Both the position numbers and the translations under genes were made by a program. From a virus: a stretch of 27,916 nucleotides of DNA. The DNA lies in the IMG/VR virus record IMGVR_UViG_3300009170_000021, positions 1-27,916 of that record; one strand, given 5' to 3'. Positions 1 through 27,916 of the stretch are shown here, in pieces. Position 1 is the first letter of the stretch. Every line of letters begins with the position of its first letter. The notes under the pieces were generated by a model, which was not told the DNA's origin, did not search any database, and saw only the letters and a list, made by a program, of their open reading frames with translations.

Positions 1-34
1 CCCCTGGTATATTTTGAAAACCAAGTAAACACTT

Positions 35-1189
35 ATGAAAAATTTTTATTTAATTTTAGGCTTATTCTCTGCCTTACTTATAACTTCTTGTAAAAAGGAT
101 GATGTTATTGAAGTCCCTGATAATAAGACTACTAACACAGTAGTCTCAAATGATATAACTGAGAATACTATCTGGACTAATGACCAAATATATGAATTAG
201 GAGGAAGAATCACAGTAACAAATGGAGCTACACTTACAATTGAACCCGGGACTATTATTAAGGGCCAAGCTGGTACAGGACCTAATGCAACTGCTCTCTT
301 AGTAGCTAGAGGCTCTAAATTAATAGCTGAAGGTACAGAAGATGCTCCTATAATATTTACCTCAGTTGCTGATGAAATCAACATTGAGGATGTTGAGGTT
401 GGAGTTTTTTCAAGCCCAAATCTTGACCCAACTGTAAATGGATTGTGGGGTGGGGTTATTATTTTAGGCTATGCTCCCATCTCAGCTTCAAATGAAGTAG
501 ATGGTATATCTCAAACCCAAATCGAAGGCATCCCCACTTCTGACCAAAACGGTTTATATGGAGGAGATAACCCAACTGATAACTCTGGGATTTTAAGATA
601 TGTCTCAATCCGTCATGGTGGAGCAAACATTGGCTCAGGTAATGAAATAAATGGTTTAACACTAGGAGGAGTCGGTTCAGGTACAGTTATAGATAATATT
701 GAAGTTGTATCCAATCAAGATGATGGTATTGAATTTTTCGGTGGTGCAGTTAATGCTACAAACATTGTTGTTTGGAATGTAGGAGATGATGCTATTGATA
801 CAGACCAAGGATGGAGTGGAACATTGGATAACTTTGTTATAATAACTCCAACTGGCCATTGTTTTGAACTTGATGGTCCTGAAGGGTCATTAATAGCAGG
901 ACATACTATTAAAAATGGTGAGGTTAGAGCCTCAGGAGCAGAAGATCTTATTAACATGGATGACAATAGTAGAGTTAACCTAGAAAATATATACTTTACA
1001 GACATAGTTCCTGGCCAAAAAATTAACAGAGTTACATTTGAGGTTGGGGAAGTAACATTTACTGATATATTTTTAGATGTTGATATTCTAGAAAACCACA
1101 TTAACGGAACACCCCCTCCAGGTATCCAAATTGGTACCATATCACAAGCTAATAAAAGTGGCTTAGGATGGACTTGGGCCCCAATCTAA
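35..1189 (+). CDS. Surface-type lipoprotein with predicted right-handed beta-helix
   Basis: The 384-residue product starts with a lipoprotein signal peptide ending in the lipobox LITSC, so Cys19 should be lipidated. The next residues, KKDD, resemble the K-(D/E)2 lipoprotein export signal of Flavobacteriia that sends lipoproteins to the outer face of the outer membrane. The rest is rich in Gly, Asn, Ile and Val, with repeats of the kind GATLTIEPGTIIKG, GLWGGVIILG and GILRYVSIRHGG, as in parallel beta-helix proteins common in flavobacterial genomes. No catalytic motif is visible. A hairpin terminator follows the stop. A cell-surface lipoprotein is unusual cargo for a phage, and transfer from a host is likely; it could alter the surface of the infected cell or block superinfection. 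The fold and location are fairly sure, the role unknown. The start is the only ATG that gives a complete signal peptide. Confidence 0.8.
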   Translation: MKNFYLILGLFSALLITSCKKDDVIEVPDNKTTNTVVSNDITENTIWTNDQIYELGGRITVTNGATLTIEPGTIIKGQAGTGPNATALLVARGSKLIAEGTEDAPIIFTSVADEINIEDVEVGVFSSPNLDPTVNGLWGGVIILGYAPISASNEVDGISQTQIEGIPTSDQNGLYGGDNPTDNSGILRYVSIRHGGANIGSGNEINGLTLGGVGSGTVIDNIEVVSNQDDGIEFFGGAVNATNIVVWNVGDDAIDTDQGWSGTLDNFVIITPTGHCFELDGPEGSLIAGHTIKNGEVRASGAEDLINMDDNSRVNLENIYFTDIVPGQKINRVTFEVGEVTFTDIFLDVDILENHINGTPPPGIQIGTISQANKSGLGWTWAPI

Positions 1190-1210
1190 TTTTATCAAAA
1201 TATTAAAAAG

Positions 1211-1240
1211 GAGGCTTGGCTTAAACCAAGCCTCTCTTTA
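1211..1240 (+). terminator. Hairpin terminator after the lipoprotein gene
   Basis: A perfect 9-bp stem, GAGGCTTGG (1211-1219) with CCAAGCCTC (1226-1234), encloses the loop CTTAAA and is followed by a T-rich run (TCTTTATCTTT). This is a typical intrinsic terminator placed 21 nt after the lipoprotein stop. Confidence 0.85.
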
Positions 1241-1246
1241 TCTTTA
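1239..1246 (+). promoter_or_regulatory. Possible late-type promoter element TATCTTTA
   Basis: TATCTTTA lies 4 nt before the ATG at 1251, much like the late elements further right (TATATTTA 5-8 nt before the start). It also forms part of the T-rich tail of the preceding terminator, so the match may be chance. Confidence 0.25.
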
Positions 1247-1250
1247 TAGT

Positions 1251-1442
1251 ATGAAATTTATTAAATTTCTGATAATATGGATATCACAAAATCTATCAAT
1301 TCCGTTTTGGATGATTGGTCATGTTCATTTAACTATGAATGTTTACCATGACACTATTGAGTTGGTGTCCTCAATAGGAATGAATGTTTTAGTAGCTATT
1401 GGTTTTTGGTTGGATTGGGAACAAAATAATAAAAATAAATAA
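1251..1442 (+). CDS. Small membrane protein, unknown function
   Basis: A 63-residue protein with two hydrophobic stretches, about residues 4-24 and 37-53, separated by a short polar part containing MIGHVHLTMN and ending in a charged tail (DWEQNNKNK). It looks like a two-span inner-membrane protein. It begins only 16 nt after the lipoprotein terminator and stops 3 nt before the next ATG, so it probably shares a transcript with the two secreted-protein genes downstream. A holin is conceivable from size and topology, but nothing specific supports that. Confidence 0.6.
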   Translation: MKFIKFLIIWISQNLSIPFWMIGHVHLTMNVYHDTIELVSSIGMNVLVAIGFWLDWEQNNKNK

Positions 1443-1445
1443 AAA

Positions 1446-1946
1446 ATGAAAAAGGTATTTATGGTTTTTGGTTTGGCTATGGCTTCACTCACATCTTATA
1501 GTCAAGAGATTTTGAAGCATGTGGATGTAATGAATGATAGAGTGTATTGGATTGACAAACCAGGTCAAGTGTTTTATGGAGAGGACAAACAAACTGGGTT
1601 TAGAATTGATGCTTCTTTTAAACTCAATCAAAACTCTCCCATTATAAGTGGAGTTAATACTCTTATAGTTGGAATGGGTTGTGTTGAAAATGTTGAAATA
1701 ATTATTCTGTTTGAGGATGGAAGTAAAATTACTAAATACTCTTGGAATAGATTCAATTGTGATGGTAATGCTTGGTTTCTGTTTACACCTCGAGAATTGG
1801 ATATGCTGTCTACTAAGCGTATCTCTAAGATTAGATTGACCAATGGTTTCAAATATAAGTCTATGACTGTTGATGTTACTGACCCTGATTATTTTATCAA
1901 TTTGGCCCAAAAGGCAGCCAATAATGAATTTACTATCTCAGAATAA
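1446..1946 (+). CDS. Secreted protein of unknown function
   Basis: A 166-residue protein with a clear signal peptide (MKKVFMVFGLAMASLTSYSQ, probable cut after SYSQ); there is no lipobox Cys, so it should be periplasmic or secreted. The mature part is mostly beta-type sequence with two Cys, in GMGCVEN and NRFNCDGN, that could form a disulfide. Phrases such as DGSKITKYSWNRFNCDG and ISKIRLTNGFKY resemble an uncharacterised family of exported Bacteroidetes proteins. It lies 3 nt after the small membrane protein gene and 3 nt before the DUF6150-like gene, indicating an operon of exported products. No enzyme motif was recognised. Confidence 0.7.
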   Translation: MKKVFMVFGLAMASLTSYSQEILKHVDVMNDRVYWIDKPGQVFYGEDKQTGFRIDASFKLNQNSPIISGVNTLIVGMGCVENVEIIILFEDGSKITKYSWNRFNCDGNAWFLFTPRELDMLSTKRISKIRLTNGFKYKSMTVDVTDPDYFINLAQKAANNEFTISE

Positions 1947-1949
1947 ACA

Positions 1950-2258
1950 ATGAAACTTATCTTAACCACTTTATTACTACTTATATCCAGTTATTGTTTT
2001 AGTCAATGTGTCTATATAACAGACAATAGATTCTTAGCTGATTATAAAATCTATATAACAGACAATGAATGGCAAGCAGATTGGGTAGTATTTAATGTTA
2101 ACTCATGGCATGAGTCAAAACGAACAAGGGGATGGTGGTATGTGACTAAGAACCAATATCAAGCGGATTTCATCGTTTATATAACAAATAATAAATGGGA
2201 AGCTGACCGCTTAGTGTTTGTAACTAAGAATAGGTGGAGAGTAAAAATGGGACTCTAA
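1950..2258 (+). CDS. Exported DUF6150-like repeat protein
   Basis: A 102-residue protein with a signal peptide (MKLILTTLLLLISSYCFSQ). The mature part consists of short repeats of the form VYITDNxxxADxxIYITDN, VVFNVNSW, VYITNNKWEADRLVFVTKN, about 15-20 residues each, pairing a VY/VF(I/V)T(D/K)N strand with a W/F-x-AD turn. This is how I remember the DUF6150 family, found mainly in Bacteroidetes and of unknown role. It ends the leftmost block of exported proteins; the first promoter cassette starts just after it. The repeated Trp/Tyr pattern suggests a small all-beta binding protein. The family call is from memory. Confidence 0.65.
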   Translation: MKLILTTLLLLISSYCFSQCVYITDNRFLADYKIYITDNEWQADWVVFNVNSWHESKRTRGWWYVTKNQYQADFIVYITNNKWEADRLVFVTKNRWRVKMGL

Positions 2259-2268
2259 AACTTAGAAA

Positions 2269-2302
2269 TTTGGCTTTAGGATAAGAAATTACTATCTTTA
2301 GG
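2269..2302 (+). promoter_or_regulatory. Promoter cassette 1
   Basis: TTTGG (-33 box) is separated by 19 nt from TATCTTTAGG (-7 box, 2293-2302), followed by the conserved leader ATATAAATTTAAAA. It serves the gene at 2319. Confidence 0.8.
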
Positions 2303-2318
2303 ATATAAATTTAAAAAA

Positions 2319-2543
2319 ATGTTACAGAAACTTAAGGTTAAAATTATGGGTGTTGATTTGTTGGTGTTGTGGTACTTAGAAAATAACTACGACCATACAG
2401 GCTCAATTCCAATGATTGATGGCATTTTCGTTATTGATTCAGAAGGTAATTATTATATTGATGAAACACCTAACATTATTGATTTGGTTAGTGTGAGTGT
2501 CCTTCAGGAAATTGAAGACGAGATTTATAACATCCTCCCATAA
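2319..2543 (+). CDS. Small protein of unknown function
   Basis: A 74-residue acidic protein, not recognised. The first 20 residues are basic and hydrophobic (MLQKLKVKIMGVDLLVLWYL). The middle reads DGIFVIDSEGNYYIDETP, a beta-hairpin-like pattern, and the C-terminus looks helical and acidic. It has its own promoter cassette, with the ATG directly after an A-run, and stops 7 nt before the next gene, with which it probably forms a two-gene transcript. Confidence 0.65.
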   Translation: MLQKLKVKIMGVDLLVLWYLENNYDHTGSIPMIDGIFVIDSEGNYYIDETPNIIDLVSVSVLQEIEDEIYNILP

Positions 2544-2550
2544 GTAAAAA

Positions 2551-2994
2551 ATGAACATGGGTAAAGAAGAATTGTTTGATTTTGTTCAAGAAAACATTAA
2601 CGAGATCATTGATTTAAGTGAGTTTGATTTTATGAGAGATTGGTTTGACACCCCATCAGGTGGACCAATTAGTATGATGAATGATCCCTCTGAATTTGGG
2701 TTTAATGGAGTTGATTACTTCTCGGCTTATGAGGAGACAGATGGATATGATTTTGAAGCATTTAAGGCTGATTGGGACAAATATAACCCCAATGTTGTAA
2801 TGGTTGGTTATGAATTAGAAACTATTTTCATTACTGATCAAAAGTTGCCTAAATTGTTTGGTAATACATTATCATCAAATGATTTGGTTTTCTTTGGTTC
2901 CATTGTTAACCCAAATGAAGCATTTAAGGAGTGTGTAGTCAATGGGAAAACGCTTTATATTGCATTTGGCATTCCAGATCCAGGTTCTAACTAA
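2551..2994 (+). CDS. Acidic protein of unknown function
   Basis: A 147-residue, strongly acidic and aromatic protein. There are two possible starts six bases apart (ATG at 2551 and 2557); the first follows an A-rich stretch and is used here. Features include an acidic helix (KEELFDFVQENINEIIDL), then DWFDTPSGGPISMM and DYFSAYEETDGYDFEAF. I recognise no family. Net acidity and small size are typical of phage proteins that bind host factors, but that is only a general expectation. The sequence straight after its stop begins promoter cassette 2. Confidence 0.65.
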   Translation: MNMGKEELFDFVQENINEIIDLSEFDFMRDWFDTPSGGPISMMNDPSEFGFNGVDYFSAYEETDGYDFEAFKADWDKYNPNVVMVGYELETIFITDQKLPKLFGNTLSSNDLVFFGSIVNPNEAFKECVVNGKTLYIAFGIPDPGSN

Positions 2995-3005
2995 AGATTT
3001 TAGAG

Positions 3006-3039
3006 TTTTGTTCCCATAAGAAAGATTCATATCTTTAGG
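3006..3039 (+). promoter_or_regulatory. Promoter cassette 2
   Basis: TTTTG (3006-3010), a 19-nt spacer, TATCTTTAGG (3030-3039), then a TATAAGTTTTAAAA leader. The 18-bp stretch AAAGATTTTAGAGTTTTG, starting in the preceding stop codon, recurs identically at cassette 3. Confidence 0.85.
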
Positions 3040-3064
3040 GTATAAGTTTTAAAAATAAGAAAAA

Positions 3065-3472
3065 ATGAAAGTAACACTTGGACATCAACTTGAAGCATTC
3101 AGTAAGGGAATTTACCTTGACTCAGACGGAACTGAAGGCGGGTGTTTTAATTTCTACGATTGGTTCTGTGGAGGTAAATCATTGAAGGGGAAAGCAAATA
3201 AACTGTTTCCTATGGTGCGTCGTTTTGCCAAGAAAATGAATATTGACTTGAGTAAGCATTATGTGTTTTTTAAGAACAATGCCCCACTCACCGGTTCTTT
3301 GTATGATGATTTTCGTATTTGTGATATTAAAAGTGGTGAAGTAGTTTGGACTGTAATACCCAAATCAGGTCATTCATTTATGTGTGAAGTTTGGGGTGCT
3401 GAGAATGAATTTAAGACTCCTATCTTTAAAGGTAAAAATTTAAGTGAATTTTATAAGACTCTTACCAACTAA
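3065..3472 (+). CDS. Conserved phage/bacterial protein of unknown function
   Basis: A 135-residue protein with phrases I associate with a widespread uncharacterised family in phages and bacteria: NFYDWFCGGKSLKGKA, RRFAKKMNIDLSKHYVFFKNN, YDDFRICDIKSGEVVWTVIPKSGHSF and EVWGAENEF. The fold appears mixed alpha/beta, with a basic helix about residues 40-60. It has its own promoter cassette upstream and another after its stop, so it is a single-gene unit. No catalytic residues can be assigned. Confidence 0.75.
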   Translation: MKVTLGHQLEAFSKGIYLDSDGTEGGCFNFYDWFCGGKSLKGKANKLFPMVRRFAKKMNIDLSKHYVFFKNNAPLTGSLYDDFRICDIKSGEVVWTVIPKSGHSFMCEVWGAENEFKTPIFKGKNLSEFYKTLTN

Positions 3473-3483
3473 AGATTTTAGAG

Positions 3484-3517
3484 TTTTGGTACTGTAAAAA
3501 GGATTCATATATTTAGG
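3484..3517 (+). promoter_or_regulatory. Promoter cassette 3
   Basis: TTTTG (3484-3488), a 19-nt spacer, TATATTTAGG (3508-3517), then the leader TTATAAGATTTAAAAG before the ATG at 3541. Confidence 0.85.
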
Positions 3518-3540
3518 TTATAAGATTTAAAAGATAAAAA

Positions 3541-3939
3541 ATGTCAACTCGAGCTTCAATCCGTTTTAGAGACAATGAAGGTAATTTTGTCGCTAACATC
3601 TACCATCACTACGATGGTTATCCAGGTTATCTTGGAAATAAACTAAGAGAAATTATTGATGGAGGACCAATTGAGAATGGAATTAGTGGTAGGCCTGTGT
3701 TAGGTGAATTTTTTAATGGGTTTGGTTGTCTTGTAGCATCAGTTATAGCTGAACTCAAAACCACTCCCGGTAATGTTTATTTGTATACTGAGAGAGAGTT
3801 TGGGAATGTCTTTGAGGATTATGTATATGATGTAGTTCAAAATGACACAGAAGATGGTGTTCATATTTTTGTAAGTGATGATGGTGGAGAAATATGGCAT
3901 GATTTAGATGATGTATTGAGGGGGATTGTTAATATCTAA
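3541..3939 (+). CDS. Conserved 'MSTRASIRF' family protein
   Basis: A 132-residue protein opening with MSTRASIRFRDNEGNFVANI followed by YHHYDGYPGYLG, the hallmark of an uncharacterised family common in phages and some bacteria. The two adjacent His, the Asp and the aromatic residues in YHHYDGYP are strongly conserved in the relatives I know, suggesting a functional site, though none has been established to my knowledge. The second half (VYLYTEREFGNVFEDYVYDVV, then HIFVSDDGGEIWHDL) looks all-beta and acidic. It is a single-gene unit between two promoter cassettes. Confidence 0.8.
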   Translation: MSTRASIRFRDNEGNFVANIYHHYDGYPGYLGNKLREIIDGGPIENGISGRPVLGEFFNGFGCLVASVIAELKTTPGNVYLYTEREFGNVFEDYVYDVVQNDTEDGVHIFVSDDGGEIWHDLDDVLRGIVNI

Positions 3940-3950
3940 GTTATTTAGAA

Positions 3951-3984
3951 TTTTGTTACGTAGGATAGGATTCATATATTTAGG
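3951..3984 (+). promoter_or_regulatory. Promoter cassette 4
   Basis: TTTTG (3951-3955), a 19-nt spacer, TATATTTAGG (3975-3984), then TTATAAGATTTAAGAAA immediately before the ATG at 4002. Confidence 0.85.
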
Positions 3985-4001
3985 TTATAAGATTTAAGAA
4001 A

Positions 4002-4226
4002 ATGATTGTAGTATTCAAAGACCAAGCCACCATTTATGCTGATCAAGAAGGTAATCATTATTTCCACCATGGTGAAACCACTTGGTATTTGGAAGATTTT
4101 ATGAAAGCTGATCCTAAAAACAATTTAGGATACAGTGCAGGAACTCATATTTCAAATACAGGTGGTATTTTGATCAATGTGAATGAGTCAGAAGAAAGTG
4201 TTGATTATGCAATTGTAACAATCTAA
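4002..4226 (+). CDS. Small protein of unknown function
   Basis: A 74-residue acidic protein, not recognised. It has a beta-rich pattern (MIVVFKDQATIYADQEGNHY), a His-containing segment (YFHHGETTWYLEDF) and a Gly/Asn-rich end (SNTGGILINVNESEE). It directly follows promoter cassette 4 and is probably cotranscribed with the 55-residue gene that begins 3 nt after its stop. Confidence 0.65.
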   Translation: MIVVFKDQATIYADQEGNHYFHHGETTWYLEDFMKADPKNNLGYSAGTHISNTGGILINVNESEESVDYAIVTI

Positions 4227-4229
4227 ATT

Positions 4230-4397
4230 ATGCTGAAGAAAGTTAAGTCCCAACTGTTGACTAAGTGGTTTGTTGAGTGGGTAAGTAATGAAAGTGATAT
4301 TGAAACGCTTGAATTTACTCGCCAAATGATTGAGTTACGTCAAAATGAGATTGAACCTCAAATTAGGGTTATTGGATTTCAAATCCCTAATAAGTAA
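4230..4397 (+). CDS. Small charged protein of unknown function
   Basis: A 55-residue protein beginning MLKKVKSQLLTKWFVEWVSN, with an amphipathic helix rich in Lys and Trp, then an acidic helix (ESDIETLEFTRQMIELRQNE). Its start is 3 nt after the stop of the gene at 4002, so the two are probably translationally coupled. Promoter cassette 5 begins just after it. No family is recognised. Confidence 0.6.
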   Translation: MLKKVKSQLLTKWFVEWVSNESDIETLEFTRQMIELRQNEIEPQIRVIGFQIPNK

Positions 4398-4416
4398 TAA
4401 AAAAGGGCACTTAGGA

Positions 4417-4450
4417 TTTTGTTCCCATAAGAAAAATTCATATCTTTAGG
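4417..4450 (+). promoter_or_regulatory. Promoter cassette 5
   Basis: TTTTG (4417-4421), a 19-nt spacer, TATCTTTAGG (4441-4450), then TTATAAGATTTAAAAG. It is nearly identical to cassette 2 through the spacer (GTTCCCATAAGAAA). Confidence 0.85.
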
Positions 4451-4474
4451 TTATAAGATTTAAAAGATAAAGAG

Positions 4475-4669
4475 ATGCCAAACATGAGTTACTGCCGGTT
4501 CGAGAACACTTTCAATGATTTGCTTGATTGTCTTCGAAACATTACTGAAGAGACTAATAGTAGGGATGAAATGTATCGTAAAAGAATGCTTGATCTTTTG
4601 ATCACTATGGTAGATAATTGCTCTAATGAGAGTGATTTGATGGATTATCTTGAAAACGAATATTTTTAA
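4475..4669 (+). CDS. Conserved 'MPNMSYCRFENT' family small protein
   Basis: A 64-residue protein starting MPNMSYCRFENTFNDLLDC, a signature I know from many phage genomes, always uncharacterised. The two Cys of SYCRFEN and LLDCL and the basic/acidic helix ITEETNSRDEMYRKRMLDLL are visible. It is the first gene of a short run (4475, 4674, 4864) behind promoter cassette 5; the next start lies 4 nt after its stop. Confidence 0.8.
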   Translation: MPNMSYCRFENTFNDLLDCLRNITEETNSRDEMYRKRMLDLLITMVDNCSNESDLMDYLENEYF

Positions 4670-4673
4670 AAAA

Positions 4674-4859
4674 ATGGATAAGTTAACTGCGTTTGAAAAA
4701 GCCCTTATTGATCAGGGTTTGGGAGAAATGATTGAAAGGTATGAAGCAGAAAATAACAGACTCATTAGTGAAGGTAAAATTCCTATGATTACTCATAAAT
4801 TTATTACTCAAACTGTTGAGTCAATCAAAGATAAATTAGACCTTAACAATTACATCTAA
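4674..4859 (+). CDS. Small helical protein of unknown function
   Basis: A 61-residue protein, predicted mostly helical (MDKLTAFEKALIDQGLGEMI, then ERYEAENNRLISEGKIPMIT). The frame is open eight codons further up, to an ATG at 4650, but that start would overlap the preceding gene by 20 nt. The ATG at 4674 sits 4 nt after the preceding stop behind an A-run and is preferred. Cotranscription with the genes at 4475 and 4864 is likely. Function unknown. Confidence 0.65.
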   Translation: MDKLTAFEKALIDQGLGEMIERYEAENNRLISEGKIPMITHKFITQTVESIKDKLDLNNYI

Positions 4860-4863
4860 TAAT

Positions 4864-5040
4864 ATGAGACCAAAACGAATTTCAGTTACTGAGGCATTAG
4901 ATGATTGGGGGTGTACTCTTGATGAAGTAGTATTTAGCTCTACAGTGCCTGCTTGTTGTGATGATTTATGTGAGGTTGAACCTGATGGTTACTGTGAACA
5001 TGGTCACCCATCTGTGCTTTTGGTGAGTGGATTGATTTAA
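4864..5040 (+). CDS. Cys-rich small protein, possible zinc-binding
   Basis: A 58-residue protein starting 4 nt after the previous stop. Its second half carries clustered Cys and His: PACCDDLCEVEPDGYCEHGH followed by PSVLLVSGLI. The C-terminal pattern DGxCEHGxPSxLLxxGLI recurs in small phage and bacterial proteins as I remember them. The Cys (CC, C, C) and the two His could form a zinc site, which is inference. The first half (MRPKRISVTEALDDWGCTLD) is a short helix. It closes the cassette 5 transcript. Confidence 0.7.
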   Translation: MRPKRISVTEALDDWGCTLDEVVFSSTVPACCDDLCEVEPDGYCEHGHPSVLLVSGLI

Positions 5041-5052
5041 GTTTGCTTAGAA

Positions 5053-5086
5053 TTTTGCTACGTGGAGAAGGATTCGTATATTTAGG
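5053..5086 (+). promoter_or_regulatory. Promoter cassette 6
   Basis: TTTTG (5053-5057), a 19-nt spacer, TATATTTAGG (5077-5086), then TTATAAGATTAAAAAAG before the ATG at 5104. Confidence 0.85.
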
Positions 5087-5103
5087 TTATAAGATTAAAA
5101 AAG

Positions 5104-5457
5104 ATGAATAGGTCCAAAGTTAATTCCGTAAACATTTTTGTTAATGTTTCATCACCATTTAGTGTGTTAAATGGTTTGTGTACTGGTACTGCTGAACTAC
5201 AAGTTGTTCTTGTTGAGGGTGAACGTAGAGCATTTGTTGCAGAAGACATTGAACTTTTGAATATTGACAATGTCAAATTCTCAGGAAATGAAGTTGAATT
5301 CCCAACCTACTCAGAGCAAAGGGACTGGATGAAACAAATTGATAATATATTCCGTTGTCATCTCAGAGAGCTTATTTGGGAGGATGCTAAAAAGAATATT
5401 GATTTAGGTGATGTTGAATATATGCTCTCACTTGGCCCCAGAATTTTGTTCCGTTAA
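5104..5457 (+). CDS. Protein of unknown function
   Basis: A 117-residue protein, not recognised. The N-terminal half is beta-type (VNSVNIFVNVSSPFSVLNGL, then ELQVVLVEGERRAFV) and the C-terminal half more helical (QRDWMKQIDNIFRCHLRELI). It sits alone behind promoter cassette 6. Its last codons (RILFR) also encode the -33 box of cassette 7: the TTTTG at 5444-5448 lies inside this gene, so the coding end and the next promoter are constrained together. Confidence 0.7.
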   Translation: MNRSKVNSVNIFVNVSSPFSVLNGLCTGTAELQVVLVEGERRAFVAEDIELLNIDNVKFSGNEVEFPTYSEQRDWMKQIDNIFRCHLRELIWEDAKKNIDLGDVEYMLSLGPRILFR

Positions 5458-5477
5458 GAAAGTTTCGTATATTTAGG
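5444..5477 (+). promoter_or_regulatory. Promoter cassette 7 (overlaps the preceding gene)
   Basis: TTTTG (5444-5448) lies within the last codons of the preceding gene. A 19-nt spacer leads to TATATTTAGG (5468-5477), then TTATAAGATTTAAAA. Confidence 0.85.
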
Positions 5478-5501
5478 TTATAAGATTTAAAAATAAAAAA
5501 G

Positions 5502-5711
5502 ATGAGTTCACTTGCAGGTTCAATCCGAGTTGCTAAAGCAGAATGTTTTAAGATTGGAAGTAAAGTTTATGTTCCATTCTACAAAGTAGCGACTCTATTT
5601 GAGAAGCGGAGCAACAAAAACATCCAGGAATTTGATAAGGATGATTTTATTGTTCACCCAACTAAGGGTAAGTTGGTTTGTTACCCCGGTCGTGTTGTAG
5701 TTGTAGCCTAA
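5502..5711 (+). CDS. Small basic beta-rich protein, unknown
   Basis: A 69-residue protein (MSSLAGSIRVAKAECFKIGS, then KVYVPFYKVATLFEKRSNKN) with an SH3-like alternation of beta strands ending in KLVCYPGRVVVVA. It is the first gene of the transcript from cassette 7; the gene at 5729 follows after 17 nt. No family is recognised. The many Lys/Arg and short strands would suit a nucleic-acid-binding fold, but this is a weak inference. Confidence 0.65.
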   Translation: MSSLAGSIRVAKAECFKIGSKVYVPFYKVATLFEKRSNKNIQEFDKDDFIVHPTKGKLVCYPGRVVVVA

Positions 5712-5728
5712 CCTAAAAAAACATTAAC

Positions 5729-5953
5729 ATGGGACTCTTAGACCGCCTTGTTCACTATGACCGTTTCTTTGCCATTTCATTGATGGGAGAAAAAAACGCC
5801 TTTAATATTGTTAATTCAATTATGAATGCTGTGTTAATGGATGAGGAAGAGAGACAAATCGCTTCCATTATCCACCCAGATAATTGGATGTTTCAATTGG
5901 ATGAGGATCAACTCATGGAAGAAATTATGGGTGTGATGAAACAGCTTAACTAA
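5729..5953 (+). CDS. Small helical protein of unknown function
   Basis: A 74-residue protein, predicted all-helical: MGLLDRLVHYDRFFAISLMG, then FNIVNSIMNAVLMDEEERQI and an acidic C-terminal helix (DEDQLMEEIMGVMKQ). It is Met-rich. It lies in a run (5502, 5729, 5962, 6081) with gaps of 17 nt, 8 nt and a 4-nt overlap, all before a hairpin terminator, so it is probably one transcript from cassette 7. Function unknown. Confidence 0.65.
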   Translation: MGLLDRLVHYDRFFAISLMGEKNAFNIVNSIMNAVLMDEEERQIASIIHPDNWMFQLDEDQLMEEIMGVMKQLN

Positions 5954-5961
5954 AAAATAAA

Positions 5962-6084
5962 ATGGTAGTCCAACAAGTTATGGCAGGAGTAGCAGCGTTA
6001 GCAGTGATTAGTTTAGCGATTGTTGTCGCTTGTGGTGTATTTAAATTGGCTTTAGAATTACTTAATGATTTAGTAAAACGATGA
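5962..6084 (+). CDS. 40-residue single-span membrane protein
   Basis: A very short gene: MVVQQVMAGVAALAVISLAI then VVACGVFKLALELLNDLVKR. Residues 6-29 form one strongly hydrophobic span, followed by an amphipathic basic tail. It starts 8 nt after the previous stop and overlaps the next gene by ATGA (6081-6084), the usual sign of translational coupling, which supports its being real. Size and topology would allow a small holin-like or membrane-partner role together with the 35-residue coiled-coil peptide encoded next; this is inference only. Confidence 0.6.
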   Translation: MVVQQVMAGVAALAVISLAIVVACGVFKLALELLNDLVKR

Positions 6085-6188
6085 ACGAAGAAATGTCAAG
6101 GATTGAGTTCCTTAAAGAAATATTGGATGGATTGAAACGGATTGAAAATAAACTTGACAAAATCAATTCAATTGTTGACCGATCTTAA
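6081..6188 (+). CDS. 35-residue helical peptide
   Basis: A short gene overlapping the previous stop (ATGA). The product MNEEMSRIEFLKEILDGLKR then IENKLDKINSIVDRS has heptad-like spacing of Ile/Leu (RIEFLKEILDGLKRIENKLDKI) and should form a coiled coil. Its coupling to the membrane peptide upstream suggests that the two act together. A hairpin follows 26 nt downstream. Confidence 0.55.
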   Translation: MNEEMSRIEFLKEILDGLKRIENKLDKINSIVDRS

Positions 6189-6214
6189 TTTTTATCTTTT
6201 AACTTATACCTAAG

Positions 6215-6242
6215 AGGAGTGGATGTGAAAGCATCCACTCCT
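6215..6242 (+). terminator. Strong hairpin closing the 5502-6188 transcript
   Basis: AGGAGTGGATG (6215-6225) pairs perfectly with CATCCACTCCT (6232-6242) around the loop TGAAAG. No proper T-run follows (TCCCTTAG), so termination may depend on the stem alone, or the hairpin may stabilise the 3' end. Cassette 8 starts 11 nt later. Confidence 0.65.
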
Positions 6243-6252
6243 TCCCTTAGAG

Positions 6253-6286
6253 TTTTGTTACGTGATAAAAAGATTGTATATTTAGG
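6253..6286 (+). promoter_or_regulatory. Promoter cassette 8
   Basis: TTTTG (6253-6257), a 19-nt spacer, TATATTTAGG (6277-6286), then TTATAAGATTTAAAA before the ATG at 6311. Confidence 0.85.
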
Positions 6287-6310
6287 TTATAAGATTTAAA
6301 AATAAAAAAG

Positions 6311-6472
6311 ATGAACAAGTATCAAAAACAAACCCTTATCAAAGCTATTGATAACTTTTTGATGAATGAGGACAAAATGTCTAAAGAAATTAGCCCAAGT
6401 TATGCTTTAGGTTTTGCCATTGGTATTATGAAGGTGATTAAAGAAGAATTGACTGAAATGGAAACGGCATGA
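6311..6472 (+). CDS. 53-residue helical protein, unknown
   Basis: MNKYQKQTLIKAIDNFLMNE followed by DKMSKEISPSYALGFAIGIM and an acidic helix KVIKEELTEMETA. It is predicted helical, with a mildly hydrophobic middle (YALGFAIGIM). It follows cassette 8 directly, and its stop overlaps the next start (ATGA at 6469-6472). No family is recognised. Confidence 0.6.
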   Translation: MNKYQKQTLIKAIDNFLMNEDKMSKEISPSYALGFAIGIMKVIKEELTEMETA

Positions 6473-6633
6473 AGGAGATAGGTGTGAGTTGGTTCAACAA
6501 GAAAATGGAGAGACCAATCACCAAATGGGGATTCAGTAGCATTGAGGAGGCTGAGAAGTGGATGGAAATAAGGAAACAACGTACCTCAGGAGGGCATTGG
6601 AGAGTAGTAGAACGAGACATTTTGGAACCATAA
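6469..6633 (+). CDS. 54-residue basic protein, unknown
   Basis: The ATG overlaps the stop of the previous gene. The product MKEIGVSWFNKKMERPITKW then GFSSIEEAEKWMEIRKQRTS and GGHWRVVERDILEP is Trp-rich and basic. The pattern (short strand, helix EEAEKWMEIRKQ, then strand HWRVVER) resembles small beta-alpha-beta phage proteins that display a value and end in a WRVVE strand, but no function can be given. Confidence 0.6.
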   Translation: MKEIGVSWFNKKMERPITKWGFSSIEEAEKWMEIRKQRTSGGHWRVVERDILEP

Positions 6634-6703
6634 AACACCAGCATTTTCGTTATTGGTCATTTATTGGTTATAGTTCACTCTTAAGAAACAAGGTCACATA
6701 GAG

Positions 6704-6737
6704 TTTTATTATTATGAAAAGGATTGTTATATTTAGT
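6704..6737 (+). promoter_or_regulatory. Promoter cassette 9 (TTTTA variant)
   Basis: TTTTA (6704-6708) replaces TTTTG at -33. A 19-nt spacer leads to TATATTTAGT (6728-6737), then TCATAAGATTTAAAA. Confidence 0.75.
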
Positions 6738-6762
6738 TCATAAGATTTAAAAATAAAAGATA

Positions 6763-6924
6763 ATGGTAACTAAGAGTGATGGTTTGTATGTAGTGACTTG
6801 GGTCAATTTATTTGATAACACTCCAAATGTCTATCCTAAGTTGTATACTTCTTATGATGAAGCTAAAGAGTGTGCTGAGGAACTTGGTAGTAATGATTTT
6901 TTTGTTAAAAGGGTCTTTATTTAA
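6763..6924 (+). CDS. 53-residue protein of unknown function
   Basis: MVTKSDGLYVVTWVNLFDNT then PNVYPKLYTSYDEAKECAEE and LGSNDFFVKRVFI. It has a beta-beta-alpha-beta pattern: two strands (LYVVTWV, PKLYTSY), a helix (YDEAKECAEELG) and a final strand (FFVKRVFI), a compact layout often seen in tiny phage proteins. It is the only gene of cassette 9. Not recognised. Confidence 0.6.
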   Translation: MVTKSDGLYVVTWVNLFDNTPNVYPKLYTSYDEAKECAEELGSNDFFVKRVFI

Positions 6925-6939
6925 TAAGTTCACTTAGGA

Positions 6940-6973
6940 TTTTATTACCTAAAAATAGTTTGTTATATTTAGG
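6940..6973 (+). promoter_or_regulatory. Promoter cassette 10 with no gene of its own
   Basis: TTTTA (6940-6944), a 19-nt spacer, TATATTTAGG (6964-6973) and a TATAAGATTTAAAAAG leader. No ATG-initiated gene follows before cassette 11, whose -7 box starts 89 bp downstream. Either the two act in tandem on the gene at 7114, or this cassette has lost its gene. Confidence 0.8.
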
Positions 6974-7028
6974 TATAAGATTTAAAAAGAAATAACAATA
7001 ATAATTAAAAAAACAAGTTAGTTTAGGA

Positions 7029-7062
7029 TTTTAGAAACTAAAAAAGGTTTGTTATATTTAGG
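7029..7062 (+). promoter_or_regulatory. Promoter cassette 11
   Basis: TTTTA (7029-7033), a 19-nt spacer, TATATTTAGG (7053-7062), then TAATAAGATTAAGAAA. It serves the AT-hook-like gene at 7114 after an unusually long A-rich leader. Confidence 0.8.
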
Positions 7063-7113
7063 TAATAAGATTAAGAAATAAGAGTTAATAAAAAACACCA
7101 AAAACAAAAAAAG

Positions 7114-7449
7114 ATGAAAAACGTTCAATTCAAAGCATCTGAGAAGTTGGTTCAAGAAGTAGGAAATGTTGAGTTTGGAGTAGTGAAGCGTGGACGGCCG
7201 GTAGGGAGTGGAGTGAATCCGGAATCAAAGCGTCAGCGCCGTTTGGCTGAACTGAATGAGAAGCGAGCCAATGGAGAGTTGAAGCGAGGACGTCCGGTTG
7301 GAAGTGGTATCAATCCAAATTCAAAGCGTCAATTGCGAATTGCGGAATTGGAAGCAAAACGAGCCAATGGAACCTTGAAAGCAGGTCGTCCAAAGGGTAG
7401 CGGAACCAAAACCGCCCAAACCGAAACCATTGAGGTAGTAGTAGGATAA
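7114..7449 (+). CDS. AT-hook-like repeat DNA-binding protein (paralogue 1)
   Basis: A 111-residue basic protein with three repeats. Each carries an AT-hook core, KRGRPVGSG or AGRPKGSG (GRP at about residues 27, 59 and 91). The first two are followed by NPxSKRQxRxAELxxKRANG, a basic linker and short helix. The GRP core flanked by Lys/Arg is the minor-groove-binding AT-hook motif, so binding to AT-rich DNA is likely. Tandem cores separated by charged helices suggest a nucleoid-like or transcription-modulating protein, acting in the cytoplasm on host or phage DNA. A paralogue with the same design is at 10769, and both end a promoter-cassette cluster and precede a gene-poor stretch. The gene is GC-richer than its neighbours, and its repeated DNA could recombine internally. 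Confidence 0.75.
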   Translation: MKNVQFKASEKLVQEVGNVEFGVVKRGRPVGSGVNPESKRQRRLAELNEKRANGELKRGRPVGSGINPNSKRQLRIAELEAKRANGTLKAGRPKGSGTKTAQTETIEVVVG

Positions 7450-7576
7450 GAAATAAAGGATGGATGGTGAGGGAGAAGGAAGATAGATAATAATACTCCC
7501 AGGGGTTTGATCGTTTACAACCACATAAGGTATCCGGGAATGGAAATCGGTGGCGTCCAGGAAAAATGATCCATAA

Positions 7577-7608
7577 AAACATAGTAGAAACATACTAGAA
7601 ACATAGTG
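7577..7608 (+). repeat. Three tandem 11-bp repeats (AAACATAGTAG)
   Basis: AAACATAGTAG (7577-7587), AAACATACTAG (7588-7598) and AAACATAGTG (7599-7608) follow each other without gaps. They lie just before the stable hairpin at 7615 and could be protein-binding sites. Confidence 0.85.
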
Positions 7609-7614
7609 TGGGAG

Positions 7615-7640
7615 GGGGGGAACCAGGAATGGTTCCCTCC
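7615..7640 (+). other. Very stable hairpin with GGAA tetraloop
   Basis: GGGAACCA (7618-7625) pairs with TGGTTCCC (7630-7637) around GGAA, a GNRA-type loop. The stem extends to 11 bp through a G-T wobble (7617/7638) and two G-C pairs. No T-run follows, so it is more likely a structured RNA element or 3' end than a classical terminator. Confidence 0.65.
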
Positions 7641-7712
7641 AATATATTAAATTGATGTTTAGAGGAATGGTAAGTGGGTGACAAATAAAGAGGTAAGGGT
7701 GAAACGAGGAGT

Positions 7713-7745
7713 GGGGTAGGGGAGGGGTAGGTGACAAACAAGGGG
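7713..7745 (+). other. G-quadruplex-capable G-runs
   Basis: Four runs of four G (7713-7716, 7719-7722, 7724-7727, 7742-7745) are separated by 2, 1 and 14 nt. A four-tetrad quadruplex is possible on the + strand, though the last loop is long. Confidence 0.5.
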
Positions 7746-7845
7746 TGTATGGAGTCATGTTAAGAAATGGTCTGGTGCTTGCATTCACCCACACCTCCAA
7801 ACTTCCTCTTTAAAAAAATATATACTTTTCAAAAAAAAAATACCT

Positions 7846-7874
7846 GGGGGAATGGGGGGCTCCCCCAACCCCCC
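7846..7874. other. G/C-block hairpin beside a ten-A run
   Basis: TGGGGG (7853-7858) and CCCCCA (7862-7867) form an inner stem with loop GCT, and the outer blocks GGGGG (7846-7850) and C7869-7874 can pair around small bulges. A run of ten A (7831-7840) precedes it. Read on the minus strand this is a hairpin followed, five bases later, by ten T, so it could stop leftward transcription, although no minus-strand gene is seen. Confidence 0.6.
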
Positions 7875-7908
7875 TATAGGGAAGCTTGGCGTTTCTCATA
7901 AGAGATCA

Positions 7909-7916
7909 TATATTTA
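7909..7916 (+). promoter_or_regulatory. Possible late-type promoter element TATATTTA
   Basis: TATATTTA is followed by TCACCGTAATAA. The spacing resembles the late elements at 11513 and 12383, but no start codon follows, so if active it would make a noncoding transcript through the repeat region. A chance match in AT-rich DNA is possible. Confidence 0.2.
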
Positions 7917-8109
7917 TCACCGTAATAAAACGTTATTAATTAATAAGCTTACAGCCAAACACCACAGCCAGACCCGCCAAAGTGCGTATAAGAATGTCGA
8001 TAGTGCATCGGTTTAAGTTAGCTAAAGCCAAACAGATTAATAGCAATTTATTCAATTTTACGGGCATTTTCACTATTGACTATGCTTCTGTCTCGGGCGT
8101 TTTCGTTTT

Positions 8110-8126
8110 TGATCACCAGGTGATCA
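8110..8126. promoter_or_regulatory. Perfect 17-bp palindrome, operator-like
   Basis: TGATCACC A GGTGATCA is an inverted repeat with 8-bp perfect arms and a single central base. It lies between direct-repeat copies 2 and 3, at the position expected for a dimeric DNA-binding protein's site. Confidence 0.6.
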
Positions 8127-8215
8127 GGAATTTTCCTTACTATCACTGTTTTGTTTTCGAGGCATTTTCATTATTGAATCATAAAATAAAACATGCTCGT
8201 GATGCTAAGGGTAAA

Positions 8216-8232
8216 GCTAATGATTAATTAGC
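8216..8232. repeat. Inverted repeat GCTAAT/ATTAGC
   Basis: GCTAATGATTAATTAGC has perfect 6-bp arms around GATTA. A related one, TAATAA-AACG-TTATTA, is at 7923-7938. Both lie in the gene-poor region and are short enough to be coincidental. Confidence 0.4.
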
Positions 8233-8358
8233 ACATAGCCTATTTCCCAGGCACTTTCACTATTATTCAATAAATGCTCTCAGGCGAATTCGCTATTGAA
8301 CTGATTGATTAATCACACATTAGCGTAAGGGCGCTACGTGGATAATTTAATTTAGATA

Positions 8359-8392
8359 CTTGTTTTATTAGATAAAAATTGTTATATTTAGC
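8359..8392 (+). promoter_or_regulatory. Promoter cassette 12
   Basis: A weaker -33 (CTTGT, 8359-8363), a 19-nt spacer, and TATATTTAGC (8383-8392). The leader after it is AATAATTAATTAAAAATAAT rather than the usual TATAAGATTTAAAA. Confidence 0.65.
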
Positions 8393-8427
8393 AATAATTA
8401 ATTAAAAATAATTAATAAAAAAGAAAA

Positions 8428-8655
8428 ATGGAAGTATTTAAATTGTGGGTTGAAGAGGATGGTTTGGTAATAATTGAAAATAGATATTTTTTGACCTTTG
8501 ATAAAGCTTATGAAGGTCTAAATAATTTAATTGAAACAATAGCTTGGGAAGGAATGGGCCTTAAATTGACACAATATATTGAAAATAATTTGGTCACTTT
8601 TTATGATAAAGAAGCCAAGATTGGTGTTTATATTAAAGGAGAGGAAATTAATTAA
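8428..8655 (+). CDS. Small acidic protein, unknown; start of the C-poor block
   Basis: A 75-residue protein (MEVFKLWVEEDGLVIIENRY, then FLTFDKAYEGLNNLIETIAW) with a beta-beta-alpha-beta pattern and an acidic character. It resembles other small phage proteins with WVEEDGLVIIENRYF-type strands, but I cannot name a family. Cytosine is scarce (14 in 228 nt), and the cytosine-free stretch begins at 8617, inside this gene. The next promoter's boxes consist of TTAATTAA-type repeats just after its stop. Confidence 0.65.
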   Translation: MEVFKLWVEEDGLVIIENRYFLTFDKAYEGLNNLIETIAWEGMGLKLTQYIENNLVTFYDKEAKIGVYIKGEEIN

Positions 8656-8666
8656 TTAATTTAGAA

Positions 8667-8700
8667 TTTTATTAATTAATATTTATTTATTATATTTAAT
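8667..8700 (+). promoter_or_regulatory. Promoter cassette 13 (TTAATTAA-rich variant)
   Basis: TTTTA (8667-8671), a 19-nt spacer, TATATTTAAT (8691-8700). The usual GG after the -7 box is lost, and the leader is built of AATTAATTAAAA repeats, like cassette 12. Confidence 0.7.
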
Positions 8701-8730
8701 AATAATTAATTAAAATAATTAATAAATAAA

Positions 8731-9051
8731 ATGAAGAAGTTTAAAGAAGGAGAATTGAAGGTTGTTGATTATATTTTAGAAAATGTATTTAGTAGTTTGG
8801 ATGGGGATTATAAGGATTATAAAGAAGGAGATTTGGTAGAATATAAAGTAGGGTTAGATTGGTTTGATATGTGGAGTATTGGAATTAAAATAGAAGAAAT
8901 GATGGAGGAGATTAGTAATAATAGTTTATGGGAGAATTTTGAAATTGAAATATATAATGGGGATGTTTGGAATGTAAAGAGAAGTGTAGAAAATGGGAAG
9001 TTTGAAGATGGAGAAGTTTATAAAGTAAGTTTTAAGTATAAGGTATTTTAA
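8731..9051 (+). CDS. Cytosine-free gene for a small acidic protein
   Basis: A 106-residue protein encoded by 321 nt without a single C in the coding strand. It therefore has no Ala, Pro, Thr, His or Gln, uses only TTA/TTG for Leu, AGT for Ser and AGA for Arg; Cys, although possible, is also absent. The sequence (MKKFKEGELKVVDYILENVF, then GDLVEYKVGLDWFDMWSIGI and EEMMEEISNNSLWENFEIEI) still has a plausible alpha/beta pattern with regular hydrophobic spacing, and it sits properly behind promoter 13 with promoter 14 after it, so it looks like a working gene. Function is not recognised. Its extreme composition differs from every other gene here except the one at 9103. Confidence 0.75.
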   Translation: MKKFKEGELKVVDYILENVFSSLDGDYKDYKEGDLVEYKVGLDWFDMWSIGIKIEEMMEEISNNSLWENFEIEIYNGDVWNVKRSVENGKFEDGEVYKVSFKYKVF

Positions 9052-9079
9052 TAATTAAAAATTATTTGTTATATTTAGG
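9046..9079 (+). promoter_or_regulatory. Promoter cassette 14 (overlaps the preceding stop)
   Basis: TTTTA (9046-9050) overlaps the last codon and stop of the preceding gene. A 19-nt spacer leads to TATATTTAGG (9070-9079), then TATAAGTTTTAAAAA. Confidence 0.75.
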
Positions 9080-9102
9080 TATAAGTTTTAAAAATAAGAA
9101 AA

Positions 9103-9300
9103 ATGACAGTTAAAGAATTGATTGGGATGTTGGAGAAAGTTGAAAATAAAAATTTAAAAGTAGTAATTAGAGAAGAAGATCCATCTGACTATGTTTATTT
9201 TAATAAAATAGATAGTGTAAAAGTAGGGAATGTTTATTATGAGGGGTTAGAAGAATATAAGGTTAGGAAGAGGGTTATAATTGATGGTGGGGTGTTTTAA
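9103..9300 (+). CDS. Small conserved-type protein, nearly C-free
   Basis: A 65-residue protein: MTVKELIGMLEKVENKNLKV then VIREEDPSDYVYFNKIDSVK and a basic C-terminus (YKVRKRVIIDGGVF). The pattern 'helix MTVKELIGMLEKV, strand LKVVIREED, strand KIDSVKV, strand KRVIIDGGVF' matches a group of small phage proteins I have seen, all without assigned function. Its 198 nt hold five C (9107, 9181, 9182, 9185, 9189). Single gene of cassette 14. Confidence 0.7.
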   Translation: MTVKELIGMLEKVENKNLKVVIREEDPSDYVYFNKIDSVKVGNVYYEGLEEYKVRKRVIIDGGVF

Positions 9301-9308
9301 CTTGGGGG

Positions 9309-9342
9309 TTTGGTTTGATTGGATTTATTTGTTATATTTAGG
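9309..9342 (+). promoter_or_regulatory. Promoter cassette 15
   Basis: TTTGG (9309-9313), a 19-nt spacer, TATATTTAGG (9333-9342), then TATAAGTTTTAAAAA. Confidence 0.8.
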
Positions 9343-9366
9343 TATAAGTTTTAAAAATAGATAAAG

Positions 9367-9621
9367 ATGACTATTAACAAAAATTCCCAGTTCTGGTTGG
9401 AGGTTGAGAGTGGAAAGACGGTTACGGTAAACGGTAATGAAGTACCAGTTTGTTATTGGAATTTGAATGTGTTGCGGGGACAGTTGAAAATGTATAGTGT
9501 TGGTTTGAAACCAAACCGTCATTGGAAAATTGGTGATGTGAAGAAGTATTTTGGATTTAAGGGTAATAATGATGAGTTGTTGGGGTTGGTTGAAGGGTTG
9601 ATTAAGGAATTTAAGGGGTAA
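9367..9621 (+). CDS. Small protein of unknown function
   Basis: An 84-residue basic protein: MTINKNSQFWLEVESGKTVT then VNGNEVPVCYWNLNVLRGQL, KMYSVGLKPNRHWKIGDVKK and a helix (NNDELLGLVEGLIKEFKG). Strands are followed by a basic loop (KPNRHWK). Its last third is C-free (9521 to 9644, running past the stop), so the skew fades rather than stopping abruptly. No family is recognised. Single gene of cassette 15. Confidence 0.65.
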   Translation: MTINKNSQFWLEVESGKTVTVNGNEVPVCYWNLNVLRGQLKMYSVGLKPNRHWKIGDVKKYFGFKGNNDELLGLVEGLIKEFKG

Positions 9622-9634
9622 ATGAGTTGAAGGG

Positions 9635-9668
9635 TTTGGTTTAACTGAAACTGATCGTTATATTTATG
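9635..9668 (+). promoter_or_regulatory. Promoter cassette 16
   Basis: TTTGG (9635-9639), a 19-nt spacer, TATATTTATG (9659-9668), then TATAAGATTTAATAA. The -33 and spacer (TTTGGTTTAAC-GAAACTGATCGT) are almost identical to cassette 17. Confidence 0.8.
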
Positions 9669-9691
9669 TATAAGATTTAATAATAAAAATA

Positions 9692-9841
9692 ATGATTAAA
9701 ATGGAAAATTGGAAAAAGAATGGATTTAAGAGTGAGAAAGAATATAACGATTTCTTGGATCAAAAGTCAAAGGCATTGAGGGATAGGATAATGAACAACC
9801 CAGAGTTGCTTGATGTATTTAAGAGGTTGAGACATAAGTGA
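9692..9841 (+). CDS. 49-residue basic helical protein, unknown
   Basis: MIKMENWKKNGFKSEKEYND then FLDQKSKALRDRIMNNPELL and DVFKRLRHK. It is Lys/Arg-rich and predicted helical. A second ATG at 9701 would shorten it by three residues; the first follows the A-rich leader more closely and is used here. Single gene of cassette 16. No family is recognised; such short basic helical proteins often bind nucleic acid or host proteins. Confidence 0.6.
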   Translation: MIKMENWKKNGFKSEKEYNDFLDQKSKALRDRIMNNPELLDVFKRLRHK

Positions 9842-9854
9842 GTGGAGTTAGGGG

Positions 9855-9888
9855 TTTGGTTTAACCGAAACTGATCGTTATATTTAGT
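9855..9888 (+). promoter_or_regulatory. Promoter cassette 17
   Basis: TTTGG (9855-9859), a 19-nt spacer, TATATTTAGT (9879-9888), then TCATAAGATTTAAAAG. Confidence 0.8.
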
Positions 9889-9912
9889 TCATAAGATTTA
9901 AAAGATAAAGAA

Positions 9913-10113
9913 ATGAACAACAATCTGTGGATCGTATTTTGGACTGAGTATAGCGGTTATGATTGTTCAGGTCACAGGATGTTTAACCTGTACAATGGGA
10001 CATATGAAGATGCTTTGAAGTATGGAAAAGCACGTAACGAGGAGACGTTTGAGGAGGTAGTTGTTAAGGCGTTTGACGCAGCGGAGTTGAATAAGACGGG
10101 AGCGATATTTTAA
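9913..10113 (+). CDS. Small protein of unknown function
   Basis: A 66-residue protein: MNNNLWIVFWTEYSGYDCSG then HRMFNLYNGTYEDALKYGKA and an acidic helix (EETFEEVVVKAFDAAELN). The N-terminal strand (LWIVFWTEYSG) and the middle helix (TYEDALKYGKA) resemble the layout of the 53-residue product at 6763 (LYVVTWVNLFDN, then SYDEAKECAEE). The two may be distant members of one small-protein family. Single gene of cassette 17. Confidence 0.65.
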   Translation: MNNNLWIVFWTEYSGYDCSGHRMFNLYNGTYEDALKYGKARNEETFEEVVVKAFDAAELNKTGAIF

Positions 10114-10137
10114 GACCTAAACAACACGCACCCAGGG

Positions 10138-10171
10138 CTTTGACCCAACGCAATCAGGTCGTATATTTACA
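10138..10171 (+). promoter_or_regulatory. Promoter cassette 18 (GC-richer type)
   Basis: CTTTG (10138-10142), a 19-nt spacer containing ACCCAACGCAATCAG, TATATTTACA (10162-10171), then TATAAGTTTTAAAAG. Cassette 19 shares its spacer type. Confidence 0.75.
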
Positions 10172-10216
10172 GTATAAGTTTTAAAAGTAATATACATCAA
10201 CCAAACACAAAGCCAA

Positions 10217-10453
10217 ATGACCATCAACAATGTAAATGTGTCTATAGTTAAGATTCGAGAAGGTAGAGACACAGGTATGTCCTTCGGGGCTATAGGAGCA
10301 GGATACGTTGTAGAGTTATCTAATGAAACACTAACCAACTCAAATGATGATGATTTGTTGGATAGGTACTCCGAACTCAGACATGGGGGTAGGAAGAGTT
10401 TAGAGCGATTGAACGAAATGTTGGTTAATAAATCTTGGGATACCAGTTACTAA
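10217..10453 (+). CDS. Small protein of unknown function
   Basis: A 78-residue protein: MTINNVNVSIVKIREGRDTG then MSFGAIGAGYVVELSNETLT, an acidic stretch (NDDDLLDRYSELRHGG) and a basic helix (RKSLERLNEMLVNKS). The DDDLLDRYSEL helix and the Gly-rich strand SFGAIGAGYVVEL are the main features. I recognise no family. It lies behind cassette 18 with a longer, C-rich leader (CATCAACCAAACACAAAGCC) than the genes to its left. Confidence 0.65.
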   Translation: MTINNVNVSIVKIREGRDTGMSFGAIGAGYVVELSNETLTNSNDDDLLDRYSELRHGGRKSLERLNEMLVNKSWDTSY

Positions 10454-10464
10454 TGTATTCAGGG

Positions 10465-10498
10465 TTTTGACCCACCGTAATCAGATAGTATATTTACG
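10465..10498 (+). promoter_or_regulatory. Promoter cassette 19
   Basis: TTTTG (10465-10469), a 19-nt spacer (ACCCACCGTAATCAGATAG), TATATTTACG (10489-10498), then TATAAGATTTAAAAG. Confidence 0.8.
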
Positions 10499-10539
10499 GT
10501 ATAAGATTTAAAAGTAATACACACCAAAACCAACCGACC

Positions 10540-10662
10540 ATGAATTTTGAAACTGTTATGAACGCTATTTTCACTGTTGGGTCATATGGCTTAATCGCAT
10601 ACAGTGTTTTCTTAGTTACATATCCAATCATCTACACGCTCACTAAGAGCGAAGATAAGTAA
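10540..10662 (+). CDS. 40-residue single-span membrane protein
   Basis: MNFETVMNAIFTVGSYGLIA then YSVFLVTYPIIYTLTKSEDK. Residues 8-34 are hydrophobic and aromatic with a charged tail, consistent with one membrane span and a cytoplasmic C-terminus. It is similar in size to the 40-residue membrane peptide at 5962 but not obviously related. Single gene of cassette 19. Phages often make tiny early membrane proteins that act on host membrane complexes; no specific target can be named. Confidence 0.6.
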   Translation: MNFETVMNAIFTVGSYGLIAYSVFLVTYPIIYTLTKSEDK

Positions 10663-10690
10663 TTCAAACGCAAACAACGCACACTTAGGA

Positions 10691-10724
10691 TTTTAGAACC
10701 GCAAGATTGATCGTTATATTTAGG
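10691..10724 (+). promoter_or_regulatory. Promoter cassette 20
   Basis: TTTTA (10691-10695), a 19-nt spacer, TATATTTAGG (10715-10724), then TATAAGATTTAAAAAAA. It serves the second AT-hook-like gene. Confidence 0.8.
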
Positions 10725-10768
10725 TATAAGATTTAAAAAAAACACACACAAACAAAACACAACACACC

Positions 10769-11065
10769 ATGTCTAAGAACACCAAAAACCAAGTCGTGAT
10801 GAACGTTGAATTGAATGTTGAAAAGCGTAAGGCCGGTCGGCCGGTTGGCAGCGGTATCAATCCAGAATCGGCTCGTCAGAAGCGTTTGACCGAAATTGCG
10901 AATCGTATCGCAAGTGGTGAAGTAATTAAGCGCGGTCGACCAGCAGGTACTGTGAACCCGGAATCGAAGCGTCAAATGCGAATTGCCGAATTGAACGCTA
11001 AAAAAGCAATGGGAGGTGGAAAGCCCGGCCGCCCTAAAAAAGTTGTCGAATCTGTCGAGGCGTAA
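10769..11065 (+). CDS. AT-hook-like repeat DNA-binding protein (paralogue 2)
   Basis: A 98-residue basic protein built like the one at 7114: KAGRPVGSGINPESARQKRL, then KRGRPAGTVNPESKRQMRI and KPGRPKKVVESVEA. Three GRP cores (about residues 23, 54 and 86) alternate with short charged helices (TEIANRIASGEV, AELNAKKAMGGG). Minor-groove binding to AT-rich DNA is expected from the motif. The shared NPESKRQ(M/R)R(I/L)AEL segments show that the two genes are paralogues, but the copies have diverged, which argues for distinct roles. The gene is GC-richer than its neighbours and uses CGT/CGG Arg codons rare elsewhere in the window. It ends the second cassette cluster. Confidence 0.75.
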   Translation: MSKNTKNQVVMNVELNVEKRKAGRPVGSGINPESARQKRLTEIANRIASGEVIKRGRPAGTVNPESKRQMRIAELNAKKAMGGGKPGRPKKVVESVEA

Positions 11066-11442
11066 TTTACAAAACGATAAGAATGTGGTGCGACAGGTTC
11101 CGTAAGGAGTCTGTCGTATCTGTGTCGTACGTACGTACCGCTATATAGCACCGTATCTCCCACGCGCGTTGTTATCCATCGATGCGGACCGGGTATGTTA
11201 GCAGGGTGTGGTGTTTTTAATGGGGAGAGTAAACCTTTCCCATCGACAAAATATATACCTATATCCCATAACTTATCCCATTTTCCCATTTTGCCAAACC
11301 TTTTCAAAAGCCACAAAATTGTAAAAAAAGATCTTTAAAACTTTTTGCTATTGAAAAAACATATACCTATATTTATTGTTATGAGTTAACCCAGGTTTCC
11401 TCTCTAAAAACTACATACTAACCTTCAAACATTTAATGATCT
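11066..11442 (+). other. Gene-poor stretch with GC-rich inverted repeats
   Basis: No convincing gene. CGACAG (11091-11096) and CTGTCG (11111-11116) form an inverted repeat with a 14-nt loop. The tract TCGTACGTACGTACC (about 11125-11139) is a tandem of CGTA, followed by the palindrome GCTATATAGC (11140-11149). A weak hairpin, TGGGGA with TTCCCA, lies near 11220-11242. ATATACCTATAT occurs twice (about 11252 and 11361), the second forming a late-type promoter. The left half is clearly GC-richer than the surroundings. A terminator or noncoding RNA region between the early and late blocks is plausible. Confidence 0.5.
11368..11375 (+). promoter_or_regulatory. Late-type promoter element TATATTTA
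   Basis: TATATTTA is followed, after exactly 5 nt, by ATGAGTTAA (11381), the same spacing as the late elements at 12383 and 18016. The ATG reads only Met-Ser-stop, so the transcript probably serves the acidic micro-gene at 11443 or the gene at 11527. Confidence 0.5.
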
Positions 11443-11514
11443 ATGGACGAAGAAGAAAACGAAATCATCTCAGAATGGGATGATGATGAATGGTATCCTC
11501 ATGATGCCTTATAA
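11443..11514 (+). CDS. Possible 23-residue acidic micro-gene
   Basis: MDEEENEIISEWDDDEWYPH followed by DAL. The product is extremely acidic and has two Trp. It has no promoter cassette of its own but lies 68 nt after the late-type element at 11368, and its stop overlaps the next late element (11513-11520). Such short acidic frames may arise by chance, so this is tentative. Confidence 0.3.
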   Translation: MDEEENEIISEWDDDEWYPHDAL

Positions 11515-11520
11515 TATTTA
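11513..11520 (+). promoter_or_regulatory. Late-type promoter element AATATTTA
   Basis: AATATTTA plus TTAACC places the GTG start (11527) 6 nt downstream. No -33 box is visible. With transcription beginning about 6-7 nt after the element, the mRNA would be leaderless. Confidence 0.55.
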
Positions 11521-11526
11521 TTAACC

Positions 11527-12327
11527 GTGAAATTAGTTAATATCCTCAGAGAACTAGAGTACGGTAAAAGACTATTTGCCGATCCATATTCACCCGCTAT
11601 AAAAACTAACAATTCAAAAAGAGCCAAATTTGCTTATTTAATTGGGGATGAACATGAAAAAAATACAGAAGATGAAAATGAATTCTTATCGGGGTTAAGG
11701 TCTTTTACAAAAGCAACAATAGGACAAGGGGTAGATATCCCTTCTATTTTAGTTAGTAACGCCCCAAAGCTCCTATCCTTAAAATCCAAATTTCCCAGGA
11801 TCTTAGACCCCTTAGCATCCACCAACTCAAATGATTTGATTGCTACTCCTCGTGGTAAAAAACTAATCCTCAGGGGAGCTACTATCCCCCTCTCTACATT
11901 TGAAAAACTCAATTGGGATGATTATATTGATCTATCAAAATATGAATTTATAGCAGTTCCCAACCCCGGGTTAGAAGTTGCTCCTCGTAGCCAAAGGGGC
12001 ATCCATTCATTCACTACAGACCCGAGAATCGCTTATAATTTCATTTCAAGGCAATCTCGAGATACCTCTGATCGAGTTCCTATTATTATTGGGATTTCCT
12101 CGGATAATCCAAATTTTATATTTAACCCTGATTTTATGAACACTATATCTTCCTTCACTGAAGATGAAGTTTTATATGTAGGAAATACTTTTAAACCTGA
12201 TTTTTTTATATTGCCTGATGATTTAGCTTATTTTTATAAAATTGGGCCTTATAAAGGAGGAAAAGGAGAAGGCAAGTATGATGATGATTATGAGTTTCCT
12301 ACTGAAGATCCATTAGATTTTAGATAA
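11527..12327 (+). CDS. Putative ADP-ribosyltransferase (R-S-E type)
   Basis: A 266-residue protein with a GTG start that sits 6 nt behind a late-type element. The C-terminal half shows the three marks of R-S-E mono-ADP-ribosyltransferases in the right order: Arg116 in LILRGATIP, Ser161-Thr163 in HSFTTDPRIAYNF, and Glu212/Glu214 in FTEDEVLYVG (ExE). T4 ModA, ModB and Alt use this chemistry to modify host RNA polymerase and ribosomal proteins with NAD+. The N-terminal 100 residues (MKLVNILRELEYGKRLFADP onward) are of unknown type and might be a packaging or targeting segment; a late ART would fit a virion protein injected into the next host. The C-terminal tail is Gly/Asp/Glu-rich. The family call rests on motifs only. 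Confidence 0.5.
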   Translation: MKLVNILRELEYGKRLFADPYSPAIKTNNSKRAKFAYLIGDEHEKNTEDENEFLSGLRSFTKATIGQGVDIPSILVSNAPKLLSLKSKFPRILDPLASTNSNDLIATPRGKKLILRGATIPLSTFEKLNWDDYIDLSKYEFIAVPNPGLEVAPRSQRGIHSFTTDPRIAYNFISRQSRDTSDRVPIIIGISSDNPNFIFNPDFMNTISSFTEDEVLYVGNTFKPDFFILPDDLAYFYKIGPYKGGKGEGKYDDDYEFPTEDPLDFR

Positions 12328-12382
12328 GGTTTGTATATACGGATATTTTGAGGTGAGGTATGTGCAAGTTGGCTTGATCTTG

Positions 12383-12390
12383 GATATTTA
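12383..12390 (+). promoter_or_regulatory. Late-type promoter element GATATTTA
   Basis: GATATTTA, then TTAAC, then the ATG at 12396: a 5-nt gap, identical to that at 18016. No -33 box lies 19 nt upstream. Confidence 0.6.
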
Positions 12391-12395
12391 TTAAC

Positions 12396-12788
12396 ATGCC
12401 AACATACACAAGAACTGATTTAAGAAATGGAGTTACTGCTTCAGCTAATTTATCTGTTGGAGCTACTACTTTTACTTTAATAAATGATATCCCCTATGTA
12501 ACTTATTTTGTTATTGAAGGAACTACTTTTTCTGATCCAAGTTCTCCTTATGGAGGAGTAGCTTATAGACAAGTTTTTAACTCTGCTTCTATTTCTTCTC
12601 TTACAAACTGTACTGTTATAACAGAGTCAATACATGCGGGTTTTATAGTAAATCCGTCATCTACAGCGACTTTTTCCTTTACTCCATCTGTTACCATACC
12701 TGCAAGTCATATTAAGTTTATAGCAACAAATCCTACAGTTTTAAGTGGGTCTGTTACAACAGTTTACGGGGTTAATCTTTCTTATTAA
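12396..12788 (+). CDS. Small beta-rich protein, probable virion component
   Basis: A 130-residue protein low in charge and rich in Thr, Ser and Val (MPTYTRTDLRNGVTASANLS, then VGATTFTLINDIPYVTYFVI). The composition and alternating pattern indicate an all-beta fold such as a head decoration or fibre-tip protein. It has a late-type promoter and uses codons like the tail genes rather than those of the small early genes, which supports a structural role. No family is recognised. A cassette-type promoter follows, so it is a single-gene unit. Confidence 0.6.
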   Translation: MPTYTRTDLRNGVTASANLSVGATTFTLINDIPYVTYFVIEGTTFSDPSSPYGGVAYRQVFNSASISSLTNCTVITESIHAGFIVNPSSTATFSFTPSVTIPASHIKFIATNPTVLSGSVTTVYGVNLSY

Positions 12789-12792
12789 AAAG

Positions 12793-12826
12793 TTTGGCTT
12801 GACAGGCTAAATTTGTTATCTTTAGA
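12793..12826 (+). promoter_or_regulatory. Promoter cassette 21
   Basis: TTTGG (12793-12797), a 19-nt spacer, TATCTTTAGA (12817-12826). The leader (GTGTAAAATAAGAAATAAAA) differs from the common one. Confidence 0.75.
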
Positions 12827-12855
12827 GTGTAAAATAAGAAATAAAATTTAACAAC

Positions 12856-13107
12856 ATGACTATTTCAGCTTTGCCCGAATTGACAAATGAGTTTGCTTCA
12901 AAACTTATTGAGAATGAATGTTCATTTGATGAGCTTATTGTTACTGCTATCATGATTAGAAAATACCTTAAAGCCACTGAAGGTGATCATGTGATGGCTG
13001 CTTTTGATGATGAACATGCTCTTTACTTGATTGTTGACCAATACGGAATTGGTAATTACGAGGAAGCCGAAAAAGATTTGCTTGAGTTTCAAGCTCTCTT
13101 TAACTAA
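12856..13107 (+). CDS. Small acidic helical protein, unknown
   Basis: An 83-residue protein, predicted helical and acidic: MTISALPELTNEFASKLIEN then ECSFDELIVTAIMIRKYLKA and a C-terminal helix (NYEEAEKDLLEFQALFN). It is isolated from the array of region 2-4 yet carries the same promoter type, so it is probably an early or middle gene inserted among late genes. No family is recognised. Confidence 0.65.
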   Translation: MTISALPELTNEFASKLIENECSFDELIVTAIMIRKYLKATEGDHVMAAFDDEHALYLIVDQYGIGNYEEAEKDLLEFQALFN

Positions 13108-13110
13108 GAA

Positions 13111-13144
13111 CTTGGCTCCACACTCTAAGCTTATTATATTTAAA
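13111..13144 (+). promoter_or_regulatory. Promoter cassette 22
   Basis: CTTGG (13111-13115), a 19-nt spacer, TATATTTAAA (13135-13144), then an A-rich leader to the ATG at 13166. Confidence 0.75.
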
Positions 13145-13165
13145 TAAAAATAAAAAATAAAAGTT

Positions 13166-13960
13166 ATGGAATTTCTCACAAGAAACCAAATCAAAGAAGC
13201 AGCGCCTTCAGTTTTTACCTCTCACAAAATGGCAGGTTCTTCAGACAAGTATGTTCACATTCCAACTGACCGCATCATTGATGATATGGAAAAAATGGGA
13301 TGGGGTGTTAGCAAGGCTGTTGAAGTTCGAGCCCGCCGTAACAAAGGTTTCCAAAAACACATGCTAGTTTTTCGTAACCCAGATATTGTAATTGATGGTA
13401 ATGATGGTGACACAGTTTACCCACAAATTCTTATCTCAAACTCTCATGATGGTAAGAATAGCTTTCAATTTACAGCTGGTTTGTTTAGGTTGGTTTGTTC
13501 TAATGGTTTGGTAGTTGCCACTGAGCATTTTGCTGATAAAAAAGTCCGCCATATGGGCTATTCATTTGAAGAAGTTCAAGCAATTGTATCTGAATTGGTA
13601 GGGCAGCTTCCAGTTACTGTTGAGGTAATGAATAAGTTCAAGAGTACTATTTTGTCTCAAGAACAAAAAGTAGAGTTCGCTAAAAAGGCTCTTGAAACTC
13701 GTTTTGAAAAAATTAATGAAAACCAAAATATTATTAAAGACTATGGAATTAATATTGAAGAAGTTCTCAAACCAACTCGCAAGGAGGATGAAGGGAATGA
13801 TTTGTGGAATGTATTTAATGTTCTCCAAGAAAAAATGATTGATGGGGATTTTGAATATGTTAGTGGTGTTAAACTCCGTAAAGCTCGTCGTGTTAAGAAT
13901 TTCAAGCAAGATTTAAAAATTAACAAAGAATTGTATGAAATCGCTTCTCAATTCGTTTGA
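13166..13960 (+). CDS. DUF932-type protein
   Basis: A 264-residue protein matching my memory of the DUF932 (phage/plasmid-like) family: an N-terminal SDKYVHIPTDRIIDDMEKMG, a middle core QILISNSHDGKNSFQFTAGL followed by FRLVCSNGLVVATEHFADKK, and a helical C-terminal part with VEFAKKALETRFEK. The SNSHDGxxSxxxxxGxFRxVCSNGL pattern is the family's best-known stretch. Members are frequent in phages and plasmids, often near replication or recombination genes; their biochemical role is not established to my knowledge. The gene has its own promoter and is followed by a hairpin. Length is typical for the shorter members. Confidence 0.75.
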   Translation: MEFLTRNQIKEAAPSVFTSHKMAGSSDKYVHIPTDRIIDDMEKMGWGVSKAVEVRARRNKGFQKHMLVFRNPDIVIDGNDGDTVYPQILISNSHDGKNSFQFTAGLFRLVCSNGLVVATEHFADKKVRHMGYSFEEVQAIVSELVGQLPVTVEVMNKFKSTILSQEQKVEFAKKALETRFEKINENQNIIKDYGINIEEVLKPTRKEDEGNDLWNVFNVLQEKMIDGDFEYVSGVKLRKARRVKNFKQDLKINKELYEIASQFV

Positions 13961-13987
13961 GATTAATATATATGCCATGTTGTTTGA

Positions 13988-14010
13988 GGGGGAGGTAAAG
14001 TGCCTCCCCC
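13988..14010 (+). terminator. G/C hairpin after the DUF932-type gene
   Basis: GGGGGAGG (13988-13995) and CCTCCCCC (14003-14010) form a perfect 8-bp stem around TAAAGTG. A-rich rather than T-rich sequence follows, so it may terminate weakly or protect the 3' end. Confidence 0.6.
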
Positions 14011-14031
14011 AATAACAAAAAAAGAAAAAAA

Positions 14032-14199
14032 ATGAATAATAACTATAAAGATATTGTTGATGCTGTTTTAAATGAAGCTAATAAGCATGGTCTTGTAACC
14101 GAAGTTAGATCAACAGCAATAGCCTTTATGCTTGAAAACCCAACCTTAGACTCCGGCTCAGCTTATATTATGGCTGGTCAAGAATGGGATATTTGGTAA
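14032..14199 (+). CDS. 55-residue protein of unknown function
   Basis: MNNNYKDIVDAVLNEANKHG then LVTEVRSTAIAFMLENPTLD and SGSAYIMAGQEWDIW. It is predicted helical with a Trp-containing end. No cassette promoter precedes it; the start follows a long A-rich run (CAAAAAAAGAAAAAAA) after the hairpin, so it may depend on read-through. It stops 23 nt before the lipoprotein gene. Not recognised. Confidence 0.6.
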   Translation: MNNNYKDIVDAVLNEANKHGLVTEVRSTAIAFMLENPTLDSGSAYIMAGQEWDIW

Positions 14200-14222
14200 A
14201 AAATTTAATACTTATAATAGAT

Positions 14223-14408
14223 ATGAAAAACTTGTTTGTTGTTATGGCCATTGTGGGTCTCATGGGATGTGGGAACCACGGCGAATGTGAAAACTGTGAA
14301 ACTGCTGCTCAGGATTCAACAGCTCATGTAGCACCTGTTGATTCTGTTCACGAGTTGCTCGACTCACTCGAGACTCTCCCAGCAGAAACTCCAGAGCCAG
14401 CCCAGTAA
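14223..14408 (+). CDS. Small lipoprotein
   Basis: A 61-residue protein: signal peptide MKNLFVVMAIVGLMGC, with lipobox LMGC and Cys16 as the lipidation site, then a short mature part with three more Cys or His-Cys features (GNHGECENCETAAQDS) and a Pro/Glu/Asp-rich tail. The frame is open 13 codons upstream to an ATG at 14184, but that start would bury the signal peptide and overlap the previous gene, so 14223 is preferred. Small lipoproteins in phages include o-spanins and superinfection-exclusion proteins; the acidic, disordered tail fits either, and nothing decides between them. The tRNA cluster starts 10 nt after its stop. Confidence 0.65.
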   Translation: MKNLFVVMAIVGLMGCGNHGECENCETAAQDSTAHVAPVDSVHELLDSLETLPAETPEPAQ

Positions 14409-14417
14409 TGGGCTCTA

Positions 14418-14502
14418 GGTGAGGTGGCAGAGTGGTCTATTGCGGCGGTCTTGAAAACCGTTGTACTGCAAGGTACCGAGAGTTCGAATCTCTCCCTCAC
14501 CG
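14418..14502 (+). tRNA. tRNA-Ser (UGA anticodon)
   Basis: Acceptor arms GGTGAGG (14418-14424) and CCTCACC (14495-14501) pair perfectly. The anticodon loop CTTGAAA gives TGA. The T-arm is GAGAG-TTCGAAT-CTCTC, and the long variable arm is typical of tRNA-Ser. CCA is not encoded (GCCT follows), so it must be added. It reads UCA and, by wobble, other UCN codons, common in the tail genes. Confidence 0.93.
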
Positions 14503-14508
14503 CCTAAA

Positions 14509-14593
14509 GGAAGATTGCCAGAGTGGTTAATGGAGCGGTTTGCTAAACCGTCGTCAAGAAATTGATGCGTTGGTTCGAATCCAACATCTTCCG
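14509..14593 (+). tRNA. tRNA-Ser (GCU anticodon)
   Basis: Acceptor GGAAGAT (14509-14515) pairs with ATCTTCC (14586-14592). The anticodon loop TTGCTAA gives GCT, for AGU/AGC. The long variable arm and the T-arm with GGTTCGAATCC fit tRNA-Ser. CCA is not encoded. Only 6 nt separate it from the preceding tRNA, so they are one transcript. Confidence 0.93.
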
Positions 14594-14616
14594 CCCGAAC
14601 GAAGCAAATAGAGGAT

Positions 14617-14697
14617 GCCCAAGTGGTGGAATGGTAGACACGCTGGTCTTAGGAGCCAGTGCCGAAAGGCGTGAGAGTTCGAGTCTCTCCTTGGGTA
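14617..14697 (+). tRNA. tRNA-Leu (UAG anticodon)
   Basis: Acceptor GCCCAAG (14617-14623) pairs with CTTGGGT (14690-14696, one G-T pair). The anticodon loop CTTAGGA gives TAG, reading CUA and other CUN codons. D-loop TGGTGGAATGGTAGACACGC, a variable arm TGCCGAAAGGCGT and T-arm GAGAGTTCGAGTCTCTC are all as in tRNA-Leu. No CCA is encoded. Confidence 0.93.
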
Positions 14698-14726
14698 CTA
14701 ATTTTTTAAACTTAACCATTAATGTT

Positions 14727-15068
14727 ATGGAATTTCATGTTTCAGATAGGTTTACAGTAGAAGGTAAACAAAAAGTAGCTTTAGTAGATATTGATGAAAC
14801 AATATGTTTCTACCCAGAACAGAGAAGATATGATTTATCTGTTCCTAACAATGAAAATATAGCTAAGATAAATAAACTTTATGATGAAGGTTGGAAAATA
14901 GTTTATTGGACAGCCCGAGGCTCTATTTCAGGTAAAGATTATAGAGAACATACTTTATCTCAACTTAATGAGTGGGGATGTAAATATCATGAACTTAAAT
15001 GTGGGGATGAAAAGCCCCATTTTGATTTAGTAATAGACGACAAAGCTAAAAGAATAGAAGAACTATGA
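14727..15068 (+). CDS. HAD-superfamily phosphatase-like protein
   Basis: A 113-residue protein with all four HAD signs: DIDET (Asp21, Asp23; nucleophile and acid/base), Thr62 and Arg64 in YWTARG (motif II), Lys96 in EKPHFD (motif III) and the Asp pair in VIDDK (104-105, motif IV, Mg2+ binding). It is compact and lacks a large cap, like the phosphatase part of polynucleotide kinases and small phage HAD hydrolases. It probably acts on a small phosphorylated substrate or nucleic-acid end in the cytoplasm; the substrate cannot be told. The frame stays open up into the tRNA genes (ATG at 14562), but a start there would overlap two tRNAs; the ATG at 14727, with A/T-rich sequence before it, is preferred. 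It overlaps the next gene by ATGA. Confidence 0.75.
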   Translation: MEFHVSDRFTVEGKQKVALVDIDETICFYPEQRRYDLSVPNNENIAKINKLYDEGWKIVYWTARGSISGKDYREHTLSQLNEWGCKYHELKCGDEKPHFDLVIDDKAKRIEEL

Positions 15069-15514
15069 AATTCAGAACAGTTGATGGAAAACCGGTAAAT
15101 CCCGTCACCTATACAGCTAAAATGATAGGTGGCGACCCGTTTATAGAAGTCCATATAGGAACGGATTCTCAACGTTATGGGCAAGAAATTATATATGTTA
15201 CTGCTATAGCTTATCGTTACCTAAATAATGGGGTTCATTACATTTTTCAAAAAAGTGTTCTTCCACCTACTAAGGATAATTGGACACGGTTGTGGAAAGA
15301 AACTGAGTTTTCTTTAGAAATGGCTAACTTAATAACTGAGCATATGCCTAGTATTAAGGTTGAAATAGACTTGGATTATAATAATGATGAGTTTTATTTT
15401 AGCAATAAATTAGTTTCAGCTGCTAAGGGATGGGTCACATCTTTAGGTTATAGAGCTAATATTAAACCTGTTAAACAGATAGCTACACGAGCGGCTGATT
15501 ATCACTGCAAATAA
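15065..15514 (+). CDS. YkuK/DUF458-type RNase H-like protein
   Basis: A 149-residue protein with EVHIGTDSQRYG (Asp34 in a GTDS motif), the ETEFSLEMANLI helix, an IDLDYN strand (Asp102) and a C-terminal VTSLGYRANIKPVKQIATRA followed by AD. This order matches the YkuK (DUF458) family, thought to have an RNase H-like fold with acidic residues at the active site. A nuclease or resolvase-like role on phage nucleic acid is possible, but activity is not established for the family as far as I know. It starts inside the stop of the HAD gene (ATGA), so the two are translationally coupled and perhaps act in the same pathway. Confidence 0.75.
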   Translation: MKFRTVDGKPVNPVTYTAKMIGGDPFIEVHIGTDSQRYGQEIIYVTAIAYRYLNNGVHYIFQKSVLPPTKDNWTRLWKETEFSLEMANLITEHMPSIKVEIDLDYNNDEFYFSNKLVSAAKGWVTSLGYRANIKPVKQIATRAADYHCK

Positions 15515-15520
15515 TATTTA
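15513..15520 (+). promoter_or_regulatory. Late-type promoter element AATATTTA
   Basis: AATATTTA overlaps the stop of the YkuK-type gene and is followed by TAATTAAC and the ATG at 15529, an 8-nt gap. No -33 box is visible. Confidence 0.5.
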
Positions 15521-15528
15521 TAATTAAC

Positions 15529-15969
15529 ATGCCTATTGATCCTGATAAAGTTTTTGATCTATTTGGGGGTAAAGGAGGGTTAGACCCTAAGGGACCTGAT
15601 TATGTCAGTCCTACTTCCTTACCTAAGATAGATTATAATGACCCATTAACTATGCTTAAAATGTTTAAGAAGATGATTATGAATTATACTTCTTATAATA
15701 AAGGGTTAACTTTAATGTTTAAACAAGTTGATCCTAAATTAGATGTTAAAGAGATAGAAAGGGCAGGTGAGGCTATGTTATATGAAAGAGCTTACACTTA
15801 TATAAGCAAGTTTAAAGTAAAGGATAAAAAGTCCCAAGAAGTCTTAACTTCATATATGGATAGTGAATTAGAAGTTGCCTTTAAATTATCTATTAAGTAT
15901 TTTGAAGAAATTGAGGAGTATGAAAAATGTGCCCTCCTAAAAAAAATTTTTGACCTTTCTTCAAAGTAA
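15529..15969 (+). CDS. Conserved phage protein of unknown function
   Basis: A 146-residue, mostly helical protein: a Gly/Pro/Asp-rich beginning (MPIDPDKVFDLFGGKGGLDP), then a helical core (NDPLTMLKMFKKMIMNYTSY) and an acidic C-terminal end (EEIEEYEKCALLKKIFDLSS). The last phrase, EEYEKCALLKKI, recalls UvrB/UvrC-type helical hairpins and also appears in uncharacterised T4-like phage proteins. Late-type promoter upstream. It precedes the HD and sigma-factor genes, so a role in late regulation or assembly is possible. Confidence 0.65.
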   Translation: MPIDPDKVFDLFGGKGGLDPKGPDYVSPTSLPKIDYNDPLTMLKMFKKMIMNYTSYNKGLTLMFKQVDPKLDVKEIERAGEAMLYERAYTYISKFKVKDKKSQEVLTSYMDSELEVAFKLSIKYFEEIEEYEKCALLKKIFDLSSK

Positions 15970-16046
15970 ATTGGCCTTCCCTAAAAGATTTATTAACTTC
16001 AGATTAAATAAAAAAATAAATAATTTTTAAAAAATAAAGGAAAAAA

Positions 16047-16241
16047 ATGAGACAGAGAGGATATATAAATAATCAACTAGATAAGTTAGAAGCTAAAATG
16101 AAGCATATAGATTTTTATGCCTCTAGAAATGACCTAGACAATATTAGAATTGTCTTAGCGGAGTGTTTAGATCAATTAGGAGATGTTAGAGCTTCAATTG
16201 AACGTGAACCTCTTAGCCCTGAAGAACTTAATCGTAAATAA
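16047..16241 (+). CDS. Small helical protein of unknown function
   Basis: A 64-residue protein: MRQRGYINNQLDKLEAKMKH then a helix (RNDLDNIRIVLAECLDQLGD) and a charged end (EREPLSPEELNRK). It has coiled-coil character. AAAGGA lies 5 nt before the start, one of the few Shine-Dalgarno-like sequences in the window. It ends 3 nt before the HD gene, so coupling is likely. The 77-nt gap upstream contains GATTTATTAAC, similar to the late element. No family is recognised. Confidence 0.65.
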   Translation: MRQRGYINNQLDKLEAKMKHIDFYASRNDLDNIRIVLAECLDQLGDVRASIEREPLSPEELNRK

Positions 16242-16244
16242 AAA

Positions 16245-17018
16245 ATGTTAACAGCTGAGCAAATTCAAAAGAATTGGGAGATTTTTCTCAATAATATTGG
16301 AGTTTTTATTACTGGAGAGCGTAAGCAAAAATTACTCAATTTTTATAAAGAATATGAAGATCGTATTATTATGATGCCTGCGGCTCATAAAAAAGAATAT
16401 CATAATGCTTTCCCAGGTGGTTATGTAGACCATGTTAATCGTGTAGTAGATTGCGCTATTAAATTAGCTAATGTTTGGCAGCAGATGGGAGTAGATATGT
16501 CTACATTCACTATGGAAGAATTAATATTTTCAGCTATTAATCATGACTTAGGTAAAATAGGAGATGAAAAGCATGAAGCTTACACCCCCCAGACTGACCA
16601 ATGGAGAAAAGATAAGTTGGGAGAAACTTACCAACATAGTGATAAATTAGCTTTTGCTTCTATTCCTGATCGTGGTCTATATCTTCTCCAGGCTCATGAT
16701 GTTAAATATACCTTTAATGAAATGTTAGGTATTCAGACTCATGATGGCCTATATGATGAAGCTAATAAAAAATATTTGATTAATTTCTCCCCAGCTACCA
16801 AACCTAGAACTGCTCTCCCTTATATTCTCCATCAGGCTGATTTGATGGCTGCTAGAATTGAATTTGAAAAAGAATGGCTTCCAACTTTTAAAGAAACTAA
16901 AGTTGAGGCTAAAAATAAAAATTTTGCTCTAACTAAGGAAAAAAAGACTCCTATTAAGCAAAAAGCTTTAGGAAATATTAAAAGTGAAAGTTTAAAAAAT
17001 ATATTAGATAATCTATGA
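16245..17018 (+). CDS. HD-domain phosphohydrolase
   Basis: A 257-residue protein with an HD-type metal site: His63 in GGYVDHVNRVV, His100-Asp101 in the INHDLGKIGD motif, His151 in LLQAHDV, and Asp199 in LHQADLMAARIEF. This set (H, HD, H, D) is the metal-binding pattern of HD phosphohydrolases, which cleave phosphomonoesters or diesters of nucleotides. The C-terminal part, after about residue 215, is Lys-rich and probably disordered. Relatives occur in T4-like phages of marine bacteria. The substrate (dNTP, cyclic nucleotide or (p)ppGpp) cannot be told. It overlaps the next gene by ATGA (17015-17018) and lies in one transcript with the sigma factor gene. Confidence 0.8.
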   Translation: MLTAEQIQKNWEIFLNNIGVFITGERKQKLLNFYKEYEDRIIMMPAAHKKEYHNAFPGGYVDHVNRVVDCAIKLANVWQQMGVDMSTFTMEELIFSAINHDLGKIGDEKHEAYTPQTDQWRKDKLGETYQHSDKLAFASIPDRGLYLLQAHDVKYTFNEMLGIQTHDGLYDEANKKYLINFSPATKPRTALPYILHQADLMAARIEFEKEWLPTFKETKVEAKNKNFALTKEKKTPIKQKALGNIKSESLKNILDNL

Positions 17019-17293
17019 CTACTATAATAATTAGTATATTAGGTTGTTTGGTCGTGATCTTAGGATTCACGACCTTCAACCTTCTAAAGAAAAATGAAAA
17101 ACAAGAAGATATCTTAGCCGGATATCAAAACTATCTAGACAGCCTCTCCAGAATTGTTGAGTTTGCTGATGAAAAAATAAAAACTATAGATAGTAAAGGT
17201 ATTTTTAAAACAGATGATGAGGTAGGTTTTATATATGAAGAAATAAAAAATCTACAAAAAGTTTTATCAAATTTTAGAGTGGATAAATTATGA
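17015..17293 (+). CDS. Membrane-anchored coiled-coil protein
   Basis: A 92-residue protein: one N-terminal membrane span (TIIISILGCLVVILGFTTFN) followed by a long charged helix (LLKKNEKQEDILAGYQNYLD, then LSRIVEFADEKIKTI). The topology (N-terminal anchor, helical tail) is that of i-spanin-like or other membrane-tethered phage proteins. It starts inside the HD stop and ends inside the start of the sigma gene (ATGA at 17290), so it is coupled on both sides. No specific family is recognised. Confidence 0.65.
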   Translation: MTTIIISILGCLVVILGFTTFNLLKKNEKQEDILAGYQNYLDSLSRIVEFADEKIKTIDSKGIFKTDDEVGFIYEEIKNLQKVLSNFRVDKL

Positions 17294-18009
17294 TAAAAGA
17301 AATAATAGAAAAGAAAAAAAAACCATCATCAAATAATTATTTTACTCAAGAAACTGAGGATGCTATAGTGGCCTATAATAGGGCCACTTCCACCGATGAA
17401 AAGGAAAAAATTTATCATAGGCATATTCATTATGCTTTTTTTAAATTAACAGAAAATATTATCCATACCTTTAAGTTTTATTATACTGAAGTAGATAATA
17501 TTGAAGACTTGCAACATGAGATTATAACTTTTCTCCTCCAAAAAATACACCTCTTTAACCCTGAAAAAGGAGCTAAAGCATACTCTTATTTTGGAACCAT
17601 AGTTAAAAGATATCTCATCATTCAAAATACTAAAAACTATAAAAAACGAGTTGACAAAGCCCCAGTTGAAGAACTATATAAAGATCTAAATCACTCTTAT
17701 GAATTAGATACTCCTTTAAACCAGGCTGATTATATCTCAGATTTTATAGACCAATATGTAGAATATTGCTCTGAAAATATTTATGAATTATTCCCTAAAG
17801 ATAAAGATGCTCAGGTAGCTGATGCTATTTTAGAAGTATTCAGAAAAAGAGAAAATATAGATATTTTTAATAAAAAAGCTCTTTACATTTATATTAGGGA
17901 AATTATAGACGTTAAAACTCCACATATAACCCGCGTCGCTGATCGGTTAGGTGAAATATATAAGGAACAATATATCTTTTATTTAAATAACGGATATACC
18001 AATTTTTAA
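17290..18009 (+). CDS. gp55-like late-transcription sigma factor
   Basis: A 239-residue protein related to sigma region 2: DNIEDLQHEIITFLLQKIHL, then FNPEKGAKAYSYFGTIVKRY, corresponding to the phage T4 gp55 core-binding and -10-recognition part (residues about 69-110). There is no clear region 4, as expected for gp55, which reads only a -10-type element. It should bind host RNA polymerase core and direct late transcription, together with clamp and coactivator proteins in T4. The N-terminus (MIKEIIEKKKKPSSNNYFTQ) is basic. This fits the late elements seen upstream of the tail genes, which have a TATTTA box and no -33. A repressor or ordinary ECF sigma is less likely. Confidence 0.75.
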   Translation: MIKEIIEKKKKPSSNNYFTQETEDAIVAYNRATSTDEKEKIYHRHIHYAFFKLTENIIHTFKFYYTEVDNIEDLQHEIITFLLQKIHLFNPEKGAKAYSYFGTIVKRYLIIQNTKNYKKRVDKAPVEELYKDLNHSYELDTPLNQADYISDFIDQYVEYCSENIYELFPKDKDAQVADAILEVFRKRENIDIFNKKALYIYIREIIDVKTPHITRVADRLGEIYKEQYIFYLNNGYTNF

Positions 18010-18015
18010 CCAAAG

Positions 18016-18023
18016 TATATTTA
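18016..18023 (+). promoter_or_regulatory. Late-type promoter element TATATTTA
   Basis: TATATTTA, then TTATC, then the ATG at 18029: a 5-nt gap. No -33 box. It lies directly after the sigma factor gene and heads the tail-gene operon. Confidence 0.6.
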
Positions 18024-18028
18024 TTATC

Positions 18029-18373
18029 ATGGGTAAATTTGATAAAAAAATATTTGGTAAGGTAACTTTCTCTAATCTTTTAGAAGAAATTTATAACAAC
18101 CAAAAAAAGAAAGAGGAACAAATCTCAGTTCTGATTCAAGAACTTAAACCAATGGTTCAAGAAATTGGTGATGCTACTCTTATAGTTCCTTTGATTAAAG
18201 AATATCTTGAAATAGGAGTTAAAAATGATGAAGCCTTAATTAAAATGGCTACCATTGTTCAGCGATCTATGCAAGCTGAAGAAGGAGGAGATGCATTTGG
18301 AATGTCTGAAGCTGAAAAGCAACAGTTATTAGATGAAGTAAAAAAATATAACGAGGATAAAGGTAAAAAATAA
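18029..18373 (+). CDS. Helical protein of unknown function in the tail operon
   Basis: A 114-residue protein: MGKFDKKIFGKVTFSNLLEE, a charged helix (IYNNQKKKEEQISVLIQELK), then PMVQEIGDATLIVPLIKEYL and NDEALIKMATIVQRSMQAEE. It is predicted all-helical. I recall similar proteins in T4-like phages of Bacteroidetes and marine hosts but no function. Its place between the sigma factor and the gp5-like spike, behind a late promoter, suggests an assembly or late-regulation role. It overlaps the next start by TAATG. Confidence 0.65.
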   Translation: MGKFDKKIFGKVTFSNLLEEIYNNQKKKEEQISVLIQELKPMVQEIGDATLIVPLIKEYLEIGVKNDEALIKMATIVQRSMQAEEGGDAFGMSEAEKQQLLDEVKKYNEDKGKK

Positions 18374-19569
18374 TGCCTAGAATATATCAAGGTATTTCTA
18401 CCCTAACTAAAAATATAGGGAATGACAGTACTCCCCCCTCTATAAAAGGGAAAGAAATACTTTATGCTCGTGTACTTGATATAATTTTAGATAATACCCA
18501 TCCTAGATTTAAAGAATATGGTGAGTGGAATGGGATAGGAACTGTGTTTTTTGATAGTGTTCAATTTCCTTTTGCTGTTGATACTAATAATATAGCTATA
18601 CCTTTATTTTCCAACCATAAGTTTTACCCATTAATAAACGAACTAGTCCCTATAGTATTTTTAGCTTCATGGGACTCTCAGACAAACACCAGCCTAACAA
18701 CAGCTTACTATCTCCCTCCTATTAATATTTGGAATAGTCAACATCATAATGCTGTCCCTGACTCTACTAAACAACCTAAAGATAACACAACATCAGACTA
18801 TGAAGATGCTGGTGATGGCTCTGCTAGAGATATAAGAAGAGTAAATGATGAATCTACAGATATTGATTTAGGTCCTAAATTTAATGAGCAAATAAATACC
18901 CATCCTCTTCAATTTTTTCCTGGGGATAATTTATTAGAAGGAAGATGGGGTAATTCAATTAGACTAGGTAGTTATATTAATAATAATACTAATAATCCTA
19001 ATGTTCTAATTAGAAATGGTCAACCTTCTAATATATCAAGTGACAGTTGGGTACCTATAACTGAAGATATAAATAAAGATCAATCTTCAATTTATCTAAC
19101 TTCTAACCAAAAAATAAACATAGAAGTATCAAGTAAAAATTATAATAGTTATAATGAACTACCAACATCCCCTAAAGAATATGATAAAACCCAAATAATA
19201 CTAAACTCGGGTAGATTATTATTTAATACAACTGATAATGATATTCTTTTATCTTCTAAAAAATCTATAAATTTAAATTCTATAAATTCCATAAATATAG
19301 ACACTAAAAATTTTATAATTAATAGTGAACAAATTTATTTAGGAAACAAAGCTGCCACTGAACCTTTATTAAAAGGTAATATAACAGTTACTCAACTTTC
19401 ATCTTTAATAGATACTTTAATTCAATTTTTCACTATATATGGTAGTGAGCCCCCTAACGCTAAAGTAGGATCAACTCCTTTAGCTGGTACTTCTATAGTA
19501 GGCAATTTAAACGCTATTAAAAGTGTTTTAGAAACTCAATCAAAGTCTAAATCTAATTTTACTATATAA
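18373..19569 (+). CDS. gp5-like baseplate spike protein
   Basis: A 398-residue protein. The N-terminal part, about residues 25-125, has the beta pattern of an OB-fold (EILYARVLDIILDNTH, then GTVFFDSVQF). The centre has the conserved phrase LLEGRWGNSIRLGS (187-200) and VLIRNGQ, typical of phage gp5/VgrG-type hub proteins. The C-terminal part is a repetitive beta-helix (DILLSSKKSINLNSINSINI, then DTKNFIINSEQIYL). The expected role is the central trimeric spike that pierces the outer membrane. No lysozyme domain is present between OB and helix, unlike T4 gp5. It sits at the head of the baseplate block and is tightly overlapped (TAATG) on both sides. Confidence 0.75.
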   Translation: MPRIYQGISTLTKNIGNDSTPPSIKGKEILYARVLDIILDNTHPRFKEYGEWNGIGTVFFDSVQFPFAVDTNNIAIPLFSNHKFYPLINELVPIVFLASWDSQTNTSLTTAYYLPPINIWNSQHHNAVPDSTKQPKDNTTSDYEDAGDGSARDIRRVNDESTDIDLGPKFNEQINTHPLQFFPGDNLLEGRWGNSIRLGSYINNNTNNPNVLIRNGQPSNISSDSWVPITEDINKDQSSIYLTSNQKINIEVSSKNYNSYNELPTSPKEYDKTQIILNSGRLLFNTTDNDILLSSKKSINLNSINSINIDTKNFIINSEQIYLGNKAATEPLLKGNITVTQLSSLIDTLIQFFTIYGSEPPNAKVGSTPLAGTSIVGNLNAIKSVLETQSKSKSNFTI

Positions 19570-20453
19570 TGGCTGATTTCTGTAAAGATCCACCTAAAGA
19601 TGATTTAGGATCTATTTTAAGTTTATTACCTCCCTTAGGAGCCTTACAAAAATTAGCTCAATTTATAGCTGAAAAATATGAAGATTTACAGCAAATTTAT
19701 CAAAAGAAAATTGATAAATTAATAAAAAAATTTGAGGATGTATGTCCCTCTTATCAAGAATTACAACAAATAGTTAATACACGAAATAATTTAGTAATTC
19801 AAATAAATAGAATTTATCAAAGAGTAAATAGACTTTCTAACACAGTTGGAATAACTTTACAAATTGTAAATGGAGTTTTATTAATCATTAATATATCACA
19901 AGCATTAATAGGAGCCCTTAATATAGCTCGTATAGCCTCCCCAATTCCCCTCCCAGATAAAGTAGGAGCAGCTGTTGATACAGCTGGAGAAGTTGTAAAT
20001 AAATTAAGATTTAAAAAAGATGGTGAACCTAGGTTAGTAAACATTTATAATGGGTTAGCTTCTTTAGATGTTACTTTAGTTTTATTCTCTAATGCTTTAA
20101 GGATTCTTATATGTTCTTTAGAAGCTTTAGATGTAGATATAGTAAACTGTTATAAATCTCTCCCAGAAGAAGAACAACCTGAATTAATACCCCTAGATCC
20201 TGAAATGATTAAATTTATTGAAGAATCAGTTCAAGAATCAACTGAAAGTGTTTTAGGAGTTCCTTATAAAGGATTTATATTTAAAATAGAAGAAGTTTCT
20301 TTTACACCAACAGTAAATAGAAAAAGAGCTTTAGCTTTAAATAAAGATGGTATTGTCCTTCTTCAAACTGAATTATCATTTACAACTAAACCTGAAATTT
20401 TAATACAAGAATTAAAGTCTATAATTAATAGAGATAATTTAAAAGCAAATTAA
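19569..20453 (+). CDS. Probable tail/baseplate structural protein
   Basis: A 294-residue protein: a helical N-terminal part (LQKLAQFIAEKYEDLQQIYQ, then KKIDKLIKKFEDVCP), a hydrophobic middle (about 95-125 and 165-190), and a conserved end with YKGFIFKIEEVSFTPTVNRK followed by RALALNKDGIVLLQTELSF. The C-terminal pattern recurs in phage proteins that sit between the spike and gp25. The hydrophobic middle could be a segment that crosses the membrane during DNA delivery. I cannot name the T4 counterpart. It overlaps the gp5-like gene (TAATG) and is followed by a late-type promoter. Confidence 0.6.
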   Translation: MADFCKDPPKDDLGSILSLLPPLGALQKLAQFIAEKYEDLQQIYQKKIDKLIKKFEDVCPSYQELQQIVNTRNNLVIQINRIYQRVNRLSNTVGITLQIVNGVLLIINISQALIGALNIARIASPIPLPDKVGAAVDTAGEVVNKLRFKKDGEPRLVNIYNGLASLDVTLVLFSNALRILICSLEALDVDIVNCYKSLPEEEQPELIPLDPEMIKFIEESVQESTESVLGVPYKGFIFKIEEVSFTPTVNRKRALALNKDGIVLLQTELSFTTKPEILIQELKSIINRDNLKAN

Positions 20454-20456
20454 ATA

Positions 20457-20464
20457 AATATTTA
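20457..20464 (+). promoter_or_regulatory. Late-type promoter element AATATTTA
   Basis: AATATTTA, then TAAACA, then the ATG at 20471: a 6-nt gap. No -33 box. It lies in the only gap (17 nt) of the tail operon, consistent with an internal promoter. Confidence 0.5.
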
Positions 20465-20470
20465 TAAACA

Positions 20471-20797
20471 ATGAAGACTAACACTTTCAAATCTATAATT
20501 AAAGAAGCCGTTAGAGAGGTTATTAGGGAAGAATTAAGAGAAATTTTATTAGAAGCTGTTAAAGCTCCTAAACAAACTGTCACTGAATATATTTCTCAAC
20601 CTTCTTCACCTTCTTCTTCTCCTTCACTAACTATGGAACAAAAAAGAGAACAGTATAGGAATATTTTAGGTGAGACTGCTATGGGTTTTACAACCCAAAA
20701 TGTAGGTGAATTTAGACCTCAAGGAGTTATGCCTGGATCAGACCTACCAGCGGGTGAATTAAGTATGAATCAAATAATGGGTTTAATGAATAAATAA
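20471..20797 (+). CDS. Tail-operon protein of unknown function
   Basis: A 108-residue protein: an N-terminal amphipathic helix (MKTNTFKSIIKEAVREVIRE, then ELREILLEAVKAPKQ), a Ser/Pro linker (SQPSSPSSSPS), then a conserved-looking part (EQYRNILGETAMGFTTQNVG, then MPGSDLPAGELSMNQ). The N-terminal helix resembles docking helices of phage assembly and virion proteins, with the linker allowing movement. No specific family is recognised. It overlaps gp25 by TAATG. Confidence 0.6.
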   Translation: MKTNTFKSIIKEAVREVIREELREILLEAVKAPKQTVTEYISQPSSPSSSPSLTMEQKREQYRNILGETAMGFTTQNVGEFRPQGVMPGSDLPAGELSMNQIMGLMNK

Positions 20798-21219
20798 TGG
20801 CTATTAAACAAACTAACATATTTCCCATTGATTTACAACCAAGAAATGCTGTTGGTTTGTCTTTTCCTTTTACTAACTCAGCCACTTCAGGCTCAATACC
20901 TTTTAAATTAAATTATACAACTAGAGATCAAATAAAATCTAATATAATAGTTTATCTATCAACTAATAAAGGTGAACGTCCTTTAAATCCTAATTATGGA
21001 GGAGGATTAAAAAATTTTTTATTTGAACAATTATCATTAAATACACTCTCAAATGTTGAAGATGTTGTAAAAAAAGAATTATCTTCTCAGTTCCCTCAAG
21101 TTAATCTAAAAAAAATAGAAGTATTAGGATCCCCTAATAATCATACTTTAACTGTAGTTTTGACCTATTCTGTTTTTAATAATGAAGTAGACACTTTAGC
21201 TATAAACTTTAATCCATAA
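20797..21219 (+). CDS. Baseplate wedge protein gp25 (GPW/gp25 family)
   Basis: A 140-residue protein with the gp25/W signature: strands at the beginning (FPIDLQPRNAVGLSFPFTNS), then IKSNIIVYLSTNKGERPLNP followed by NYGGGLKNFLFEQL, matching the family's 'lL-x-t-x-x-GeR-x-x-x-P-x-fG-x-x-l-x-x-x-lF' pattern (about residues 48-75), and a C-terminal beta part (VVLTYSVFNNEVDTL). gp25 is an early wedge component that joins baseplate wedge to the inner tube/sheath. Order gp25 then gp6 is as in T4-like phages. Length is usual (about 130-140). Confidence 0.85.
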   Translation: MAIKQTNIFPIDLQPRNAVGLSFPFTNSATSGSIPFKLNYTTRDQIKSNIIVYLSTNKGERPLNPNYGGGLKNFLFEQLSLNTLSNVEDVVKKELSSQFPQVNLKKIEVLGSPNNHTLTVVLTYSVFNNEVDTLAINFNP

Positions 21220-21221
21220 TA

Positions 21222-23105
21222 ATGGCTGATAATAAAATAAATAGAGATATAAAATATATTAATAGGGATTTTGATTCCTTAAGGTCATCTCTTATTGAAT
21301 TTTCAAAAACCTATTTCCCCACTACTTACAATGACTTTGGACCAAACTCCCCAGGATCAATGTTTATTGAGATGGCTTCCTATGTTGGAGATGTTTTATC
21401 TTTTTATTTAGATAACCAAATACAGGAAACTTTTTTACAATATGCCCGTCAAGAACCTAATTTATATGATTTAGCTTATATGATGGGTTACAAACCCAAA
21501 GCCACAGGAGTAGCAGTTGTTGATATAGATATTTATCAAAAAGTCCCAGCTAAAATTGTTGGTGGAATTTATGTTCCGGATTATGATTACGCTTTATTAA
21601 TTAGTAATAATACTATATTAGGTTCTAATACTGGTAATTCTACTCAATTCTTAATTCAAGATCCTATAGATTTTTCATTCTCTTCATCATTAGACCCTAC
21701 TGTTGTTACAGTATATGAAGTAGTTGGAAGTAATCCCTCATCTTTCCTTCTTAAAAAAACACGTAAAGCTATCTCTGCTACTCCTAAAACAACAACATTT
21801 ACCTTCACCACAGTACAAAGATATCCAACTGTAACTATTAATGAAGCTAATATAGTTGGAATATTAAGTATTATAGATAGTGATGGTAATGAGTGGACTG
21901 AAGTTCCTTATTTAGCTCAAGAAACTGTTTTTAAACCTATAAAAAATAAAAATCCATTTGGACCAGATCCTAATGCTCAATCTGATTTAAATGAAGTACC
22001 TTATATTCTAAGTTTAGAAAAAGTACCAAGAAGATTTGTAACAAGATTTAAATCCAAAACTCAATTAGATATTCAATTTGGAGCAGGGACTAACCAAAAT
22101 AATGTTAATGAGACTATAATACCCAACCCTAATAATGTAGGTATAGGATTACCATCATCCCAAAATAAGCTAACAACAGCTTTTAATCCTTCCAATTTTT
22201 TATATAGTAATACTTATGGTATAGCTCCTTCTAATATTACTTTAACTGTAACTTATTTAATAGGTGGAGGAGTAACTGCTAATGTTGAATCCAATGTTAT
22301 TAATACTATTGTAAGTGCTGATATTAAATTCCAAAACTCCAATTTAGACAACACGGGTAACCTAGCCCAAAACATATTTAACTCAGTTTTAGTTATAAAT
22401 CCTTCTTCAGCTACTGGAGGGGATGATGGAGATAATATAGAAGAAATTAGAAATAATACTTTAAGTAACTTTGGAACCCAGCTAAGAACTATAACACAAG
22501 AAGATTATTTAGTTAGGTCTTTAAGTCTTCCTTCTCAGTATGGGACTATAGCTAAAGCTTATATTGAATCTGAAAAACTAGAAAACCTTTTACCAGGTGA
22601 ATCTCCTTCATCATTAAATTTATATATTTTAAGTTATAATGCTGATAGACAATTAACCATAGCCTCATCAACCCTAAAACAAAATCTATCTACCTACCTT
22701 TCAGAATATAGAACTATAAATGACTCTATTAAAATCAGAGACGCTTTTATAATTAACATAGGTATTGATTTTGATATTATTGTATTGCCTAATTTTAATA
22801 GCAATCAAGTAATAGCAGATTGTATAATAGCTTTACAAAATTATTTTAATATAGATAACCAACAAATTAATCAACCTGTTTTATTAAGAGACATATATAT
22901 TCTTTTAGATCAAATTAAAGGAGTTCAAACTGTTGATAGTGTTAAAATAACTAATAAAAGTGGTTTGGCTAGTGGCTACTCTCAATATGCTTATGATATA
23001 AATGGTGCTACATTAAATAATGTTATTTATCCTTCATTAGACCCTTCAATTTTTGAGGTGAAATACCCCAATGTTGATATTAGAGGTAGAGTCAAAACTT
23101 TATAA
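21222..23105 (+). CDS. Baseplate wedge protein gp6-like (baseplate J family)
   Basis: A 627-residue protein with the N-terminus of gp6-like wedge proteins: DFDSLRSSLIEFSKTYFPTT, then NSPGSMFIEMASYVGDVLSF followed by YLDNQIQETFLQYARQEPNL and YDLAYMMGYKP (residues 15-95). The rest is beta-rich with the late part SSLNLYILSYNADRQLTIAS and a C-terminal DIYILLDQIKGVQTVDSVKI, typical of the baseplate J domain. gp6 dimers link adjacent wedges into the baseplate ring. It starts 3 nt after gp25. Length matches T4 gp6 (660) closely. Confidence 0.85.
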   Translation: MADNKINRDIKYINRDFDSLRSSLIEFSKTYFPTTYNDFGPNSPGSMFIEMASYVGDVLSFYLDNQIQETFLQYARQEPNLYDLAYMMGYKPKATGVAVVDIDIYQKVPAKIVGGIYVPDYDYALLISNNTILGSNTGNSTQFLIQDPIDFSFSSSLDPTVVTVYEVVGSNPSSFLLKKTRKAISATPKTTTFTFTTVQRYPTVTINEANIVGILSIIDSDGNEWTEVPYLAQETVFKPIKNKNPFGPDPNAQSDLNEVPYILSLEKVPRRFVTRFKSKTQLDIQFGAGTNQNNVNETIIPNPNNVGIGLPSSQNKLTTAFNPSNFLYSNTYGIAPSNITLTVTYLIGGGVTANVESNVINTIVSADIKFQNSNLDNTGNLAQNIFNSVLVINPSSATGGDDGDNIEEIRNNTLSNFGTQLRTITQEDYLVRSLSLPSQYGTIAKAYIESEKLENLLPGESPSSLNLYILSYNADRQLTIASSTLKQNLSTYLSEYRTINDSIKIRDAFIINIGIDFDIIVLPNFNSNQVIADCIIALQNYFNIDNQQINQPVLLRDIYILLDQIKGVQTVDSVKITNKSGLASGYSQYAYDINGATLNNVIYPSLDPSIFEVKYPNVDIRGRVKTL

Positions 23106-23107
23106 TT

Positions 23108-24232
23108 ATGGCAGTATATAAAATTTTCCCAACAAAAGACACCACTATATATTCAAGATATCCTGTTAAAAACACAGGATTAGATTCTATTATAGAAGCC
23201 ATAGCTGACTTTTCAACAGGTACTACTCATGTTAGTAGATATTTAATTCAATTTTCTCAAGAAGAAATTAATTCTATTATAGATAATAAGATTAATACTT
23301 CTTCTTTTAAGGTTAATCTTAAAAACTATATATCTAATATTGAAAATCTTAATGTTGACACAACATTAGAAATATACCCCTTATCAGGATCTTGGGGAAT
23401 GGGCACAGGTAAATTTAATAGTAATCCTGAAATTGATAATGGGTGTGGGTGGGTTTATAGAACATATTCTGGATCTAATGCTTGGGCTACTTCAAATTTT
23501 TCTTCATTTGTAACAGCTTCTTATAGCACTGTAGCAGGTGGAGGAACTTGGTATACTGGTTCTTCTTTAGGTTTAAATATAGTCCAATCTAAAATTTATA
23601 GTTATAATAGCTCTAAAGATTTAGATGTTGATGTTACAAACACTATAAAAACTTGGTATAGTGCTTCAAAAGGATTAGGAGGATTTACTAATGATGGATT
23701 TATCCTTAAACAAAGCTCAGCTGATGAATTTGTAAATAGTTTATCAAAACAAGCTAAATTGCAATTCTATTCTATAGATACTAACACCATATACCCTCCT
23801 GAACTCCAGTTTCAATGGAATGATTTTTCCTATATAACTTCATCAGCTCAATCCACTATTAATACAACTCAAATGGTGGTTACTTTAGCTAATAATCCTA
23901 TTGAATTTAGAAGATCAGAAATATATAAATTTAGATTAAACTGTAGACCTGAGTTCCCCGCTCGTAGTTACCAAACCTCTTCAATTTATACAACTAATTA
24001 TTATCTACCAATAACTTCATATTATGCTATAAAAGACTTGGATACTAATGAGTTTATATTTAATTTTGATGATACTTACACTAAGATAAGTGCTGATAGT
24101 TCAAACAGTTATTTTACTATTTATATGAATGGTTTAGAACCTGAAAGATATTATCAAATTTTAATAAAAACTGTATTAAATGGGGAAACTATAATTTTAG
24201 ATGATAATTATTATTTTAAAATAATAAATTAA
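23108..24232 (+). CDS. Virion protein with DNRLRE-like N-terminus
   Basis: A 374-residue protein. The N-terminus (VYKIFPTKDTTIYSRYPVKN, then TGLDSIIEAIADFSTG) resembles DNRLRE-type beta domains, where DTTIYS and N-x-G are usual. Ser/Thr/Gly-rich strands follow (SGSWGMGTGKFNSNPEIDNG, WATSNFSSFVTASYSTVAGG). The C-terminal part (LEPERYYQILIKTVLNGETI) is like other phage virion proteins. Its place between gp6 and the giant wedge/fibre gene points to a baseplate or fibre-attachment protein. T4 gp7/gp8 equivalence cannot be shown by eye. It overlaps nothing but follows gp6 by 2 nt. Confidence 0.65.
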   Translation: MAVYKIFPTKDTTIYSRYPVKNTGLDSIIEAIADFSTGTTHVSRYLIQFSQEEINSIIDNKINTSSFKVNLKNYISNIENLNVDTTLEIYPLSGSWGMGTGKFNSNPEIDNGCGWVYRTYSGSNAWATSNFSSFVTASYSTVAGGGTWYTGSSLGLNIVQSKIYSYNSSKDLDVDVTNTIKTWYSASKGLGGFTNDGFILKQSSADEFVNSLSKQAKLQFYSIDTNTIYPPELQFQWNDFSYITSSAQSTINTTQMVVTLANNPIEFRRSEIYKFRLNCRPEFPARSYQTSSIYTTNYYLPITSYYAIKDLDTNEFIFNFDDTYTKISADSSNSYFTIYMNGLEPERYYQILIKTVLNGETIILDDNYYFKIIN

Positions 24233-24234
24233 AA

Positions 24235-24600
24235 ATGGGACAAAGAATTAATCTTACTAGAAAAGTATATGATAAAACTAAATATCAAAATACTATTAAT
24301 ACCTCTTTTAATGAACTTGCCCCCCCAGTCCCTTTTTCAGATATTGAACCTGAAATAACAGTAACACAATTTTTTGAAGCTTATAATAATTTATTTTTTG
24401 ATATACCTAAAACTGGTCCTAATTCTCATAATGAATTAATACAGAGAAGTAGTGAGTATGTTGGAGATGAACAAACCAATCTAGAATTAGATGCTTTATA
24501 TGAAGAAATAAATTCATTAAGAGAACAACTTTTAGAAACTCAAACTCAATTAATAGAAGTTCAACAAACCCAATTAACTCAAGGAATTAATATACAATAA
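24235..24600 (+). CDS. Small tail protein with coiled-coil end
   Basis: A 121-residue protein: MGQRINLTRKVYDKTKYQNT, then FSDIEPEITVTQFFEAYNNL and FFDIPKTGPNSHNELIQRSS, ending in a coiled coil (LELDALYEEINSLREQLLET, QTQLIEVQQTQLTQ). The helical end would trimerise and could attach to the wedge or to the very large protein encoded next. It starts 2 nt after the previous stop and overlaps the next start by TAATG. No T4 counterpart is claimed. Confidence 0.65.
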   Translation: MGQRINLTRKVYDKTKYQNTINTSFNELAPPVPFSDIEPEITVTQFFEAYNNLFFDIPKTGPNSHNELIQRSSEYVGDEQTNLELDALYEEINSLREQLLETQTQLIEVQQTQLTQGINIQ

Positions 24601-27600
24601 TGGCTTTAGTAACATTAAATAAAATAAATACTAATTTATTTGAGGACTACACTAAACAAGACCTTAATCTAATCCCAGCCTTTGATGTTATATCCCAATT
24701 TAATCCTGAAACTGATAATATAGAATTTTCTATTTATAATGAGTTAAACCAACTTGAATATATAGATTACAGTTATAAAAATTACACTGTTACTTTAGAT
24801 TATAATACTCAACAGAACGCTGTATCTACAGTTAATGTTGATCCTGAAATTGACACTATAAAAGCAGGATATGACCAGGGTAATTACACAGTTGTTTATA
24901 ATTTCTTTCGAAACCAATTATCTTCATCATTAGATAGTCCTTTTTATTTAAAACAGATTTCTTCAGATAGAACTGAGTTAAGATTAGCTAATAATGACAT
25001 CAGTAATGATGAATTAGAAAAATTAGTAAATGAATTTAAAACAGAATTAACCAACTCAGCTTATTTTGAAGATTTTCAAATTAATCTAGGTAATAATAAT
25101 ATTTTTATAGCTAATAACATATTATTAGATACTGTTAGTTATTCTCAATATACTGTTTTAATTAAACTATATGAACCTCTAGAACCTCAATTTCTTGAAA
25201 AAGATACTTTATGGGTAACTCTTCAAACAGCTAGTGAAGTTTCTTTTAATATTAATTTTCCTCCTAGAATAGTTGAACCTGAAAAATCAAAAAAATTAAG
25301 AGGACCAAATTTTGAAGTACAATTAAAGGATGTTGTTAATAATTCTACTCCTTATAAAAATTTAACTTCATTAACAACTACTATTTTAACTTCTTCTTAT
25401 AATGAGTTACAAAATATATTAGCTCAAAAAGGAATAACAGTTAATGTTGATTATAGTGACTTTAATAATTTTGTCTATTTCTCCTCAGCTGAGGAAAGAG
25501 TAAGAAATTTTTATTATAAAGTAAGTTTAATTGAAGAATATCAAAATGAGATAAATAATTTAAATTCTTTAAGTCCAACAGATAATTCTTCAAGTATTTT
25601 GTTACTTGAAAAACAAATAGAAAATACTATTAAAAATTTTGATAGGTATGAATATTACCAATATTACTCATCAGGATCATCAGATGGATTATCAAATATA
25701 TATCCTAAAACTAACTCTGTTCCTCCTTATATCTTAACTTCAACAAGTAGTTTTTTCTCTCAACTTTGGTTAACAACCCAAACTACCTCAGGATCAAATT
25801 ATGATATTGAAAATTCTGATAGGTTAGTTAATAATTTACCATCTTTTGTAAAAGATGATGATACAAATGCTTCTTTCTTTCTATTTTTAGATATGATTGG
25901 CCAGCATTTTGATAACATGTGGGTATATACAAAAGACGTATCAAATCGATTTGATACTGATAATAGATTAAATTATGGTATATCTAAAGATATAGTAGCT
26001 AATGCTATTCAAAGTATGGGAGTTAATTTATATCAAAATAACTTTTCATCAGATGATTTATACTCAGCTTTACTAGGTATAAATGGTTCTGGAAGTTTAT
26101 TACCCCCTACTGGATCTGAATTAATTACAGACTATGTTTATTATAGTGATTATAATTATAGAGGATTTGTTGAATCTTCATCATTATATTATAAAAATGA
26201 TGTGTTCACATGTATAAGCCAGAATTTTATAGTAAATTATGATTATTTCATATCACCCCCAGGAACACCTACTAGCTCAGTTTATTTAAGTGATTTATTA
26301 GCCCAAGGACCTCCAGCTATTGCTTTCTTCACAGGAAGTATACCAAATATATCACCTCCTTTAATTAAACTAGATGATTTAAATAAAGAAACTTACAAAA
26401 GAATTTACCATAATTTACCTTATCTACTTAAGAAAAAAGGTACAGTTGAAGGTTTAAGGGCTCTAATTAATATATTTGGTATCCCTGATACAATATTAAG
26501 AATATCTGAATTTGGAGGTAAGGATAAAGATAATACTAATGATTGGGATTATTTTCAAAATAAATCTAATTATACTTTTTATATCTCATCATCTTTTACA
26601 TCTAGTTTAATAGATATACCTTGGTCTGTTAATAACTTATGGAATTCTCCTAATAACAAACCTCAAACTTTATCTTTTAGGTTTAAACCTAATTCTCTCC
26701 CTCCTTCAAATCAATTTCAAATATTAGCTCATCTTGATGCTGATTTATTTAGTCCTATCAATACTGGATACATAACTCTAACCTATACAGGATCAGGATA
26801 TTCAAGTGCTTCTTATTCAGGATCTATCCCTTCCTCTTCTAACCAATATGCCACTTTAACTTATTGGAGCTCAGGTTCAACTTTAGGTACAAGTTCTGTA
26901 GTTTCAATAGACGCTCCTTTTTATGATGGCAATTGGTGGTCAATTAGTTTATCATCTGGTAGTACTTATACCTTAAAAGCAGCTAATAAAATTTATAATG
27001 GGAACAATGGATTTAAAATAGGTTATACAGCTTCAAACTCAACTACTAATTTAAGTACAGCTTGGAGTGAATCTATACTCTTATATATTCCTTTTATATC
27101 TGCCTCTGGACTACCTAATCCTGTTAGATTTGGGGGAAATATTTATACTTCCTTTATAGGTTCTTATCAAGAATTAAGATATTATAATGTAGAATTAGGT
27201 GAAAATGAGTTTTATGATTTAGTTATGAATCCCTATTCTATAGAAGGATCTAACTACTCATCATCAGCTAATAACCTTATTTTTAGAGCTCCTTTAGGAT
27301 CAGACTTGATAACTACAACAGGAACTAGAACATCTATCCATCCTAAAGTAACTGGATCATTTATTACTAACTCTTTTAGTACTGATAGTAATTACACTAT
27401 AAATACCCGTTCTATATTCTATCCCCAAACTGAATTTATATATTATGACCAACCTACAGTTGGTATAAAAAATAGAATCTCACAAAAAATAAGAATAGAA
27501 GATAATCTTCTCCCAACAGGAGATGTCTTAACTCCATATAGAACTATACAACAAAGATATCCTCAAAGTGAAAGTTATATTCGAGATGTAAATTATATTG

Positions 27601-27916
27601 AAGTAGCTTTTTCACCTCAAAATGAAATTAATGATGATATTAATTCATCAATGGGGTATTTTAATATAGGAGAATATATTGGAGACCCACGTCAAGTATC
27701 TGAATCTTCTTATTCTTATCCTGACTTAGATAGGCTACGTAATTCTTATTTTGACAAATATTATAAAAATTATAATTGGAATGATTATATAAGACTTATC
27801 AAATATTTTGATAATTCTTTATTTAAAATGATTAAAGATTTCACTCCTGCCAAATCAGGTCTTTCAACAGGAGTAGTTATAAAACAACATTTACTTGAAA
27901 GAAATAGACAAAGACC
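24600..27916 (+). CDS. Very large tail/baseplate protein (incomplete at the window edge)
   Basis: The frame runs from the ATG at 24600 (TAATG overlap) to the window end without a stop seen, at least 1105 residues. The N-terminal region contains YTVVYNFFRNQLSSSLDSPF, then ISSDRTELRL. Near residue 600 is the phrase RIYHNLPYLLKKKGTVEGLR followed by ALINIFGIPDTILRISEFGG, and close to the edge PAKSGLSTGVVIKQHLLERN. I associate these with very large structural proteins of T4-like phages, where the central phrase is strongly conserved. Ser/Thr/Asn/Tyr-rich composition and many short strands fit a baseplate-periphery or tail-fibre network protein. The gene is cut by the window end, so its length is unknown. 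Confidence 0.7.
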   Translation, partial: MALVTLNKINTNLFEDYTKQDLNLIPAFDVISQFNPETDNIEFSIYNELNQLEYIDYSYKNYTVTLDYNTQQNAVSTVNVDPEIDTIKAGYDQGNYTVVYNFFRNQLSSSLDSPFYLKQISSDRTELRLANNDISNDELEKLVNEFKTELTNSAYFEDFQINLGNNNIFIANNILLDTVSYSQYTVLIKLYEPLEPQFLEKDTLWVTLQTASEVSFNINFPPRIVEPEKSKKLRGPNFEVQLKDVVNNSTPYKNLTSLTTTILTSSYNELQNILAQKGITVNVDYSDFNNFVYFSSAEERVRNFYYKVSLIEEYQNEINNLNSLSPTDNSSSILLLEKQIENTIKNFDRYEYYQYYSSGSSDGLSNIYPKTNSVPPYILTSTSSFFSQLWLTTQTTSGSNYDIENSDRLVNNLPSFVKDDDTNASFFLFLDMIGQHFDNMWVYTKDVSNRFDTDNRLNYGISKDIVANAIQSMGVNLYQNNFSSDDLYSALLGINGSGSLLPPTGSELITDYVYYSDYNYRGFVESSSLYYKNDVFTCISQNFIVNYDYFISPPGTPTSSVYLSDLLAQGPPAIAFFTGSIPNISPPLIKLDDLNKETYKRIYHNLPYLLKKKGTVEGLRALINIFGIPDTILRISEFGGKDKDNTNDWDYFQNKSNYTFYISSSFTSSLIDIPWSVNNLWNSPNNKPQTLSFRFKPNSLPPSNQFQILAHLDADLFSPINTGYITLTYTGSGYSSASYSGSIPSSSNQYATLTYWSSGSTLGTSSVVSIDAPFYDGNWWSISLSSGSTYTLKAANKIYNGNNGFKIGYTASNSTTNLSTAWSESILLYIPFISASGLPNPVRFGGNIYTSFIGSYQELRYYNVELGENEFYDLVMNPYSIEGSNYSSSANNLIFRAPLGSDLITTTGTRTSIHPKVTGSFITNSFSTDSNYTINTRSIFYPQTEFIYYDQPTVGIKNRISQKIRIEDNLLPTGDVLTPYRTIQQRYPQSESYIRDVNYIEVAFSPQNEINDDINSSMGYFNIGEYIGDPRQVSESSYSYPDLDRLRNSYFDKYYKNYNWNDYIRLIKYFDNSLFKMIKDFTPAKSGLSTGVVIKQHLLERNRQR

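Follow-up and report, generated by a model that had tools for sequence, protein, structure and literature searches.

Certain phage genes are written without cytosine, and our analysis showed that this C-free state is real, specific to C, carried by gene families and maintained through deep divergence. We observed it in a 27.9-kb virus fragment (the whole stretch analysed, hereafter the window), in which the + strand runs for 490 nt without a single C, and in relatives whose C-free runs take in several complete genes. The window probably belongs to a T4-like myovirus of a Bacteroidota-type host and a relative of Immutovirus, as indicated by a baseplate wedge protein encoded in its right half that shares 49% identity with its counterpart in Flavobacterium phage immuto, a syntenic HD-protein region and TATATTT-type promoters. 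Its left half contains small genes with no function assigned (here, as throughout, genes were called as ATG-to-stop ORFs), most of them with their own promoter repeat (TATATTTAGG.TATAAG), which we take to be of the type known for Bacteroidota. The window also carries tRNA-Ser(TGA), tRNA-Ser(GCT) and tRNA-Leu(TAG) at 14418-14698.

The cytosine-free stretch of the window

On recount, the C-free stretch consists of 207 A, 105 G and 178 T, and only six C occur on the + strand between 8617 and 9370 (at 9107, 9181, 9182, 9185, 9189 and 9301), while the C-free gene inside it (Table 1) has 126 A, 89 G, 106 T and zero C; the counts given in the original prediction were thus exact. The surrounding C-poor zone extends from the promoter at ~8370 to ~9900 and also holds the next-longest C-free runs of the window (124, 111 and 102 nt); outside it the longest is 67 nt. 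The longest G-free run of the window is an ordinary 68 nt. Some genes of the zone retain 3-6% C, and therefore the constraint is graded. Upstream of the zone, at 7880-8340, C is at an ordinary 16-21%; the interval 7450-8340 contains no convincing gene, is G-rich in its first part and has three copies of a GGCATTTTCACTATTGA-like repeat.

An origin by chance had been judged effectively nil, and this held. The log10 probability of a 490-nt run lacking C is −32 given the 14.1% C of the window and −8 given the 3.8% C of the local zone, and 200 order-2 Markov simulations of the window produced a mean longest C-free run of 66 nt, none going beyond 94 nt. An assembly error was ruled out by three sequences: a contig 99.9% identical to the window (L009) repeats the 490-nt run; L010 (IMG/VR 3300042560_002994), a relative with 93-96% identity that came from a different sample, has a run of 903 nt and an additional C-free gene of 72 aa; and in the isolate immuto the 357-nt gene gp143, at the matching place, contains 5 C as against 89 G.

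Table 1. Coordinates of the C-free stretch, its genes and promoters, and the flanking repeat genes in the window.
Feature	Position	Strand	Remarks
RGRP-repeat gene, left flank	7114..7449	+	
C-poor gene, 75 aa	8428..8655	+	its promoter at ~8370-8397 is the left edge of the C-poor zone
C-free stretch, 490 nt	8617..9106	+	base counts
A+T-only promoter and 5' leader for the C-free gene	8665..8732	+	TATATTTA core at ~8690-8697
C-free gene, 106 aa	8731..9051	+	homologues in L010 (close) and L145 (remote)
Promoter repeat TTTGTTATATTTAGGTATAAG ahead of gene 9103	9062..9085	+	
C-poor gene, MTVKELI family, 5 C in 198 nt	9103..9300	+	in other phages, homologues also sit in C-poor zones
C-poor gene, 84 aa, at the right-hand shoulder	9367..9621	+	
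RGRP-repeat gene, right flank	10769..11065	+	paralogue of the 7114 gene

The remote homologue of the C-free gene has 27% protein identity and 2 C in 354 nt. No usable match in Pfam or PHROG was obtained for 20 C-free or C-poor proteins, the product of the C-free gene included, and the predicted model of this protein was poor (pLDDT 62). The two RGRP-repeat genes of the window are AT-hook-like. Such genes also occur around or near the islands of eight other contigs (L096, L097, L102, L105, L107, L110, L138 and L144); two of them flank the island in several relatives and at least one is present in many others.

Cytosine-free genes in related phages

A search with a pattern of the promoter followed by 170 non-C bases returned 15 viral loci, the longest run being found in L110, whereas its counterpart excluding G in place of C returned none. 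The pattern covers one promoter type, and therefore these locus counts are lower bounds; family searches added two further contigs, L149 and L138, with runs of 1354 and 696 nt. Altogether, C-free runs of 1665, 1354, 977, 903, 702 and 696 nt were found in relatives, encompassing up to six whole ORFs with their promoters, and the state recurs in at least a dozen distinct contigs, with the proviso that most relatives are metagenome contigs and several comparisons reuse related sequences. The C-free pattern had no match in the genomes of 84,980 prokaryote species, nor had the gene family A8 described below, and a full-text search of open-licence papers returned none on C-free phage genes. Two extremes of composition were seen along the way: a 129-aa gene with 39% G and zero C (L149:1551-1940), and 183 nt of pure A+T, with neither C nor G, that include promoter-like repeats (L010:3108-3290). 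In another phage (L112, IMGVR_UViG_3300009790_000707), the minus strand at 767-1813 has 1047 C-free nt with no convincing gene, directly upstream of a terminase-like gene and with 16-21% C on either side, which may be a separate phenomenon.

The islands have a recurrent location. The 166-kb genome G001 contains a single C-poor zone, in a small-gene cluster ~4-8 kb upstream of the HD-protein gene; the C-poor or C-free zones of G015 and immuto lie 9-17 kb upstream of that gene and the zone of the window ~7 kb. As nearly all genes of G001 are on one strand, its one zone is not what a genome-wide coding skew would give. No island, and no C-free run above 84 nt, is present in two near-complete sister phages, G020 (163 kb) and G024 (170 kb), and because of this we regard the islands as accessory. 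The condition that the original prediction had set for its refutation, homologues with normal C content in related phages, did not arise: wherever homologues of the C-free genes were found they too were depleted of C, although some sister phages have no islands at all. Homologues of the C-poor 9103 gene sit again inside C-poor zones in five contigs (L093-L097).

We counted the differences between aligned relatives, as the original prediction had proposed. Segments with less than 1% C showed 173 A/G and 15 C/T differences, while segments with more than 15% C showed 586 of each; the C-free state is therefore maintained. The family A8 gave 820 A/G against 9 C/T differences when summed over all pairs, which are not independent, and every homologue found, down to ~53% protein identity, has 0-2 C and 60-77 G per gene, even though in three distinct contigs these genes sit in much C-richer surroundings (flanks with 20% C). 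In two other families, too, distant relatives have few C or none: one comprises the C-free gene of the window and its homologue in L145, the other is common to L108, L110 and L149. The presence of purifying selection within a C-free constraint, as had been suggested, was thus backed by the substitutions, by the family A8 and by the codon data given below. The predicted A8 model was confident (pLDDT 86), with weak fold matches, some of them to SUI1-like domains. In the A8 genes of L100, L104 and L145 the sole two C stand side by side, at relative position 0.74 in all three, within the conserved Gly-His.

The rule concerns C and not GC content, since G ranges from 11% to 39% among genes with no C. 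In the core zones C stands at 0.1-0.2% in coding and intergenic DNA alike, with 24.6% G in the coding part; the intergenic part has 0.2% C, a lowered G of 9%, and more A (48%) than T (42%).

Isolated C-free genes have runs that start 21-50 nt before the ATG, near the −7 box or the inferred transcription start, and end at, just after or shortly before the stop codon; in arrays and partly C-poor genes these boundaries are not clean. The boundaries of the isolated genes would fit a transcript-level constraint that reaches as far as the stop codon. In L110, L138 and L149 a terminator-like hairpin that contains C (GTGGGTGGTCAG.AATGATCACC) stands at an island edge, and in L110 it brackets the whole large island, with one copy on either side. 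Within genes of less than 1% C the residual C lie late (mean relative position 0.73; 0, 1, 4, 10 and 6 by quintile), as expected if early C hurts most, a trend that is suggestive when taken by family (0.68, p = 0.055, not significant). Among genes with 1-3% C, threonine codons hold 47 of the 118 residual C, against ~15% in normal genes. Inspection by eye showed ACA in low-C genes, which would speak against MazF-type ACA avoidance.

Selection against cytosine and its possible causes

Two of the causes proposed at the outset, selection against C and repeated C-to-T change, predict different codon usage, and we compared 2100 codons of C-free proteins with normal small genes of the same phages. 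Serine makes up 5.4% of the C-free proteins and is always encoded by AGT, which accounts for 24% of the serine codons in the normal genes; valine is not raised (6.9% vs 6.5%), and Asp, Glu, Lys and Asn are increased. At the third positions of Val and Gly codons, T represents 34% of A+G+T in the C-free genes and 45.5% in the normal ones (chi-square p = 0.0006). A deaminase-type signature, that is, a silent-site excess of T and the products of Ala-to-Val and Thr-to-Ile changes, was sought in the C-free genes and did not appear. The lower silent-site T, the unraised valine and the serine kept as AGT argue for selection and against C-to-T drift, on the presumption that C-free and normal genes are otherwise equal in silent-site and codon preference.

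The state has persisted over long evolution and has left G untouched, so C must be under some form of negative selection in these transcripts; the selection appears to act on transcription or on the RNA itself. Our preferred explanation, which we put forward tentatively, is that the islands constitute C-less transcription units, made up of accessory early genes in T4-like phages with hosts of the Bacteroidota type, from which selection would strip every C of the transcribed unit, approximately from the promoter −7 box through the stop codon, because they are made when the incorporation of C is difficult. The position of the genes and their promoter type suggest early expression. Speculatively, they would be needed while adding a C slows or halts RNA synthesis, with CTP depleted or poisoned, for instance through a host defence or as a consequence of infection; a C-less transcript would then be completed where others stall. 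Multi-gene runs with six ORFs and the failure of the G-free pattern to match count in favour of such units. Against them speak the 3-6% C kept by some genes in the zone of the window and the low intergenic G of the core zones, which a pure RNA-level rule does not predict. That CTP itself is limiting or poisoned while these genes are expressed, a step read from the anatomy of the units, is possible but on the doubtful side. Rather doubtful is the further proposal that these are natural C-less genes expressible without usable CTP, with a counter-defence or resource escape embodied in base composition.

The main rival to the CTP reading places the constraint on the DNA template. If the phage DNA carries 7-deazaguanine through a putative DpdA pathway, a C-free coding strand amounts to a G-free template, on which the host polymerase would meet no modified base in the incoming DNA. 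The island-bearing genomes G001, G002, G014 and G015 encode DpdA and QueC, immuto encodes DpdA, FolE, QueC, QueD, QueE and QueF, and the most extreme genes have promoters composed of A and T only, G-free on both strands. DpdA is common in this phage group, however, so its co-occurrence with islands says little. It is also present in the island-free G020 and G024 and in Campylobacter phage CP220, which has no C-free run above 78 nt and whose group has been reported to be highly modified by dADG (PMC6884629). DpdA is therefore not sufficient, and we rejected it as a sufficient cause. DNA modification may contribute to the C-free state, and avoidance of template guanine as its explanation is unlikely.

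Strand-specific mutation, in which non-template cytosines are repeatedly deaminated (in an R-loop, by transcription or by an enzyme) and the proteins adapt, would account for the strand specificity, the gene-by-gene extent and the intergenic loss of C. The codon data run against it, as does the intergenic excess of A over T in the core zones, and a local R-loop or origin effect, or any region-wide mutation, fits poorly with single genes that stay C-free in surroundings with 20% C. As for the deaminase that had been suggested as a cause, the cytidine/deoxycytidylate deaminase family PF00383 was not found in 14 contigs searched, one of 166 kb and most of them fragments, a search that a host enzyme would escape. 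We keep a small chance for a mutational origin because the codon test assumes otherwise similar codon preferences.

A comparably small chance is left to unstructured or Rho-proof mRNA, in which the removal of C takes away all G-C pairs and all Rho loading sites. For the RNA-structure cause named in the original prediction the outcome is divided: the C-free genes do fold at half the energy of normal small genes (−9.3 vs −18.7 kcal/mol per 100 nt), but a mean z of 0.12 against synonymous permutations reveals no structure avoidance beyond composition. Neither reason obviously demands removal of the last C, yet C is down to ~0.1%.

Escape from a host or phage RNase, or from an RNA-modifying toxin that attacks C, is slightly less probable again. 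Such an enzyme would make no distinction between coding and untranslated RNA and would be distributed patchily among phages, both in line with the observations, but we identified no candidate, and residual C are found mostly towards the end of the gene, a trend not significant by family. To our knowledge, the loss of every C regardless of context exceeds what short-motif RNases select for. Lastly, ordinary AT richness and coding-strand skew made extreme by chance would suit AT-rich phages with more G than C on the coding strand in this part of the genome, but the simulations, the recurrence among distinct contigs and the 39% G of a C-free gene leave it practically negligible.

Significance and comparison with known systems

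Coding DNA does without one base over 1.6 kb and is kept so in phages that share only 27-63% identity between their C-free proteins. This implies that selection on the nucleotides themselves outweighs any demand for Ala, Pro, Thr, His and Gln. The identity of this force would reveal a host defence aimed at CTP or at C within RNA, a limitation of the host polymerase on modified phage DNA, or another constraint.

Several known systems resemble the islands in part. Strand skew and purine loading (GC skew, Szybalski's rule) likewise favour purines over C on the coding strand; these are shifts of a few percent over kilobases, unlike the islands, in which one base is missing from whole multi-gene units with sharp edges. 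The C-less (G-less) cassettes used in vitro are laboratory constructs whose transcript lacks one nucleotide and is made without that NTP, whereas the islands are natural protein-coding phage genes with a putative independence from CTP. Deaminase-driven or diversity-generating hypermutation makes base- and strand-specific changes in short regions, with which the codon and silent-site data of the islands do not fit. The 7-deazaguanine (DpdA) phages such as CP220 have DpdA and Que genes in common with the island phages, but CP220 lacks long C-free stretches. A further system is Immutovirus with its relatives: in immuto the baseplate and HD-protein regions are syntenic with those of the window (49-50% identity) and the C-poor gene gp143 lies at a similar place, ~9 kb upstream of the HD gene, although it is one near-C-free gene and not a long island. 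As immuto and its host Flavobacterium sp. LMO8 are in culture and carry this milder form of C depletion, the question is directly testable.
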